A stretch of 64,000 nt of DNA, from assembly GCA_017510525.1 (NCBI GenBank), contig JAFWNC010000005.1:1-64000 (forward strand), read 5' to 3'. This document shows, piece after piece, positions 1-64,000 of the stretch. The notes beneath the pieces were generated by a model. That model was given only the letters and a program-made list of their open reading frames with translations. It had not been told where the DNA came from and did not search any database. Both the position numbers and the translations under genes were made by a program. This DNA is from Clostridia bacterium. GTDB taxonomy: Bacteria > Bacillota > Clostridia > TANB77 > CAG-508. The stretch's first letter is position 1. Every line of letters starts with the position of its first letter.

Positions 1-165
1 CAGTATGCTAATATATTTATATTACTGTCCTTTAATTTACTAATAATAATTTTTTTATATTCTTGGATATATATATTGTTTTCAAATATATACTCTTTGT
101 TTATACCTTGAACCATAACGTGATAAAAATTACTTCCGTAATTTTTGACGTGCCTTTCTTGGCAT
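1..165 (-). CDS. RAYT (Y1/IS200-like) transposase, 5' part, needs +1 frameshift
   Basis: The first 54 codons of a REP-associated tyrosine transposase are visible; the gene runs off the left edge. The ATG at 163-165 follows AAGGAAGG. Frame 0 reads MPRKARQKL, then CGG, AAG and a stop. Dropping the C of CGG (base 138 on the + strand) continues as GSNFYHVMVQGINKEYIF, which is the conserved N-terminal block of Y1_Tnp/RAYT proteins (YHVMxRGINxxxIF). The catalytic HUH motif and tyrosine lie outside the window. RAYTs are single-strand DNA transposases that act on REP hairpins, and such hairpins are plentiful in this window. Either the gene is broken or it is decoded by +1 frameshifting. Confidence 0.75.
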
Positions 166-243
166 ATACCTTCCTTTCTGCCCCCTAAATATTGTAATAC
201 ATTTTTCAATTTATTTCAACTATTTTGACTCTTATAAAAAAAA

Positions 244-270
244 TGGAAAAGAGAACCGTCCCCTTTTCCA
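244..270. repeat. Hairpin beside the RAYT gene
   Basis: TGGAAAA and TTTTCCA arms enclose a loop containing the motif GGGGACGGTTCT (minus strand). It sits 79 bp upstream of the RAYT start. The same GGGACGGTTCTNTTTTCCA motif forms the core of the long palindromes at 43550-43657 and 48598-48723, so this copy is the likely cognate hairpin of the transposase. That link is inferred from position and motif sharing. Confidence 0.6.
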
Positions 271-366
271 TACTATTTAAATGATTAAAGCCATAATTAA
301 TTAAAACGCTACAAAATAGAAAAGAGCCACATTATGCAGCCCTTATTCACTAGATTCCCCCTTCCG

Positions 367-780
367 TTATGATGCCAATACTTCAGCAATTCCTTCTTCA
401 AAACCTTCCAAACATTCTTTCTGAAACAAATACAACGATTCTGCCTTATTGATTAACTTTCTTCTCAAAAAGCCATCCTTCTTCAGCATACGAGTTGTAT
501 TGATGTCCATCTGGAATTTGCCATTTCCCTTATGGATAAAGAGATACTCTCCATCACGAAATGTAGTCTTATCTGGTGAATAAGTTCCTACACTTCCATC
601 AGGATATGTAATCTCAAAGAAATCAATCTTTCCATATTTTTCTGAAATGGTAAAGTTAGAAGTTGATGTAGAAAATGCTTTCCGTTCTCCTGTTGCTGTT
701 TTCAAATAGGAAATCAACTTGTTATAAGCTTTTTCCATTTCTGCCTCAAGGTTACTGATGTTTGTTAAGATGTATGCCAT
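367..780 (-). CDS. Hypothetical protein, 137 aa
   Basis: I do not recognise a family. The start is placed at the ATG at 780 because a strong GAGGAGG lies just upstream; an in-frame ATG further up would put that site inside the coding sequence. The protein is soluble and mixed alpha/beta: an N-terminal amphipathic helix (LEAEMEKAYNKLISYL), a central beta-rich segment (IDFFEITYPDGSVGTYSPD) and a basic C-terminal helix. It contains one in-frame CGG arginine codon (GERK), a codon I did not find as sense in the core genes here, which supports foreign origin. It stands alone with its own promoter and a palindrome at the start of the transcript. Confidence 0.65.
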   Translation of the reverse strand: MAYILTNISNLEAEMEKAYNKLISYLKTATGERKAFSTSTSNFTISEKYGKIDFFEITYPDGSVGTYSPDKTTFRDGEYLFIHKGNGKFQMDINTTRMLKKDGFLRRKLINKAESLYLFQKECLEGFEEGIAEVLAS

Positions 781-830
781 AGTCTTTTCCTCCTCATTTA
801 TGTGCATTCATAACAAGTTACTCTTACAAT

Positions 831-883
831 GCGTATCTACGCATATCTATTATAATTATACCATATTTTATGTGAATTTGCAA
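831..883 (-). promoter_or_regulatory. Sigma-A promoter with operator-like palindrome
   Basis: On the minus strand TTGCAA (878-883), a 17-bp spacer and TATAAT (855-860) form a near-consensus promoter reading into the 137-aa gene. ATGCGTA-TC-TACGCAT (831-846), a perfect 7-bp inverted repeat, lies about 9 bp past the -10 box, where a repressor would block initiation. The promoter is clear; the operator role is inferred. Confidence 0.6.
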
Positions 884-904
884 ATTTAACAACCCATTAT
901 AAAA

Positions 905-1168
905 TTATTGAATTTTCTTTTCCCAAATTTTTCTTATATATTTTAATGATAATGTTGATAATGTAAAACCTATAACTGGTACTAGTGAGCTTAATAATAT
1001 ATTATCAAAATTTCTAATTATATAAGAATATGTAATAACTACAATATATGTTAAAATTATAATACATATTTTTCTTGTCCAACTTGTTTCCCAAGCTTTA
1101 TCTAATTCTACTCTTTTGTTTCTTTTTTCTATCTTATTTATTTTTTCTTCTAATTCTTTTAATTCCAT
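905..1168 (-). CDS. Small membrane protein with N-terminal coiled coil
   Basis: 87 aa starting at MELKELEEKINKIEKRNKR. The ATG at 1168 follows AGGGGG; an upstream in-frame ATG has no such site. Residues 1-20 are a charged coiled-coil-like helix. Two hydrophobic segments follow (IIILTYIVVITYSYII and LLSSLVPVIGFTLSTLSL), then a basic tail. No family recognised. Membrane insertion as a hairpin with a cytoplasmic coiled coil is the simplest reading. Confidence 0.5.
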   Translation of the reverse strand: MELKELEEKINKIEKRNKRVELDKAWETSWTRKICIIILTYIVVITYSYIIRNFDNILLSSLVPVIGFTLSTLSLKYIRKIWEKKIQ

Positions 1169-1222
1169 AATTAACCCCCTAACCATTAGTATAGCATAAT
1201 TCTGGCTATTTTTCAATCTTTT

Positions 1223-1251
1223 TTGCATTTTATGTAAATTCGTGGTATAAT
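1223..1251 (+). promoter_or_regulatory. Sigma-A promoter for the transglutaminase-like gene
   Basis: TTGCAT (1223-1228), a 17-bp spacer and TATAAT (1246-1251). It lies 112 bp upstream of the next plus-strand start and points at it. Confidence 0.6.
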
Positions 1252-1362
1252 AATGATATATGTACTTTGAAAATAGAATAAAAATTCATACACTCCATTA
1301 GGTGTATTTTATATACAAAAACCAAATACAAGAATTAAACACAGAAAAGGAGAAATTGCATT

Positions 1363-1842
1363 ATGAAAACAATGTATAAAACTGTAGTAACTGGTAATCG
1401 TTATGACTATGAAAGAGCAAATCAACATCACGGAGAATTGATTTCGCAGAAAGTAAAAGCAAAAGATATGCCAAGTATTGAATCTGCTTTCATTGATACA
1501 AATCATTGTGGATGTTGCTTGCACTATGGTATGGCTCTTTTTAAGCTTCTTAGAGAAGCTGGAATTGATGCTTATATCTCTATCACTATGGAAGAAAATC
1601 CAATTACACATAAAATGACAGACAATCATGTTAGTGTGTATTACGTCAAAGACGGAAAAGGGTATATCGCAGATCCTGTTGAAACTGTAAAATCTGGTAA
1701 AGGAGAGAACTTTGATATTCCCGTTCAGGAATACTATGATAATAACGGTACAATTTGGATTTATGACCCCTATGGAGAGTATGGAGAAGAATTATTCTAT
1801 CAGGGCTTTTTAAATCATCCTTTAAAGACTTTTAATGGATAA
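1363..1842 (+). CDS. Transglutaminase-like cysteine protein, 159 aa
   Basis: The order of motifs fits a small transglutaminase/protease-like fold: a cysteine at the start of a helix (CGCCLHYGMALFKLLREAG), then histidine in NHVSVYY, then aspartate in YIADPVE, in the Cys-His-Asp order of that superfamily. The Cys segment resembles the helix in which small-molecule or peptide-cleaving transglutaminases carry their nucleophile. AAGGAG precedes the ATG. There is no signal peptide, so the protein is probably cytoplasmic. It is a single-gene unit with its own promoter and terminator in accessory DNA left of the integrated element. The catalytic assignment is inferred from motif order only. Confidence 0.5.
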   Translation: MKTMYKTVVTGNRYDYERANQHHGELISQKVKAKDMPSIESAFIDTNHCGCCLHYGMALFKLLREAGIDAYISITMEENPITHKMTDNHVSVYYVKDGKGYIADPVETVKSGKGENFDIPVQEYYDNNGTIWIYDPYGEYGEELFYQGFLNHPLKTFNG

Positions 1843-1877
1843 AAGTCCAATCAATTTTAAGGTTTCATTTGCCTAAA

Positions 1878-1923
1878 AAAGAAGCACTCTGGCTCATTCG
1901 CTAAAGTGTTTCTTTAATTTTAT
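1878..1923 (+). terminator. Intrinsic terminator
   Basis: An 11-bp stem (AAAGAAGCACT with AGTGTTTCTTT, one G-U) is followed by TTTAATTTTATTT. It ends the transglutaminase-like transcript. Confidence 0.7.
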
Positions 1924-2147
1924 TTACTTTTAAAAATATTTTTTATTTTATTTATTATTTTTTGTATAAAACTTTCTTTATAATAAACAATTATATCTGA
2001 TTTTATATTTGTATTCTCCTTATTCTGTTTATTTGAAAAAATATCAGTTGAATACTGTTCACGTTTTAATTGTTCGCTTTTTTGAATATCATTTTGAAAT
2101 TTATTATTGATTACTATCTTCTCTTTTTCTGTACCAAGATAATTCAT
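1920..2147 (-). CDS. Hypothetical protein, 75 aa
   Basis: Asn/Lys/Ile-rich reading frame with a basic hydrophobic C-terminus (KIINKIKNIFKSK). There is no convincing ribosome-binding site and its start lies in the debris just beyond the integrase remnant, so it may be a chance frame in decayed DNA. No family recognised. Confidence 0.25.
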   Translation of the reverse strand: MNYLGTEKEKIVINNKFQNDIQKSEQLKREQYSTDIFSNKQNKENTNIKSDIIVYYKESFIQKIINKIKNIFKSK

Positions 2148-2160
2148 AAAAATATATGCT

Positions 2161-2335
2161 AATATTGCTATATGCTTCTATTATTCAAATATTCATTATA
2201 AGCTATCGTTCCTTGTTTTAATGCTTCAGCTTTTGTTTTAAAACCAGATTTACTAATTCTTTTTCTTTTACCTTCAATTTTAGCAACATCAAAGCTGTAC
2301 TCATAAGCCTTTCCTCTTTTCCTTACATTTACCAT
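2161..2335 (-). pseudogene. Tyrosine integrase remnant (arm domain only)
   Basis: From the ATG at 2335 (GGAGG upstream) the frame encodes an integrase arm-binding domain (RGKAYEYSFDVAKIEGKRKR, then SKSGFKTKAEA) closely matching the starts of the two full integrases at 2864 and 10185. After EYLN the DNA jumps, out of frame, to a stretch encoding IEAYSNI, equivalent to residue 86 onward of the integrase at 10185; 21 of 22 bp match there (2161-2182 versus 11181-11202). About 35 codons are deleted, the frame is lost and the catalytic domain is gone. Its 5' end faces the secA-tail copy at 2561, the same geometry as the integrase at 10185 relative to intact secA. Confidence 0.75.
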
Positions 2336-2428
2336 TTTATTTTTCCTCCAATCTGCAAATAACGATTGAATGAAAAAGACTGGCATCTTTTACAATGTCA
2401 GTCAATATAAATTATTTATATTTTATTT

Positions 2429-2505
2429 TGTCGCCAATTCTATATCTATTGATAAATAAGTACTTCTGAACATTTTTGGCGACAGATTTTATTGATTTGG
2501 CGACA
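2429..2505. repeat. Three TTGGCGACA repeats
   Basis: TTGGCGACA occurs at 2476-2484 and 2497-2505, and inverted at 2429-2437, between the integrase remnant and the attachment site. Short, GC-richer repeats here are what integrase arm-type or excisionase sites look like. They may be those of the decayed left-hand element. Confidence 0.45.
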
Positions 2506-2560
2506 AACGCTTGAATTTAGCATTTATGTCAATTTTTTAAATCCTCTATAACCATTGCTA

Positions 2561-2611
2561 TTATGCATTCTTTCCATGACAATTTTTGTATTTTTTACCA
2601 CTTCCACATGG
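2561..2611 (-). other. Attachment site attL: displaced secA 3' end
   Basis: Read on the minus strand this encodes a second SecA tail, [17 protein letters not shown]-stop. It matches the end of the real secA at 11682-11732 at 45 of 51 positions; 2580-2611 against 11701-11732 match at 31 of 32. The 3' end of the target gene has been duplicated by site-specific integration, so the DNA between the copies is the inserted element and secA keeps an intact tail supplied by it. The 31/32 segment is the best candidate for the crossover core. Confidence 0.8.
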
Positions 2612-2730
2612 CGATTTAATAAGCATATTATCAATACTATTCATATCTATTTATACTAATAATATCAAGTATTTTTGCCATTTATATTTATTGTACTATT
2701 AGTATTATTTATATTATGCCTTCTAGTTTT

Positions 2731-2752
2731 TTGCAAACAAAATGCAAACAAT
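2731..2752. repeat. 22-bp direct repeat, left copy (arm-type site)
   Basis: Identical to 11607-11628. It consists of two TGCAAACAA units 10 bp apart. It lies just inside the left end of the element, as its twin does inside the right end, which fits paired integrase arm-binding sites. Confidence 0.6.
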
Positions 2753-2863
2753 GTTTACATTCGTTATTATGTTTTTAGTATATACTAACTAAAAAGAATA
2801 TGCAAGTATTATGAAAAAATTTACAAATATAAAGAGCTAGTAAATATACTAGCCCTCTATATT

Positions 2864-4141
2864 TTAGTATGCAATTTCATATTTTATAATATCATTTATT
2901 AAGTCTGAAGTCATAACTTTGTCAAAAGCAGTTGTAACATCTTTCTTATCTTCTTCTGTACTTGATATATAAAAGTTTTCAGTAGTTTCAACATACTTGT
3001 GTCCTAATATATCTGCAACATCTCTAATTTCAACTCCATTCCTTAAATTAGTTGTTGCATAACTTCCTCTTAAATCATAAAACCTGCAATCCTCAATACC
3101 TAACTCTTTATGAATTATCTTAAATGGATAGTTTAATATATTTCTTCCCACATATTTTCCATTAGGTCTTGTAAATACTAAATTTGCAGTATTCATATGA
3201 AGAATATTTCCTGTATTCTCAATAATTCTTTTTTCAATTAACTTTCCATTTTTTCCAATTATATCTTCAAAATAATAAGTTATATAATCAGATCCATATA
3301 GTTTCTTTAAATATTGTTGTTTCTTCTTAAAATTCATTAAGGCTTGATATAAAGTTGGACTCATATATATTTGTCTTGTTCCATTTTTAGTTTTAGTTGT
3401 TCCCATATACCATCTACCTTTTCCATCATCAGGTTTATCATATACAGTATGCTTAACATTTATAATTCTGTTTTCAAAATCGATGTCATCCCAAGTTAAG
3501 CTACAAACTTCTCCTGTTCTCATTCCTGTATAACAAGCTGTAATAAAAGCACAAGTAAATACATCATCATCTTTAAATCGTTCTAAAATTGTGTTTATTT
3601 CATCTTGATTATAAAGATGTTTTTCAAACTCTACTTCATCCTCTATTTTAGGCAGTCTTAATGTTACTGCTGGATTATATCTTATAAATCCAAATACATC
3701 TGTTGCTAACCTAAAACTTGTTTTTAATACCTTCAAAATATTATTAAAATATGATTTCTTATAATTGTATTTATTGCAAAGCTCTACTATAAAAGAATTT
3801 AACTTAACACTTGATAAAGCACTTAATCTATACTTTCCAAGTTCTGTTTTCAAATATTTATCCATTATAGTTTTATAAGTTCGTCTTGTATTGTATTTTA
3901 GAGTGGTTTCACAATAATTTTCATACCAATAATCTAGATAATCACTAAAAGAAATTGTCGATTCCTTAAAGTTTAATCCTGTATTTAAATATTCTGCATA
4001 AGCTAGATTTCCAGCTTTTATTGCTTCTTCTTTTGTTTCAAACCCAGATTTATTTACAAATTTTCTTTTTCCATCTACTTTAGCCACTTCAAATTTATAT
4101 TGATAATATTTACCTCGTCTTTGAATAGTGACATTTCCCAT
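2864..4141 (-). CDS. int: Tyrosine recombinase/integrase 1
   Basis: 425 aa, full length for a phage/ICE-type integrase. Residues 1-55 are the arm-binding domain (RGKYYQYKFEVAKVDGKRKF); a SAM-like core-binding domain follows to about 165, then the catalytic domain. Visible catalytic residues are Arg in TGMRTGEVCSL, Lys in TTKTKNGTRQ, Arg in YDLRGSYAT, His in LGHKYVETT and the nucleophile Tyr in ENFYIS. The usual HxxR histidine is replaced by Tyr (YDLR). The gene follows the xis-like gene by 5 bp, and its 3' end faces attL. It is one of two complete integrases in the element, and I cannot tell which one uses the secA site. Confidence 0.9.
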   Translation of the reverse strand: MGNVTIQRRGKYYQYKFEVAKVDGKRKFVNKSGFETKEEAIKAGNLAYAEYLNTGLNFKESTISFSDYLDYWYENYCETTLKYNTRRTYKTIMDKYLKTELGKYRLSALSSVKLNSFIVELCNKYNYKKSYFNNILKVLKTSFRLATDVFGFIRYNPAVTLRLPKIEDEVEFEKHLYNQDEINTILERFKDDDVFTCAFITACYTGMRTGEVCSLTWDDIDFENRIINVKHTVYDKPDDGKGRWYMGTTKTKNGTRQIYMSPTLYQALMNFKKKQQYLKKLYGSDYITYYFEDIIGKNGKLIEKRIIENTGNILHMNTANLVFTRPNGKYVGRNILNYPFKIIHKELGIEDCRFYDLRGSYATTNLRNGVEIRDVADILGHKYVETTENFYISSTEEDKKDVTTAFDKVMTSDLINDIIKYEIAY

Positions 4142-4146
4142 AGACT

Positions 4147-4392
4147 TTATCTTTCTCCATCTTCATATTCAGATAATCTTTTAACATTATCTATATCAGA
4201 TAGATCGTTCCCCTCATTTTGTTTTAGGAAGTCTTCTAAAGCAGATTTTGGCACTCGTATGCTTTTTAACTTAAAAGCCTTTAATTTTCCTTTTCGTATT
4301 AATTCATAAACATAATTTGGGCTTGAGTGTAATATTTTAGCTATTTCTTGAGCTGTATATACTAATTTTTCTTCTTTTACTATTTGTGTCAT
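4147..4392 (-). CDS. xis: Excisionase-like HTH protein
   Basis: 81 aa with a MerR/excisionase-type helix-turn-helix (HTH_17): VYTAQEIAKILHSSPNYVYE followed by LIRKGKLKAFKLKSIRVP, the recognition helix and wing. This size and position directly upstream of an integrase is typical of the directionality factor that pushes recombination toward excision. It sits between the relaxase (12-bp gap) and integrase 1 (5-bp gap), so the three genes are very probably one operon. The acidic C-terminal tail (EGNDLSDIDNVKRLSEYED) is not part of the fold. Confidence 0.8.
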   Translation of the reverse strand: MTQIVKEEKLVYTAQEIAKILHSSPNYVYELIRKGKLKAFKLKSIRVPKSALEDFLKQNEGNDLSDIDNVKRLSEYEDGER

Positions 4393-4404
4393 ATAATTAA
4401 CCTC

Positions 4405-5385
4405 CTATCTTTCTCTATTTTTTCTATTTCGTTCATCCTTTTGGATTTTCTCAATAATATCCTCTGGAACTTTCTTTATAAGTTTTTCATATTTTTGAAC
4501 TTGATTTTGCATTAGTCTAATTCTTTCATTTACTTCTATATCTTTGTTTTGAATTTTCTCTTTTAAATCAGAATTTTCTTCAGCAAGTTCTTTATTGTCC
4601 TCTTTTTGAATATAAACTCTTTCTTCAAGTTCATTTATATAATCGTTATATGAATTTACTTTTGCTGAAAATTTTTCTGATTTTGGAACAAATTCTGAAA
4701 GTAAAGTTATAGCTTCTTCCTTATTCTTTTTCATTCCTATCATGTTGATATTATTAATTGTTTTTAATAACTGATTATATAAGTTATCTAAATTATCAGC
4801 TAACTTAAACAACCAAGTTGGAATATGCTTTCTTTTTGTTTCTTGAGCTGATTTTCCTCTTTCAAGTTCATTCCATCTTTCGTGCATATAATTATAGTAT
4901 CTTGTTTGCCATTCTGAAAGGCTTTTTTGATTACCAAGAATACTTTTAGCTGATAGCTTTCCATCTTTATTTATAGGGCAAAATACTAAATGCATATGAG
5001 GTGTTGCCTCATCCATGTGTACTACAGCTGATATTATTCTATCTTCGCCAATTTCTTCTTTCATAAATTTAACTGCCCTTTCAAAATATTCTCTTTGTTC
5101 TCCTTTGCTTAATTTATTCATAAATTCAGGAGAAGCTGTTATAAGTGTTTCTACTAACTTGACACTATCTTTTCTTGTTTTACAACCATATTCTTTTATT
5201 AAATCTTTTATTTTTCTTGAATATGTGTATTGTGGTGCCTGTATGATATGATAATTCTCTTTGGATCTATTCATATCTATATCTGGATTACTTTTATATG
5301 CCTCTTTTTTTCTTTCATTGTGTCTTTCACATCCAGCAATGGCACCACCTTTGTCTTTTTTAAATCGCAATATTGTGTATGCCAT
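4405..5385 (-). CDS. mobV: MobV-family relaxase
   Basis: 326 aa of the Pre/Mob (MobV) relaxase family, which nicks oriT and pilots the strand during mobilization by a conjugative helper. Motif I is seen as CERHNERKKEAY with the downstream NPDIDMNRSKENY; the metal-binding motif III is VVHMDEATPHMHLVF (HxDExTPHxH). Residues 100-200 complete the catalytic domain, and a coiled-coil C-terminus (ELEERVYIQKEDNKELAEEN) replaces the longer tail of plasmid Mob proteins. A matching oriT lies 227 bp upstream. There are no conjugation channel genes, so the element is mobilizable rather than self-transmissible. Confidence 0.9.
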   Translation of the reverse strand: MAYTILRFKKDKGGAIAGCERHNERKKEAYKSNPDIDMNRSKENYHIIQAPQYTYSRKIKDLIKEYGCKTRKDSVKLVETLITASPEFMNKLSKGEQREYFERAVKFMKEEIGEDRIISAVVHMDEATPHMHLVFCPINKDGKLSAKSILGNQKSLSEWQTRYYNYMHERWNELERGKSAQETKRKHIPTWLFKLADNLDNLYNQLLKTINNINMIGMKKNKEEAITLLSEFVPKSEKFSAKVNSYNDYINELEERVYIQKEDNKELAEENSDLKEKIQNKDIEVNERIRLMQNQVQKYEKLIKKVPEDIIEKIQKDERNRKNRER

Positions 5386-5421
5386 TCTATTTTCTCCTTC
5401 CTTAGCTTATTCTTCGTAGCC

Positions 5422-5541
5422 CACATTTTGATGACGATAGTGACGCTAATTTTATATAGGACTGCTCCATCAAAATGTGAGAACACTCATATGCTTTCTC
5501 GCCTGTTAAATATTATCTTGCCAAAGGCAAATAATATTTAA
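5422..5541. repeat. Two inverted repeats between oriT and mobV
   Basis: CACATTTTGATG (5422-5433) is repeated inverted at 5468-5479 with a 34-bp loop. A second hairpin at 5506-5541 has TTAAATATTAT arms with GCC/GGC at its tip, 16 paired bases and one bulge. Both lie in the mobV leader. They may serve mobV regulation or be part of the transfer origin. Confidence 0.55.
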
Positions 5542-5611
5542 CATTCTCCTTTTGAAAAATTTGAAGTATCGTCATAAGAAAGAGCTTCCATTTTTTCAAA
5601 ATCGCATTTAT

Positions 5612-5634
5612 GAGTGTAACACACTACACTTTTT
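5612..5634 (-). other. oriT: MobV-type origin of transfer (oriT)
   Basis: The minus strand reads AAAGTGTAGTGTGTTACACT, which follows the pMV158-type oriT (AAAGTATAGTGTGTTATACT) with compensating changes in both arms of the inverted repeat. In that family the nick falls after TAGTGTG, here between 5622 and 5621. It lies between the RepA-like gene, whose stop codon it touches, and the relaxase gene, the usual place for a MobV oriT. The nick position is transferred from the family. Confidence 0.8.
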
Positions 5635-6691
5635 ACAAAAGTTGTGTGCCAGATGTTCCCTCTGGATTTCCTTTCAATGACGATTCATGTGGTATAGTTT
5701 TACCGTCATCATCGTCATTGCCGTCAATATCTTTTTTCAAATTTACTAAACGAGATGTGCTTGTCCTTGATGTCTTAAAACAAATTTTATTATCAAATAA
5801 AATTGTTTTACTATACTCGTTTAATAACTTTGTAAGATATTGCGGTGTTATATCTTTTTCATCTAAAGAAGTAAGAAGTTCTGTTGCTGTGCCTTGCCAC
5901 TCCCCTTTTTCGTTAACAAAAGATATAACATTATAGATAATCTCTGGAGCATTTTTCATTTCAATATCCTTTTGAAATGATCTTTCTAGTAAGTTCCATC
6001 TGCATTCTTCAAATCTCAATGTGAAAGTTTGATATTCAACATCTCTACCTGTAACAAATAATGTTGCTACTGAATCATCTCTAGATTTCTTTTCTAGTAT
6101 AAATGTTGTATCGCTACTTCCCATTATTCCTGTTGTTCCAGAAATTCTATTAAATACATCACTATCATCTTGTTTCCTTAGATGGTGTACTAATATTACA
6201 GCTATCTTATTTTTGTCTGCGAATTGTTTTAATAAAGATATATCTGTATAATCATTAGAATAATTTATATCGTTATTTTGCTTTCTTACTTTCTGAAGAG
6301 TATCAATAACTATTAATTTTGTATTAGGATATTTTTGTAATGTCTGTTCCAATTGAGATATTAGACCATTAGCAATTTTGTTTGACTCTATTGATATATG
6401 AAAATTAGAGTCTATATCATCAGTTAGCTTAAACAATCTCTTTTGAAGTCTTTGATAAGTGTCTTCTAAAGCAAGATATAAAACATCACATTTATTTGTT
6501 TTTAAGTTCCATATTTCTTCGCCCTTTGAAACTTTTATACAAATATCTAACATTAACCAGCTTTTTCCTACTTTAGGAGCTCCACAAAATATATGAAGTC
6601 CTATTGGTAAAATATCTTCTATTATAAATTCTACTTCATCTAAAGATGTATATAATAGATTATCTGCATTTACTATTTTTAAGTCTTCCAA
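5633..6691 (-). CDS. RepA-like AAA ATPase/helicase
   Basis: 352 aa. Residues 25-230 form a RecA-like ATPase (AAA_25/RepA type): Walker A GAPKVGKS, Walker B KLIVIDTLQ, then a sensor strand VILVHHLRK and a serine-rich GTTGIMGSSDT motif. The C-terminal 100 residues look like a small winged-helix segment (ATELLTSLDEKDITPQYLTK). Such proteins are replicative helicases of small plasmids and are common in mobilizable islands, where they may support replication of the excised circle. The start is TTG at 6691, 5 bp after AGGAGG. The terminator of the non-coding unit lies just upstream, so the gene may depend on read-through or a promoter in that terminator region. Confidence 0.8.
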   Translation of the reverse strand: MEDLKIVNADNLLYTSLDEVEFIIEDILPIGLHIFCGAPKVGKSWLMLDICIKVSKGEEIWNLKTNKCDVLYLALEDTYQRLQKRLFKLTDDIDSNFHISIESNKIANGLISQLEQTLQKYPNTKLIVIDTLQKVRKQNNDINYSNDYTDISLLKQFADKNKIAVILVHHLRKQDDSDVFNRISGTTGIMGSSDTTFILEKKSRDDSVATLFVTGRDVEYQTFTLRFEECRWNLLERSFQKDIEMKNAPEIIYNVISFVNEKGEWQGTATELLTSLDEKDITPQYLTKLLNEYSKTILFDNKICFKTSRTSTSRLVNLKKDIDGNDDDDGKTIPHESSLKGNPEGTSGTQLL

Positions 6692-6729
6692 GTGTTCCTC
6701 CTTTCTAGCAAGTATGCATTTGTAAGCAC

Positions 6730-6764
6730 AAAAAAGGCTTCGTTATCATAAACGAAACCTTTTA
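6730..6764 (-). terminator. Intrinsic terminator of the non-coding unit
   Basis: Minus strand: AGGTTTCGTT pairs with AACGAAGCCT (10 bp, one G-U; 6735-6760) and is followed by TTTTTT. It ends the untranslated unit that begins at about 7274 and lies 39 bp upstream of the RepA-like start. Confidence 0.75.
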
Positions 6765-7274
6765 TTTATATCACTATTATTTGGCTATATTTATTATTTT
6801 CCCTTTTAGAGCCATAATTGATATGATGTTTCGCTTACTCTTACTGAAAAACTTCTTTGCTAACTTGCATTAAAATTTTTCTAAAAGAGATATCAGATTT
6901 TCTTACTTATCCACAGGGTACAATTTACTTGCAAAAAGCAAATCTTTAATAAGCCTAATAGTTTTTACACTTTTAGACATATAAAATATTGTACCTGTAA
7001 ATTAAATAAGATATCTGTTAGCGCTTACGACATCAATATTACTTCTTTACATTGGTTGGAGATAAATTACATATCCTATGATAAAACCAACACTGAGCCT
7101 GTGAGACTATGGGCTCCTTGAAACGAACTGGCTTCCGATCAGTAGGGAAAGTATTATCTTGCGATGTACTTTTTTTGCGTTCAACCACCTCAAATATAAT
7201 GTAATTCTGCGGCTCAACCTACAACAGGGAAATATCTACTATTTAATTTTTCAGTTGTATCCTTTATCGAATAC
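6730..7274 (-). ncRNA. Candidate large structured RNA, about 550 nt
   Basis: A consensus promoter on one side and an intrinsic terminator on the other bound about 550 nt without a credible coding frame. The minus-strand RNA can form many stems: a 10-bp hairpin at its 5' end (7253-7278); GAGCC/GGCTC (7095-7099, 7112-7116); GTTGG/CCAAC (7055-7059, 7087-7091); ACAGGTACAAT with ATTGTACCCTGT, one bulge (6988-6998, 6913-6924), enclosing a TTGC/GCAA hairpin (6929-6941); and CTCTTTTAG with CTAAAAGGG (6881-6889, 6801-6809) enclosing a 9-10 bp stem (6872-6881, 6846-6855). Parts of 7080-7240 are clearly GC-richer than their surroundings. Large ornate RNAs such as ROOL and GOLLD occur on mobile elements, but I cannot match this one to a known class. 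Confidence 0.6.
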
Positions 7275-7280
7275 AACTAT

Positions 7281-7309
7281 TTTATATCATCATTTTTTTA
7301 TTCTGTCAA
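7281..7309 (-). promoter_or_regulatory. Strong sigma-A promoter of the non-coding unit
   Basis: TTGACA (7304-7309), a 17-bp spacer and TATAAA (7281-7286) on the minus strand: the best promoter in the mobile element. The start point would be near 7274, inside or just before a 10-bp hairpin at 7253-7278. Confidence 0.75.
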
Positions 7310-7336
7310 CTAATTATGATGATTTTGTCAAAAATT

Positions 7337-7366
7337 AAAAGTAGAGATTTTTAATTTCTCTACTTT
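7337..7366. terminator. Intrinsic terminator
   Basis: AAAGTAGAGA and TCTCTACTTT form a 10-bp stem with T-rich sequence on both sides. It separates the XRE gene (minus strand, ending at 7487) from the promoter of the non-coding unit. Confidence 0.65.
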
Positions 7367-7380
7367 ATTATGTTTTTAAC

Positions 7381-7471
7381 TTGTATACAATACCAAAATC
7401 TTGTAAACATCTCAATAAATTGTAATTTATCTTTCTAATACTTGTTTACAACACCAAAATATTCTGCACAT
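7381..7471. repeat. Two copies of a paired TTGTnnACAA dyad
   Basis: TTGTATACAA, 10 bp, TTGTAAACAT (7381-7410), then TTGTTTACAA, 10 bp and a degenerate half (7442-7471). The 24 bp at 7389-7412 recur exactly at 8304-8327. The same layout recurs at 8296, 8742 and 9391. Confidence 0.55.
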
Positions 7472-7486
7472 TTTTATAATTTGTTG

Positions 7487-8098
7487 TTATGATTTGCTTA
7501 TTACTTTTTTCTGCCAACTTTTCTGATTGCATTTTGGACATTTCATATATCTGGTTCTATTTATATGCATAGACCATAATACACTTGAATATGTTGGGAT
7601 ATATTTATGATGACATTTTTGACATTCATAATACCCAGCAGTTTGTTCAATTCTTATTGCAAATAATATTCCAATCATAAATGGAATTAAGCCTATTATT
7701 ATAAGTAATATTCTCAACCAATCTGCCATTTCTACAAATGAAGCAACAAATATTAGTATAAATAATACTAAACCTGCCAATACACCTATTACAATTTCCA
7801 TCGTTAATAATCTTTTATCTGATTCTTCCTTTTGTTTTACCATATCAATTAAATTTTTTTCTAATTTTTCATTATAATTATTCATTTCTAATACCTCCCC
7901 ACTTAATAATTCATTTACACTTATTTTTAGTTCATTACATAAATCAAGCATTATTGATGAATCAGGCATTCCTTTTCCATTTTCCCATTTAGATATAGCT
8001 CTATCTGTAATATTTAATTTTTCTGCAAGTTGCATTTGTGTTAAATTATTCTTTTTTCTGCATTCAGCTATAAATTTTCCAATCTTAATCTGATCCAT
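7487..8098 (-). CDS. XRE-family regulator with two membrane helices and zinc-ribbon tail
   Basis: 203 aa from the ATG at 8098 (AAGGAGG upstream). Residues 5-60 are a Cro/CI helix-turn-helix (LTQMQLAEKLNITDRAISKW, then ENGKGMPDSS). Two membrane segments follow (GVLAGLVLFILIFVASF and ILLIIIGLIPFMIGILFAI). The C-terminus carries two CxxC knuckles (YECQKCHHKY and MKCPKCNQKS) that should bind zinc. A membrane-tethered regulator is implied. It belongs to the XRE/DUF4180/MntP cargo of the element. An inverted repeat in its own promoter region and the dyads around it are candidate operators. Confidence 0.85.
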   Translation of the reverse strand: MDQIKIGKFIAECRKKNNLTQMQLAEKLNITDRAISKWENGKGMPDSSIMLDLCNELKISVNELLSGEVLEMNNYNEKLEKNLIDMVKQKEESDKRLLTMEIVIGVLAGLVLFILIFVASFVEMADWLRILLIIIGLIPFMIGILFAIRIEQTAGYYECQKCHHKYIPTYSSVLWSMHINRTRYMKCPKCNQKSWQKKVISKS

Positions 8099-8156
8099 AC
8101 TTCTTACCTCCTTCAATTTTAGTGTAAATCATTATCTTTAAAAAGTACACATACTG

Positions 8157-8189
8157 TTCGTTGAGTAGGGTATTTTTTATATCAACGAA
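8157..8189. promoter_or_regulatory. Inverted repeat upstream of the XRE gene
   Basis: TTCGTTGA (8157-8164) and TCAACGAA (8182-8189) form a perfect 8-bp inverted repeat with 25-bp centre spacing, 59-91 bp upstream of the XRE start. It is a plausible autoregulatory operator. Confidence 0.45.
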
Positions 8190-8250
8190 TAGTTGAATAA
8201 TTATAATCTTCCATATAACTTACTATTTACTGTTCAAATTATATAATAAA

Positions 8251-8280
8251 AGACTGATAAATTCAACCAATTATCAGTCT
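8251..8280 (-). terminator. Terminator of the DUF4180 gene
   Basis: AGACTGATAA and TTATCAGTCT form a perfect 10-bp stem followed on the minus strand by TTTTATTAT. Confidence 0.75.
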
Positions 8281-8295
8281 GATTTGTTTATAAAT

Positions 8296-8325
8296 TTGTT
8301 CTGAATACCAAAATCTTGTAAACAT
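8296..8325. repeat. Paired dyad, third copy
   Basis: TTGTTCTGAA, 10 bp, TTGTAAACAT; its right part belongs to a 24-bp exact repeat of 7389-7412. It lies between the XRE gene and the DUF4180 gene. Confidence 0.5.
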
Positions 8326-8346
8326 CTTGATAACTTGTAATTTGTG

Positions 8347-8700
8347 CTACTCTTTACTCAACATTTGTATTGCTTCATCTTCATTTGCTATAAAAAATAT
8401 ATCTTTTCCTTTATTACTTTCATATATAAAATCTTTTAATGGTTTACTTGTATATTTTGAGTAATCTCCAATAATAGCAAATTTAATTTGATAATTTATA
8501 AATTTCTGTAATATTTCTCCTGCAATTCCTGTACTTAATATAAAAAAGTCCTCTATTATTGCTTTTTTATTTATTGCGATTTTACTACAATTAGTTTTAT
8601 ATTTTACTGACATAATAAAATCTATTGCTGTTTGTGTATCTTTAATTACAATCTCATCACTATTTACTATTGCTATATCTTTTATTGTTTTTATATTCAT
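8347..8700 (-). CDS. DUF4180 protein
   Basis: 117 aa matching the DUF4180 pattern along its whole length: an N-terminal strand (IAIVNSDEIVIKDTQTAIDF), then NKKAIIEDFFILSTGIAGEI, LQKFINYQIKFAIIGDYSKY and KDFIYESNKGKDIFFIANED. DUF4180 proteins are small cytoplasmic alpha/beta proteins of unknown function, often next to transcription regulators. GGGGAG precedes the ATG. It lies between the XRE regulator and MntP, each gene separated by the same paired dyads, which suggests a co-regulated cargo set. Confidence 0.85.
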   Translation of the reverse strand: MNIKTIKDIAIVNSDEIVIKDTQTAIDFIMSVKYKTNCSKIAINKKAIIEDFFILSTGIAGEILQKFINYQIKFAIIGDYSKYTSKPLKDFIYESNKGKDIFFIANEDEAIQMLSKE

Positions 8701-8741
8701 TTCATATCTCCCCTATAACTTACTACTTATCTTTATCCAAC

Positions 8742-8772
8742 TTGTTAACAAAATTACTTATATTGTTAACGA
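8742..8772. promoter_or_regulatory. Paired GTTAAC dyads upstream of DUF4180
   Basis: TTGTTAACAA (8742-8751) and TTGTTAACGA (8763-8772), 21 bp start to start, about two helical turns. They lie 42 bp upstream of the DUF4180 start. Confidence 0.5.
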
Positions 8773-8795
8773 GCGATAAATTACTATTTATCTAT

Positions 8796-9362
8796 TTATA
8801 ATGCTAATATTCCTAAATGCTCTAATAAGATTTTTAATCCTATTATTATTAAAACAATACCTCCTGCAAGTTCTGCTCTGTTTTGAAATTTATCTCCAAA
8901 TTTGTTTCCAATTATTACTCCTAAAAAAGACAATACAAAAGTAATTATTCCTATAATTGATATTGAAAGTAATAGATTAACTTCAAAAAAAGCAAATGTT
9001 ACACCAACTGCTAATGCATCAATACTTGTTGCAATAGCCAATAAAAGCATAGTTTTCACATCAACTTTATCATTTCTCTTTTCTACCTCATCATCTGTAG
9101 AATCTTTTATCATATTTCCACCAATTATTGCTAATAATATAAAAGCAATCCAATGGTCTACACTTTGGACAAATGAACTAAATGTACTTCCTAAAAAATA
9201 TCCCAAAATGGGCATTAATGCTTGAAATATTCCAAAATATAATGCAATGATTATTGCTTTTTTCCAATCTATTTTTTTCATTGACAGACCTTTACATATA
9301 GATACAGCAAAAGCATCCATAGCTAGTCCAATTCCTATTGCTATTATTTCAAATAATTCCAT
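8796..9362 (-). CDS. mntP: Manganese efflux pump MntP
   Basis: 188 aa, the family's usual length, with six predicted membrane segments in two repeats. Both conserved acidic signatures are present: IGLAMDAFAVSICKG near residue 16 and ATSIDALAVGVTFAF near residue 118; the aspartates are required for Mn(II) export in the family. GGAG precedes the ATG. No yybP-ykoY manganese riboswitch is visible in the 118 bp upstream; instead there are two perfect TTGTTAACAA palindromes. As cargo of a mobilizable element it would give extra metal or oxidative tolerance. Other divalent cations cannot be excluded. Confidence 0.9.
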   Translation of the reverse strand: MELFEIIAIGIGLAMDAFAVSICKGLSMKKIDWKKAIIIALYFGIFQALMPILGYFLGSTFSSFVQSVDHWIAFILLAIIGGNMIKDSTDDEVEKRNDKVDVKTMLLLAIATSIDALAVGVTFAFFEVNLLLSISIIGIITFVLSFLGVIIGNKFGDKFQNRAELAGGIVLIIIGLKILLEHLGILAL

Positions 9363-9390
9363 TTTTATTTCTCCTATTTTTTTGTCTAAC

Positions 9391-9420
9391 TTGTTAACAA
9401 TATTACAATCTTGTTAACAA
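9391..9420. promoter_or_regulatory. Paired TTGTTAACAA palindromes upstream of mntP
   Basis: Two perfect 10-bp palindromes at 9391-9400 and 9411-9420, exactly 20 bp apart, 29 bp upstream of the mntP start. This is the cleanest copy of the dyad family at 7381-9420 and a good operator candidate. Confidence 0.55.
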
Positions 9421-9491
9421 GCTAGTATAATCAACTCTGTCTGATATTATATCATAACAATAAAAATATTTGGTGGAATTTTACAAATTTT

Positions 9492-9770
9492 TTAACTTAA
9501 TAATTCAATTACATCTGCAAAACCATTCCTATAATACTTTTCATTCCAATAATCTAAATACTCCATATAATTCTTATCAAGCTCTTCAAGTTGTTTTTTT
9601 ACATATTTCTTATTCTGTTCAGGAACATTTTTTAGTATTCTCTCTGAAATTTCATCAAAATAAATACAATACTTTTTATCTTGAGGTGTCATCTCACAAA
9701 ATGCAGTTTCTTCTCTAAATTCTATCCATTCTTTTAATAAATCATCTTTAACTTCTCTTAATTTATTCAT
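9492..9770 (-). CDS. Small hypothetical cargo protein, 92 aa
   Basis: Helical, charged protein (LREVKDDLLKEWIEFREE; LKNVPEQNKKYVKKQLEELD; YMEYLDYWNEKYYRNGFADV) ending in a short hydrophobic tail. AGGAGG precedes the ATG. It lies 12 bp downstream of tnpV and so is probably co-transcribed with it. Small acidic helical proteins of this type are common next to TnpV and integrase genes in Firmicute elements, but I cannot assign a function. Confidence 0.6.
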   Translation of the reverse strand: MNKLREVKDDLLKEWIEFREETAFCEMTPQDKKYCIYFDEISERILKNVPEQNKKYVKKQLEELDKNYMEYLDYWNEKYYRNGFADVIELLS

Positions 9771-9782
9771 CTAAAATACCTC

Positions 9783-10172
9783 CTAAACATATATTAATTC
9801 ACTTATAACTAATTCTTCAGCTTGATTTTTAATAGCATTCATAGTTCCAACCCAATAAAGCATATTGGTATCTTTCATATCTTCAGTTAAATCACTTTTT
9901 TCTTTTAGTTGGTTAATTATTTGATTAACTCTTTTTTGAGCTGTTTCTTGTATTTCTTTTAGATGTTTAGTAAGAGTTCCATCCATTAACATTATTGAAT
10001 ATTCAGCCTTTTTATTTTCTTTTAAATATTTTAATCTCATTCTACCATATTTATTAAGAGTAACTTTTTCTTGCTTTGGTAATACTAAATTAGGAATATA
10101 ATAATCTCCTTCTAAATGATATTCTATTCCTGTTTTTTCATCTATTATCTTTTCTTTTAAATCTTTATTCAT
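9783..10172 (-). CDS. tnpV: TnpV-family transposon protein
   Basis: 129 aa with the TnpV pattern: EKTGIEYHLEGDYYIPNL, then LNKYGRMRLKYLKENKKAEY, HLKEIQETAQKRVNQIINQL and VGTMNAIKNQAEELVISELI. TnpV proteins are carried by Tn4451-like and other integrative elements of Clostridia; their molecular role is unknown. AGGAGG precedes the ATG, and the gene starts 13 bp after the stop of integrase 2, so int2, tnpV and the 92-aa gene form an operon. Confidence 0.8.
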   Translation of the reverse strand: MNKDLKEKIIDEKTGIEYHLEGDYYIPNLVLPKQEKVTLNKYGRMRLKYLKENKKAEYSIMLMDGTLTKHLKEIQETAQKRVNQIINQLKEKSDLTEDMKDTNMLYWVGTMNAIKNQAEELVISELIYV

Positions 10173-10184
10173 AATATTTTCCTC

Positions 10185-11456
10185 CTATAAACTACTACAT
10201 ATTTCTTCAAATTTATCTGCTGTTTCATTTTCCATTTTTTGTGTTACTCTTACATAAATATTATAAGTAAAATCAATACTTCTATGTCCTAACCTTTTTG
10301 AAACAGCCTTAATATCTGCTCCAGATTCAATTAATTTTGTTGCGTGTGTATCCCTAAAATCGTGAAATCTACAAGGAATACCTAATTCATAATGAATTAC
10401 TTTAAATGGATATTTACAGCTATCAGTACCTTCATATACTCCATTTTTCTTTACAAATACAAAATCAACTTCTTCCAAATGTATTGGTATTTCAGAATAA
10501 GCATTTAATATTTTTATTTCTTGCTTATTATTATATGGATTTATAACGACCTTTTTATAATGCTTCATATATGTATCTCCATAATTATTTCTATTTTCCT
10601 CTTGTTCTCTTTTATACTCTTTTAAAGCATTTAATAAAGTTTCTCCAATAGGAATAGTTCTATAACTTGTTTGAGTCTTACAAGTTCCAAAATACCATAC
10701 GGTTGTTGAATTTCCACTTATGTGTCTTTTCTTTGTTCCACCATTTTGATTCTTTTTTAGTATGTTTTTATTAACTGAAATAGTTTTATTTCTAAAATCT
10801 ATATCATTCCATGTTAATGCAAATACTTCTGCAATACGAAGTCCTGTACAATATGCAGTTAAGAATGCATAATATACACAATGATTATTCTTAAACCTGT
10901 TAAGTATTAAATTTATTTCTTCATTTGTTAATATGTGAGCTGGATCTTCTGGAGGAATATCATATTTAGGTAATTTAATTCCAATAGCTGGATTTACTTT
11001 TATAAAATCATTCTCATAAGCATAAGTAAATGAACTTTTTATTACTTTCTTTATATTGTTAAGAAAATTTTTACTGAAAGATTTATCTACATACATTTTG
11101 TTTATAAAATCTTGCAATGTACTTCTAGTAATTTGAGAAATTTTATAATGACCAATATTTGGTTTTATATGATTTTTTACAATACTGCTATATGCTTCTA
11201 TTGTGTGATATTTGAGATTAATATGACAATGTTTTTCTAACCAATAATCTAATAAATCTGAATAACTCATGTCGCTTGGTGTAAAATCATGACCAGTATT
11301 CATATACTCATTAAAAGCTTTTATTCCCTCCTTTTCTGCTTCAGCCTTAGTCCTAAAACCAGACTTACTTGCAAACTTTCTTTTACCATCAATCTTTGCA
11401 GTTTCAAACTTATATTGATAGTATTTGCCTCTTTTTTGAATTGTTACATTCGACAT
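10185..11456 (-). CDS. int: Tyrosine recombinase/integrase 2
   Basis: 423 aa, complete. Arm-binding domain at 1-55 (RGKYYQYKFETAKIDGKRKF), core-binding domain to about 165, catalytic domain after that. Catalytic residues: Arg in TGLRIAEVFALTW, His-Arg in FHDFRDTHATKL (HxxR intact), His in LGHRSIDFT and Tyr in YNIYVRV. Its 5' end faces the secA junction 226 bp away, with a terminator and the right-hand 22-bp arm repeat between, the usual order for an integrase acting on the adjacent site. It is therefore the best candidate for insertion into secA. The arm domain is nearly the same as in integrase 1, while the rest is diverged. Confidence 0.9.
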   Translation of the reverse strand: MSNVTIQKRGKYYQYKFETAKIDGKRKFASKSGFRTKAEAEKEGIKAFNEYMNTGHDFTPSDMSYSDLLDYWLEKHCHINLKYHTIEAYSSIVKNHIKPNIGHYKISQITRSTLQDFINKMYVDKSFSKNFLNNIKKVIKSSFTYAYENDFIKVNPAIGIKLPKYDIPPEDPAHILTNEEINLILNRFKNNHCVYYAFLTAYCTGLRIAEVFALTWNDIDFRNKTISVNKNILKKNQNGGTKKRHISGNSTTVWYFGTCKTQTSYRTIPIGETLLNALKEYKREQEENRNNYGDTYMKHYKKVVINPYNNKQEIKILNAYSEIPIHLEEVDFVFVKKNGVYEGTDSCKYPFKVIHYELGIPCRFHDFRDTHATKLIESGADIKAVSKRLGHRSIDFTYNIYVRVTQKMENETADKFEEICSSL

Positions 11457-11488
11457 TTTACATTTATACCTCCTTCCACGAAGGCAAA

Positions 11489-11519
11489 CAAAAAAGTGTT
11501 ACCACGAATGATAACACTT
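11489..11519 (-). terminator. Terminator insulating integrase 2 from secA
   Basis: AAGTGTTA and TAACACTT (11494-11501, 11512-11519) form a perfect 8-bp stem; on the minus strand TTTTTTG follows. It lies between the end of secA and the start of int2 and should stop secA transcripts from driving the integrase. Confidence 0.7.
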
Positions 11520-11606
11520 TATATTTTTGTTTTCAGTTTGTTTGCAACCTGCAAAGTCTTTATTTTAGATAGTTTTAGAGATTTTGATTACTTGTATGAA
11601 AACAAT

Positions 11607-11628
11607 TTGCAAACAAAATGCAAACAAT
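11607..11628. repeat. 22-bp direct repeat, right copy (arm-type site)
   Basis: Identical to 2731-2752. It lies 73 bp inside the right-hand core, between int2 and secA. Further TGCAAA units occur nearby at about 11550-11560. Confidence 0.6.
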
Positions 11629-11681
11629 TTGGGTTGTTTTCATATTTATGTAAATTCACCTAATCTCTGAAAGTATTGATT

Positions 11682-11732
11682 TTATGCGTTTTTACCACAA
11701 CAATTTTTGTACTTTTTACCACTTCCACATGG
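11682..11732 (-). other. Attachment site attR within the secA 3' end
   Basis: The last 16 codons and stop of secA. They are repeated in diverged form at 2561-2611 with the same reading frame (GSGKKYKNC...GKNA-stop). Integration here replaces the end of secA with the element's own copy, so the gene remains whole. Confidence 0.8.
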
Positions 11733-14453
11733 ACATGGATCGTTTCTTCCTACTTTAGGTCCATCATTTACAATAGGAGCCTTTTTCTTGTTTCTTTCTT
11801 GTTCTGCTTCAGCTTCTTCTGGAGTGATAATTCCAGAAATATCTTCTCTACCTTCTTCTGTTATTTGAACATTACTTCTACGCTCATATCCTTCTCTTTT
11901 TTGAACTGCTAATAAAATCTTAACAACATCTAATTTGATATCATTAATCATTTCGTCAAACATTTCAGAACCTTCAATCTGATATTGAATAACAGGATCT
12001 TTTTGTCCATAAGCTCTAAGTCCAATACCATCTTTTAATTCATCCATAGCGTCAATATGATCCATCCATTTATCATCAACAACTTTTAAAAGAACAACTC
12101 TTTCTAATTCTTTAAATGGATTTCCAATTTCAGCTTTTTTATCTTCAAATTTCTTGTTAACTTTTTCTTTTAATTCTTCAAGTAAAACATTATAGTCAGG
12201 ATTTTTCTTCTCTAATTCATCTAAAGTTTCAATATTAAATCTATTTTGAATTTCTAGTTGTAATCCTTCTTTGTTAAAGTTTTCAGAATTAAACTCATCT
12301 GCATATGTGTCTACAACCATTTCACAAGCATCATTCAACATGTTTTGGATACTTGAATCTACATCTTCACCATCCAAAACTTGTCTTCTTTGTCCATAGA
12401 TGATCTCTCTTTGAGTATTCATAACATCATCATAAGAAAGAACGTGTTTTCTAATTGAGAAGTTTCTGCTCTCAACTTTCTTTTGAGCACCTTCAACAGC
12501 TCTAGATAATGCTCCAAAAGCGATTGGCATATTTTCATCAGCACCAAGTCTATTATAAACATTAGTAACCATGTCACCACCAAATAATTTCATCAAGTCA
12601 TCATCTAATCCAATAAAGAATTTAGATTCTCCTGGATCTCCTTGACGTCCACTACGTCCACGTAACTGGTTATCAATTCTTCTTGATTCATGTCTTTCAG
12701 TACCAATTATTTTTAAACCACCAGCTTGTAATACTTTTTCTTTTTCTTCAGCAATTTCTTTTTTATGTTTTTCTTCTAATTCTTTGAATTTCTCTCTAGC
12801 AGCTAATACATCTTTATCATTTGTTTCATTATGTGCATTAGCTAAGTTAACCATTTCACTAGAATATCCAATTTTTCTCATTTCTTGCATAGCCATATAT
12901 TCAGTATTACCACCAAGCATAATATCAGTACCACGTCCTGCCATGTTAGTAGCAATAGTTACTGAACCAAATTTTCCGGCTTGAGCAATTATTTCAGCTT
13001 CTTTTTCATGATATTTAGCATTTAATACATTGTGAGGAATTCCTTGTTTATCTAATAATTTGCTTAATTTCTCAGATTTTTCAATTGATACAGTACCAAC
13101 TAGAACTGGTTGACCTTTATCATGACTTTTCTTTACTTCTTCAACAATTGCATTAAATTTAGCTCTTTCATTTTTATAAATAACATCATTTTCATCTTTA
13201 CGATTTATTGGCTTATTTGTTGGAATAACAATAACGTCTAAGTTATAAATTTCTCTAAATTCGTTTTCTTCTGTCTTTGCAGTACCAGTCATTCCAGACA
13301 ATTTATCATACATTCTGAAGTAATTTTGGAATGTAATTGTAGCCAATGTTTTTTGTTCATCAGCAATTTTAACATTTTCTTTAGCTTCAATAGCTTGATG
13401 TAAACCAGCATTATATCTTCTTCCATACATAATACGACCAGTAAACTCATCAACTATTAAAACTTCTCCATCTTTAACGATGTAATCAATATCTTTTTTC
13501 ATAACACCATGAGCTTTTAAAGCTTGGTTAACGTTATGAACAATCTCTGTATTATCAATATCATTGAAATTCTCAACAGCAAAAAACTCTTCTGCTTTTT
13601 TAATACCTTTTTGTGTTAATGAAGCAGTTTTAGCTTTTAAATCAATAATATAATCATAGTTCTCATTGTCTTCGGCTTGATCTTGATCTTTAATATCTTC
13701 TTCAACTATAACTTTAGAACTTAATTTTTTAACAAATTCATTTGCTCTTTTATATAAATCAGAAGATTTGCTACCTCTACCAGAAATAATTAATGGTGTT
13801 CTAGCCTCATCAACTAAAATACTATCAATCTCATCGACGATTGCATAGTTTAATCCTCTTTGAACCATATCTTCTTTATGGATTACCATGTTATCTCTTA
13901 AGTAGTCAAATCCATATTCATTATTTGTTCCATAAGTTACATCAGCAGCATACGCTTGTGCTTTTTGCTCATGATTCATTCTAGATATATTTAATCCAAC
14001 AGTAAGTCCTAAGAATTTATATAATTTTCCCATCCATTCACTATCTCTTTTTGCTAGGTAATCATTAACTGTGATTACGTGAACACCTTTACCTGTAAGT
14101 GCATTTAAGTAAACTGGTAATGTAGCAACTAATGTTTTACCTTCACCAGTCTTCATCTCGGCGATTCTACCTTGATGTAGGATTATACCACCTATTAACT
14201 GTACATCGAAATGACGTAACTCTAAAACTCTTTTAGAAGCCTCTCTAACAACAGCAAATGCTTCTGGTAAAATATCATCTAAAGTCTCGCCATTAGCAAG
14301 TCTTTCTTTAAAATAATCAGTTTTAGCACGTAATTCACTATCACTTAATTTCTCCATTTCAGGTTCTAAACTGTTGATTTTATCAACAATTGGTTGAACT
14401 CTTTTTACTTCTTTTTCACTATAAGATTTAAATATTTTGTTTAAAACACCCAT
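11682..14453 (-). CDS. secA: Protein translocase ATPase SecA
   Basis: 923 aa, full length. SecA drives preproteins through SecYEG. Seen: DEAD-type nucleotide-binding fold with Walker A MKTGEGKT at 100-107 and [16 protein letters not shown], preprotein cross-linking domain, GTDIMLGGN and the [13 protein letters not shown] motif of NBD2, helical wing/scaffold, and a C-terminal SEC-C zinc motif ([16 protein letters not shown]) that binds SecB or ribosomes in the family. The start at 14453 follows GGGAGGC. Its 3' end is the integration site of the element to the left. It appears to be a single-gene unit in this orientation. Confidence 0.97.
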
Positions 14454-14573
14454 TTTAAAATTGCCTCCCTTGTAATACTGTGAATAAATATATCATTATT
14501 AAATAAAAATAGCAAGTAATATTCCATAAAAAATTACATATTATTTAATAAAATTATTCAATGTGAGGTTATT

Positions 14574-15134
14574 ATGTTTGTATTCAACTTTAAATTAAAC
14601 GGAAAGAAATGGTTTAAAATTTTTTTCGCTCTTTGTACATTACTTATGATAACTCTTTTGGCTTTTTCTAGCTACAAGATATTTAATAGTATAAAAAAAG
14701 ATGAAGAGTTCTTTACTATTGAAGATGAAATTCCTTCAAAAGACTACCCAGAAATCAAATCTAATGATTATACAAATGTATTAAAAGAAGTTCATGATAG
14801 TACTGACCAATATGTTGGAAAGAAATTATCATTTGTAGGATTTGTTTATAGAATCGATGGATTTAAAGATAATCAATTTGTTCTTGCAAGAAATATGATA
14901 ACTAACAATAATTCAGAATGTGTTGTAGTTGGTTTCTTAAGTGAATATGATAATGCAAGTAAATTAGAAAATGATCAATGGGTTAAGGTATATGCAACAA
15001 TAAAAAAAGGAGATTTCAGCGGTAGTGAAATCCCTATACTAAAAATTGATTACATAGAAGAAGCGGAAATACCAGATGATCCATTTGTCCCAATTCCTGA
15101 CAACACCTATGTTCCAACAAGTGCAATATATTAA
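14574..15134 (+). CDS. Membrane-anchored OB-fold protein (YcgQ/DUF1980 C-terminal domain type)
   Basis: 186 aa. Residues 12-32 form one membrane segment (WFKIFFALCTLLMITLLAF). The outside domain, about 65-165, reads YVGKKLSFVGFVYRIDGFKD, then FVLARNMI and VVGFL, and WVKVYATIKKG, resembling the C-terminal domain of the YcgQ/TIGR03943 family (DUF1980), which in two-component membrane systems partners a YcgR-type permease. Here the multi-spanning N-terminal part and the family's CC pair (ITCC) are missing; the equivalent position reads ITNNNSECVV. GAGG precedes the ATG. Divergent from secA, with a REP/terminator at its end. Confidence 0.55.
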   Translation: MFVFNFKLNGKKWFKIFFALCTLLMITLLAFSSYKIFNSIKKDEEFFTIEDEIPSKDYPEIKSNDYTNVLKEVHDSTDQYVGKKLSFVGFVYRIDGFKDNQFVLARNMITNNNSECVVVGFLSEYDNASKLENDQWVKVYATIKKGDFSGSEIPILKIDYIEEAEIPDDPFVPIPDNTYVPTSAIY

Positions 15135-15138
15135 AAAA

Positions 15139-15163
15139 CGGAGCACGTAAGTTGCTCCGCTAC
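15139..15163. repeat. GTAG-hairpin (REP-like), also a terminator
   Basis: CGGAGCA and TGCTCCG arms followed by CTAC (15160-15163), i.e. GTAG directly 5' of the stem on the minus strand. It lies between two convergent genes and has T runs outside, so it can also end transcription. Confidence 0.7.
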
Positions 15164-15167
15164 GTTT

Positions 15168-17192
15168 TTATTTCTCAATATCTTCTTCCTTTTCAATTTT
15201 CTTATTCATTGTCTTCTTCATTCCTCTTTCATACTTACTCTGCTTATTAGGCTTTAATTCAGGGAAAGAACCTTCTAAAATTGTATTAATTTCATTTAAC
15301 ATTACCCTATTACCAACACTACCTAAAGCCTCAATCTCAACCATAGAATCATAATCATATGTATTTTTTATATGATTAGTGTAACTTGTGTTATCAAATG
15401 ATAGACAAACTTGAACATTATTTTTCTCTAATACAATATCTTTTCTATTTGTTTTACTGTTTAAAAATGGATCTCTAATAATATCGTCTAAGTTAACGTC
15501 AATCTCTCTTTTCTCCATTTTGTCCTTTAATTCATCAATTGAATTATTTTCTAAATCCATTTCTATTTCTTCTCTTGAAGAATAAACCTCACCAACAGAT
15601 GTTGGCATCTTATATGTAGCTTTATATTTTTGTTTTCCATCTTGAGTTAGTTTTCTTATTCTTAAAGAACCACCTCTTGAAAGCATAGAAAAATCTTTAG
15701 TATCATAATATTCATCATCATTTTCTTTGGTTTTCATTTTAATAGCTCTAAAATTATTATTCAATAAAGTATTTAATATATCATCTTGTTCAATTTTAGA
15801 ATCTTTATCAATTATATATTTAAGTTCGAACTCTTCTGGTTTTTTATTTAAATCATTAATCATATTATTTATCTCCTCTCTATATTTTTCAAATTCATTT
15901 TCAGACATACCTAATTCTAATCTTAAAATCTCAGTGTTAAATGAAATTTCGTGTTTTTCTAATGATTCTTCAGGCCTTATTAGATGAGGAGTAGCTTCAG
16001 TTAAGTCTTTATGAACATTGCCTAAATTAATTCTTAATGATTCCTCTTTTTTATATAATTTTGTTTTTTTATTAATTTCTATAATTGAAATAGTTTTTGA
16101 AAAATCCTTATCTGGGAAAATACTTTGAAGCTTCTCTTTTATTATGTCAGAATTTATATTATTTTCTAGGTCTTGATAATCCTTAAGCACTTTATCAAAA
16201 TCACATAAATATCTTAAAACAGGATCACTTGATTTATCTTTGATTAAAACCAATGTATTATAAACACTGTCATCTGTCATATCTAAGAAATCATTTAATG
16301 ATAGCTTGTCTGGAGCAAGAACAAATTTCTTAAAAGAATCTGATACAAGGCCTTCAACAGACTCAGGTTTTTCTCTTATTCTATTAATAATGTTTAAAAA
16401 ATTGTTTTCTAAAAGTTCACTAGATCTTGTATAATATATATCTCTATATTTTTGGAATCTTTCTATAAGAATAGTTTCAATGCTTGTTAATCCTTTTTTA
16501 TCAACCAAAAGCTCATATTCTTGATTGCTGTTTACACTTATTCCAAGAGATCTTATTAAATTCATATAATTAATTGCAGATGGAACACGAGCATGATATG
16601 AATCACGAACCAAATAATCTAATCTATCCGCATCTAATTGGTGTGAAATCAAAGATTTCATTAATTTAGTAAAACTATTCTTTGATTCTACTTTATCTTC
16701 ATCTTCATTTATTTCAGCAATATAGCTTGCTATTCTCTTTAATTTTTTATCACCATAAATTGATTCTAATAATTTATGAACTTCAGTATTACCTAAAAGA
16801 ATATCTGTTGTTCTTTTTTCATGTGAATAATTCGTTACCTTTTCAAAAGAGTGTGAAAAAGGTCCATGACCAATATCATGTAATAACATTGAACATAAAG
16901 CCATATCTTTATCATCTTTTGAAATATTAATATCATATGGTATAAGTTCTATTTCTAACTGACGAATAATCTTTGACATAACATGAAAAGCACCTACACT
17001 ATGGCTTAATCTTTCATTGTTATCAAGTCCAGCATAATCATAGGCTGAAAATCCGTTTTGACTTATATTTTCAAGTCTTCTCATTTCTTTAGTAAGAATA
17101 ATATCTTTAAATGGTGATTCTATAGTTATTCTACCATATATAGGATCGAAAACTGTCATTTTATCTCCATCAATTTCATATTTAAATCCCAT
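15168..17192 (-). CDS. HD-domain phosphohydrolase fused to a CYTH domain
   Basis: 674 aa. Residues 40-430 are an HD-superfamily phosphohydrolase of the YwfO/dGTPase-like type: RLSHSVGAFHV (His64), HDIGHGPFSHSFE (His105-Asp106) and HQLDADRLDYL supply the metal ligands. Residues 450-660 are a CYTH (triphosphate tunnel) domain with its ExExK signature EFELK at 454-458, YYDTKDF, LRIRKL, KYKATYK, REEIEMDL and MVEIEALG. CYTH enzymes bind triphosphates such as tripolyphosphate, thiamine triphosphate or nucleotides. Fusing both suggests one enzyme acting on nucleotide or polyphosphate signals. AAGGAGG precedes the ATG. Single gene. Confidence 0.85.
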   Translation of the reverse strand: MGFKYEIDGDKMTVFDPIYGRITIESPFKDIILTKEMRRLENISQNGFSAYDYAGLDNNERLSHSVGAFHVMSKIIRQLEIELIPYDINISKDDKDMALCSMLLHDIGHGPFSHSFEKVTNYSHEKRTTDILLGNTEVHKLLESIYGDKKLKRIASYIAEINEDEDKVESKNSFTKLMKSLISHQLDADRLDYLVRDSYHARVPSAINYMNLIRSLGISVNSNQEYELLVDKKGLTSIETILIERFQKYRDIYYTRSSELLENNFLNIINRIREKPESVEGLVSDSFKKFVLAPDKLSLNDFLDMTDDSVYNTLVLIKDKSSDPVLRYLCDFDKVLKDYQDLENNINSDIIKEKLQSIFPDKDFSKTISIIEINKKTKLYKKEESLRINLGNVHKDLTEATPHLIRPEESLEKHEISFNTEILRLELGMSENEFEKYREEINNMINDLNKKPEEFELKYIIDKDSKIEQDDILNTLLNNNFRAIKMKTKENDDEYYDTKDFSMLSRGGSLRIRKLTQDGKQKYKATYKMPTSVGEVYSSREEIEMDLENNSIDELKDKMEKREIDVNLDDIIRDPFLNSKTNRKDIVLEKNNVQVCLSFDNTSYTNHIKNTYDYDSMVEIEALGSVGNRVMLNEINTILEGSFPELKPNKQSKYERGMKKTMNKKIEKEEDIEK

Positions 17193-17254
17193 TTAATATT
17201 TCCTCCTTGCTTTAATTGTTTCTATATTCTAACACCATTTTTTCTGTTTTGCAA

Positions 17255-18350
17255 TTATTTTTTAAATATTGATTTCATTAATCCCCTGTCAATCATATCA
17301 CTGAACACTTTGCTATAAATAATTAAAACTATTGGTCCAACAATCAAGCCTAAAACGCCAATTATTTTAAATCCAGCATACATTGCAATCAAAGTAAATA
17401 ACGGGTGTATACCAATTTGACCGACTTACAATTCTAGGTTCTAAGAATTGTCTTGTACCTGTTATGATTATAAACAAAATAAAAATCCCTATGCCTAAAC
17501 TATAATCACCATTAATAAAAGAGATAACTGACCATGGCACCATAACAGTTCCTGAACCTAAGATTGGAAGTGCATCAACAAAACCTATTCCTAAAGCAAT
17601 TAATAAAGGATATGTTATATTTAATCCTATGAATTTAAAAACATATAAACCAATTAATGTAATTATAAACGCAATAATAACAAGTATTACCTCAGCTTTT
17701 AGATAACTCCCTAAAGACTTTGATATTTCATTAAAATAAAAACCTGTTCTCCTAATCCATTTTTTAGGAAAATGATGTTCTATTTCATCTAAAATAAATA
17801 ATCTGTCAGTACATATAAAATATGTTGCTAAAATTGTAATAACTAGATAAATAAAAAAGGTTGGAATTTTGGCTATCAAATTTAATAAATAATTCAAAAA
17901 ACTTTTTACATATCCTGTTCCAGTCCCAATCACTTCATTTGAAGAATTGACTATTATATCTCTTAATTCATCAGGAATTTGCAGTTTATTCATATCAAAA
18001 CCATTAATAAAAGAATCAATGTTACTGCTAATAGTTTGAATATATTGGTTTAAATTAGACAATAACCTACTAGACTCTGTTACTGTAATAACAATCCCCC
18101 AACCAATAATTGCTAATAAGATTGAAAACACAATCACCAAAGCAACAACAGCACTCCTTTTCCTTGTTAGTTTAGTTTTCTTCATAATAAGCTGAATAAA
18201 AGGCTCCAAAATACTAGAAATCACAACAGCAATTAGAAAAGGCATAAAAAAAACAAAAAGTTTCATCATGATATAAATTCCTAGTAATGTTACTAAAAAA
18301 ACTATAATTCTTTTAATAACTTTATTCCAATAACCAATATCAACAACCAT
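17255..18350 (-). CDS. AI-2E/YtvI-family membrane permease with a +1 frameshift
   Basis: Seven to eight membrane segments of the AI-2E family transporter group (YtvI type). The ATG at 18350 follows AGGAG. Frame 0 stops at 17367 after PRIVSRSNW, losing the end of the protein. Skipping the C of the CGG codon (base 17423 on the + strand) gives PRIVSGQIGIHPLFTLIAMY and continues through IIGVLGLIVGPIVLIIYSKV to a stop at 17255, exactly the conserved C-terminus of the family. The restored protein is 364 aa. Substrates of this family vary and are mostly unknown. Either a pseudogene, a sequence error or a recoding site. Confidence 0.85.
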
Positions 18351-18366
18351 CTTTTCTCCTTTTAAG

Positions 18367-18418
18367 CTTGGGGACAACTATGGTCGTTCCCAAACCCAAG
18401 CCCAAGGCCGTCCCCAAG
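18367..18418. repeat. GGGGAC inverted repeat
   Basis: CTTGGGGAC (18367-18375) and GTCCCCAAG (18410-18418), 9 bp, enclosing a C-rich loop that contains GGTCGTTCCC. It shares the GGGGAC edge of the long palindromes and lies between two minus-strand genes. Confidence 0.55.
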
Positions 18419-18426
18419 TCTATTTT

Positions 18427-18870
18427 TTATTGACAATTTTTCGTTCTCCCCATGCAATCACAAATATTTTCAACAACTTGTCCTACACTATGACTTCCAA
18501 TTTCACTATTATTAGCCAAATCACCCATAGTTAAAATACCAACAACCTTATTGTTATCAATAACTGGTAAACGTCTTACCTGATTAGCAGACATAATATC
18601 TTGAGCATCTTCAACTGACGAATCAGGAGAAGTTCTTAAAATATCAGTAGTCATTATATCAGAAACCTTTGTACTATTAGTATCTAAGCCATTAGAAACA
18701 GCTCTTAAAACAATATCTCTATCAGTAACAAATCCCAACAGTTCTCTTTTATCAGTACATACAGGAATTGAACCAACATGATTATCAGCCATAATTCTAG
18801 CAACAACCTTAATAGGAGTTTCCTTCGTAACAAAATAAACCTCATGACACATACATTCTTTAACTTTCAT
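18427..18870 (-). CDS. CBS-domain pair protein
   Basis: 147 aa from the ATG at 18870 (AAAGGATG upstream). Two CBS motifs fill the protein: VKECMCHEVYFVTKE to GFVTDRDIVLRAV (about 1-60) and VSDIMTTDILRTSP to VVGILTMGDLAN (about 70-125). Tandem CBS modules bind adenosine nucleotides and act as energy or ligand sensors. The C-terminal tail has cysteines (ENICDCMGRTKNCQ), unusual for the family and possibly metal-binding. There is no attached enzyme domain, so its partner is unknown. Confidence 0.9.
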   Translation of the reverse strand: MKVKECMCHEVYFVTKETPIKVVARIMADNHVGSIPVCTDKRELLGFVTDRDIVLRAVSNGLDTNSTKVSDIMTTDILRTSPDSSVEDAQDIMSANQVRRLPVIDNNKVVGILTMGDLANNSEIGSHSVGQVVENICDCMGRTKNCQ

Positions 18871-18951
18871 ATTTAAAATCATCCTTTCAAATAAAATTTA
18901 AATTATTATTTGTAATTTTTTTCAAATTTATTCGAAAAATTGTAATTTTTA

Positions 18952-19026
18952 GACTTTTGGGGACGCGCACCGAATGCAACTTGAGCTACCAGCTCAAGTT
19001 GCATTCGGTGCGCGTCCCCAAAAGTC
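18952..19026. repeat. Perfect 36-bp-arm palindrome
   Basis: Arms 18952-18987 and 18991-19026 are perfectly complementary with a 3-nt loop (ACC). The arms contain GGGGACGCGCACC. The GC content is far above that of flanking DNA. It sits upstream of the CBS gene and downstream of a hypothetical gene and may act as a terminator. Confidence 0.85.
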
Positions 19027-19050
19027 AAAAGTCATGTTAATATGTCAAAT

Positions 19051-19587
19051 TTAATAAAACATCGGTCCATATTGTGGAGGCATATTGGGTCCTCCTGGTC
19101 CATCTTGCCAATTTGGATAAGGTGGCATCCCTGGATTTGGTCTCATTGGAGGTCTACCCGGTCTATTAGGTTGATGAGGAAATAGATTTCTAATAATTAA
19201 AATCTTTATTAAATCCATCAAAGCATCATTCCTACTTGAACGAACCTCCTCTTTTTTTGTACTACTAGAACTAGTAGATGTTCTAGTAGAATCAGCTTTC
19301 AAATCATCATTACTACGAACACCTGAGTATTGAATATAAACCTTATTAGCAATTTCTTCAATAACCTCTTTAGTAATTCTTGTGTTTTGATATTTAACAC
19401 AATAACCTTCAATAATAGGATTAATCCTATGGTACACTTCAGGATATAAAGCCTCACAATCTATATCTTGATTTCTAAAACAATCATTATACATAGGATA
19501 TGTACTATTTCCAAAACCATTGTTTAAGCCATCATATCCACAATTACAGTTTCCTCTCATATAATCATCATAACCATTATAATACAT
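19051..19587 (-). CDS. Gly/Pro/Asn-rich protein, possibly spore-surface
   Basis: 178 aa. The N-terminus is Tyr/Asn/Gly-rich with scattered cysteines (YYNGYDDYMRGNCNCGYDG). Residues 45-85 are a conserved-looking helical core (LYPEVYHRINPIIEGYCVKY, then TKEVIEEIANKVYIQYSG). A Ser/Thr-rich linker and a Pro-rich tail (PGRPPMRPNPGMPP) follow. Such composition is common in spore coat or morphogenetic proteins of Clostridia, but no specific family is recognised. The start follows AGGAGG. Confidence 0.6.
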   Translation of the reverse strand: MYYNGYDDYMRGNCNCGYDGLNNGFGNSTYPMYNDCFRNQDIDCEALYPEVYHRINPIIEGYCVKYQNTRITKEVIEEIANKVYIQYSGVRSNDDLKADSTRTSTSSSSTKKEEVRSSRNDALMDLIKILIIRNLFPHQPNRPGRPPMRPNPGMPPYPNWQDGPGGPNMPPQYGPMFY

Positions 19588-19660
19588 AAAAACCTCCTAT
19601 ATTTTTTATATATTATATGCAAAACATTTTGGAAATTGACAATTAATATTATTAATCTAT

Positions 19661-19683
19661 GTAGAGGCGACCATTGGTCGTCC
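19661..19683. repeat. GTAG-hairpin (REP-like)
   Basis: GTAG (19661-19664), then GGCGACC-ATT-GGTCGTC, a 7-bp stem with one G-U. Confidence 0.6.
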
Positions 19684-19869
19684 GTCTCCAAAGAACCACC
19701 CCTAGAAAATATAAATTCTAACATTTGTTGGCCACCCCCTATAATTTTTATTTAATCCTTGCAACACTCATTAATCTGTAGTATAATATTGTCAATGAAA
19801 AGTTGAAATTTTTCTTCTTTTTAGTGTTACTCGTAGGAACAATAGGCTTCAATAAAAGGAGGTTTTTTT

Positions 19870-20373
19870 ATGAAACTCAAAGCATTCTTTGCGGTTTTAA
19901 AAAAAAGATTCAATATTAATTCATTTCTCAAAAGAATTACTCTAGTTTTGATTTTGTATTTTGCTATTTCAGGCGGAATACAAGCCTTTAATTATTTAAA
20001 AGGAAATACCTATCCAGAAGAAGATTACCGTAGTTTCCAGCAAATGGCTCAGGAACTTCAGATTGCTTATGACAAGTCAGACTATAGTATTGATGGCTAT
20101 GATACTAAAATTGTTATTTCTACACCTGATAAAAATGATATAGAATATAACTTTTTAACGCAATCTATGACTACACTTCATGCCGCTAATGGAATAAAAT
20201 TCGATAATCTCGGTTTGGTTCTTCTCACTTCTCTTATAATGGGAATTGTTGGCTGGTGTATTGGTAATGTTATAGGTATTATAGTAAATTTAGTTATTCT
20301 TATTTTTAAAGGATTAAAGAAAAAAATTGATAATTTTAAAGAAGAAATGAATCAAGAGATACAAAAAATGTAA
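19870..20373 (+). CDS. Two-helix membrane protein, 167 aa
   Basis: Hydrophobic segments at about 21-40 (ITLVLILYFAISGGIQAFN) and 113-145 (LGLVLLTSLIMGIVGWCIGN followed by VIGIIVNLVILIF) flank an extracytoplasmic segment of about 70 residues (YRSFQQMAQELQIAYDKSDY). The C-terminus is a charged helix (KKKIDNFKEEMNQEIQKM). AAAGGAGG precedes the ATG. No family recognised. Monocistronic, with a terminator directly after the stop. Confidence 0.6.
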   Translation: MKLKAFFAVLKKRFNINSFLKRITLVLILYFAISGGIQAFNYLKGNTYPEEDYRSFQQMAQELQIAYDKSDYSIDGYDTKIVISTPDKNDIEYNFLTQSMTTLHAANGIKFDNLGLVLLTSLIMGIVGWCIGNVIGIIVNLVILIFKGLKKKIDNFKEEMNQEIQKM

Positions 20374-20380
20374 AATCTCA

Positions 20381-20413
20381 AAAAAACTCCCTAGTTTTTC
20401 TAAGGAGTTTTTT
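20381..20413. terminator. Bidirectional terminator
   Basis: AAAAACTCCCTAG pairs with CTAAGGAGTTTTT, with T or A runs on both sides, between the convergent 167-aa gene and murD. Confidence 0.75.
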
Positions 20414-20429
20414 TATCATCTCTTTTATC

Positions 20430-21839
20430 TTATTTTACAATTTTATTAACTAATGTCTTAAAAGTATCTCCTCTGTCATACGCATTTTTGAACATATCAA
20501 AACTTGCACTAGCAGGTGAGAATAATACTATATCACCAGGAGTTGAAATATCATTTGCAATAAGAACTGTCTCTTCAAGTGTAGAAGCTTCATAAATATT
20601 TAACACTTTTCCTTGATTATCTAATTCATCTTTAACTGCTTTAATAATCTTTCCTTTAGTTTGGCCAATTAAAATTAAAGCTTTAGCTTTCTCAACTATT
20701 GGCTTAGCAATTGGAGTATAATCTAGGTTTTTATCATATCCACCAGCAATTAAAATAACCTTTTTATCATAAGCATTTAATCCTGCAATAGTTCTAGTAG
20801 GACTTGAACTAGCAGAATCATTATACCATCTAACCTTCTTCTCTGACTCTTTTACAAGTTCTAATCTATGATGAACTCCTTTAAATGAAGTAATTACTTT
20901 ACTAGCAAAACTTTCATCTACAAAACTACTTGTAGCAGCAATAGCAGCACATGCATTTTCCAAATTATGTACTCCTGGAACAATCATATTTCTTCCATCT
21001 AAAATATGTTTTCTCAAATTATTTTCACAATGCTTAACCATTTTCTCATCCACAATATAGCCATCATCTAATTTTGATTTACTACTAAAAAATACAACTT
21101 TTCCCTTAGCTTCTTTGGCATATTCTCTAGTTATTGGATAATCATAATTTAAAATTAAAACATCATCCTCTTTTTGAGATAAGAAAATTGCTTTTTTAGC
21201 TTCAATATATTCTTCATAATCTTTATGATAATCTAAATGATTTGGAGTTACATTAGTAACAACAGCAATATTAGGACTAATCTTCATATTCATAAGCTGA
21301 AAACTACTAAGTTCCAAAATAACAACATCATCTGGAGTCATTTCTTCAACTTTAGTAAATAAAGGAATTCCAATATTTCCACCTAAATAACATGGAATAT
21401 CAGCTTTTTTCAATATTTCATAAATTAATGTAGTTGTTGTAGTTTTCCCTTCACTTCCAGTAACGCCGATAATCTTACCAGGAGCAAGTTCCATAACCAT
21501 TTCAATTTCAGTTGTTACAATTGCACCTCTCTCAGCCTCTCTAACCAATTCAGGTGTAGTAGGAAGACAGCTTGGAGAACGGAAAATAATATCAAACCCT
21601 TGTAATTTTGATAAATAACCATCACCTAAAGAAAACTCCATTCCATAGTCAACAAGTTTATCCATTATGCTTTTATCAATTTTTTCAATTGTTCTTTTAT
21701 CAAAAACTGTAACATTTGCTTTATATTTTCTTAAATAATCAATTAATGGAATATTACTAACCCCAAGGCCAATAACTGCAACATTTCTCCCTTTTAAATA
21801 ATTATTAAATTCGTTCAACTTTTCATTTACAAAAGCCAT
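20430..21839 (-). CDS. murD: UDP-N-acetylmuramoyl-L-alanine--D-glutamate ligase
   Basis: 469 aa. MurD adds D-glutamate to UDP-MurNAc-L-Ala in the cytoplasm. Domain 1 starts NVAVIGLGVSNIPLIDYL; domain 2 has the Mur ligase P-loop GVTGSEGKTTTTTLI, TNVTPNHLDYH and the GVHNLENACAA stretch; domain 3 begins HHRLELV and carries WYNDSASSSPT and ILIAGGYDKNLDY. AGGAGG precedes the ATG. It is not next to other mur/fts genes here, so the usual division-wall cluster is split in this genome. Confidence 0.96.
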   Translation of the reverse strand: MAFVNEKLNEFNNYLKGRNVAVIGLGVSNIPLIDYLRKYKANVTVFDKRTIEKIDKSIMDKLVDYGMEFSLGDGYLSKLQGFDIIFRSPSCLPTTPELVREAERGAIVTTEIEMVMELAPGKIIGVTGSEGKTTTTTLIYEILKKADIPCYLGGNIGIPLFTKVEEMTPDDVVILELSSFQLMNMKISPNIAVVTNVTPNHLDYHKDYEEYIEAKKAIFLSQKEDDVLILNYDYPITREYAKEAKGKVVFFSSKSKLDDGYIVDEKMVKHCENNLRKHILDGRNMIVPGVHNLENACAAIAATSSFVDESFASKVITSFKGVHHRLELVKESEKKVRWYNDSASSSPTRTIAGLNAYDKKVILIAGGYDKNLDYTPIAKPIVEKAKALILIGQTKGKIIKAVKDELDNQGKVLNIYEASTLEETVLIANDISTPGDIVLFSPASASFDMFKNAYDRGDTFKTLVNKIVK

Positions 21840-22008
21840 CTATTAACTCCTCCTAATTCATATTGACTATATTAATTTTATGATTTTCTTTTAATAACGT
21901 TACAATCATATGATATTATACTACAAAAAAAAAATTTTTTCAATCATGAATATTTTTTATATAAAAAGCCAAAATATTAATATAAATTTTTATGGAGGTA
22001 CATTAATT

Positions 22009-22095
22009 ATGAAAAATAATGAAAAGAATAAAAATAAAAACAATAACAAGAATAACAGTAAGAATAACTCAAATAACAACTGTGAAAATAATTAA
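22009..22095 (+). CDS. Asn/Lys-rich peptide, 28 aa
   Basis: A strong GGAGG lies 10 bp before the ATG at 22009. The 28 codons are almost only Asn and Lys with one Cys near the end (NNNCENN). Similar Asn/Lys peptides recur beside sporulation and wall genes of low-GC Clostridia, but this one has no known function. The clear ribosome site is the main evidence that it is translated; low-complexity AT-rich DNA is the alternative. Confidence 0.4.
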   Translation: MKNNEKNKNKNNNKNNSKNNSNNNCENN

Positions 22096-22100
22096 TTAAA

Positions 22101-22155
22101 GGGCACACCGCGGTGTGCCCCTACATTATTTCGTAGCGGAGAACTACAGTTCTCC
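22101..22155. repeat. Two facing GTAG-hairpins (BIME-like pair)
   Basis: GGGCACACCG-CGGTGTGCCC-CTAC (22101-22124) and GTAG-CGGAGAACT-AC-AGTTCTCC (22133-22155) face each other across 8 bp. The inward-facing tetranucleotides copy the layout of bacterial interspersed mosaic elements built from REPs. Confidence 0.75.
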
Positions 22156-22184
22156 ATTTTTATAAACAACTTCAGCCCTTTCCT

Positions 22185-23129
22185 CTACGAAATATCTTCT
22201 TTACTTAATCCAAATTTCTCATTCAAAACTTTCAAGAACTTTGCAGATAGTTTTAAATCCTCAACAATACCTGAAACATGCTCTTTGTCAAGATAATCAG
22301 CCAAAGCAGTAACCGCATTCTCAATCTCTTTTTCAGGTATTCCATATCTGATAATATCTGTTCTCGCTGAAATATCTAACTTATCTGAACAAATTTCTAG
22401 TAAATCCACCCTTTGTTTCTCAGGAACATTATACATAATAATATTTCTAATCTGATTAGAGTTTAGTTGATTATAAGAAACTCTCAAAGCCCCTGCAACA
22501 TGAGTTGATGGAAGTGATGAAATAATATAACAAATATTACTAGAATTAATCTCACCACAGTATTTCTTTAAAGCATCAATACTTTCATCAGGAATCATCT
22601 TCATGATTATTGCAGCCTTAGAAAACGAATCTATTAAAGAATCATATTTATAAAGCATGTCCCCTCTCTCAGAAATCGGAATATATGTTTCAATAAGTTC
22701 ACCTAAAGACGCAGGATCAAATCTATCAATACATTTTTCCAATGCAGCAACTCTTCTATCTGGAGCCATGTTGTTAAAAATCTCATAGATCTCGTATAAA
22801 TCAATATTATCTTGGAATTCAGAAATTGCTTCAACCTTACTTAAATTATCTAATTTATTATTAATCAATTCAAACAAATCATAAGGCATCAAATAATTCT
22901 TAGCAATTTTCATTCCTTCAACTCTTCTTTTAATTGGAAGTCTTGAGATTAATGTTGAAATCTCCTCAGAAGTCAAAATATAACTTGAATTATTTAAAAT
23001 CTCTATAATTTTATCAGGATTTCTCTCTTTCAAAGCAATCTGAGCTGTTTTATCAACATCAGGCCCAGGCATTAAAAGTTTCATTTTTCTTTTAAAAAAT
23101 ATATTCTTAATCCTCGAAAAAAACTTCAT
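22185..23129 (-). CDS. Helical-repeat protein, 314 aa
   Basis: After a short basic N-terminus (FSRIKNIFFKRKMK) the protein is made of degenerate alpha-hairpin repeats of about 35-40 residues. The recurring pattern is LPxxxRVEGxKIA, MAPDRRVAALEKC, LPSTHVAGALRVS and VPEKQRVDLLEIC. This is an all-helical solenoid, HEAT-like in appearance, and probably a protein-binding scaffold. The ATG at 23129 follows GAGG. I do not recognise the family. It lies between murD and uvrA and shares no obvious operon. Confidence 0.6.
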   Translation of the reverse strand: MKFFSRIKNIFFKRKMKLLMPGPDVDKTAQIALKERNPDKIIEILNNSSYILTSEEISTLISRLPIKRRVEGMKIAKNYLMPYDLFELINNKLDNLSKVEAISEFQDNIDLYEIYEIFNNMAPDRRVAALEKCIDRFDPASLGELIETYIPISERGDMLYKYDSLIDSFSKAAIIMKMIPDESIDALKKYCGEINSSNICYIISSLPSTHVAGALRVSYNQLNSNQIRNIIMYNVPEKQRVDLLEICSDKLDISARTDIIRYGIPEKEIENAVTALADYLDKEHVSGIVEDLKLSAKFLKVLNEKFGLSKEDIS

Positions 23130-23241
23130 AATCAACTACCTCATTTAAATTTACCTATTTTATCAGATATAGTATATCATTTAAATAAGAAATATAGGAT
23201 TACAAATATGTTAAGTTTTTATTATATATATATTACAACAT

Positions 23242-23272
23242 AAAAAATGAAGCACTATGTGCTTCATTTTTT
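23242..23272. terminator. Terminator of uvrA
   Basis: AAAAAATGAAGCAC-TAT-GTGCTTCATTTTTT, a 14-bp stem overlapping the uvrA stop. Confidence 0.8.
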
Positions 23273-26096
23273 ATTTATCCAAATACTTCTTCAAAAACTT
23301 TCCTGTGTATGAATCTTTATTTTTAACAATCTCCTCAGGTGTTCCTGTTGCAATAATAGTTCCACCAGCATCTCCACCCTCTGGGCCTAAATCAATAATA
23401 TTATCAGCTGTTTTAATTAAATCTAAATTATGCTCTATAACAATTATAGTATTTCCAGTATCTACAAGTCTTTGCAGAATATCCACTAATCTACTAACGT
23501 CATCAATATGAAGACCTGTTGTAGGTTCATCTAAAATATATAAAGTTTTTCCAGTTGGTCTTTTAGAAAGTTCAGTAGCAAGTTTAACTCTTTGAGCCTC
23601 ACCACCAGACAATGTTGTTGAAGGTTGTCCAAGTTTAATATACCCAAGACCTACATCATATAGAGTTTGAATCTTTTGCTTAATCTTTGGAATATTACTA
23701 AAAAACTCTAAAGCCTCTTCAACAGTCATATCAAGAATATCAGAAATACTCTTTCTCTTATATTTAACCTCTAAAGTTTCTCTATTATATCTCTTACCTT
23801 TACAAACCTCACAAGGAACATATATATCAGGAAGGAAATGCATTTCAATTTTTAATATACCATCACCCTGGCAAGCTTCACATCTACCGCCTTGCATATT
23901 AAAACTAAATCTTCCCTTTTCATATCCTCTCATCTTTGCTTCATTAGTTCCAGCAAAAATATCCCTAATGGTATCAAAAACACCAGTATAAGTTGCAGGA
24001 TTTGAACGAGGAGTTCTACCAATTGGAGATTGGTCAATATTTATAATCTTATCAATATTCTCGATACCCTTGATTGTTTTACACTTTCCAGGTTTCTCAC
24101 TAGCTTTATTTAACTCTCTAGCTAAATACTTAAATAAAATTTCATTAACCAATGTACTTTTTCCTGAACCTGAAACACCTGTAACACAGTTAAAAACTCC
24201 AAGTGGAAATTTAACATCAATATTTTTTAAATTATTTTCAGTTGCACCCTTTATCTCAATACAATTTCCGTTAGATTTTCTTCTTTTCTTTGGAACAGCT
24301 ATTCCTTTTATGCCACTTAAATAATTACCTGTAATTGACTCAGGAACTTTCTTAATTTCTTCTGCAGTTCCTTGAGCAATAACTCTACCACCATGAACAC
24401 CAGCACCAGGACCAATATCAATAATTTGGTCAGCCGCATACATAGTATCTTCATCATGTTCAACAACAATTAAAGTATTACCTAAATCCCTTAACTTTCT
24501 AAGAGTATCTAATAACTTATCATTATCCCTTTGATGAAGCCCTATACTTGGTTCATCTAAAATGTATAAAACACCAGTAAGACCAGAACCAATCTGAGTA
24601 GCTAATCTAATTCTCTGAGCCTCACCACCAGACAAAGTTCCACTACTTCTTGACAATGTAAGATACTCTAATCCAACATCAATCAAAAATTGTAATCTTT
24701 TCTCCAACTCTTTGAAAATCTGGTCAGCAATCATTCTATCTTTTTTATTTAAATTCAAATTCTCTAAAAATGACTTTATCTTATTTATAGGCATATCAGT
24801 AAGTTCATTAATATTTTTATTACCAACCTTAACAGCCAAACTCTCTTTTCTTAGTCTAGAACCATGGCAAGTATTGCAAGGACTATTACTCATATACATT
24901 TCATAAAAAGTCTTCATACCATTAGACTTAGTTTCTCTATAGCGTCTATCTAATGTTGGAATAACACCTTCAAATGGAGTACTAAATTTTCTTGTTCCAC
25001 TAGCAGATGTAAACTCAAAATCAATAACATCATCACCAGTACCATATAAAATCTTATCTAAAAACTCACGAGGTAATTTTTTTATTGGTTTCTTAATATC
25101 AACGCCATAGTATTTTCCAATTGATTCAAAATACATTTTAGCCATTGTCTCGCCTTTTTTCATTGTACTTGATCCAAAAGCTTTTACCCCATCATATAAG
25201 GTTTTATTTTTATCTGGAATAATCAAATCCTCATCCATTTTCATTAAATATCCAATACCTGTACATTCAGGACAAGCGCCAAACGGATTATTAAATGAAA
25301 ACATTCTTGGAGTTAGCTCTTCAAAGCTAATTCCACAATCAGGACATGCATAATTCTGACTAAATAATCTTTCTTCAACTCCATGAATATCAATAGTAAC
25401 TAAATTATTTGCAAATTTTAAAGCAGTTTCAACAGATTCAGTAAGTCTATTTCTAATATCATTTTTAATAACAAGTCTATCTACAATAATATCGATATTA
25501 TGTTTTTTATTTCTATCTAAATCAATGTCATCAGTAAGCTCATAAACATTTCCATCAACCCTAACACGAACAAATCCTTCTTTTTGGAAATCTTCTAAAA
25601 GCTTAACATATTCACCTTTTTTACCACGAATTACAGGAGCTAATACTTGAATTTTGGTTCCTTCTTCAAGTTCCATAATATTATCGATAATCTGATCAAT
25701 AGTTTGCTTCTCAATCTTTCTACCACAATTAGGACAATAAGGAACACCAATTCTAGCATATAATAAACGAATATAATCATAAATTTCAGTAACAGTTCCA
25801 ACCGTTGAACGAGGATTCTTTGAAGTTGTTTTTTGGTCAATTGAAATAGCAGGAGACAAACCTTCAATATTCTCAACATCAGGTTTTTCCATCATTCCCA
25901 AAAACTGTCTAGCATAAGAAGATAAACTTTCAACATATCTTCTCTGACCTTCAGCATAAATAGTATCAAAAGCCAAAGATGACTTACCAGAACCTGAAAG
26001 ACCAGTTATAACAACAAGTTTATTTCTTGGAATTTCAATATCAATATTTTTTAAATTATGTTCTTTTGCACCTTTAATTATTATATTATCGTTCAT
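23271..26096 (-). CDS. uvrA: Excinuclease ABC subunit A
   Basis: 941 aa from the ATG at 26096 (AGGGGAG upstream). UvrA is the damage-sensing ATPase of nucleotide excision repair and loads UvrB. Two ABC modules are present: Walker [15 protein letters not shown] and [14 protein letters not shown]; signatures [12 protein letters not shown] and [12 protein letters not shown]; Walker [14 protein letters not shown] and [13 protein letters not shown]. Zinc-finger cysteines are visible ([30 protein letters not shown]). uvrB lies about 1.6 kb upstream on the same strand, with one hypothetical gene between. Confidence 0.97.
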
Positions 26097-26114
26097 TAAT
26101 TGCTCCCCTTTCAT

Positions 26115-26498
26115 TTTAAACAGTTGATATTATATCATAAATATTTATAAATGAATAGATAAAAAAAGAAAAATTATCACAAAGTGACAATTTTTCTTTT
26201 TTTATACTTCTTGAACTATAAATATATTTATAAATCATTATTAATATGTTTATAAATTTCTTGCATTATGAAACCTAACATTAAATTATGATTGGATAAG
26301 TCGACATGTTCCTTTATATCATAATAATCTATATATTCTAAAATTACATTTTTATTTCTTTTAAATAAATTTCTAAAAATGTAATATTTTTATAAATCTA
26401 TACAGTTAATTTTATTTAACCCTTTTATATATTAAAAAAGCCTGTGAAATTATTACACAGGCTTTTTTAAAAAATATAAACAAATATTCTTTTAACTT
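26115..26498. other. Intergenic stretch with two terminators
   Basis: No gene seen. 26164-26200 is a 15-bp-class hairpin (GAAAAATT..GTGACAATTTTTC type) upstream of uvrA. 26434-26468 (AAAAAAGCCTGTG with CACAGGCTTTTTT) is the terminator of the gene at 26499. The roughly 230 bp between are AT-rich with no signal I can support. Confidence 0.6.
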
Positions 26499-27572
26499 TT
26501 ATAACCAATCAAACAAACTTATTTTGCATAAAAGAGCCCATAAATCAGAGGCTTGGTATCCAGTAGTTAATTGATGTTTATTATTAGAATAATATTCAAA
26601 TCTTAACCACCTTAAAAAATCCTTTTTTACGAGTTTTCCTTCTCTGAAAATGTCTTCCGTGTACTTTTCGAGAAGTGTATAGTCTACCGAAGATATCCGC
26701 ACCCTGTTTACCATGTCTTTTTCAACAAGGACTTCAAAAATGCATCTTGCCATTTTGTATAAATCTGTATTACATTCTGCTTTATACAAAACTCTTGCTT
26801 TTTTGTATCCTTCTTCAAGTATATCCAGCTTTTGATTCATAGATAAACTCTCATATAATGGATAATGCTTATTTAAATTAGCATATATCATCGACAGATT
26901 AACAGCATCTTCTCCAAACATGTAAGTAAGGCCTTCTGAATGAAGTTTATCAAAAAACATTCCAAGCCATTTTGATTTACTTCTTGGCAAATTCATTTGC
27001 TCGAAAATCTCTTTAAATTTGTCAACAAAAAGTTCCGTTATATCGCTTTTTTTCAGTTTCATCATGTAATTTAAATCTTCATAATAAACTTCATATTTTA
27101 CTTTACTAGGATTTTTAAAAAACTCGAGAGCTGAATTAGGGACTGCTTTAATAATAGACCTTTCAGTTAAATTTGCCTCATCAACATCAACATTGCAAAT
27201 CAGTTCATTTTTTTTAAAAACGAATTTGCTTATAATAATCCGAACTGCTGTTGGATATGAGTTAATTGAAATAACTGTGTTTTTGGCCATATATTTGTTG
27301 CCTTTTTTCTCCCCTAATAAATACACTAAAACCTTTTTTTGAACAATAATTTCTCCATTCTTACCTTTACTTACTTTTATTTTTTCATCATCGCCAACTG
27401 ATTTTGCCATTAGTTTTCTTAATATTTCAGAAAACATGGAAGCAAATAAAGAATCCTTCTCGCATTTACTTAATAGGTTAAATTCATGCAATTGAAAGTT
27501 TTTTCCGGTTTCAACAACTTTTTCAAGGTATTCAATTCCTTGATCGTTAATTTTAATTTTTAACTCTTTCAT
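26499..27572 (-). CDS. Hypothetical protein, 357 aa, atypical codon use
   Basis: From the ATG at 27572 (AGGAG upstream). No family recognised. The N-terminal 200 residues alternate strands and helices (VSKGKNGEIIVQKKVLVYLL; NTVISINSYPTAVRIII), the C-terminal 150 are helical (LSMIYANLNKHYPLYESLSM; YKKARVLYKAECNTDLYKMA). It contains two in-frame CGG arginine codons (VRIS and VRII), a codon I did not find as sense in the core genes here, and more G/C-ending codons than its neighbours, so it was probably acquired. It separates uvrA from uvrB. Confidence 0.55.
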   Translation of the reverse strand: MKELKIKINDQGIEYLEKVVETGKNFQLHEFNLLSKCEKDSLFASMFSEILRKLMAKSVGDDEKIKVSKGKNGEIIVQKKVLVYLLGEKKGNKYMAKNTVISINSYPTAVRIIISKFVFKKNELICNVDVDEANLTERSIIKAVPNSALEFFKNPSKVKYEVYYEDLNYMMKLKKSDITELFVDKFKEIFEQMNLPRSKSKWLGMFFDKLHSEGLTYMFGEDAVNLSMIYANLNKHYPLYESLSMNQKLDILEEGYKKARVLYKAECNTDLYKMARCIFEVLVEKDMVNRVRISSVDYTLLEKYTEDIFREGKLVKKDFLRWLRFEYYSNNKHQLTTGYQASDLWALLCKISLFDWL

Positions 27573-27709
27573 TTTTATCACTCCTTTTTTAGCCCTTTTT
27601 TTAATGTTACTTGATAAAATCGTTGTTGAAAGTTACAATATTTAATTTAAACAAATAAATTATACACTACTTTACATAAGAAGTCAACTTGTATGTTTCT
27701 ATTTATTTT

Positions 27710-29665
27710 TTAACTCATGTTTTCTAATTCTTTTATTTTATCTCTCAATTCAGCAGCTTTTTCAAATTCCATTTTTGAAGCTGCTTCAAGCATCTCATCT
27801 GTTAATTTTCCAATAATATCTTCAACTGTTTCATCTTTATCAATATTGTACTTAGCAGAGATATCTTCAACAATAGTTGCTTTTATTGTATCTCTTACTG
27901 ACTTTTGAATTGTTTGTGGTGTTATTCCATGTTCTTTATTATATTCCTCTTGAATTTTTCTTCTTCTATTAGTTTCTGTAATTGCTTTTTCCATTGACTC
28001 AGTTAGTTCGTCTGCATACATAATAACCTTGCCTTCAGTATTTCTAGCAGCACGTCCAATTGTTTGAATTAATGAACGTTCTGAACGAAGAAATCCTTCT
28101 TTATCAGCATCTAAAATTGCAACAAGTGAAACTTCAGGAATATCTAAACCTTCTCTTAAAAGATTGATTCCAACCAATACATCAAATTCACCAATACGTA
28201 GATCTCTTATAATTTCCATTCTCTCTAATGCTTTGATATCTGAATGCATATATCTTACTCTAATTCCTGCATTTCTTAAATATGAAGTCAAATCTTCAGC
28301 CATTTTTTTAGTTAGAGTTGTTACTAATACTCTTTCTTTCTTTTCAACTCTTTCATGAATTTGTTCAATTAAATCATCAACTTGATTCTCAATTGGTTTA
28401 ACTTCAATCTTAGGATCTAAAAGACCAGTAGGTCTAATTATTTGTTCTACAACATTATCTTTAGAATGTTCTTTTTCATAATCTGCTGGTGTTGCACTAA
28501 CAAAAACACATTGATTTATTCTTTCTTCAAATTCCTCAAATTTAAGAGGTCTATTATCAAAAGCTGATGGAAGCCTAAATCCATAGTTAACTAATGACTC
28601 TTTTCTTGCTCTATCGCCATTATACATTGCTCTTACTTGAGGAATAGTAGCATGTGATTCATCGATTAAGAGTAAGAAATCATCTGGGAAATAATCAAAT
28701 AATGTGTAAGGAGGACTGCCAGCAGGTCTACCACTTATATGTCTTGAATAGTTTTCTATCCCTTGACAGAAACCAGTTTCTTTTAACATTTCAATATCAA
28801 AATTAGTTCTCTCCTCTATTCTTTGGGCTTCAATTAGTTTCTTGTTTTCTGTAAAATATTTTACTCTCTCCTCCATCTCTTCTTCTATTGTAACTAAAGC
28901 TTTTTCAAGCTTATCTTTGCTTGTAACATAGTGAGAATTCGGGAATATCATAACATGACTACGAGTTCCTATTGGTTTACCAGTTAAAGGATTAATCTCA
29001 GAAATTTTTTCAATTTCATCTCCCCAAAACTCAACTCTAACAGCACTCTCTTCTTGGTTAGATGGATATATTTCAAGAATATCACCTTTTGCCCTAAAAT
29101 TACCTCTTTTAAAATCCATTTCATTTCTTGTATATTGCATATTAATAAGCTTTTTCATAATTTTATTTCTAGATTGCTCCATTCCAGGTCTTAGTGAAAC
29201 TATCATATTCTCATAATCAATAGGATCACCTAAACCATAGATACATGAAACAGAAGCAACAACAATAACATCTTTTGTTTCAAAAAGAGAAGCTGTTGCA
29301 GAATGACGAAGCTTATCTATTTCATCATTAATAGAAGCATCTTTCTCAATGTAAGTATCTGATGAAGCTATATATGCTTCTGGTTGATAGTAATCATAAT
29401 AAGATACAAAATATTCAACTCTATTATTAGGAAAAAATTCTTTAAACTCTGAATATAACTGACCAGCTAATGTTTTATTATGAGCTAATACTAAAGTTGG
29501 TTTTTGAACAGTTTGAATAATATTAGCCATAGTAAAAGTTTTTCCAGAACCAGTTACACCAAGCAAAGTCTGAAATTTCTTTCCTTCTTTTATTCCATTA
29601 CTTAAATATTCAATAGCCTTTGGCTGATCACCAGTAGGCTTATACTCTGATTGTAAATCAAACAT
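27710..29665 (-). CDS. uvrB: Excinuclease ABC subunit B
   Basis: 651 aa from the ATG at 29665 (GGGGG upstream). UvrB is the helicase-like damage verifier that hands DNA to UvrC. Seen: Walker [16 protein letters not shown], the beta-hairpin region [20 protein letters not shown]-type segment, [17 protein letters not shown] (DEAD-like box), [17 protein letters not shown] (motif VI) and a C-terminal UVR domain ([20 protein letters not shown]) that binds UvrC. It is on the same strand as uvrA but separated by a hypothetical gene. Confidence 0.97.
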
Positions 29666-29723
29666 ATTTTTAGCCCCCAAAAATATTAATTCTGATTAAT
29701 TATTTTATCATGATAAATAAAAA

Positions 29724-29750
29724 AACACAAGGTATTTTAAACCTTGTGTT
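29724..29750 (-). terminator. Intrinsic terminator
   Basis: AACACAAGGT and ACCTTGTGTT form a 10-bp stem followed on the minus strand by TTTTTTT. It ends the gene at 29763. Confidence 0.8.
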
Positions 29751-29762
29751 TGTATTTTCTTA

Positions 29763-30581
29763 TTACCAACCTGTTCCGAAATTTTCAATTGTATATTTTG
29801 TATTATCATTTTTGTCTTGTACTAATATACCTAATCTTGAAATTTCTTTAACCCATCCAGATTTTTCATCATATTCACCATTTGGAACAGTGAATTCAAT
29901 TATATCAGCATTTGCCGCTGGTTTTAATTCAATATCTACTTCAAAAGCAACTTTGTTTGATCCAAGATTCATTTCTTTTAAAGCAGGTACTTTTTCTTCT
30001 TCTTCAGCTGTGTAAATTTTTGTAACATTTATTTTCGAATCAGATAGTTTACTTCCATAGTTTTTTTCTAATAATTCTTTAACAGCTAATTTTATTTGAT
30101 ATTCTGCTTCTTCTTGATTATCTTTTATTGAAATGTTACTTCCAGCAGTTCCTTTTTGTTCACTTTTTTTAGTATTAGAAGAATCAGTACTTGAATTATT
30201 CTTTGGTTTTGAAGAAATTCTTTTATATAATGTATCATCACCTAATGAATCTATAACATTTAATGTATCACCATCAATTTTGTATTCTGTATCAAAAGAT
30301 ACTGTATTTCCTGTATATAGTATTGAAATCTTGTCTCCATCTGTTTTATATGTGAATTCCATAATCGTACCAGCCGCATCATATTCACCTGTTCCATCTT
30401 CATTAAATGTATAGATAAATGAAAGTCCATAATCATTATTTTCCCAATATCCAACAATTGAGTTACTATCTTTTTTATCTTCTGAGCTTTTATCAGTTTT
30501 ATCTTTATAAACTTTGTAGCCAATAAATCCTCCTGCAGCTAATAAAGCTACAACTAAAACACCTATTATTATTTTTTTCAT
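29763..30581 (-). CDS. Membrane-anchored extracytoplasmic protein with DUF5640-like domain
   Basis: 272 aa from the ATG at 30581 (GGGAGAG upstream). Residues 4-24 are one membrane anchor (IIIGVLVVALLAAGGFIGYK). Residues 42-120 (IVGYWENNDYGLSFIYTFNE, then DGTGEYDAAG, and DGDKISILYTG) fit the GxW...FxxDGTG pattern of DUF5640-type beta domains. A Ser/Asn/Lys linker leads to a C-terminal alpha/beta domain (LAVKELLEKNYGSKLSDSKI, then VAFEVDIELKP). Probably a wall-facing protein of unknown role. Confidence 0.6.
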   Translation of the reverse strand: MKKIIIGVLVVALLAAGGFIGYKVYKDKTDKSSEDKKDSNSIVGYWENNDYGLSFIYTFNEDGTGEYDAAGTIMEFTYKTDGDKISILYTGNTVSFDTEYKIDGDTLNVIDSLGDDTLYKRISSKPKNNSSTDSSNTKKSEQKGTAGSNISIKDNQEEAEYQIKLAVKELLEKNYGSKLSDSKINVTKIYTAEEEEKVPALKEMNLGSNKVAFEVDIELKPAANADIIEFTVPNGEYDEKSGWVKEISRLGILVQDKNDNTKYTIENFGTGW

Positions 30582-30675
30582 TTTCATCTCTCCCTTCTTT
30601 ATATTTTTATATCATATAAAAATTCTTTAATCAATATATTTTTAAATATATTATAGAATAAACGGATCAAGTTTC

Positions 30676-30742
30676 GTAGCGGACAACTATAGTGGTCCAT
30701 AACATATTCAATGAAAAGAGAGCTAGAAATCTAGCTCTCTTT
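30676..30742. repeat. GTAG-hairpin plus terminator, copy A of a duplicated block
   Basis: GTAG-CGGACAACT-AT-AGTGGTCC (30676-30698) followed by a spacer and the terminator AGAGAGCTAGA/TCTAGCTCTCT (30715-30742). The whole block recurs nearly identically at 32369-32434, again just downstream of a wall-enzyme gene. Confidence 0.75.
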
Positions 30743-30757
30743 TTTGATACTATTTAA

Positions 30758-32059
30758 TTATTGTAAGTGCAGTCCTTCATACGTTTCAGGACTTAAGTTC
30801 TCAAGGGTGTCAATTACAACCAAACAATCAGGTTTAACATGCTGAACAACTTCTTTCATATATTCTTCAGGAATTGCAACACATCCGCCTGTATATGGCT
30901 TCATGGCACCTAAACAATGTAAGAAGATTGCATTACCTAAACCAGGTGTGCGTTCTTTATTATAGTTTATATTAAGGCAGTACTGATACTCCTTTTTATA
31001 ATCTACGATATGCTCGCTCTCAAGGTCAAGATCAGGATAGTCCTCAATAGAGACAAATCTGTTATACAGTTCTGGTCTCATGTCGCAGGACCAATACATT
31101 TTATCGTCAACCTTAGTATAATTAAATCCAGTGCATCCCGGGTCATCAGCGATACCGAAAGCTGTGTCAAAATGATATTCACCAACAGGTGTTTTATAGT
31201 CACCTTCTTTGGTTTTTCCAAGACCATTTTTTCCGATAAAACCAGGTGTTGAAATAATTTCTTTCCAGCCGTCGTCTGTTTTTTCGTGCATTGATATATA
31301 AGCTGTAGAACCTCTTACCGCTGCAATAACAAAAATTTGGTTAACCTGCTTTTCTTCTGCAAGTTTTTGAACCCATTCAGGAGAAGAGTTTTTGGTTACT
31401 AATTTGTAATTTAAATACTCTTCAAGAGTCCAGCCTTTTTCTGTTATCTCTTTCGCAATTTCCGGGTTATCAATATATCGGAAATGCCAAGGCTCATAGC
31501 CGTATCCTGTTACTTCTTCTCTTCCAGGCAAATACCTGAGAATAAAGCCATAATCTGCAAGCTTTGCATGCACTTTTGCAAAAATATCTTTTTCAGCAAT
31601 CATATCATCGTTTTCATCAATAATTACACCATCTTTAACAAGACAAACATCAATTGCAAGTCCTGTATGGTGTTCACTGAATCCTGGAACAGCTACATAT
31701 TTTTTTACATAGTCTATTCCATATTCTTCAGTGAAGCGTTGCCAAAGATCCTCCTGAGCTGCAACTGAACGATATACACTGTCAAGTTCGATGTCAACAC
31801 CGTCGTTTTCAAGCACATCTTTTTGCAATTCTCTGAATTTCTCAAGAGCTTTCTTTTCGACGTAGATTTTTTTACCACTTGCATTTACTGTTTCTTCAAG
31901 CTCAACATTTGATTCCCAATTTTCGGGAAGTTCATTTTGCTTGTTAACTAATGCAAGATAGTTGATCTCATCTTTTTCAGTCTTTTCTGCCGCATAAGTT
32001 GCAAAGCACATAGAAATACTTAAAAATCCTGAAATAATAATACCTATAGTTTTTCTCAT
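30758..32059 (-). CDS. D,D-carboxypeptidase (VanY/M15B) fused to L,D-transpeptidase (YkuD)
   Basis: 433 aa secreted wall enzyme. Residues 1-24 are a signal peptide (IGIIISGFLSISMCFATYAA). Residues 60-210 are an M15B D,D-carboxypeptidase: VYRSVAAQEDLW, the zinc motif SEHHTGLAIDV and PWHFRYI. Residues 240-420 are a YkuD L,D-transpeptidase: GKTKEGDYKTPVGEYHF and IFLHCLGAMKPYTGGCVAIP with catalytic His/Cys. One enzyme trims the pentapeptide to the tetrapeptide donor, the other uses that donor for 3-3 cross-links, so the fusion couples consecutive steps. Codons are GC-richer than in the core genes. A 32-codon leader ends inside its ribosome site. Confidence 0.85.
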   Translation of the reverse strand: MRKTIGIIISGFLSISMCFATYAAEKTEKDEINYLALVNKQNELPENWESNVELEETVNASGKKIYVEKKALEKFRELQKDVLENDGVDIELDSVYRSVAAQEDLWQRFTEEYGIDYVKKYVAVPGFSEHHTGLAIDVCLVKDGVIIDENDDMIAEKDIFAKVHAKLADYGFILRYLPGREEVTGYGYEPWHFRYIDNPEIAKEITEKGWTLEEYLNYKLVTKNSSPEWVQKLAEEKQVNQIFVIAAVRGSTAYISMHEKTDDGWKEIISTPGFIGKNGLGKTKEGDYKTPVGEYHFDTAFGIADDPGCTGFNYTKVDDKMYWSCDMRPELYNRFVSIEDYPDLDLESEHIVDYKKEYQYCLNINYNKERTPGLGNAIFLHCLGAMKPYTGGCVAIPEEYMKEVVQHVKPDCLVVIDTLENLSPETYEGLHLQ

Positions 32060-32072
32060 ATTTAATCACTCC

Positions 32073-32171
32073 TCATCTTGTCTTTAAAAAACTACATTTA
32101 CTTGGTACCAAGTATGGTTTATCCCGTATTGGATAAAAAACTTTATCCTGCCTCCTTGATGCTTTTGCCAT
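32073..32171 (-). CDS. Possible leader peptide, 32 aa
   Basis: Starts at ATG 32171, 11 bp after AAGGGTG, and encodes MAKASRRQDKVFYPIRDKPY and a short basic tail. Its TGA overlaps the GAGGAG site of the carboxypeptidase/transpeptidase gene, 13 bp before that start, an arrangement that allows translational coupling. The frame contains a CTTGGTACCAAG palindrome and a TTTATCC/GGATAAA inverted repeat. It could be a regulatory leader; a chance frame is possible. Confidence 0.35.
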   Translation of the reverse strand: MAKASRRQDKVFYPIRDKPYLVPSKCSFLKTR

Positions 32172-32444
32172 AGATTTTTTCACCCTTTCTACTTAATTTA
32201 ATGGCATACAATAATTTTTCAATGTACCAAACATATAATAATTTTATGTCCGTTTTTCTATTATATCACTAAAATGCGCAAAAATCAAACTTTATTATTA
32301 TTTAAAAGAGTGACTTTGTCCCATGGAGAACTCTAGTTCTCCTCTACGAAATCACTTCAAAACCATTCGTAGCGGACAACTATAGTTGTCCATAACATAT
32401 TCAATGAAAAGAGAGCTAGAAAACTAGCTCTCTCTTCCATCAGC
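32172..32444. other. Intergenic: promoter region and REP cluster
   Basis: 32172-32320 is AT-rich promoter DNA for the wall-enzyme gene. 32325-32347 is GGAGAACT-CT-AGTTCTCC-TCTAC, and 32369-32391 is GTAG-CGGACAACT-AT-AGTTGTCC: two GTAG-hairpins facing each other. 32409-32434 is the terminator GAGAGCTAG/CTAGCTCTC. The second hairpin and terminator duplicate 30676-30742. Confidence 0.75.
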
Positions 32445-33317
32445 TTAAGTCCTCATCGCTGAATCCTGTACTCTGCTTAGAACATCATATGTCCATTGGC
32501 TAGAACAGTAAGTTGGGCCAATATGTTTTAAGTCTGGTCCATGATAGTATTTTCCAGATGAGCTTATGTAATTGTTTTTCATAAAACTAACCCATCCATA
32601 AATACCTTCACGTTCTGAACCATACCTCATTCCAAGTGTTCCATAATAATTGTATGAAACACCATGGGCAGCCCAGCCACCTTCCCATGAACTAACACCA
32701 AGAAAAGCAAATTCATTAAAACCTACTTCTTGGCATGTTTCCCAAATGTATTCGCAATTACGTTTGTAAAAGCCATTTGGATCATGACGAGATGGCATAC
32801 CTTTGATATAGGCAATGAAGTCTTCTCTCGAGATGCCGGAAGGACTATTAAGGTCTGTGTTGGAATATAAACTGTTGGCATATGCCTTAGCAGTATTATA
32901 ATCTGTCATAGGAGCGATTTCATCTACTGACTTTTCACATACTTCTTCAACCTGTGTTTCGTCTGTAGAATCTGTATTATCTTCTGCATTTTCTGCTTCT
33001 TCTAATACTTTTTCGTCCTCACTTACCTTCGTTTCAACGTTTTCTTCACTTTGGTCTGACTCATTCTCTACGAAATCATCGACTTTTTCTTGATCATGCT
33101 TAAGTATGTATTCATTGTACTCTTCTGATAAACCAAGTCTTTCTGCTGTTTCTATAGCAAAACTTGAATTTTTCATTTTTTCAACATACTCATCATCAAA
33201 TATTGATGCATGAACATTAACTGCAAACATCATTGTTACAGCCGTAAAAAGAAAAACGCCTACTCCTTTCCTAGCCTTCCGGCTAATACTCCCTGCTGAT
33301 GTGTCTGTTGTGTTCAT
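32445..33317 (-). CDS. Secreted glucosaminidase-like wall hydrolase
   Basis: 290 aa from the ATG at 33317. Residues 10-38 are a signal peptide (VGVFLFTAVTMMFAVNVHA). An acidic low-complexity linker spans about 75-140 (EENVETKVSEDEKVLEEAEN). Residues 160-285 resemble a glucosaminidase/lysozyme-like domain: AFLGVSSWEGGWAAHGVSYN with the putative catalytic Glu, YYGTLGMRYGSE and YISSSGKYYHGPDLKHIG. It probably cleaves peptidoglycan glycan strands. One in-frame CGG arginine codon (SRKA) and GC-richer codons suggest acquisition, as for the neighbouring wall enzyme. The start is uncertain, since AAGGAG lies 14 bp before this ATG. Confidence 0.65.
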   Translation of the reverse strand: MNTTDTSAGSISRKARKGVGVFLFTAVTMMFAVNVHASIFDDEYVEKMKNSSFAIETAERLGLSEEYNEYILKHDQEKVDDFVENESDQSEENVETKVSEDEKVLEEAENAEDNTDSTDETQVEEVCEKSVDEIAPMTDYNTAKAYANSLYSNTDLNSPSGISREDFIAYIKGMPSRHDPNGFYKRNCEYIWETCQEVGFNEFAFLGVSSWEGGWAAHGVSYNYYGTLGMRYGSEREGIYGWVSFMKNNYISSSGKYYHGPDLKHIGPTYCSSQWTYDVLSRVQDSAMRT

Positions 33318-33369
33318 TTCGAACCAACACTCCTTTCTTGTAAGACTCATATTATAGAGTCCTCTAATA

Positions 33370-33404
33370 AAAAATTAGTATGCAATTTTAGCATACTAAT
33401 TTTT
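33370..33404. terminator. Bidirectional terminator
   Basis: AAAAATTAGTATGC and GCATACTAATTTTT form a perfect 14-bp stem downstream of hisS. Confidence 0.85.
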
Positions 33405-33427
33405 ATTATAACATATTATTTTGTTTT

Positions 33428-34744
33428 TTACAAATCGATTGTAAGCTCATCTCTCGAAACTGTAGTTTGTTCACCTGTTTCCATATTTTTCAAAGTAACT
33501 GTATTGTTTTTTATTTCTTCTTCTCCAATTACAATAACATAAGGTATTTTTAATTTATCAGCATATTTAAATTTGTTTTTAATTTTCTTGTTTTGCATAA
33601 ATACCTCTGTTGGAATTCCTTTATTTCTAAGTTCTGTAGCAACTTTTATACATTCATCTATATTTTCATCCATAGATACTACTAAAACTTTTGCAACAGA
33701 TTTCTTACCCATTTCAATTAAATCTAATTCTTTTAATTGATCGAATAACCTTGTTATTCCAATAGAAATACCAACACCTTGGAAATTATTATCACAATAA
33801 GATTCTGTTAAGTGTTCATATCTTCCTCCAGAACAAATACTTCCTAGTTGTCTATAATTATTTAAAAATGTTTCATATACTGTTCCTGTATAATAATCTA
33901 GTCCTCTAGCAATACTTAAATCAAGTTCAAGATTTTTCTCAGGAATTCCAAATAAAATAGCATATTTGATTAAGTCTTTTATTTGCTCAATACCTAAATT
34001 AAATAATTCATTTTCAATACCTAATTGACTTAATTTAGATATCTTATCTTCATTAGTACCACTAATCTTAATAAAATCAATTATTCTATCAATTTTATCA
34101 TTACTAATGTCTAATTTTCCAAGTTCAGTTTTTACGCTTTCAACTCCAATTTTGTCAATCTTGTCAATTATTCTTAAAATATCAGTTATTTTCTCACTTA
34201 GGTCTAGCTCTTCAAAAAATCCATTAAGTATTTTTCTATTATTTACATGTATCGTAAAATCTTTAAATCCAAGTTCTGTAAATAATTTATAAATAATACT
34301 TGGCATTTCTGCATCATAAGAGATATCTAATTCTCCTTCTCCTATAACATCTATATCGCATTGGTAAAATTCTCTAAAACGTCCTTTTTGAGGTCTTTCA
34401 CCTCTATATACTTTTCCTATTTGATATCTTCTAAATGGAAAAGTAAGTTCATTTTTATGAATAGAAACATATTTTGCTAAAGGAACTGTTAAGTCAAATC
34501 TTAAAACTAAATCATTTTCACCTTTATTAAATCTGTAAATTTGTTTCTCTGTTTCACCACCAGCTTTTGCAAGCAAAACATCAGCTGACTCAATAATAGG
34601 TGTATCTAAAGGAAGAAATCCATATTTTTCATATGTACTTCTTATTTTATCAATCATATAATTAAATTTAATTTGTTCATCTGGAAGAAGTTCCATAAAC
34701 CCAGGAAGGGTTTTAGGTTGAACTTTGTAATTTTTATTTTCCAT
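33428..34744 (-). CDS. hisS: Histidyl-tRNA synthetase
   Basis: 438 aa class II synthetase charging tRNA-His. Motif 1 region GFLPLDTPIIESADVLL; motif 2 FRRYQIGKVYRGERPQKGRF and REFYQCDIDVIGEG; histidine-specific IARGLDYYTGTVYE; motif 3 GVGISIGITRLF. The C-terminal anticodon domain begins AKVLVVSMDENID. AAGGAG precedes the ATG. No T-box leader is visible in the 190 bp upstream. Not linked to aspS, unlike in many Firmicutes. Confidence 0.97.
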   Translation of the reverse strand: MENKNYKVQPKTLPGFMELLPDEQIKFNYMIDKIRSTYEKYGFLPLDTPIIESADVLLAKAGGETEKQIYRFNKGENDLVLRFDLTVPLAKYVSIHKNELTFPFRRYQIGKVYRGERPQKGRFREFYQCDIDVIGEGELDISYDAEMPSIIYKLFTELGFKDFTIHVNNRKILNGFFEELDLSEKITDILRIIDKIDKIGVESVKTELGKLDISNDKIDRIIDFIKISGTNEDKISKLSQLGIENELFNLGIEQIKDLIKYAILFGIPEKNLELDLSIARGLDYYTGTVYETFLNNYRQLGSICSGGRYEHLTESYCDNNFQGVGISIGITRLFDQLKELDLIEMGKKSVAKVLVVSMDENIDECIKVATELRNKGIPTEVFMQNKKIKNKFKYADKLKIPYVIVIGEEEIKNNTVTLKNMETGEQTTVSRDELTIDL

Positions 34745-34829
34745 CTTTCTTTCACTCCTTTTGAAAACTTTATTGTATTCTATAAATAATATCTTAACAT
34801 ATAATTATATTAATATCAATTATTAATTT

Positions 34830-34860
34830 AAAAAAGTGCCTAAAAATTAGGCACTTTTTT
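34830..34860. terminator. Intrinsic terminator
   Basis: AAAAAAGTGCCTA and TAGGCACTTTTTT, a 13-bp stem between the SLH gene and hisS. Confidence 0.8.
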
Positions 34861-34936
34861 CTTTTACTTAACAGTAATAATACATTTCTACAATTAAGCA
34901 AAAGTATGGTAATTTACTTTCCTTTTTTAACTTTTT

Positions 34937-35671
34937 TTACTGATTCATAAAACGCCAAATTATCATTGCTGCCTCAGCTCTCGTAACACTACTTCCAGGG
35001 TCAAGAGTGTTGTCTACACGTCCCTTGATTAATCCCTTTGTATAAGCCCATTTCATAGGTTTAACAGCATACTCTGATATTTCATTAAAATCGGAAAAAC
35101 TGCTTATTTCCTCATCAAATTCGATATCTACATTTTGGTAGCTGTCATACCTTGAAAAACGGTAAAGGAATGATACTAACTGCTCACGGCTTATTGATTC
35201 ATTAGGCTCAAATTTGTCTATACTTGAACCGTCAATAAGACCTCTTGCATAACCCCATGTTACAGGATCAAAGTAGTATTTTTCCTCATCAAGATCTGAG
35301 AATGTTGTTTTGGTGTCAGCTGCTTTGTTATCTGTCATCCTGTAAAGGATTGAAATGAACATTCCTCTTGAGACTTCGTCATTAGGAGAAAAAAGTCCAT
35401 CTGGTGTTCCCACCATAAGCTCCTTTTCAGTAACAAATTTTACAGCATTTGCATACCACGAACCAGCTTCAACATCTTCAAAACCAGTATCTTCACTCAT
35501 TTTCACAAGTGATTCATAATCAGATCTTTCAGATTTTTTCTCCTCCTCCTGTTTCTCTTGCTTTTCAGAATCAGGATTATAGATATTAGGTACAGCCATC
35601 ACAATCTGTGATATAAACAATACCGATACTACAGTTACAATAAGGTTTCTTATAAGTTTTATTGTCTTCAT
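34937..35671 (-). CDS. S-layer homology (SLH) protein
   Basis: 244 aa: a signal peptide (LIRNLIVTVVSVLFISQIVM), a short charged linker and three SLH repeats filling the rest: FEDVEAGSWYANAVKFV to FISILYRM, FSDLDEEKYYFDPVTWGYAR to LVSFLYRF and FSDFNEISEYAVKPMKWAYT to AAMIIWRF. Three SLH repeats make a trefoil that binds pyruvylated wall polymer. There is no further domain, so the protein is an anchor alone or an S-layer accessory. AAAGGAG precedes the ATG. Codons are GC-richer than in hisS. Confidence 0.9.
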   Translation of the reverse strand: MKTIKLIRNLIVTVVSVLFISQIVMAVPNIYNPDSEKQEKQEEEKKSERSDYESLVKMSEDTGFEDVEAGSWYANAVKFVTEKELMVGTPDGLFSPNDEVSRGMFISILYRMTDNKAADTKTTFSDLDEEKYYFDPVTWGYARGLIDGSSIDKFEPNESISREQLVSFLYRFSRYDSYQNVDIEFDEEISSFSDFNEISEYAVKPMKWAYTKGLIKGRVDNTLDPGSSVTRAEAAMIIWRFMNQ

Positions 35672-35752
35672 TTTTTGCTCCTTTTTCTAACTGTAAATTA
35701 CCATATTTTGTTCTATACAGAACTTTTATTATTATACAATATTTTATATATT

Positions 35753-35932
35753 ATGTCAATTAGAACCTTGTATTACTTGCTTTTATTATGTTTCCATGTT
35801 ATAATAATAGTGCTGTGCGTAGCGTTTATTGTTCAAGATGAACGTACTTTAGATATTGTAAAGAGTTTTTTGGAATCAGTACCATATATCGGCTACTTCA
35901 AAGAGAAAGAAGGTATATTATTAGTTAAGTAA
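35753..35932 (+). CDS. Possible small membrane protein, 59 aa
   Basis: A hydrophobic N-terminus (YYLLLLCFHVIIIVLCVAFI) and a charged C-terminus (DERTLDIVKSFLESVPYIGY). A shared terminator follows the stop. There is no clear ribosome site and a TATAAT box lies inside the frame (about 35798), so a shorter or non-coding transcript is equally possible. Confidence 0.3.
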   Translation: MSIRTLYYLLLLCFHVIIIVLCVAFIVQDERTLDIVKSFLESVPYIGYFKEKEGILLVK

Positions 35933-35940
35933 GAAAAAGC

Positions 35941-35969
35941 CCCCGTCCAGATTGTTAATCTGAACGGGG
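35941..35969. terminator. Bidirectional terminator
   Basis: CCCCGTCCAGATT pairs with AATCTGAACGGGG (13 positions, one mismatch), a GC-rich stem between convergent genes, followed by TTCTCTTTTT. Confidence 0.8.
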
Positions 35970-35977
35970 TTCTCTTT

Positions 35978-36739
35978 TTATGAAAAATCAACAACATCGA
36001 TCAATTTGTCAAGAAATTCCTGTTCCTCTGGAACGCCTTTTGCTTTTCTTGAAGCAGCAACAATTGGCATCCATCTTTGAATTAAAGACTTTTCTATTTC
36101 ACTTTTTTGTGTAAAAATTTCTAAATATTTTTCAGCTAGCTCAGCTTTCCCTGCCATAATTAATTCCATATATGTGTTAGCAGCATCAGCAGAAGAAGTT
36201 CCTTGAGTTACGTGAGACCAGTCAATTACAGAATATGAACCATCTTTTCTAATAATTACATTACTAGGAACAAAATCTCCATGACATAGTTTAGTATGGT
36301 CTTTCATTCCATCTAATCTTTCTAATAACTCATATCTAGCATTATCAGTTAATCCCTCTAATGAATTAATCTTTCTTTTATACTTCTCTTTTAATCTGTT
36401 TAATAATGGAACTTTTTTTGATAAGATATCTAATTGTATTTCAACAAACCTATTTAAGTATTCATCTGTCTTTTCAGGATTTTCTTCTATTAATTCACCA
36501 ATAGTTTTACCCTCTACATATTCAGAAACTAAAGCCCATTTATTCTCTACTTTACTAACTTCAAGAAGTCTAGGAATATTTAAATCTGTACCTTCTTCTA
36601 CTCTTGCTTGATTTAAGGCTTCGTTTAGGATATCTGCTTTTGAATAATTTTCTACAAATAGTTTAATTGTTTTATCTCCATCTCTATAAACTGTTTTTGT
36701 TTTTCTTACAGCAATTGGATTATCTAAATTTAATAACAT
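35978..36739 (-). CDS. APH/choline-kinase-like phosphotransferase, coupled to adhE
   Basis: 253 aa small-molecule kinase of the aminoglycoside phosphotransferase fold. Seen: the nucleotide loop (TVYRDGDKTIKLFVENYSKA), the hinge VSEYVEGKTIGELIE, the catalytic Brenner motif LCHGDFVPSNVIIRKD and the metal motif YSVIDWSHVTQG. Members phosphorylate antibiotics, choline, homoserine, methylthioribose or fructosamines; the substrate here cannot be read. The ATG shares one base with the adhE stop (TAATG), so translation is coupled to that fermentation enzyme. This argues for a metabolic kinase, not resistance. Confidence 0.8.
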   Translation of the reverse strand: MLLNLDNPIAVRKTKTVYRDGDKTIKLFVENYSKADILNEALNQARVEEGTDLNIPRLLEVSKVENKWALVSEYVEGKTIGELIEENPEKTDEYLNRFVEIQLDILSKKVPLLNRLKEKYKRKINSLEGLTDNARYELLERLDGMKDHTKLCHGDFVPSNVIIRKDGSYSVIDWSHVTQGTSSADAANTYMELIMAGKAELAEKYLEIFTQKSEIEKSLIQRWMPIVAASRKAKGVPEEQEFLDKLIDVVDFS

Positions 36740-39354
36740 TATTCATTTCCTCCTTCTCCATAATAAGCTTTCAAATATAAATCTTTAAGCTCACTAATTA
36801 ATGGATATCTAGGGTTTGAACCTGTACATTGATCATTAAATGCATCTTCTGACATTTGGTCTAAACTATCTAAGAACACTTTTTCATCAACGCCATAATC
36901 TCTTATTGTCTTTTTAATTCCAATTTTTTCTTTTAAATCTTCAATTGCTCTTATTAAATTTTCTAAACTTTCCTCATCTGTATTTCCTCCAAATCCTAAA
37001 GCTTCAGATATTTCAGCATATCTTCTTAATGTGTTTGGATGATCATATTGTGGAAATGTTCCCATTTTAGTTGGAACAGGTTCTGCGTTATACCTCATAA
37101 CATCACAAATAACTAAAGCATTTGCTATACCATGAGGAATGTGGTGATAAGCACCTAATTTATGTGCAAGTGAATGTGAAATTCCTAAGAATGCATTTGC
37201 AAAAGCCATACCAGCCATTGTAGCTGCATTAGCCATTTTCTCTCTTGCTTCTGGATCTTCTGCACCTTTTTCATAAGCTCTTGGTAAATATTTAAAAATA
37301 ATCTTTAAACTTTCAATTGCTAATCCATCAGTATATTCAGTAGCCATCATTGATGCATAAGCTTCCAAAGCATGTGTTACAGCGTCAATTCCAGATGCAG
37401 ATGTTAAACCTTTTGGTGCATTCATCATCATATTAGCGTCAACAATTGCCATTTTAGGTAATAATTCATAATCAGCTAAAGGATATTTTGTTCCAGTTCT
37501 TTGGTCAGTAATAACTGCAAATGGAGTAACTTCTGATCCAGTACCAGCAGATGTTGGAACAGCTATAAAATAAGCCTTTTCGCCCATCTTAGGGAATGTA
37601 TAAACTCTTTTTCTTATATCCATAAATGTCATTGCCATATCTAAGAAATCAGCTTCTGGATGTTCATATAATACCCACATTATCTTTCCAGCATCCATTG
37701 CTGAACCACCACCAACAGCAATAATTGCATCTGGCTTAAATGATCTCATAGCTTCAGCACCTTCTTCAGCACTTGCTAAGCTAGGATCTGGTGCAACATT
37801 TGAAAATGTTGTATGTTCTATTCCAAGTTCATCTAATTTATCTGTAATTACTTTTGTATAACCATTTTCATAAAGAAAACTATCTGTTACTATAAATACT
37901 CTTTTCTTATCTAATACATATTTTAATTCTTCTAAGGCTACAGGTAAGCAACCTCTTTTAACATATACCTTTTCAGGGCTTCTAAACCAAAGCATATTTT
38001 CTCTCCTTTCAGCTACTGTTTTAATATTTAATAAATGTTTAATCCCTACATTTTCTGAAACTGAATTTCCTCCCCAAGAACCACATCCAAGTGTAAGTGA
38101 TGGAGTTAATTTAAAGTTATAAATATCTCCTATTCCACCTTGAGATGAAGGTGTATTTATTAGAACTCTACCTGTTCTCATGGTTGAATAGAATTTTTCA
38201 ATTTTTTCTTTTTCTGTATAAGTATTAATATATAGTGATGAAGTATGTCCTAAACCACCATCATCAATTAGTTTGCATGCCTTTGTAACTGCTTCATCAA
38301 AATCTTTTGCTTTATACATTGCTAGAACTGGAGATAATTTTTCATGAGCGAATTCTTCTGAAAGTTCAACTGATTCTACCTCTCCAATTAATATTTTTGT
38401 ACTTTCTGGAACATCTACATCAGCAAGTTTTGCTATTGTATGAGCTTTTTGTCCAACTATTTTTGCATTTAAAGAATCGTTTATTATAATAGTTTTACGA
38501 ACTTTATCTATTTCATCTTCTTTTAAGAAATAACATCCTCGTTTTTCAAATTCATTTCTAACTTCATTATATATTTTTTCTGGAACTATAACAGATTGTT
38601 CAGATGCACAAATCATTCCATTATCGAAAGTTTTTGAATGAATAATTGAATTAACAGCTAAAATTATATTTGCAGTTTCATCTATTACTGCTGGTGTATT
38701 TCCTGCTCCTACACCTAATGCTGGCTTTCCACTTGAATAAGCAGATTTAACCATTCCTGGTCCACCAGTAGCTAAAATAGTATCAGCTGATTGCATTAAC
38801 ATATTTGTCATATCTAATGAAGGAACATCAATCCATCCAATAATTCCTTCAGGTGCACCAGCTTTAACAGCAGCTTCTAATACAACCTTTGCCGCTTCTA
38901 TAGTAGACCTTTTAGCCCTTGGATGAGGACTAATTATTATTCCATTCCTTGTTTTTAATGATATTAAAGTCTTAAAAATTGCTGTTGATGTTGGATTTGT
39001 AGTTGGAATAACTGCAGCAATTAATCCAATAGGTTCAGCAACCTTTTTAATTCCATATACAGGGTCATCTTCAATAACCCCACATGTTTTATCATTTTTA
39101 TATTTATTATAAATATATTCTGATGCGTAATTATTTTTTATTACTTTATCTTCAACAACACCCATACCAGTTTCTTCAACTGCAAGTTTTGCAAGTGGAA
39201 TTCTAGCATGATTTGCAGCAATTGCAGCTGCTAAAAATATTTTGTCAACTTCTTCTTGAGAATATTTAGCAAATTTAGCCTGAGCTTTTTTTACCTCTTT
39301 AATCTTCTCCTCAAGAGTCTCTAAGCTGTCAACCAGCTTAACCTCATTTTCCAA
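36739..39354 (-). CDS. adhE: Bifunctional acetaldehyde-CoA/alcohol dehydrogenase
   Basis: 871 aa, the full AdhE length. The N-terminal aldehyde dehydrogenase half (1-440) has PTTNPTSTAIFKTLISLK, GGPGMVKSAY and catalytic Cys in DNGMICASEQSV. The C-terminal iron alcohol dehydrogenase half (450-871) has IIAVGGGSAMDAGKIMW, GSEVTPFAVI and the metal histidines in GMAFANAFLGISHSLAHKLG and HHIPHGIANALV. It reduces acetyl-CoA to ethanol to regenerate NAD in fermentation. The start is TTG at 39354 after AAGGGG. A kinase gene overlaps its stop. Confidence 0.97.
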   Translation of the reverse strand: MENEVKLVDSLETLEEKIKEVKKAQAKFAKYSQEEVDKIFLAAAIAANHARIPLAKLAVEETGMGVVEDKVIKNNYASEYIYNKYKNDKTCGVIEDDPVYGIKKVAEPIGLIAAVIPTTNPTSTAIFKTLISLKTRNGIIISPHPRAKRSTIEAAKVVLEAAVKAGAPEGIIGWIDVPSLDMTNMLMQSADTILATGGPGMVKSAYSSGKPALGVGAGNTPAVIDETANIILAVNSIIHSKTFDNGMICASEQSVIVPEKIYNEVRNEFEKRGCYFLKEDEIDKVRKTIIINDSLNAKIVGQKAHTIAKLADVDVPESTKILIGEVESVELSEEFAHEKLSPVLAMYKAKDFDEAVTKACKLIDDGGLGHTSSLYINTYTEKEKIEKFYSTMRTGRVLINTPSSQGGIGDIYNFKLTPSLTLGCGSWGGNSVSENVGIKHLLNIKTVAERRENMLWFRSPEKVYVKRGCLPVALEELKYVLDKKRVFIVTDSFLYENGYTKVITDKLDELGIEHTTFSNVAPDPSLASAEEGAEAMRSFKPDAIIAVGGGSAMDAGKIMWVLYEHPEADFLDMAMTFMDIRKRVYTFPKMGEKAYFIAVPTSAGTGSEVTPFAVITDQRTGTKYPLADYELLPKMAIVDANMMMNAPKGLTSASGIDAVTHALEAYASMMATEYTDGLAIESLKIIFKYLPRAYEKGAEDPEAREKMANAATMAGMAFANAFLGISHSLAHKLGAYHHIPHGIANALVICDVMRYNAEPVPTKMGTFPQYDHPNTLRRYAEISEALGFGGNTDEESLENLIRAIEDLKEKIGIKKTIRDYGVDEKVFLDSLDQMSEDAFNDQCTGSNPRYPLISELKDLYLKAYYGEGGNE

Positions 39355-39478
39355 TTAGAATCACCCCTTCTGTTTTTTAATTTATTATACACAAGTAAAA
39401 ATATCACTATTCAATAAAAAAATCAATAGCAAAAATGGTGAGCTTTTTATTCTTTTTCTTACTATTGCATAAAAAAAT

Positions 39479-39502
39479 GTAAAGTGCTAAGCACTTTACA
39501 TT
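39479..39502. terminator. Intrinsic terminator of guaD
   Basis: GTAAAGTGC-TAA-GCACTTTAC, a 9-bp perfect stem followed on the minus strand by ATTTTTTTA. Confidence 0.8.
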
Positions 39503-39503
39503 T

Positions 39504-39974
39504 TTAATACATTTTTTTACTACTCATCTCTTTAAACTCATCAAAAATTCTTTTAGCCTCTTTACTCTCAATATGAGTAATGTTCAACATCTCATTATTT
39601 CCTTTTATAAACTCATAAATATCATCATCTTTAAAACCAATATCAGCAGTATCTTTTCTAGTATTAGCAAAATACACCTCTTTAATATTAGCCCAAATAA
39701 TTGCAGACAAACACATAGGACAAGGCTCAGCACTAGTATACAAAGTGCAACCTGACAAATCATGAGTACCAAGAATTTGACAAGCCTTTCTAATAGCATT
39801 AACCTCACCATGAGCAGTAGGATCTTTTGTTTCCATAACAGTATTATGAGCACTACAAATCACTTTTCCATCCTTAACAATTGCCGCACCAAAAGGCCCA
39901 CCTTTTGTATAATCATTAGATTTATTAAATTCCGATTCTTTAATAGCCTCATTCATAGCACTTTCATCAAACAT
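39504..39974 (-). CDS. guaD: Guanine deaminase-type cytidine deaminase fold enzyme
   Basis: 156 aa, the same length as Bacillus GuaD. Zinc motifs: TAHGEVNAIRKACQILG (HxE) and TSAEPCPMCLSAIIWA (PCxxC). The C-terminal segment (VYFANTRKDTADIGFKDDDI, then YEFIKG) matches GuaD rather than the tRNA adenosine deaminase TadA, which has RVxxGxxDxKxG there. It converts guanine to xanthine for nitrogen salvage. AAGGAGG precedes the ATG. Single gene. Confidence 0.85.
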   Translation of the reverse strand: MFDESAMNEAIKESEFNKSNDYTKGGPFGAAIVKDGKVICSAHNTVMETKDPTAHGEVNAIRKACQILGTHDLSGCTLYTSAEPCPMCLSAIIWANIKEVYFANTRKDTADIGFKDDDIYEFIKGNNEMLNITHIESKEAKRIFDEFKEMSSKKMY

Positions 39975-40007
39975 AAAAACCTCCTTAATAATACTCCAAA
40001 TCCTAGT

Positions 40008-40119
40008 AATTGAAATATAGAATTTTGAAGCGTGGCAAGGTGTTTCTCAATTTTCGTAAGAAAATTGTGGAATAGCAGAGCGTCCGAAGCCTAAGCTGAA
40101 AAATTACTATATTTCAATT
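40008..40119. repeat. 112-bp element with 13-bp terminal inverted repeats
   Basis: AATTGAAATATAG (40008-40020) is exactly inverted at 40107-40119. Inside lie the hairpin CAATTTTC-GTAA-GAAAATTG (40048-40067) and a GC-richer GAAGCGTGG..GAGCGTCCGAAGC part. It has no coding capacity and looks like a miniature element or structured RNA. Confidence 0.6.
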
Positions 40120-40157
40120 GTTCAAAGTAAATTATATATTTCAAACTTTTAAAATCA

Positions 40158-40180
40158 GGACAACCAATGGTCGCCCCTAC
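40158..40180. repeat. GTAG-hairpin (REP-like)
   Basis: GGACAACC-AAT-GGTCGCCC followed by CTAC, adjoining the stop of the COG0523 GTPase gene. Confidence 0.6.
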
Positions 40181-40183
40181 AAA

Positions 40184-41437
40184 TTATCTATCCAAGCACT
40201 CATCAAGCTCATGAATAATCTTTTCTTTATCCATATCCTTACCAATAAAAACAAGTTTGATGATTCTATCCCCTGTCTCCTCATTCCAGTCCTTTAACAA
40301 CTCAGGATTCTGTCTAAACACCTCTTGCTTTTGCTCCTCTGGTAAAGCATCTAACCAATAACCATTCTCAGATAAAGTAAACTGAGTTCCAGCTTGCTCA
40401 AAAACATAAGCCATTTCATTATCATTACTTACCCAAACAATACCCTTACATCTAATAATATTTTTAGTCCATTTAAAATTAACAAACTCTTCAAACTTCT
40501 TTTGATTAAACGGAGCTCTTCTAAAATATACAAATGTTGAAATTCCATATTCTTCAGTTTCTCCTCCATCATGGTGGTGATGGTGATGATGATGCCCATG
40601 ATGTTCGTCCTCTTCCTCATCTTCGTCATGATGGTGATTATGATGATCATGATCGTGATCTTCATCTTCATCATCATGGTGATCATGTTCATGTTCATCC
40701 TCTTCATCTTCTTTCATAAGCTCAGCAGCCCATCCAGCTGACATAGAAGCTTTCTCAAAATCAAAACTATTTGTATCCATGATATCGCTTATTTCAACTT
40801 TACCATAGTTCGTCTCAATAATTTTTGCAGAAGGTTGAAGATTTTTAATAACAGCTTTAACTTCAGCTAATTCTTCTGGTTTAACCTCATCAACTTTGTT
40901 GATTATTATTGTATTACAAAATTCAATTTGTTGAATTAAAAGATTTTCAATATCATCTTCATCTAGATTCTTTTTCTGTAAATCTCTACCTGAACCAAAT
41001 TCTTCAACTAATCTTAAAGCATCTACAACAGTTACAACATTATCAAGTCTACAAATCTTAGGTATTCCATATTGAACACTATCTTCTGACAATACTGTTA
41101 AAGTTTGAGCTATTGGAATAGGTTCACATATTCCACTTGCTTCAATTAATATATAATCAAATTTATTCATTTTGATTAATTCAACAATTTGTTTCATTAA
41201 ATCTACTTTTAATGTACAACAAATACATCCATTAGAAAGTGGAACTAGATCACTATCTTTTTCATTTACTATACCGCCCTTTTGAATAAGCTCAGCATCA
41301 ATATTAACTTCACCTATATCATTTACAATAACTGCAACTTTATATCCTTCTTGATTATTTAATACATAATTTATTAGAGTTGTTTTTCCAGCTCCTAGAT
41401 AACCTGTTAATAATGTAATTGGAACTACTTTATTCAT
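40184..41437 (-). CDS. COG0523/CobW-family G3E GTPase with His-rich metal region
   Basis: 417 aa. GTPase motifs: Walker A GYLGAGKTTLINYVL, metal-binding CxCC in SNGCICCTLKVDL, Walker B FDYILIEASGICEP and base motif TIIINKVDEV. Residues about 232-290 are an extreme His/Asp/Glu stretch (HEHDHHDDEDEDHDHDHHNH and more) that must bind zinc, nickel or similar. The CobW C-terminal domain follows (STFVYFRRAPFNQKKFEEFV). The family inserts metals into enzymes or manages zinc scarcity. No Zur box is seen. AAAGGAGG precedes the ATG. Confidence 0.9.
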   Translation of the reverse strand: MNKVVPITLLTGYLGAGKTTLINYVLNNQEGYKVAVIVNDIGEVNIDAELIQKGGIVNEKDSDLVPLSNGCICCTLKVDLMKQIVELIKMNKFDYILIEASGICEPIPIAQTLTVLSEDSVQYGIPKICRLDNVVTVVDALRLVEEFGSGRDLQKKNLDEDDIENLLIQQIEFCNTIIINKVDEVKPEELAEVKAVIKNLQPSAKIIETNYGKVEISDIMDTNSFDFEKASMSAGWAAELMKEDEEDEHEHDHHDDEDEDHDHDHHNHHHDEDEEEDEHHGHHHHHHHHDGGETEEYGISTFVYFRRAPFNQKKFEEFVNFKWTKNIIRCKGIVWVSNDNEMAYVFEQAGTQFTLSENGYWLDALPEEQKQEVFRQNPELLKDWNEETGDRIIKLVFIGKDMDKEKIIHELDECLDR

Positions 41438-41546
41438 TTTTTTATTCCTCCTTTAATTTATCGATAATATTTTATCACATTTTTCTTGAAATTCAATCAT
41501 TTTTTATTTATAATTGTCTTATTAAGATATTTTTAGAGGTAAAAAA

Positions 41547-41897
41547 ATGGAACATTGGAGTGTTGATGATTATAAAAACTATACAGAAGGTAAAAATAGA
41601 AAGTCAAAATATAGAGCTAATAAAGTATCAATAGATGGACATACTTTTGATAGTCAAAAAGAAGCTGATTATTATTCAGAACTAAAACTTCGTCTTCAAG
41701 CTAAAGAAATAAGCGGATTTTGTTTACAACCAACCTTTATTTTAGCTCCAAAATTAAAATATAAAGCTGATTTTATTATTTTTCATAAAGACAACTCTAC
41801 TGAAGTTGTTGATATTAAAGGTTTTAGAACAAAAGAATATATCGCTAAGAAAAAAGTATTTGAAGATAAATATAATTTAAAAATTACTGAACTTTAG
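41547..41897 (+). CDS. DUF1064 protein (PD-(D/E)XK nuclease-like)
   Basis: 116 aa. IDGHTFDSQKEADYYSELKL, then GFCLQPTFIL, LKYKADFIIFHKD and VVDIKGFRTKEYIAKKKVFE follow DUF1064, a family mostly found in phages and related to Holliday-junction or PD-(D/E)XK nucleases: Glu in EADYY, Asp in ADF, and the D-x-K pair in VVDIKG. Role here unknown. It could be a domesticated phage gene, since no other phage genes surround it. AGAGG precedes the ATG. Confidence 0.75.
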   Translation: MEHWSVDDYKNYTEGKNRKSKYRANKVSIDGHTFDSQKEADYYSELKLRLQAKEISGFCLQPTFILAPKLKYKADFIIFHKDNSTEVVDIKGFRTKEYIAKKKVFEDKYNLKITEL

Positions 41898-41953
41898 TAT
41901 GGACTTTTTTTATATTTAAATATATAATTATATTGTTTAGGAGGAATATTATT

Positions 41954-42388
41954 ATGTCAAAAATTTCAAAAATTCTTTTATTATTTTTTATACTATCTTT
42001 AATATTTGTACATGCAATTTACGCTGCTAATGAAACAAATACTAATTCTAATGCTAATACTAATACTAATACAAATGCTAATTCAAATAGTAATAGTAAT
42101 ACAAACACTAATTCAAATTCTAATAGCAATTCAAATTCTAATGATGTTGAAGAAGAAGAAATTGAAGATGAAGACGAAGATGAAACAACAAACACTACTT
42201 CAAATACAACAACTAAAACGACTTCTTCAAATGCTAAATCAACTTCTGGAACATCTACAACAACTACTTCAAATTCAGATTCAAATTCTGGATTAGATTT
42301 TTCAAATATACTTAATATATTTTTAATAGTAATTGGTGTTCTTATTGTTTTATTAGCAATAGCAATTTTAATAAGATTAAAAAATTAA
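41954..42388 (+). CDS. Secreted Asn/Ser/Thr-rich protein with C-terminal membrane anchor
   Basis: 144 aa from the ATG at 41954 (AGGAGG upstream). Signal peptide (ILLLFFILSLIFVHAIYA), then about 85 residues of Asn/Ser/Thr with an acidic block (DVEEEEIEDEDEDE), then a membrane helix (ILNIFLIVIGVLIVLLAIAI) and RLKN tail. The layout is of a stalk held at the membrane surface. Low complexity prevents family assignment. Confidence 0.55.
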   Translation: MSKISKILLLFFILSLIFVHAIYAANETNTNSNANTNTNTNANSNSNSNTNTNSNSNSNSNSNDVEEEEIEDEDEDETTNTTSNTTTKTTSSNAKSTSGTSTTTTSNSDSNSGLDFSNILNIFLIVIGVLIVLLAIAILIRLKN

Positions 42389-42407
42389 AATTCGGTTTAT
42401 CCGAATT
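42387..42407 (+). terminator. Intrinsic terminator
   Basis: AAATTCGG-TTTAT-CCGAATTT followed by a T run. Confidence 0.75.
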
Positions 42408-42475
42408 TTTTTTGTATATTTTTTTATAATTTACCAATAATAAAATTAGATTTCTAAAATTTTAGGAGGTAAATT

Positions 42476-42994
42476 ATGAAAAAGAAATTATTAATAATTA
42501 GTTTAATTAGTATTATTTCAATAATTATTTCTACTTATACATTTGCAGAGAATAATGATAATAATACTATGGGCGAAGAATTTAGAGATTCAGCAGAAAA
42601 AGTTGGTAATACAATTGAAGATGCTGGTGATTCTGTAAAAAATGGTGTTGAAAACGCTGGTGAAGCAGCTGGAGATGTTATGGAAGGTGCAGGTAATGCT
42701 GCTGGAAATATGGTTAATAGTGCTGGAAATACTGTTAATTCTATGATGAATAGTAATTCAAATGTTACTAATAATGTTACAAATGATACTATGAATACTA
42801 CAAACACTGCTAATACAGCTAATGATGGATATAACACTGCTAGAACAACTACTGAAGATACTACAACAGGATTTATGGATACAGCTAATACATGGATGTG
42901 GATTACACTTGCAATAATTGCTGTTGTTATTATTGGCCTTGTTTGGTATTATGCAGCTCAAATGAATAATAGTGATCATTCAGGCAGACATTAA
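42476..42994 (+). CDS. Secreted protein with 11-mer amphipathic repeats and C-terminal anchor
   Basis: 172 aa. Signal peptide ([20 protein letters not shown]). Residues 35-85 are 11-residue repeats ([44 protein letters not shown]) like those of LEA-type or apolipophorin-type amphipathic helices that lie on membranes or protect against drying. Then an Asn/Thr linker and a membrane helix ([20 protein letters not shown]). AGGAGG precedes the ATG. It shares the signal-linker-anchor layout of the gene upstream. Confidence 0.6.
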
Positions 42995-43004
42995 ACTTAT
43001 TAAA

Positions 43005-43030
43005 GGGCGGGCATGGAAACCCGCCCCTAC
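43005..43030. repeat. GTAG-hairpin (REP-like)
   Basis: GGGCGGG-CATGGAAA-CCCGCCC then CTAC, between the amphipathic-repeat gene and smpB. Confidence 0.75.
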
Positions 43031-43094
43031 ATTATTTACATTAAATTCTTTTTATGTTATAATTTTATTAATATTTAAAATAAAGAGGTTACAT

Positions 43095-43541
43095 ATGAAT
43101 AATAAATTAATTGCAAAAAATCCAAATGCACGACATAACTATGATATCAAAGAAACAATCGAAGCAGGAATAGTATTAACAGGAACAGAAATAAAATCAA
43201 TACGTTCTGGTAAAGCAAATTTAAAAGATAGTTATGCAAATATAAAAAATAATGAAGTTTTTATCTATGGCTTACATATTAGTCCTTATGAATTTGGTAA
43301 TATCAATAATAAAGATCCATTAAGAACTAGAAAGTTGTTACTAACTAAAAAGGAAATTCTAAAAATATCAAATAGAATTAAACAAGATGGAATATCTCTA
43401 GTACCTATCTCCCTTTATTTTAAAGGAAGTTTTGTTAAAGTTGAACTTGGACTTGGTAAAGGTAAAAAATTATATGATAAACGTGAAGATATTGCTAAAA
43501 AAGATGCTGAACTTAGAATGAAAAAAGCAATGATGCAATAA
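43095..43541 (+). CDS. smpB: SsrA-binding protein SmpB
   Basis: 148 aa from the ATG at 43095 (AGAGG upstream). SmpB binds tmRNA and brings it to stalled ribosomes. Signature stretches: [57 protein letters not shown] and [10 protein letters not shown], with the basic C-terminal tail ([20 protein letters not shown]) that mimics an mRNA/codon in the empty A site. rnr, often adjacent, is absent. The ssrA gene is not in the window. Confidence 0.96.
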
Positions 43542-43549
43542 AAATGCTT

Positions 43550-43657
43550 TTGGGGACACCTACTGGAAATGGAAATAGGGACGGTTCTGTTTTCCACGAA
43601 AAAATTTTCGTGGAAAACAGAACCGTCCCTATTTCCATTTCCAGTAGGTGTCCCCAA
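43550..43657. repeat. 108-bp palindrome with 53-bp arms, GGGACGGTTCT family
   Basis: Arms 43550-43602 and 43605-43657 are complementary throughout. The inner part is the GGGACGGTTCTGTTTTCCAC motif shared with 48598-48723 and with the RAYT-side hairpin at 244-270. The outer part (GGGGACACCTACTGG) is specific to this copy. It lies between convergent smpB and fba. Confidence 0.9.
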
Positions 43658-43666
43658 GTTCATTTC

Positions 43667-44629
<963 letters not shown>

Positions 44630-44721
44630 TTATTTTATTTCTTAATATTTTACTTGTCAAGTTGCAAAAAAAAATTTGTTATGTTATACTTTAATCAAAT
44701 TTGAAAAGAAGAGGTGTAATT

Positions 44722-44892
44722 ATGATAGTAATGGATAAAGATGGAAACATTTTCGATGAAAGACGTAAAGAAGATATCGAAGTTGAAAATGAAAGAAGAG
44801 AAAAAGATATTAATGAAGTTGGAGAAAAACCTTCTGAAGACGTTGAGCCAGAAGAAAAAACTGTAAATGATATCAAAGAAGATGATGAATAA
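44722..44892 (+). CDS. Small acidic protein, 56 aa
   Basis: From the ATG at 44722 (AGAGG upstream): IVMDKDGNIFDERRKEDIEV, then Glu/Asp/Lys-rich to the end. Highly charged and probably disordered. No family recognised. Its own start site and a strong stem-loop after the stop support expression. Confidence 0.5.
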   Translation: MIVMDKDGNIFDERRKEDIEVENERREKDINEVGEKPSEDVEPEEKTVNDIKEDDE

Positions 44893-44895
44893 ATT

Positions 44896-44969
44896 ATGTT
44901 TTTCAGGACACTTCTAAAAAGCAGGTTGAAAATTTTCAACCTGCTTTTTAAAAGTGTCCTGAAAAACAT
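44896..44969. repeat. Long palindrome, 37-bp arms, one mismatch
   Basis: Arms meet at GAAAATTTTC (44928-44937) and extend to 44896/44969 with a single mismatch. Edge motif CAGGACAC. It separates the convergent acidic-protein and DUF1540 genes and probably terminates both. Confidence 0.85.
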
Positions 44970-44971
44970 CT

Positions 44972-45136
44972 TTAATTAGTATGCTTATAACTTCCACATA
45001 CAGACTCATCTGTTTTTTTACTATCGCAATTCGGGTAAGGCTTTACTGTTATTTGCTCTAGATTACACATATTACAATCTCTTTCGTTATATTTACAGCT
45101 ATGAACTGTACAATTTATTTTCTGATTATTTGACAT
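44972..45136 (-). CDS. DUF1540 cysteine-rich small protein, 54 aa
   Basis: AGGAGG lies 8 bp before ATG 45136. INCTVHSCKYNERDCNMCNL followed by EQITVKPY and VCGSYKH is the DUF1540 signature (C-x4-C-x6-C-x2-C with a final C). These small proteins, often spore-associated or duplicated in Clostridia, probably bind a metal through the cysteines; their function is unknown. Confidence 0.8.
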   Translation of the reverse strand: MSNNQKINCTVHSCKYNERDCNMCNLEQITVKPYPNCDSKKTDESVCGSYKHTN

Positions 45137-45190
45137 TTTCATTTCCTCCTTTAAAATTATATATAATTATTATTTCTATAAATAAATATT

Positions 45191-46445
45191 TTATTCCGGT
45201 ATAATCAGATAATTTCCTGCGTAAATTAAATTTGGATTACTTATGTTATTTTCCTCAATTATCGTTTGCATATTAACATTAAATCTTTGAGAAATACCTG
45301 ATAAAGTATCTCCTCTTTTTATTTTATAGTAGATCTTTCCAGCTCCACCAACAACGTTAAAATCAGTATTTGTAATAATTGTTAATTTCTGTCCAACATA
45401 TATTAGATTTCTGTTTGCAATTCCATTTAAATCAACAAGCTCTTGTACTGTTGTATTATATTCAATCGCAATTCTAGATAGAGTATCACCTCTTTTTACT
45501 GTATACTCAATTGTTTCTGAATCACAATTATTGTCGAAATCAGAACATTTACTTGTTCTAATAACAAATCTTTGACCAGGATATATTAAATTAGGATTAC
45601 TAATATTATTTAGATCCACAATACTTTGTACAGTTGTATTATATCTTCTAGAAATAGCCCATAATGTGTCTCCTGGCTTAACAGTATAGATTATCTCTTC
45701 AGAACTATCAGGCTCAGGTTTATCAACAGGGCAACATTCTGACGTATCTTCCAAATATATCTTTTGTGTAAAATTGTTTCTGTCAACATTACCATTTACA
45801 CCATCAACTCTTCCGTTTACTAGTATATTGAACACCTATCCAATTATTCCAATTTGAAAAAGTATTTGTTAATCTTGTATAATCGCCATAATAAGCTAAC
45901 CACAGGGGATATCTACTTGAAACAGATTGATCAAAAACCGTTTGACTTGTATATAAATTACTATATACAACAACATCTTTTCCAGTAAGCTGTTTTAGTT
46001 TGCTCAAAAAAGCTAATGAAATCTCATTAATTTGAGCAACACTTAAACTACTATCAAAAACTTCAAAGTCCATAGCTAGCTTACAATCTGGACTTTTTCC
46101 TGAAATAACAGAAGCAAAAAACTGAGCTTCTCTTTCAGCTGACTGAACGCTTGTTGCTGTAACATAGTGATAAAAGCCAACCTTTAATCCATTATCTTTT
46201 GCATTTTTATAATTATATTCTAAATAAGGATCTTTAAAACCTGTTCCCTGACTAGCTTTTATATATACTATTTGTATTCCACTGTTTTTTACAGCTGTAT
46301 AATCTATGTATCCTTGCCAATTACTTACATCAATTCCAGGAATATTAGCTTCACCATCAGAAGTAATAGCATTTACTTTTCCCGGTAAAAATAATGTCAT
46401 AAAAATAAAAAAACACATAGATACGCATATTATTCTCTTACTCAT
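45191..46445 (-). CDS. GH25 lysozyme with three LysM repeats, +1 frameshift
   Basis: ATG at 46445 (AAGGAGG). Signal peptide, then a GH25 muramidase ([20 protein letters not shown]; catalytic DFEVFDSS) up to WIGVQYTSK, where frame 0 runs CGG AAG AGT TGA. Skipping the C of CGG (base 45815 on the + strand) gives [20 protein letters not shown], the usual end of a GH25 domain. It continues into three LysM repeats ([60 protein letters not shown]) to 45191. The restored protein is 417 aa: a secreted muramidase held to glycan by LysM. Without the shift only the unanchored enzyme is made. Confidence 0.85.
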
Positions 46446-46510
46446 ATTATCCTCCTTTCTATGAAATTTATTATATTTTATGAATATATCTCAAAAAAGA
46501 CACAAAAAAT

Positions 46511-46597
46511 GGAGAACTTTAGTTCTCCTCTACATGGGCACATGCAATGTGCCCCTACTTTTCATTTTTTATTCGTAGCGGAGAACTAAAGTTCTCT
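46511..46597. repeat. Cluster of three GTAG-hairpins
   Basis: GGAGAACT-TT-AGTTCTCC-TCTAC (46511-46533), GGGCACAT-GCA-ATGTGCCC-CTAC (46536-46558) and GTAG-CGGAGAACT-AA-AGTTCTC (46575-46597). The first two point the same way, the third faces them. Confidence 0.75.
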
Positions 46598-46630
46598 ATA
46601 AAAATCAATTTTCCCTATTCAACGCAAAAA

Positions 46631-46652
46631 AGACAGGTTTAAAAACCTGCCT
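46631..46652 (-). terminator. Intrinsic terminator
   Basis: GACAGGTTT-AA-AAACCTGCC, followed on the minus strand by CTTTTTTGCG. Confidence 0.7.
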
Positions 46653-46668
46653 ATAGCTTTATATAATA

Positions 46669-47502
46669 TTATCTTTCATCTTTCTTATTTAAGAATATTC
46701 TTATTCCCATAATTATTAATCCAACAACAATAAATATAATAGCATATTTATCAATATTAGCAGCTAAAGTATTCTTAAGAGCTAAAACAATACTTTCTGC
46801 CATTTCTTTTCTTTCATTTATTTTTATTGAATTAAACAGACCATCTACTCCAAATCTAAATAAAAGTAGCATTATTCCTGAAGATAATAATGGCTTGTAA
46901 ATAATTTTTAATTTTTCTGTTGACAAGAAAACTGCTAAAACTTCCAATATTACTATAATAAAAAATAAAACAGCAATTGCACTTTTAGCCATATTTCTAT
47001 AATCATTTAAAACTGGCTGAAATTCTTTTGTATACTCAGTTATATCTACTTTTTCTTCTGAATTTTGTTCCATTAATTCATCAATTTTACTATCTAATTC
47101 AGAAGGTAATTCAATACCTTTTAATGTTAAATATGTCTCAAGATTATATCTATATTCACTTAATAGCATATTTTTATCAATCTTTACAGTGCTACTATTG
47201 CTAAATATCTGATCTAAAATATCTTCAGCCTCTTTCTTTAAAACATCTGGCTTAACAGTTTCATCTACCAATTCATTTAAGTCAATTCCAAGCTCTGGAT
47301 ATTTGTAAAATTCTTCTTGCAATTGCTTTTTTAATTCTGCTTTTAACTCATTATTAACCTTTTCATATACACCAGCTTTATCAATTTGTTTTTTTAGATT
47401 TTTTTTATTTACTGTCATATCTACAATTGAAATACTTAAAGCCAAAATAACAAGCAATATACTAATAAAGCTAATATGTATAAATCTCAAAAATACTCTC
47501 AT
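46669..47502 (-). CDS. Membrane protein with large extracytoplasmic helical domain
   Basis: 277 aa. A membrane helix at 7-30 (FIHISFISILLVILALSISI), an extracytoplasmic helical region of about 140 residues (KKNLKKQIDKAGVYEKVNNE; ELDSKIDELMEQNSEEKVDI), then three membrane helices (AIAVLFFIIVILEVLAVFL; PLLSSGIMLLLFRFGVD; YAIIFIVVGLIIMGIRIFL). Conserved-looking in Clostridia, function unknown. AAAGGAGG, inside the end of the toxin gene, precedes the ATG, and the genes overlap by 4 bp, so this gene is read with the toxin-antitoxin pair. Confidence 0.6.
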   Translation of the reverse strand: MRVFLRFIHISFISILLVILALSISIVDMTVNKKNLKKQIDKAGVYEKVNNELKAELKKQLQEEFYKYPELGIDLNELVDETVKPDVLKKEAEDILDQIFSNSSTVKIDKNMLLSEYRYNLETYLTLKGIELPSELDSKIDELMEQNSEEKVDITEYTKEFQPVLNDYRNMAKSAIAVLFFIIVILEVLAVFLSTEKLKIIYKPLLSSGIMLLLFRFGVDGLFNSIKINERKEMAESIVLALKNTLAANIDKYAIIFIVVGLIIMGIRIFLNKKDER

Positions 47503-47792
47503 ATTTTTCCTCCTTTGTATTTTTTATTATAAATTTCTTTTTTATGTCCAATTTCTAATACTAATATTATAATTTCATTATCTTTTATCTCACATATTAC
47601 TCTATAATCACCAATTCTATATCTCCACTGTCCACTTCTATTTTCAACTAATGTTTTTCCATGGATTCTAGGATTTTCACATCCTTGTAAATTCTTATCT
47701 ATCCACGCATAAATAAGACTTCTTGTATATTTATCCATTTTTTTTAGTTGCTTAATGGCTTTAACACTATATTCAACTTTATATTTCTTCAT
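47499..47792 (-). CDS. relE: RelE/ParE-type toxin
   Basis: 97 aa with the RelE fold: YKVEYSVKAIKQLKKMDKYT, GKTLVENRSGQWRYRIGDYR and VICEIKDNEIIILVLEIGHK. The R..G.YRV..EI pattern and C-terminal HKKEIY are the family's RNase surface (ribosome-dependent mRNA cleavage in RelE). It overlaps the antitoxin stop by 14 bp, and its own stop overlaps the next membrane-protein gene. ParE-type gyrase inhibition is the alternative, less likely with this C-terminus. Confidence 0.85.
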   Translation of the reverse strand: MKKYKVEYSVKAIKQLKKMDKYTRSLIYAWIDKNLQGCENPRIHGKTLVENRSGQWRYRIGDYRVICEIKDNEIIILVLEIGHKKEIYNKKYKGGKI

Positions 47793-48009
47793 CTAATTCT
47801 AACATCTTTCTTACTTCTTCGTGGCTATAAGTTTTGGGATTTTTTTCATATTCTTTTTTTGCTTTATTATATAATTCTAAATCAAATTCATCTTCAATTT
47901 TTTCAATTACAGCTTTTCTAATCAATTCTGATAGAGAAATATTATTTAGCTCTGCATAAGCTTTGATTATTTTTTCATCTTCCTCATTTAATCTTACAGA
48001 TACAGTCAT
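47779..48009 (-). CDS. relB: RelB-type antitoxin (ribbon-helix-helix)
   Basis: 76 aa. The N-terminal ribbon-helix-helix (TVSVRLNEEDEKIIKAYAEL, then NNISLSELIRKAV) binds the operon promoter as a dimer. The acidic C-terminus (EKNPKTYSHEEVRKMLELDE) wraps the toxin. AGGGAAG precedes the ATG. The antitoxin precedes and overlaps the toxin, the canonical order for balanced co-expression. Confidence 0.85.
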   Translation of the reverse strand: MTVSVRLNEEDEKIIKAYAELNNISLSELIRKAVIEKIEDEFDLELYNKAKKEYEKNPKTYSHEEVRKMLELDEEI

Positions 48010-48135
48010 ATTATCACTTCCCTTCTGATATTATTGTACTACATTGTATTACGTTAGTCAATGTTATTATATTATTTTAACCATTTTTTGTGATAATATA
48101 AAAAAAGATTTTTAATTTTCTATAATAATCTTTTT

Positions 48136-48164
48136 TTGACTATTTTATGTAAATATGGTATAAT
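48136..48164 (+). promoter_or_regulatory. Sigma-A promoter
   Basis: TTGACT (48136-48141), a 17-bp spacer, TATAAT (48159-48164), reading into the 94-aa gene. A GGACAATTGTCC palindrome (48222-48233) abuts the AAGGAGG of that gene and could hide it. Confidence 0.7.
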
Positions 48165-48249
48165 TATAAGTGATGAACAGTTTTATTCTCCTGTCATCTT
48201 AAGTTTAACATTTTTTTATTAGGACAATTGTCCAAGGAGGTATGAGCTT

Positions 48250-48534
48250 ATGAAAGCAAAGACAGTAAAGATGTGCGATATGAACGCATTTGTAGCAGCA
48301 AAAGTATTTGAAATGCTTAATCCTGGAAAAATCCAGTTACAGCGTATGGGTGCCGAAACTGTTATCCGTACAGGCATTGAGCCCAAAAATTTGGTTTATC
48401 CTGAGGGCTGGTACTATGCTAATATGAATTTCAGAAACAAGCACCAGTCTACGACAGGCTTTTATGAAGAAATCCCTATGATAAAGCCAAACGGTGACAT
48501 CTGGGATGAGCCTTATTGCACACTTGACAGCTAA
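48250..48534 (+). CDS. Hypothetical protein, 94 aa
   Basis: AAGGAGG lies 9 bp before the ATG. The sequence (TVKMCDMNAFVAAKVFEMLN; IEPKNLVYPEGWYYANMNFR) is not a family I recognise. It has Trp and Pro in positions suggesting a compact fold and no membrane segment. Base composition is visibly GC-richer than in neighbours, suggesting recent arrival. It has its own promoter, a palindrome next to its ribosome site and a terminator. Confidence 0.55.
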   Translation: MKAKTVKMCDMNAFVAAKVFEMLNPGKIQLQRMGAETVIRTGIEPKNLVYPEGWYYANMNFRNKHQSTTGFYEEIPMIKPNGDIWDEPYCTLDS

Positions 48535-48559
48535 TTCATCTTAAAAAAGATGTATCTTT

Positions 48560-48578
48560 CTCTCCCTTTAAGGGAGAG
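48560..48578 (+). terminator. Intrinsic terminator
   Basis: CTCTCCCT-TTA-AGGGAGAG followed by TTTTCTTTTT. Confidence 0.75.
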
Positions 48579-48597
48579 TTTTCTTTTTACCCTTATT

Positions 48598-48723
48598 TTC
48601 GAGTCCCACCATCGGTACCATGGAAATGGGGACGGTTCTGTTTTCCACGAAAAGATTTCGTGGAAAACAGAACCGTCCCCATTTCCAGTCCCCATTTCCA
48701 TGGTACCGATGGTGGGACTCGAA
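48598..48723. repeat. Palindrome carrying an inverted copy of the tRNA-Leu 3' end
   Basis: Left arm 48598-48652 and right arm 48656-48723 are complementary apart from a 13-nt tandem duplication in the right arm (48687-48699). The inner part is the GGGGACGGTTCTGTTTTCCA motif. The outer 23 nt of the right arm are the T-loop-to-CCA end of tRNA-Leu, and the left arm is its inverted copy. Confidence 0.85.
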
Positions 48724-48783
48724 CCCACATGGTTTCCCGCATGATTTTGAGTCATGTGCGTCTGCCAGTTCCGCCACATCGGC
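48701..48783 (-). tRNA. tRNA-Leu (anticodon CAA)
   Basis: The acceptor GCCGATG pairs with CATCGGT, discriminator A, CCA encoded at 48703-48701. Anticodon loop CTCAAAA on the stem ATGA/TCAT gives CAA, which reads TTG. A long variable arm (TGCGGGAAACCATG region) and T arm GTGGG-TTCGAGT-CCCAC are present, as expected for a class II tRNA-Leu. Confidence 0.92.
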
Positions 48784-48842
48784 ATATATTTATACTTGCT
48801 TTTAAATGATAACAAAAATATCACTTAAAAGCAAGTGTTTTT

Positions 48843-50543
48843 TTACATTTTTTCAGGCATTTTAATTCCCATTAAACCAGCCCCAGTTTCAAGAACTTTA
48901 TTAACACAATATGTTAATAATATTCTCGCATCTTGAACCTTCTTTTCCTCGCCTATAATCTTATTTTCATTATAAAATCCACTATATGCTTTAGCTAAAT
49001 CAATTAAATATCTAGCCAAAATAGCAGGTTCATTTTTCTCAGTAACCTGAACTAAAACGTCCTCAAAATTATAGATTAATTTTAATACGTTCTCAGAATG
49101 AATATCTGATAAAACGCTAAAATCAATATCTTTTGGTTTAGGCAACTCATCTATCTTATCTAAAACGCTCTTTGTTCTAACATAAGTATATTGAATATAA
49201 GGCCCTGTTTCACCTTGAAAATTTAAAGCAGTATTCCAATCAAAAATTTGGTCTTTATTAGCTGTTGTAGACAATGTATTAAATATAATCGCAGCTAATC
49301 CAACTTTTTTAGCAACCTCATCTTTATTCTCTAAATCTGGATTTTTTTCACTAATAATTTCTTTTGCTTTTCCAATTGTTTCATTTATCAAATCTTCAAT
49401 TTTTACAACATTTCCAAGCCTTGTAGACATTTTACCTGTAGGAAGAGCAACCATTCCATAAGAAACATGTATTAATCCTTTTGCATATTTTTCATCAACT
49501 AAATATTTAGCAACTTCAAATATTTGTTTAAAGTGTAGATTTTGTTCATAAGCTACAACATACAAACATTTATCAAAATCGTATGTTCTAGCTCTATATA
49601 AAATTGCAGCTAAGTCCCTTGTTGCATATATTGTAGAACCATTGGCTTTCTTTATTATACAAGGAGTTGAAATTCCTACATCTTCTAAATCAACTATTGT
49701 TGCGCCTTCAGATTCAGTAAGAACACCCCTTTTATCTAATATTTCAACAACTTCATCAGTTTTATCTGCATAAAAAGCTTCACCATTTAAAGAATCAAAA
49801 TCAACATCTAAAATATCATAAATCTTATAGAATTCTTTTAAACTCAAATCTTTAAACTTATTCCAAAGATCAACACAATAAGGATCACCGGCTTCTAATA
49901 ATCTAAAATTCTCTCTAGCTTGTTCTAATACTTTTTCATCTTCCTTACATAAATTGTTGATTCTAACATACATATCCATCATTTTGTTTATTGGATCAAC
50001 TTCTAAATCATATTCGTTTCCCCATAATTTATATCCCTCAATCATTTTACCAAACTGAGTTCCATAATCACCTAAGTGGTTAATTCCAACAGTATTATAA
50101 CCTAAATACTTATAAACTTTATATAAACAATTTCCAATCAAAGTTGTACGTAAATGTCCAATATGAAATGGTTTTGCAATATTAGGTGCAGAATAATCAA
50201 TCAAAATTGTCTTACCATTACCAATATTTGATTTTCCATATTCATTATTTTTTATTGTTTCATTTAAAACCTCTTTTGATAGCAATTCTTTATTTATGTA
50301 AAAATTCAAATACCCACCTTTAACTTCTATTTTTGTAACAATATCATCACTTTCAATTTTTTCTTTAAGTTCTCCAGCAATAACAGGAGGAGCTTTTCTC
50401 ATAACTTTAGCCAAACTAAAACAAGGAAAAGCATAATCCCCCATACTTGAATCAGGAGGTATTTCAATATATTTAGTTACATCTTCATCTATCTGGGTAG
50501 CATTATTTATCTTTTGAGCAATATGTTTTTTGAAATCTATCAT
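48843..50543 (-). CDS. argS: Arginyl-tRNA synthetase
   Basis: 566 aa from the ATG at 50543 (GAGG upstream); longer frames upstream lack family sequence. Class I synthetase: N-terminal Add-1 domain (KHIAQKINNATQIDEDVTKY), HIGH motif region APNIAKPFHIGHLRTTLIGN, VVAYEQNLHFKQIF, the KMSTRLGNVV motif (KMSKS equivalent) and the C-terminal DALR anticodon-binding domain (YTYVRTKSVLDKIDEL). It charges all tRNA-Arg, relevant here because CGG appears to be avoided in core genes. Confidence 0.96.
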   Translation of the reverse strand: MIDFKKHIAQKINNATQIDEDVTKYIEIPPDSSMGDYAFPCFSLAKVMRKAPPVIAGELKEKIESDDIVTKIEVKGGYLNFYINKELLSKEVLNETIKNNEYGKSNIGNGKTILIDYSAPNIAKPFHIGHLRTTLIGNCLYKVYKYLGYNTVGINHLGDYGTQFGKMIEGYKLWGNEYDLEVDPINKMMDMYVRINNLCKEDEKVLEQARENFRLLEAGDPYCVDLWNKFKDLSLKEFYKIYDILDVDFDSLNGEAFYADKTDEVVEILDKRGVLTESEGATIVDLEDVGISTPCIIKKANGSTIYATRDLAAILYRARTYDFDKCLYVVAYEQNLHFKQIFEVAKYLVDEKYAKGLIHVSYGMVALPTGKMSTRLGNVVKIEDLINETIGKAKEIISEKNPDLENKDEVAKKVGLAAIIFNTLSTTANKDQIFDWNTALNFQGETGPYIQYTYVRTKSVLDKIDELPKPKDIDFSVLSDIHSENVLKLIYNFEDVLVQVTEKNEPAILARYLIDLAKAYSGFYNENKIIGEEKKVQDARILLTYCVNKVLETGAGLMGIKMPEKM

Positions 50544-50572
50544 AAACCTCATTCCTTTATTATAATAATCTA

Positions 50573-50699
50573 TATTTAAGAATAGAATTTTGCTTTTGAC
50601 TAGGAAAATGATTGAGAATAATCCGAGGCGTACTGATTGTACGCCGCAGGATTTTCGAATGAAATTTGACAACGTCAAAACGAAATTATATTCTTAAAT
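50573..50699. repeat. About 125-bp inverted-repeat element
   Basis: Terminal arms of about 27 bp (ATTTAAGAATA...TTTTGAC against GTCAAAA...TATTCTTAAAT) are imperfectly inverted. In the centre GGCGTAC-TGATT-GTACGCC is a perfect 7-bp hairpin. It has no coding capacity. The right arm supplies the stop codon of pfkA. Confidence 0.55.
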
Positions 50700-51838
50700 T
50701 AATCCCCTAGGCAAATACCAATATCCCTAGCAGTCTTAACCAAATCATCATCAGGAGTAACAACCCTAACATTACTCTCAGCAGTTCCACCCTGAACTGC
50801 TCCAATCTCTTTATTATTTCCAACAACTTCTTCTAAAGATACAGAATCTAATTTTCCGTTTTTAAGAACTGTTAGGACATTAAACTTTCCTTCTAATGCT
50901 AGTGTCATAGCTTTTGCACCATATTTAGTAGACAAAACTCTATCATAAGCAGTTGGAGTTCCACCTCTTTGCATATAACCTAAAACTGTACATCTAGTAG
51001 TAAGTCCTGTTAATCTTTCAAGATCGTTTGCAACTTTTTCTCCAGCTCCACCTAACTTAATATTAATTACTCCTTCTCCACCATCTCTTTCACCAGCAAC
51101 TGAAATATCTCCACCTTTAGGGAAAGCACCTTCTGAAACAACAACAACTGCAAAATTTTTACCAATTTCTTGTCTTTCTTTTATAGCTTGAGCTGCTTTT
51201 TCTATATCATATGGAATTTCAGGAATTAGGGCAACATCTGCTCCACCAGCTATAGCTGATTCTAACGCAATCCATCCAGCCTCTCTACCCATAACCTCTA
51301 AAACCATAATTCTGTTATGAGTTTCAGCAGTTGTATGAAGTCTATCTAAAGCTTCTGTAGCTACTGAAACAGCTGTATTGTATCCAAATGTAATATCTGT
51401 ACATGCAACATCATTATCAATTGTTTTAGGAACACCAATTACGTTGATACCCTTTAAAGAAAAGTCTCTAGCTGATTTTTGTGTACTATCTCCACCTAAA
51501 GTAAATATACAATCAAATCCATCTTTTTTAACGTTTTTAACACAAACATCAGATAAATCTTTATATTCAACATCACCATTCTCATTTATTACTTTATAAT
51601 GAAAAACATTTGCATTAGTTGAAGAAGAGATAATTGATCCACCTTTTTGTAGTATTCCTGAAGCAGAATCAGCACTACTTAGTTTAATATAATGGTTTTC
51701 TAGTAATCCTCTATAACCATCAATAAAACCATAACACTCAACTCCATGATGTTCAGCTGTTTTTACAATAGCACGAATAACAGCATTAAATCCAGAAACA
51801 TCTCCTCCATTTGCTAAAATTGCAACTTTTTTAACCAT
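50699..51838 (-). CDS. pfkA: 6-phosphofructokinase, possibly PPi-type
   Basis: 379 aa from the ATG at 51838 (GGGAGG upstream). It phosphorylates fructose 6-phosphate. Seen: AILANGGDVSGFNAVIRAIV, the phosphoryl-donor loop FTLGGDSTQKSA, the catalytic VPKTIDNDVACTDI and the hexose site MGREAGWIALESAIAGG, then EGVINIKLGG and GYMQRGGTPTAYDRVLSTKY. ATP-dependent bacterial enzymes have PGTIDND and GGDGS; here Lys and Ser-Thr occupy those places, as in PPi-dependent or atypical enzymes. At 379 aa it is longer than the 320-aa ATP form. Confidence 0.88.
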   Translation of the reverse strand: MVKKVAILANGGDVSGFNAVIRAIVKTAEHHGVECYGFIDGYRGLLENHYIKLSSADSASGILQKGGSIISSSTNANVFHYKVINENGDVEYKDLSDVCVKNVKKDGFDCIFTLGGDSTQKSARDFSLKGINVIGVPKTIDNDVACTDITFGYNTAVSVATEALDRLHTTAETHNRIMVLEVMGREAGWIALESAIAGGADVALIPEIPYDIEKAAQAIKERQEIGKNFAVVVVSEGAFPKGGDISVAGERDGGEGVINIKLGGAGEKVANDLERLTGLTTRCTVLGYMQRGGTPTAYDRVLSTKYGAKAMTLALEGKFNVLTVLKNGKLDSVSLEEVVGNNKEIGAVQGGTAESNVRVVTPDDDLVKTARDIGICLGD

Positions 51839-51855
51839 TTTCAAAATCCTCCCTT

Positions 51856-52389
51856 TTACTCTATTATTACATCACCTTTATTTTCTATATTTCTCGTTTT
51901 TACAAACTTATATACATGATAAATCAAATTTGGAATACATAAGAATAATCCTAATAGTCCAATAGGAACATATAAGAAGTTAAATAAAAGTATTAATACA
52001 ATTATTCTCATAAGCCATGACATCCATGATTTTAAATTAGGAGCTATTTTTTTCAATAATAATCCTGTTAAAATGAAATAAATCATGAAACCGCTTAGAA
52101 CTCCAAATAGTCCAATAGCAAGTCCAAAATATAAAACTAAATCGGAATTCTTGTCAACAAAACTATAGTAGTTTTCAAGCTTGTTTAAATAATCAAGTGC
52201 CTCTTCTTTGCTAAGTTCCATTTCATCTTTAACTTTATCTTCATCATTCATTTCAACAAACTCAATCGCATCTTCAATACTATTATAAGTTTTAATTAAT
52301 GAATCTCTAGCTGGAATAGCCAAAACAAGTGATAGAATAATAAAAACTGAAATCACAATACATCTCTTAAAATAAACCTTAGACTCCAT
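51856..52389 (-). CDS. Membrane protein, 177 aa
   Basis: From the ATG at 52389 (GAGG upstream). A membrane helix at 8-28 (CIVISVFIILSLVLAIPA), an extracytoplasmic acidic segment (YNSIEDAIEFVEMNDEDKVK; KEEALDYLNKLENYYSFVDK), then two or three further helices (LVLYFGLAIGLFGVLSGFMI; IIVLILLFNFLYVPIGLLGL). Cytoplasmic basic tail. No family recognised. It lies 17 bp upstream of pfkA and is probably co-transcribed. Confidence 0.55.
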   Translation of the reverse strand: MESKVYFKRCIVISVFIILSLVLAIPARDSLIKTYNSIEDAIEFVEMNDEDKVKDEMELSKEEALDYLNKLENYYSFVDKNSDLVLYFGLAIGLFGVLSGFMIYFILTGLLLKKIAPNLKSWMSWLMRIIVLILLFNFLYVPIGLLGLFLCIPNLIYHVYKFVKTRNIENKGDVIIE

Positions 52390-52469
52390 CTCACACCTCA
52401 TATTTACCATATATTTTTAACTCATTTATTATATTATAACAAAATAAAATATGCAATAAAAAAGTAAAA

Positions 52470-52500
52470 AAAAGATGGAATCTACAGATCCCATCTTTTT
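52470..52500 (-). terminator. Intrinsic terminator
   Basis: AAAGATGGGATCT pairs with AGATTCCATCTTT, with T runs; it ends the ATP-grasp gene. Confidence 0.75.
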
Positions 52501-52506
52501 TTGTTT

Positions 52507-53445
52507 TCACTGAAAAAGGCATTTTACAGCTTCTCTATAAATACCTTTTGCCAATTCATACCCGTTTTCAATCTTTTCAGAAAATCTTGCCGTACATATA
52601 CCTGAATTAATTTCCATAACCATTAACTCATCATCATATGTATGAATTACATCTACTGTTGCAAAATTCATGTTCATGGCCTTACCTGCTGATATAGCAA
52701 TTTCCTCAATTCTACTATATAGTTCAGAATCACTATCTAAAACAACCGGTATTGCACCACCACTCAGATTATGTTTCCATGAAATAAGAATTTCTTCACC
52801 TTTTTCAGGAATATAATCCAAGTCCATTCTTGCAACATTGTCTCTTGCAACTTTTCTGTTTGGTAAGTTAAGTCCTTCAATAAGAGTTCCTAAATCTGTA
52901 ACACCATCACCGATTACTGAAGGCTGAATCTTTCCATAAATCAGATAGACTTTGCCGTTTAAGTAAAAGGTTCTGTATTCAGTTTTTATATCATAGAAAG
53001 GACAAATACTAATTGAACGTTTTTTGTTTAAAAGCTTATGAACAGCAATTTCAAGATCTTTCTGAGTTAAACAAAGGAAAACTTCCTTTCCCTCAGAACC
53101 TGTATTTGCCTTAACAACTAAACAACCGCATTCATTAAACTTAGCTATAATTGTTGGCCAAATCCCACCGTCATCAATTTTACTTGGACTCAGTGTTGGG
53201 CTAAAAACTTGAAAATGAGTAATTATAGGCACATTTTGAGATTTAAGAACCTCATAAGTATCATACTTATTACCTGTAATTCTCCCTCCAGCTTGTGGAT
53301 TGATATCAAAACGGTTACCATCAATATGTCTAACCTTACCATCTTTGGTTAGCTGTAAAATTCGATCATTTGACAGTTTCTCCATCTTGATTCCCATCTC
53401 ATCGCACAATTCCCGCATCAAAACATGAAATACTCTTTCCTGCAT
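52507..53445 (-). CDS. ATP-grasp family ligase-like protein
   Basis: 312 aa from the ATG at 53445 (AAGGGG upstream). The ATP-grasp core reads CLVVKANTGSEGKEVFLCLT, then ISICPFYDIKTEYRTFYLNG, IPEKGEEILISWKHNLSGGA and the metal site VDVIHTYDDELMVMEINSGI. The N-terminal pre-ATP-grasp part has NPQAGGRITGNKYDTYEVLK. Members ligate amino acids or peptides to carboxylates. It stands alone without an obvious substrate pathway. One in-frame CGG arginine codon (LMREL) and GC-richer codons suggest transfer. Confidence 0.75.
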   Translation of the reverse strand: MQERVFHVLMRELCDEMGIKMEKLSNDRILQLTKDGKVRHIDGNRFDINPQAGGRITGNKYDTYEVLKSQNVPIITHFQVFSPTLSPSKIDDGGIWPTIIAKFNECGCLVVKANTGSEGKEVFLCLTQKDLEIAVHKLLNKKRSISICPFYDIKTEYRTFYLNGKVYLIYGKIQPSVIGDGVTDLGTLIEGLNLPNRKVARDNVARMDLDYIPEKGEEILISWKHNLSGGAIPVVLDSDSELYSRIEEIAISAGKAMNMNFATVDVIHTYDDELMVMEINSGICTARFSEKIENGYELAKGIYREAVKCLFQ

Positions 53446-53603
53446 AAAGCAACACCCCTTTCGTTGTAATAAAAGAACATTTTGATGTCTTATAATATAA
53501 AAATTAGCGCAAAGAATATTATAGCACATTTAAAAATTATATCAATACCTTTTTTAAAAAACCTTTCGACATTTTTTTATTTTTGCCCATCTTCGCAGGT
53601 CAT

Positions 53604-53776
53604 GGGCGGGGGTGGAACCACGCCCCTACACGGTTACGCATTCTCCAACGTCTTACGCTAAAAAACTGCGGGTTGCGGGCAGGCATGGAAACCCTCCCCT
53701 ACAGTTTACAATATGTATTCGTAGCGGAGCACTACAGTGCTCCATAAAAAAAGATGGGGACAAGCCCCACCCCTAC
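53604..53776. repeat. Cluster of four GTAG-hairpins
   Basis: GGGCGGGGGTGG-AA-CCACGCCC-CTAC (53604-53629), GGGCAGGCATGG..CCCTCCC-CTAC (53677-53702), GTAG-CGGAGCACT-AC-AGTGCTCC (53721-53743) and TGGGG-ACAAG-CCCCACC-CCTAC (53756-53776). It is the densest cluster in the window, directly downstream of the spoIIIA operon. Confidence 0.75.
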
Positions 53777-54369
53777 TTATTCGTTATATTTATATTCTCA
53801 CTTCCAACTGCAAATTCTCTTGATACAATATTTTGAATCTGTGCTACTTGTTCTTGAGTTAAATTATCAGATTTAACAATAACACTTACATTATCATTAT
53901 TGACAAAAATAACAACATCTTCAAATCCTTTTATTTTGAGTAAATTTTCAGCTATTAAAATACTATTTTGAATCTGTGTTGTCTTCTGAATTTCATTTTG
54001 AGCAATAGCCTTTTGCTCATTCGTTATACTACTACTTTCCAACATATTTTCATAAATCTCAATTGTTTGGGAAAAAATATTATTTCTCTCAATTTTACAA
54101 GAAGTAAAATAATCTTCTTTTACCTCTTCAATAACTTCAGTTTTAGCAACTGTTTCCTGTGTTTCATTTTCTAATACCTCTTCCTCATTATATGTATTAT
54201 TACTGCTTACTAACTGAGCATCACCCATTCCTTCTGTATAATTCTTTATATCTCCAACAACAGAATCACCAATTTTTTGACCATTATTAGTGTAATTTAC
54301 ATATCCAACTACTAATAAACAAATTGCAAATAAAACAATAATAATTTGATTTTTCTTTATAACCTTCAT
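53773..54369 (-). CDS. spoIIIAH: Stage III sporulation protein AH
   Basis: 198 aa. One N-terminal membrane helix (IIIVLFAICLLVVGYVNYT), an acidic linker and the C-terminal ring-building YscJ/FliF-like domain (NEQKAIAQNEIQKTTQIQNS; GFEDVVIFVNNDNVSVIVKS; VAQIQNIVSREFAVGSENIN). Made in the mother cell, it crosses to meet SpoIIQ of the forespore and forms the feeding-tube channel. Last gene of the operon, 2 bp after spoIIIAG, followed by a REP cluster. AAGGAG precedes the ATG. Confidence 0.92.
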   Translation of the reverse strand: MKVIKKNQIIIVLFAICLLVVGYVNYTNNGQKIGDSVVGDIKNYTEGMGDAQLVSSNNTYNEEEVLENETQETVAKTEVIEEVKEDYFTSCKIERNNIFSQTIEIYENMLESSSITNEQKAIAQNEIQKTTQIQNSILIAENLLKIKGFEDVVIFVNNDNVSVIVKSDNLTQEQVAQIQNIVSREFAVGSENINITNK

Positions 54370-54371
54370 TA

Positions 54372-54971
54372 TTATTCTCCTTTCATCTCAAAAACCTGAA
54401 TTTTATGGCTAGATAGCCCAGTTGCCGCTTCAACCGCCGCAATAATATTATTTTTAACTGTTGTGTTACTTGCTCCTTTTGCAATAACAACAGCTCCTTC
54501 AACTTGAGGAAGTGTAACTTTTTCTGTTACTGGATTAGAATTAGCATCAGATACCACTTGCTTATTTGAATCATATGACTCTATTTTCCTAGTTCCACCA
54601 TCATTGTCACTTTCTTCTGTAATACTCTGATTTGAAGTTTCATTATACATTGGAGTTATCTTACTACTTTGACTATAAGTAATTAAAACTTCAACATCAC
54701 CAACACCTTTTATCTTGGAGAGTATCTTTTCTAGATTGTCTTCTAAACTATCCTCTACTGCAACATCTTCAATAATAGTATTAGATTCAACCAATTCCGC
54801 ATTTGTCTGATTCTTAACTTTTTTCTTATCGTCTTTAAAAATATAATTTACTGCTATTAATGTAAAAACTAAAACTACGAGGAAAAAAATTAAGTTTTCA
54901 ATTTTCTTTTTATCTTTTGGCTCTTTTTTAACTACCAAAGCCTTTACTTTATCAAAATTTTCTTTAAACAT
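54372..54971 (-). CDS. spoIIIAG: Stage III sporulation protein AG
   Basis: 199 aa from the ATG at 54971 (GAGG upstream). Membrane helix (IENLIFFLVVLVFTLIAVNY), then a ring-building domain with the family blocks LEKILSKIKGVGDVEVLITY, VEGAVVIAKGASNTTVKNNI and AVEAATGLSSHKIQVFEM. It forms the large ring in the mother-cell side of the engulfment channel. Confidence 0.93.
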   Translation of the reverse strand: MFKENFDKVKALVVKKEPKDKKKIENLIFFLVVLVFTLIAVNYIFKDDKKKVKNQTNAELVESNTIIEDVAVEDSLEDNLEKILSKIKGVGDVEVLITYSQSSKITPMYNETSNQSITEESDNDGGTRKIESYDSNKQVVSDANSNPVTEKVTLPQVEGAVVIAKGASNTTVKNNIIAAVEAATGLSSHKIQVFEMKGE

Positions 54972-54979
54972 AAACACCT

Positions 54980-55543
54980 CTAATTTATAACAATCTTATC
55001 TTTACTAACTGAATACACTTCATAAATAACATTTTTAATCTCTTCATATTTTTCATTTTCCTCAGTTTTCTTATTATTGCTCTTATTTTCAATATCAACT
55101 TTTTCAATTTTTATATCATCGCTTAATCTCTTATTCTTTTTTGTATTAACTACAATACTCTCAATATTGCCATAGTTTTCTCCGTCTTCATTATTTATTT
55201 CAACCTTAACATCATTTATCTCATAACCCTTTTCTTTTAATGTACTTATGATATTTTCCTTTAGTTTCTCCTTATAAACATTTTCAACATTTTTATCAAT
55301 AATATCCATGTTTTGAACTGTATTTGTGCTAGAAACTGTAACTTCGTTATAATTACCAATAATTGAAGCAAGATTTAGCCTTTTTCCTGTTACAGGATTA
55401 ATAATTGCATATAAAATAAATAACCCCATAACAAGCTCAATATATTTTTTATTTTTTCCATTTGGAATTATTAATTCAAAAACAATCACAATAATTAAAA
55501 CAACAATAATCTCTTTTGCCCAATTACTTATAAAATCTACCAT
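54980..55543 (-). CDS. spoIIIAF: Stage III sporulation protein AF
   Basis: 187 aa from the ATG at 55543 (AAGGAG upstream; it overlaps the spoIIIAE end region). Two membrane helices (EIIVVLIIVIVFELIIPNGK and IELVMGLFILYAIINPVTG) and a soluble ring-building-like domain (KEKLKENIISTLKEKGYEIN; VKVEINNEDGENYGNIESIV). It belongs to the SpoIIIA channel. Confidence 0.9.
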   Translation of the reverse strand: MVDFISNWAKEIIVVLIIVIVFELIIPNGKNKKYIELVMGLFILYAIINPVTGKRLNLASIIGNYNEVTVSSTNTVQNMDIIDKNVENVYKEKLKENIISTLKEKGYEINDVKVEINNEDGENYGNIESIVVNTKKNKRLSDDIKIEKVDIENKSNNKKTEENEKYEEIKNVIYEVYSVSKDKIVIN

Positions 55544-55554
55544 TTTTTCTCCTT

Positions 55555-56682
55555 TCAAGTTCCAAGACTAATCTTCATAATAATAGTAACACCAATAATC
55601 ATCATAAGACTCATACTTGTAACTATAGCAAATAATATTTTAAATGAATCACCCATTTGTTCTAAAATATTTACAATTCTTTTATCAGCAATAACCTCAC
55701 AGAGCCCACTAGCTAGATAATAAGTTAAAGTCAATACGCCAACACGAATAACCGGAATAATGCAAATACCAATAACACCAATAATTCCAATAAAACCAAT
55801 AGTATTTTTCAAAATACCTGCACACCCCAAAACAGTCTCAACAGTATCACCTAAAATTTTTCCAACGACTGGAACGAAGCTTGAAATTGCAGACTTTGTA
55901 GCCTTAGCGCTAACCTGATCAACACCCTGGCTTAAACTAGTTTCCAAAGATATCAACCCTGTAAAAATAGTCAGTATAATACATAATACCCAAACAATAC
56001 TAGATTTAAAATATTTTGATAATTTCTGAACACCGACTTTATCTGAAATATTTGAAACAATCCCTAAAACTGTTGATACTATTAAGATTGGGAATATTAT
56101 ATTAATAATAGTTTTACTAATAAAAGTAATTGAAAACAGAATAATTGACTGAATTACTAAACCTGAACTTATATATCCTGTAGAAATAATAAGTGAAATA
56201 AGTATTGGTATTAAAATATATGTAAAATCAGTTAAAAGTGAAATTGTATCTTTTATATACATTATTATTTCATTATATGATTTCATTAAAATAATGACTA
56301 TCAATATAAACTGAACAAAATATGCTATCTTACCAGTAGACTCATTTCCAAGACTTTCACTAATACTTTTTAAAATACTATGAATAACAATAATAACTAA
56401 TATTGTACCTAAAACATTGATAGCACTTTTAACCTCTTGACCCAGAATACTAAAACCTCTAGTAATCATAAAATCTATATTAACACTTCCAGAAACTGAA
56501 TCAGAAAATAATTTAGAATAATCAATATCCTCAAACCCAGTATTATATTTTTTTGTCTCTGACAAGAAATTATTAACCCCCAAAGTATCCATCTGAGAAT
56601 CAATAACCTCCTCATTACTCCCCAAAACAACACTATGTATAAATATTAAAATTATAAAAACACTTAATACTTTTCTTCTCAT
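55555..56682 (-). CDS. spoIIIAE: Stage III sporulation protein AE
   Basis: 375 aa: signal sequence (VLSVFIILIFIHSVVLG) then about eight membrane helices. Family stretches GFSILGQEVKSAINVLGTIL, ETSLSQGVDQVSAKATKSAI and SSFVPVVGKILGDTVETVLG are present. It is the polytopic core of the mother-cell complex, comparable to type III export gate proteins. ATG at 56682 after AGGAAA. Confidence 0.94.
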   Translation of the reverse strand: MRRKVLSVFIILIFIHSVVLGSNEEVIDSQMDTLGVNNFLSETKKYNTGFEDIDYSKLFSDSVSGSVNIDFMITRGFSILGQEVKSAINVLGTILVIIVIHSILKSISESLGNESTGKIAYFVQFILIVIILMKSYNEIIMYIKDTISLLTDFTYILIPILISLIISTGYISSGLVIQSIILFSITFISKTIINIIFPILIVSTVLGIVSNISDKVGVQKLSKYFKSSIVWVLCIILTIFTGLISLETSLSQGVDQVSAKATKSAISSFVPVVGKILGDTVETVLGCAGILKNTIGFIGIIGVIGICIIPVIRVGVLTLTYYLASGLCEVIADKRIVNILEQMGDSFKILFAIVTSMSLMMIIGVTIIMKISLGT

Positions 56683-56724
56683 CACTACATTTCCTAAATT
56701 AATTATTGGTGCTATTATTTGTAT

Positions 56725-57112
56725 TTATGGTAAAATTGCAATCAAAGTCTCTAAAAGTGCCGACACAATCGGAACAGACGCACCAATAATTAAAACCTTT
56801 CCCCCAAGATCAATCTTAGACGCAATCGCACTCTCCCCGCAATCCTTACAAATACTAACCGCAAATTCAGTCAAAATAGCTATTCCAGTTATCTTAATAA
56901 GAATAACAATAAACTCAGAATTAGCTCCTACTTTATTCGATAAATTATACAAAAGATTAATAATATCTCTAAACTTATCAAAAATCATAAAAAATATAAT
57001 AATTCCCGATATTATAGAAACATAAACAACAAACTCAGGTCTATATTGTTTTAAAATTACAATAACCAAAAGAGCAACAAAACCAACACCGAATAACCTT
57101 TATAATATCCAT
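56725..57112 (-). CDS. spoIIIAD: Stage III sporulation protein AD with a +1 frameshift
   Basis: From ATG 57112 frame 0 reads MDIIKVI, CGG, then nonsense to a stop. Skipping the C of CGG (base 57091 on the + strand) gives MDIIKVIGVGFVALLVIVIL and then KQYRPEF to LLETLIAILP, 128 aa in all, exactly the usual SpoIIIAD length and N-terminus. Without the shift translation would have to start at an internal codon near 57069 and lose the first membrane helix. The protein has three to four helices and is required for forespore engulfment-channel function in Bacillus, so a real knock-out in an otherwise complete operon would be surprising. Confidence 0.9.
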
Positions 57113-57137
57113 ACTAAAACTCACATTCTTTCTTAAA

Positions 57138-57332
57138 CTATATATTAAACAACGTTCTTACACTAATAAACAAATCACTTATCTCATTAATAACAATAGA
57201 CAAAACAATAACCATTCCCGCTAAAGTAGTCATCATAGCCTGATCTTCTCTTCCCGCCTTAGCTAATACCTGATTTAAAACAGCAACCAAAATCCCAATA
57301 GCAGCAATTTTAAACAACAAATTAATATCCAT
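57138..57332 (-). CDS. spoIIIAC: Stage III sporulation protein AC
   Basis: 64 aa from the ATG at 57332 (GGAGG upstream). Two membrane helices: LLFKIAAIGILVAVLNQVLA and MMTTLAGMVIVLSIVINEIS, separated by KAGREDQA, the family signature. Small partner of SpoIIIAD in the membrane complex. Confidence 0.93.
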   Translation of the reverse strand: MDINLLFKIAAIGILVAVLNQVLAKAGREDQAMMTTLAGMVIVLSIVINEISDLFISVRTLFNI

Positions 57333-57387
57333 AAAAACCTCCAAATTATTGTACTTTTTAGTAATTTGAAATTATATATGTATTGTT

Positions 57388-57897
57388 TTAAATCAGTATT
57401 ACAACTAGTCCAACTCCACAAATAAGTCCTAATTTCCTATATAACCTCTCATTCTTAGACTTCTCTAATTCAGCATTTTTAATCTGTCTATCAAGCAAAG
57501 ATTCAGTTAGATAAATCTCGCTAAGTTGTCCATCTTTGTCAGTCTTTCCAAGCATCTTACCAAACCCCATTAAAATCTCTTTATCTTCTTTATTAATACT
57601 CATATCAGTTTTTAAAATTCCCTTTTCCCATCCTTCTTTTGCCCCATATTCTTCAATACTAGTAATGACATTTCTATACATGTTTTTTATTGTCGGGCTA
57701 GATATTTCACCAATTTCTTCAAAAATCTCAATAATAGGTTCATATGTAAATTTTATTTTAGTACTCATAACATTAAAGCAATTCTTTATCTCGTCCAGTT
57801 CCTGTAATCTATAAACATATTTCTTTGAAATTAATATGCCAATATAAGTTGCGCAAATTACAATTAAACCTGATAATAATATTTTTAAAATAATCAT
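57388..57897 (-). CDS. spoIIIAB: Stage III sporulation protein AB
   Basis: 169 aa: an N-terminal helix (ILLSGLIVICATYIGILIS), a soluble helical middle (YRLQELDEIKNCFNVMSTKI; EILMGFGKMLGKTDKDGQLS) and a C-terminal helix (KLGLICGVGLVVILI). It resembles GspF-type export components. AGGAG precedes the ATG, and the gene follows spoIIIAA by 9 bp. Confidence 0.93.
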   Translation of the reverse strand: MIILKILLSGLIVICATYIGILISKKYVYRLQELDEIKNCFNVMSTKIKFTYEPIIEIFEEIGEISSPTIKNMYRNVITSIEEYGAKEGWEKGILKTDMSINKEDKEILMGFGKMLGKTDKDGQLSEIYLTESLLDRQIKNAELEKSKNERLYRKLGLICGVGLVVILI

Positions 57898-57906
57898 GAT
57901 ATTCTC

Positions 57907-58863
57907 CTAATATTCCTTATACTCACCTGAACACTTATCAAAAAAATATCTTCTTGATAATCTTCCTCTTTTTTCTCTATCTAGAACTAAAATTTTCTCA
58001 ATAATCCCTTTATGAAACAAAGTCTTAAGTTCTGGATTATTTTTTATATCATTAATACTCTCACCATGTGCAGTAAAAATTCCTTTTACACCTGAACACA
58101 TTGCATAGTTAATACTATCAGCTTCATCTATACCGCCAATCTCGTCAACAGCAATAACTTGAGGTGCCATAGACCTTACCATCATTTTAATTCCTATAAC
58201 TTTTGGAATATTTTCTAATACATCTGTCCTTATTCCTAAATCAGTTTGAGGAACCCCTCTATACATAGCTGAAATCTCAGAGCGTTCATCTATTAAACCT
58301 ATATTAATTCCATTTCTATTATTATCACCATTGCTAAGGTTTCTTATCAAATCTCTGAGTACTGTAGTCTTACCACTTCCAGGGCATCCCATAATCAAAG
58401 AATTATATATAGAATTACTATTATAAATATGTTTAATTAGAAAATCACTACACCCTTTAACTTCTCTTGCAACTCTAAAATTCAAACTATTAATATGAAC
58501 TATATTAACAACCTTATCATTTTCAACAGCAACGTTTCCTGAAATTCCAACTCTATGTCCTCCATTTACAGTTATGAAACCATTGCAAATTTGATTTTGA
58601 TATGAATAAATTGAATTTTCAGTTATTTTTTCCAAGGATTTTAATAAGTCCTCTGTTGATACTATGTAATCAATTATTTTTTCATTATTTAAAAGCTTTA
58701 TAATTATTGGTTTTCCATTACGAAGCCTAATCTCTTCAATATGTTCATATTCTTCAATATTTTCTAATATCTTACTACGAATTATTTCACTAAAATATTT
58801 TGAAATTTCAAAAATTCTATTTTCTGTAATAATTTTACAATTCATTTTTATAAACTTCTCCAT
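57907..58863 (-). CDS. spoIIIAA: Stage III sporulation protein AA (ATPase)
   Basis: 318 aa ATPase related to GspE/VirB11 secretion motors. Walker A MGCPGSGKTTVLRDLI, the Asp box GLIDERSEISAMYRG, Walker B VIAVDEIGGIDEADSI and the His box GIFTAHGESINDI. The N-terminal domain has EEIRLRNGKPIIIKL and QNQICNGFITVNGGHRVGIS. It powers the channel from the mother cell. No ribosome site precedes ATG 58863; a second ATG at 58845 follows GGAG, so the start is uncertain. First gene of the operon. Confidence 0.94.
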   Translation of the reverse strand: MEKFIKMNCKIITENRIFEISKYFSEIIRSKILENIEEYEHIEEIRLRNGKPIIIKLLNNEKIIDYIVSTEDLLKSLEKITENSIYSYQNQICNGFITVNGGHRVGISGNVAVENDKVVNIVHINSLNFRVAREVKGCSDFLIKHIYNSNSIYNSLIMGCPGSGKTTVLRDLIRNLSNGDNNRNGINIGLIDERSEISAMYRGVPQTDLGIRTDVLENIPKVIGIKMMVRSMAPQVIAVDEIGGIDEADSINYAMCSGVKGIFTAHGESINDIKNNPELKTLFHKGIIEKILVLDREKRGRLSRRYFFDKCSGEYKEY

Positions 58864-58915
58864 ATTATTAATATATTCTTGTGAAATAATTTTAGAACTA
58901 AATCATTAAAAAATA

Positions 58916-58944
58916 TTGACGTTTTGGGAAAAATGCAGTATTAT
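58916..58944 (+). promoter_or_regulatory. Sigma-A promoter
   Basis: TTGACG, a 17-bp spacer and TATTAT, 22 bp upstream of the start of the next plus-strand gene. Confidence 0.6.
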
Positions 58945-58965
58945 ATTAATAAGGGAGTGAAAAAA

Positions 58966-59448
58966 ATGTATAGAGAAAAAGCCTTAAAAAGAACAATTAT
59001 TTTTATGAGAATTCGCAGATATATTTTTATTTTTGCATTTGTAATTTTAGGATTAGCTGGTGCATTTGTTGTAAGCGAATTTTTAACAGATATAGCGAGA
59101 TTAGATCAACAAGTTGGAAATATAATAATGATAGCAACAGCAATTTCAATTTTCCTTATTGGTTTTGTACTTACAAGTGCTTTAGAGTTTAGAATTCAAC
59201 AAGCTTATCTTGAAATGAAAATACTTAAAAGATTAAATGTTGTTTCTTTTAAATTAACGAAATTATTGGAAAATCAAGGAGTTTCTCTTTCAGATGAATT
59301 AGATAAATATGAAAATTCTTCTTTAATGACTCCAAAAAAGTCAAAGAAGTTTAGATTTAAAAAAGAAAAGAAACAGAAAAAAGTTAAAAATAATCCAGAA
59401 GAAAAAAAAGATAATGAATTTATAGAAAAATTAAAAGTTGATTTATAA
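58966..59448 (+). CDS. Two-helix membrane protein with basic tail, 160 aa
   Basis: From the ATG at 58966 (GGGAG upstream). Two helices (YIFIFAFVILGLAGAFVVSE and NIIMIATAISIFLIGFVLTS) form a hairpin. The C-terminal half is charged, ending in a strongly basic stretch (PKKSKKFRFKKEKKQKKVKN). Divergent from spoIIIAA. No family recognised. Confidence 0.6.
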   Translation: MYREKALKRTIIFMRIRRYIFIFAFVILGLAGAFVVSEFLTDIARLDQQVGNIIMIATAISIFLIGFVLTSALEFRIQQAYLEMKILKRLNVVSFKLTKLLENQGVSLSDELDKYENSSLMTPKKSKKFRFKKEKKQKKVKNNPEEKKDNEFIEKLKVDL

Positions 59449-59454
59449 TAAAGA

Positions 59455-59516
59455 AAAAATTTAGGGACGCACACCAAATTAAACTTGTTTAATTTGGTGT
59501 GCGTCCCTAAATTTTT
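59455..59516. repeat. Perfect 30-bp-arm palindrome
   Basis: Arms 59455-59484 and 59487-59516 are perfectly complementary with a 2-nt loop. The TTTAGGGACGCACACC edge echoes the GGGGACGCGCACC arm of 18952-19026. It lies between convergent genes and should terminate both. Confidence 0.85.
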
Positions 59517-60546
59517 AATTATTTCTGTTCTCATTATTATTACTATTATTTCCTTCAGTTTTCTCTATTGATGTTAGGTAATATTTTCCAGAATTATTAT
59601 CTTTCTTGAATACATATTTAAATCTTTGTAATGAATTAAAGTCTTTCACATTACCCTCAATAGTTTCATGATTGAAACCATCAATTGAATCATTTGATAA
59701 AATATTCTCTCTATAAGTATCTCCAGTAACTGCAAATATGCTATTTTCAGTAGTCATTAATTCACCAGAGAATTCTTTGTTTGAAAAATTATATCCACTA
59801 TATAATTGATATCCCATATTATTATTATCAATTGAAAATGTTTTTATAAAAAATGGAACAACATATATTTCAATTCTATCACTATATTTTACAGCCTTCT
59901 CAACATAATCATTTATGATTGGAGGCTCATTTTCATTTATTCCACTCTCAACAACCTCAAATAATTCATTATCTGATTTATAAGCGTATTTATCAACACT
60001 ATAATACTTTGAAAAATTATCATCTTCAAATAGTTTAACATCAGAATATCTTATATTATTTGTTGAACCAAATATTGTTGATAAATAACTATCAACTTTT
60101 TCTTTTGAGATTGTTTTTATATTATTATTAACATTTATTTCTGAATCTTTAACAGATGCTAATGCTAACTTTAATTTTACATCATCTGAAATCTCTCCAT
60201 TTGAAGAATAAATAGCGTATTTAGCAAATGTTTTTTGATTTCCTGCATTTTTAAATAATGTTTTTACATCTGAAGAATTAACATTTATCTCTTCTCCATT
60301 TGAATTATCTTCATCGTCATCTTCGTCATCATTATCATCATCTACAATAGCGTTTCTCATAACATCATTCATACTATTAGAATTAGTATTAGTATTATTG
60401 TTAGAATTTGAAGTTAAATTAATTGTAGAATTACTACCCTTTCCAGACTGTGTAGCTAAAATAATAACACATGTTATTATTATACCTATTATTAGTGCAA
60501 AGAATATAATTATTGCAACTAAAGGAATTCCTCTTTTTTGATTCAT
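59515..60546 (-). CDS. Membrane-anchored extracytoplasmic protein, 343 aa
   Basis: An N-terminal membrane helix (PLVAIIIFFALIIGIIITCV), an Asn/Ser/Asp-rich linker (residues 38-85, with an acidic DDDNDDEDDDEDNSN block) and a 250-residue soluble domain (VKTLFKNAGNQKTFAKYAIY; KLALASVKDSEINVNNNIKT; IEIYVVPFFIKTFSIDNNNM). The domain repeats an alpha/beta pattern but matches no family I know. Similar anchored proteins with Asn-rich stalks recur in this window (29763, 41954). Confidence 0.55.
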   Translation of the reverse strand: MNQKRGIPLVAIIIFFALIIGIIITCVIILATQSGKGSNSTINLTSNSNNNTNTNSNSMNDVMRNAIVDDDNDDEDDDEDNSNGEEINVNSSDVKTLFKNAGNQKTFAKYAIYSSNGEISDDVKLKLALASVKDSEINVNNNIKTISKEKVDSYLSTIFGSTNNIRYSDVKLFEDDNFSKYYSVDKYAYKSDNELFEVVESGINENEPPIINDYVEKAVKYSDRIEIYVVPFFIKTFSIDNNNMGYQLYSGYNFSNKEFSGELMTTENSIFAVTGDTYRENILSNDSIDGFNHETIEGNVKDFNSLQRFKYVFKKDNNSGKYYLTSIEKTEGNNSNNNENRNN

Positions 60547-60611
60547 TTTTATTTTCCTCCTCTTTTGTAATACATTAATTATATAAATAAATATTTTTTA
60601 AATCAATAGTA

Positions 60612-61616
60612 TTACAAATAATTTTTACATAAAATTGATTTTAAAGCAATTTCAATATCAATTTCTCCAATTTTATATTTATAGTCTAATTCAATTAACT
60701 CATTTAATATTTGCTCTAGTTCATCTATCTTAAAAAAGTTTGCTTGTTTTCTATATTTAGAAATTAAAAACATCTGATTAGTTTTTAAATCTAAAACTTT
60801 AGCTATATCGTTTCCATTTTTAATAGCTAAACTTGCTAAGTAAACTTTTTTAAAATGATTATATAGTGTTATTAATATTTTGGGCAAAGGTTCTTTTTGA
60901 TAAATAAGATTATCTAAGATATTTAATGCCTCATCAATTTTTTTATCTCCAAGTAAATCTGTAAGCTGAAAAATAACAGCTTGAATTTGCTTTGTTGATA
61001 GATTATCAATATCCTCTTTTTTTATAGTATTACCACTACCAGCATATTCAATTAGCTTTCTGATTTCATTAATTAAGTTTTGCATATCAGTTCCAACAAC
61101 TTCAATTAAATACATTAGATCATTATCAGAAATATTAACTTTATAAGCATTACATATCTTTTTTAACCTTACTTTAATTTGAGCAGGTTTTAAGTACTCG
61201 AAGTTAACTAAACAAGCTTTCTTTTCTAATAATTTATAAAAACTATATTTATTAACCTCTTCTTCAATAAAAACAATAATACATGAATCTGTAATTAAAT
61301 CCATGTTTTTATCTATGTAATCACTTAATTTTTCTTTAATACTAATATTTTTACTTTCTTTCTTAAAAAGTCCAGAGTTTCTAATTATTATTAATTTTTT
61401 ATCATATCCAAAAGCTGGTGTTTCTATATTAGGGATTATGTCATTTAAATTGCTATCATCAATTAAAATATAATTAATCCCTAATTGAAGTTCACCAAAA
61501 ATCTTTTTAATTTTCTTAACTGCTTCATCTAAAAGGAACTTATCATTTCCCCAAAATAAATAAATAGACTCTAATTTCTTTTCATTTAATTCTTTTTCTA
61601 GAGTTTCATAAGACAT
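60612..61616 (-). CDS. holA: DNA polymerase III subunit delta
   Basis: 334 aa clamp-loader subunit that opens the beta clamp. Family stretches: YETLEKELNEKKLESIYLFW (N-terminal Rossmann-like start), KLIIIRNSGLFKKESK, CLVNFEYLKPAQIKVRLKKI, LIEVVGTDMQNLINEIRKLI and the collar domain end YKIGEIDIEIALKSILCKNY. It lacks a Walker A motif, as is normal for delta. GGAG precedes the ATG. Confidence 0.92.
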   Translation of the reverse strand: MSYETLEKELNEKKLESIYLFWGNDKFLLDEAVKKIKKIFGELQLGINYILIDDSNLNDIIPNIETPAFGYDKKLIIIRNSGLFKKESKNISIKEKLSDYIDKNMDLITDSCIIVFIEEEVNKYSFYKLLEKKACLVNFEYLKPAQIKVRLKKICNAYKVNISDNDLMYLIEVVGTDMQNLINEIRKLIEYAGSGNTIKKEDIDNLSTKQIQAVIFQLTDLLGDKKIDEALNILDNLIYQKEPLPKILITLYNHFKKVYLASLAIKNGNDIAKVLDLKTNQMFLISKYRKQANFFKIDELEQILNELIELDYKYKIGEIDIEIALKSILCKNYL

Positions 61617-61673
61617 CCCTTTAAAGCTCCTTCACTAAAATAATCTTATTTATCTAAAGTTAGAAGAATCATT

Positions 61674-63707
61674 CTATTCCAACTCTATTTTCAAAACTTC
61701 AGAAACGCTCCAAGCCTGAGCAATTGTACCACCTGGATTATATGGTGGTTTTGAATCATATACTTCAGAAATATTGCCGGCTGCACCTTCATCAAATAAA
61801 GCTTTTTTATAAGTTTTTTTCATTGAATTAATATATTTCTTATACTTTTTCTCAAGTTCTTCTTTTTTAGCTTTATCCTTTTCTGATTTGATTATAGTTT
61901 TAAATGCATCAACATATAGTCCTGCAAGCCAAGGCCATGTGATACCTTGATGATAACTCATATCTCTTTTTACAGGATCTCCACAATACTCCCCAACATA
62001 GTCTTTTTCTTTTTTTGATAATGTAGCAATACCATATTTAGTAACTAGTTCTTTTGAAACAGTTTCAAACATTTCTTTTACAATTTCTGAAGAAGGTGAT
62101 AAAACAGGATATGTTAAACTAATTGAGAACAATTGATTTGGCCTAATTTTATCATCACCAATTACATCATATAAACACTTCTTATCTTTATTGTAAAACT
62201 TCTTTCCAAAAGCCCTTTTAACCTTAGTTGCTAATTTATTCATTTCATCTTTAAGTTCTTTATCATCAAACTTTCCAGAAAAATGTTCTAAAACTTTTAA
62301 ACTATTATACCATAAGCTATTAATTTCTACAGCTTTTCCATTTCTAGGAGTAACTACAAAATCACCTATTTTTGCGTCCATCCAAGTGATTTGAGTTTCA
62401 TCTGTTCCAGCTGAAATAAGTCCATCAGTATCCATATAAATATTACTATTCTCAAAATTAATACCATTTTCAAAAGAATGAATAACATTTTTCAAAACAT
62501 CATATAAGTTTTTCTTTACAAAATCATAATCTCCAGTATATTGAACATATTTCATAACTTGTTCAAATAATAAAAGAGAACTATCAACACTATTATATAA
62601 AGGTCTGCTATCATATCCAGAATAACCATTTGGAACAAGACCAAATTTGATATCTTTTGTAAACATTAACAATACTTCTTTAGCAATATCAAATCTTTTT
62701 GTCTTTAATAATAAACCTTCATATGAAATCAAAGTATCTCTGCCCCAATCTAAAAACCAGTGATAACCTGCTATAATTGTATGTAATGAAAATTTAGGTC
62801 TATTTACAACAAATAAATCAGAAGCAATTACTAAGTTTTTTATAACCTCATTTTTCTCTTCATCTGTCTTAGTAAGCTTGTCCTTTTTTATTAATAAATC
62901 TGAATCCTTTATAATCTTATCTAATCTCTCTTTTTCAGATTTTAAAACCTTTTTCCCATCTAATTCTTCAATATTAGATTCTAATGAACAAATAAAAGTA
63001 AACTCTTTAGTTTCTCCCTTTTTAATCTCAATATCATATCTACCAGGAACAACTAAATTCTCTTCAGGACAAAATCCTCTTTTCTCTTCTTGAATATAAA
63101 ACATATTCTTAAAAGTATCATTTTTATGTTCAAAATATTCTCCATCTTTTAAAAACATATAAATTGGAGAAACTTTATTTCCATCAATTGTAACTCTTAC
63201 CTTATTTCCATCAATATGTTCATTAACATCATATTCATGATTACAATTATCTCTATGAAAATCTCTATAATTCATTATTGGTGCTAATTTAAATACAATA
63301 TCTTTATCAGTTTTCACTTTATAATAAACACATACTGTATTCTGACCATAAACCATAACTACCTGTTTTTTTACTTGAACTCCATCTACTTTATAATTGA
63401 AAATCGGATTATACTCTTTTTCGAAACTCTCTAAATTCTTATATCCTTCGGAAATATAATTCTTACAAATATTTGTATATAGTATTTCTTCTTTATTCTG
63501 ATTCATAAAATAAATAGATTCATCAACTTTAGATAAAATAATAAATCGTCTACCTGGTGGCATAAGAGGCGCAACTAATAGTCCATGATATTTTCTTGTA
63601 TTTGTCCCTAAAACAGAACTACTAGAATATCCCCCTATTCCATTTCCTATAATCCATTCTCTCTCTAATCCTTCTTCTAAATTCAAGTTCTTCTTTGGTA
63701 TCTTCAT
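61674..63707 (-). CDS. Glycogen debranching enzyme (amylo-alpha-1,6-glucosidase, GH133)
   Basis: 677 aa. The N-terminal domain (1-270) begins EREWIIGNGIGGYSSSSVLG and NTRKYHGLLVAPLMPPGRRF, typical of the GDE_N type. The C-terminal (alpha/alpha)6 barrel has YHWFLDWGRDTLISYEGLLL, SAGTDETQITWMDAKIGDFV, EINSLWYNSLKVLEHF, HQGITWPWLAGLYVDAF and GNISEVYDSKPPYNPGGTIA. It hydrolyses alpha-1,6 branches of glycogen stores. The transferase half of the eukaryotic enzyme is absent, as usual in bacteria and archaea. Confidence 0.9.
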   Translation of the reverse strand: MKIPKKNLNLEEGLEREWIIGNGIGGYSSSSVLGTNTRKYHGLLVAPLMPPGRRFIILSKVDESIYFMNQNKEEILYTNICKNYISEGYKNLESFEKEYNPIFNYKVDGVQVKKQVVMVYGQNTVCVYYKVKTDKDIVFKLAPIMNYRDFHRDNCNHEYDVNEHIDGNKVRVTIDGNKVSPIYMFLKDGEYFEHKNDTFKNMFYIQEEKRGFCPEENLVVPGRYDIEIKKGETKEFTFICSLESNIEELDGKKVLKSEKERLDKIIKDSDLLIKKDKLTKTDEEKNEVIKNLVIASDLFVVNRPKFSLHTIIAGYHWFLDWGRDTLISYEGLLLKTKRFDIAKEVLLMFTKDIKFGLVPNGYSGYDSRPLYNSVDSSLLLFEQVMKYVQYTGDYDFVKKNLYDVLKNVIHSFENGINFENSNIYMDTDGLISAGTDETQITWMDAKIGDFVVTPRNGKAVEINSLWYNSLKVLEHFSGKFDDKELKDEMNKLATKVKRAFGKKFYNKDKKCLYDVIGDDKIRPNQLFSISLTYPVLSPSSEIVKEMFETVSKELVTKYGIATLSKKEKDYVGEYCGDPVKRDMSYHQGITWPWLAGLYVDAFKTIIKSEKDKAKKEELEKKYKKYINSMKKTYKKALFDEGAAGNISEVYDSKPPYNPGGTIAQAWSVSEVLKIELE

Positions 63708-63724
63708 ATTCTTTTTCCTCTCTT

Positions 63725-63988
63725 TTATTTATTTTTATCTAATCTTTCCATTCTTTTTAACATTTTGATATTTTCGTTTTTCTTTTCATCGCTCGTTTGT
63801 ATAGAATCAATTCTATCTTTGTATTTAGAGCTAAACTTACTCTTACCTCTTCTTCTATTTCTAATTTTCTTTTGAGCTTGTTCTCTTTGCTTTATTTCAT
63901 TTCTATGAGATTTATTTCTTTTTCTATTTTTCTTTTTCTCATCAGCCAAAACATCGTTTATAAGCATATATTGAGGAGTTGCTTTCAT
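63725..63988 (-). CDS. Basic hypothetical protein, possibly continuing past the edge
   Basis: 87 aa visible: MKATPQYMLINDVLADEKKK followed by Lys/Arg/Asn-rich sequence (RNRRRGKSKFSSKYKDRIDS). No stop lies upstream in frame before the window ends and no clear ribosome site precedes ATG 63988, so the gene may start outside the window. No family recognised. Confidence 0.45.
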   Translation of the reverse strand: MKATPQYMLINDVLADEKKKNRKRNKSHRNEIKQREQAQKKIRNRRRGKSKFSSKYKDRIDSIQTSDEKKNENIKMLKRMERLDKNK

Positions 63989-64000
63989 ATCTCTAAATTT

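Follow-up and report, generated by a model that had tools for sequence, protein, structure and literature searches.

The mobilizable element and its leader transcript

The window, that is, the whole stretch of 64,000 nucleotides of contig JAFWNC010000005.1 analysed here, comprises an integrative mobilizable element (IME) of approximately 9.1 kb, integrated at the secA 3' end; the RNA under study lies within it. On the minus strand, the order is secA, int2, tnpV, cargo, an XRE regulator, the RNA, repA, mob, an HTH_17 gene and int1. This agrees with the mobilizable setting proposed in a preliminary description of this DNA.

11701 to 11731, minus strand: att repeat, original 3' end of secA
5633 to 6691, minus strand: repA, AAA_25/DnaB_C-like ATPase, start codon TTG at 6689 to 6691
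4405 to 5385, minus strand: mob, MobV relaxase (Mob_Pre)
4147 to 4392, minus strand: excisionase-like HTH_17 protein
2864 to 4141, minus strand: tyrosine integrase int1, followed by the operon-end terminator (2864 to 2825)
2580 to 2610, minus strand: att repeat at the opposite end of the element, duplicating the secA 3' end

The same insertion in secA, with its duplication, is observed in related genomes, and contig L043 carries two copies of the secA end. The two tyrosine integrases, one at each end of the element (2864 to 4141 and 10185 to 11456), are distantly related (approximately 42%) and conserved across genomes. A 23-bp perfect repeat, present inside both element ends (2730 to 2752 and 11606 to 11628), probably corresponds to integrase arm sites. 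The gap between repA and mob exhibits a 13-bp perfect inverted repeat and a small hairpin (5504 to 5543) and is a candidate oriT. In several related elements, the RNA is found directly after int2.

7281 to 7309, minus strand: promoter TTGACA-17-TATAAA, nearly unchanged in 17 close homologues
6730 to 7275, minus strand: leader RNA of approximately 545 nt, with a start inferred approximately 7 nt past the -10 box
6732 to 6763, minus strand: intrinsic terminator, 13 pairs followed by Ts, whose 5' arm (6750 to 6758) is also the partner of the antiterminator strand

The promoter of the RNA matches the consensus at 11 of 12 positions, against 10 of 12 for the best site listed in the window by the promoter scan. 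The scanner demands a T at the sixth position of the -10 box, which is the sole reason why the TATAAA site went unlisted. This promoter, which is kept in the homologues, is thus indeed the strongest of the element, as had been claimed. The terminator is one of six terminator-like sites, with 0.9 expected. Its 13-pair stem and Ts (6763 to 6732) agree with the clear terminator previously described, and the approximately 545 nt between the inferred start and this terminator agree with the proposed size of about 550 nt. The lack of a credible reading frame also holds: the leader stretch contains no ORF of at least 60 aa, and neither a conserved short SD-preceded ORF nor a conserved leader peptide was found in it. 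In the antisense RNA search, no conserved sigma-70 promoter with more than 8 of 12 matches was seen against the leader. An inverted repeat, ATCATCAT/ATGATGAT, surrounds the -35 box in the window (7286 to 7320) and in its nearest relatives; it adjoins the XRE gene and is a possible operator.

Distribution and types of the RNA

Type I comprises 17 copies (the window and 16 loci), which show 68 to 100% identity and share the promoter, the RNA and the terminator. These copies originate from MAGs of the window's own family and represent 13 distinct sequences. All 17 are located directly upstream of repA, with a short conserved stretch between the terminator and the repA SD (25 nt in the window). 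As this gap leaves no room for a promoter, the RNA constitutes the 5' leader of the repA-mob-xis-int operon, and read-through is required to reach repA, barring a promoter within the RNA. The terminator is located between the promoter and the rep gene with no other promoter in between, as in rep-leader attenuators.

The leader is absent at a repA gene that is 71% identical (L064), and no comparable leader precedes the distant AAA_25 repA genes of the class. Upstream of one distant AAA_25 repA (L080), several long iteron-like direct repeats are observed, which are perhaps a replication origin. The type I RNA had no match in the phage collection or, by blastn, in the plasmid collection, which includes pLS20, and nothing related was found in viral contigs searched through repA and three DNA patterns. 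A sequence-structure model (R1) gave three matches of 27 to 28 bits in 391 genomes of the class; they were rejected, their E-values being at chance level, and the two that were inspected fall within or between host genes.

A type I variant, used as query, revealed divergent copies matching only at both ends of the RNA. At these loci repA is missing, and the RNA has tnpV on its upstream side and a different MobV gene on its downstream side. A pattern of the 3' hairpin yielded further copies, including some in two genomes of another family of the order. Type II is defined by an inner core related to that of type I, type III by a different centre; both types precede mob in Tn4451-like transposons, just upstream of oriT-like hairpins. 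The RNAs of the family measure approximately 370 to 550 nt and precede the replication or transfer genes of mobile elements of several kinds, carried by gut bacteria. Most of the central domain is exchanged from one type to another, in contrast to the ends and the RBS-reading loop, which persist: all types retain the promoter position, the 5' hairpin, ACUGAAAAAUU, AAUUUUUCAGU and the loop AUGCARGUAWGC.

By blastn, a type II copy matched five enterobacterial conjugative plasmids, from Salmonella, Klebsiella, Citrobacter and Enterobacter; complete genomes of E. coli gave no near match. In the two plasmids whose surroundings were read, both IncHI2, the RNA has an aac(6')-Ie/aph(2'')-Ia region on one side and mob on the other; the transposon is Tn4451-like and encodes a DUF4368 serine recombinase. 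The occurrence of this gut-Clostridia kind of transposon in IncHI2 plasmids of Klebsiella and Salmonella (L187, NZ_MG288680, 5460 to 12963; L188, CP123704) represents a cross-phylum transfer.

Some copies exhibit additional features. At L169 (6190 to 6370) and at L189, L190, L191 and L194, a row of three or four palindromic hairpins separates the type II RNA from the oriT-like region; this row is absent in L192. In type III (L167, L171, L187 and L193), a second copy of ACUG(A/G)AAAA just before the loop hairpin gives a long near-perfect hairpin, which could displace the 5' copy of that sequence. The copies in G291 (L172) and G241 (L170) are decayed or partial, and the match in G259 (L173), which has neither the promoter nor the long-range helix H2 (see below), was discarded as a false positive.

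Folding, alternative pairing and loop complementarity

The minimum free energy of the window RNA is -137.1 kcal/mol, compared with -105.3 +/- 6.2 kcal/mol for dinucleotide shuffles (z -5.15), and the homologues gave z values of -5 to -8 in the shuffle comparison. The fold of the type I alignment lies 11.6 sd below column-shuffled alignments, and its consensus structure contains 113 pairs, with 97.5% of cells paired. Compensatory changes are observed in 22 of the 113 pairs, compared with 2 to 5 in controls whose partners were slid by 1 to 3 columns. The preliminary description, which had named a lack of covariation as grounds for abandoning a structured RNA, is thereby strengthened on this point, and the 5' hairpin and at least seven stems that it had described are recovered by folding. 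In representative type I sequences, G-U outnumbers A-C in the pairs by 74 to 9, which indicates that the sense strand acts as RNA.

7254 to 7277, minus strand: 5' hairpin H1, whose pairs covary in type II
7245 to 7255, minus strand: ACUGAAAAAUU, 5' strand of the long-range helix H2, a strand that is unchanged across all three types
7055 to 7091, minus strand: hairpin H9, GUUGG...CCAAC
7019 to 7031, minus strand: core motif GUCGUAAGYGCUA, to which the type II core AAUAAGUGCUACAAAA is related
6846 to 6882, minus strand: conserved local hairpin presenting the RBS-complementary loop
6859 to 6870, minus strand: loop AUGCAAGUUAGC, consensus AUGCARGUAWGC, complementary to the repA pre-SD segment
6843 to 6853, minus strand: 3' strand of H2, common to H2 and the local loop-presenting hairpin
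6828 to 6836, minus strand: antiterminator strand AAGCGAAAC, AARCGRAAC in homologues
6708 to 6717, minus strand: GCAUACUUGC, pre-SD target of the loop
6697 to 6706, minus strand: SD of repA, AGAAAGGAGG, upstream of the TTG start

In type II, H1 covaries between UGUAUU/AAUACA, UGUCAU/AUGACA and UAUCAUA/UAUGAUA. Most type III copies exhibit GCUGG/CCAGC at a place like that of H9.

AARCGRAAC, located approximately 70 nt upstream, provides a second complementary partner for the terminator's 5' arm, GUUUCGUUU, and this alternative pairing is present in 17 of 17 type I copies. Its nine pairs are intact in all 13 distinct sequences; three of them show one-sided changes, all within A-U, G-U and G-C. 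Shuffling of the intervening stretch produced a pairing as strong as the antiterminator in 4 to 27 of 2000 cases per sequence. The antiterminator (-14 to -18 kcal/mol) and the terminator (about -13 kcal/mol) are of similar strength, which fits the need of a switch. Type II exhibits the same layout; in three of its six copies (L189, L191 and L192), the antiterminator strand is interrupted by a mismatch or an insertion. The region of the type II core AAUAAGUGCUACAAAA also has 24 long-range pairs with a stretch including part of the antiterminator strand. The mutually exclusive pair is conserved in type I, mostly conserved in type II and absent in type III. As the type III copies lack an intrinsic terminator, attenuation is not universal in the family.

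The loop complementarity was judged at the loci with a located downstream gene start; no such start was found for the two copies in G333. In front of repA, the sequence reads ...UACUUGC-UAGAAAGGAGG, and the segment 5' of the SD is complementary to the loop. The same is true of the pre-SD segments of the mob genes of type II, with GCAUACCUGC-AGGAAAGG, and of type III, with UUGUAUAUCUGC-GGAAAGG and UUGCUACCUGC-AAGAAAGG. All 15 rows pair at the core hexamer GCARGU/ACYUGC; at its R-Y position, type I copies have A-U or G-U, whereas types II and III have G-C. The same loop complementarity is found, with covariation, in three types and for two different target genes, repA and mob. At each of the nine loci tested, the gene directly downstream outranks all other SD-bearing genes for this pairing; these loci do not amount to nine independent events, since those within a type are related. 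In the window, repA ranks first among 61 SD-bearing genes for loop pairing, and ACYUGC occurs upstream of a single one of 69 SD-like starts, that of repA. With 6 bp and 2 more beyond mismatches, the window has the weakest pairing among the loci compared, and 62 of 5000 target shuffles pair as well as the window repA segment.

Proposed function and comparison with known systems

Based on the promoter, the terminator, the leader position, the conserved alternative pairing and the conserved, covarying loop-RBS complementarity, we consider it probable that the RNA is a cis-acting leader of a new family, controlling the mobilization genes by attenuation in types I and II and by loop-RBS pairing in all types. 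RNA polymerase would start near 7275 and produce a compact RNA. In types I and II, the 3' end could then adopt two alternative folds. With AARCGRAAC paired to the 5' arm of the terminator, the terminator would not form and repA-mob-xis-int would be transcribed. With the antiterminator strand held elsewhere, transcription would stop at 6730, and in type II the 24-pair helix of the AAUAAGUGCUACAAAA region would serve as anti-antiterminator. In all types, the loop would pair just 5' of the SD of the first gene and set the translation of repA or mob; the effect would be activating with the SD left free next to the paired segment, as in repZ, and repressing with a steric block. As the 3' strand of H2 is common to H2 and the loop hairpin, the 5' end of the RNA may control the loop. 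We infer that these pairings form in cells. The terminated product of approximately 545 nt could also accumulate as a separate RNA, and the loop could equally act in trans.

Since approximately 545 nt exceed the need of a simple attenuator, a further function of the central domain is likely. We propose, more tentatively, that the RNA may represent a new class of large RNA switches, spread across tyrosine-integrase IMEs and Tn4451-like serine-recombinase transposons, in which the central domain senses a signal and licenses replication and mobilization. Candidate signals are a metabolite, a factor of the host or of a helper element, or the state of RNA polymerase. No Rfam riboswitch reached its gathering score with type I.

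Processive antitermination is an unlikely alternative. In this case the nascent RNA, like Tn916 canT, pLS20 conAn2, HK022 put or EAR, would make the polymerase ignore downstream terminators. The RNA is of similar size (canT has 452 nt), would likewise act in cis, lies upstream of a DNA-processing operon and has a terminator just downstream (PMC11658703, PMC8955417), and the type III RNA persists without an adjacent terminator. However, the only T-tailed terminators of the window's sense operon are that of the leader and one after int1, which leaves little to antiterminate. Several terminators inside the controlled operon, as for canT and conAn2, are seen neither in the window nor at L040. The absence of type I from a plasmid collection that includes pLS20 also argues against this explanation, which would leave the loop-RBS complementarity unexplained.

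It is improbable that the terminated RNA, once released, pairs in trans with the repA or mob mRNA through its loop or serves transfer directly. A strong promoter and a terminator of its own would suit such an RNA, the loop-RBS pairing is possible in trans, and there is a precedent in the sgm-sRNA of SGI1, which is needed for mobilization (PMC9299015). Nevertheless, the RNA is on the same strand as its target, and 5' of it, at every locus. Types I and II carry the terminator/antiterminator pair, and no SD-bearing gene of the window pairs better than repA.

The resemblance to ROOL and GOLLD put forward in the preliminary description stands as far as a structured, unannotated RNA on a mobilizable element is concerned, but a stand-alone RNA of that kind, with a scaffold-like role, is very unlikely. 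ROOL, GOLLD, OLE, HEARO and raiA are likewise large, folded and often on mobile DNA, and the size, the many stems, the mobile setting and the rumen/gut hosts are in keeping with them. In contrast, no model of Rfam 15, which includes these five, matched type I, L187, L192 or L193 at the gathering score or at an E-value of 10, so no known RNA was identified. Moreover, the RNA has a fixed place before repA or mob, the SD following at once for repA and further on for mob in relatives. Its strongest conservation is at the 3' end and points to the gene that follows. It also carries the terminator/antiterminator pair in types I and II and the loop complementary to the SD region.

A DNA-level element, namely a single-strand origin or a part of oriT folded as ssDNA in transfer, would suit the adjoining relaxase gene and the oriT-like hairpins just downstream of types II and III, but is most improbable, as the consensus promoter and the terminator flank the RNA exactly, G-U exceeds A-C, and RBS complementarity is meaningless for DNA.

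The RNA family, its spread over elements with tyrosine and serine recombinases, and its complementarity to relaxase and replication gene starts were absent from Rfam and from the literature searched. IMEs are very common carriers of resistance genes, and the control of their own replication and transfer genes is little known; the word RNA appears once in a leading IME review (PMC5704250). A conserved leader able to pair with the start of a relaxase or replication gene is a concrete, testable control point. As the RNA is also present in an aminoglycoside-resistance Tn4451-like transposon of enterobacterial conjugative plasmids, its parts are open to ordinary reporters in laboratory strains.

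In repZ of the IncI-alpha plasmid ColIb-P9, and in its IncB and IncL/M relatives, the loop of a far-upstream hairpin pairs with nucleotides directly preceding the SD of the first replication gene, and this pseudoknot activates. The leader described here is similar in that a distal hairpin carries a loop complementary to the nucleotides just ahead of the SD of the first gene, which the leader would control. It differs from repZ in its much larger size, in its target, namely repA or the gene of a MobV relaxase on clostridial mobilizable elements, and in that no conserved antisense promoter, no conserved leader peptide or coupled leader-peptide reading frame, and no sequence relation were seen.

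The rep leaders of pT181, pIP501 and pAM-beta-1 exhibit a strong promoter, a long leader, a terminator before rep, an exclusive antiterminator and a central counter-transcript. The layout of promoter, leader, terminator and antiterminator is alike (PMC4981023), whereas the counter-transcript, central in those plasmids, is not evident here. The canT RNA of Tn916 is a structured cis RNA of approximately 450 nt that acts on transfer genes in an integrative element (PMC11658703); it is processive through several terminators, whereas the present leader combines one terminator with RBS complementarity. The sgm-sRNA of SGI1 is a non-coding RNA from the mobilization module of the island (PMC9299015), but it is a processed product and not the leader of the gene it would control. 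The parts of the proposed mechanism have precedents in the repZ pseudoknot, the rep-leader attenuators, canT and sgm-sRNA (PMC10724649, PMC11658703, PMC8955417, PMC9299015).
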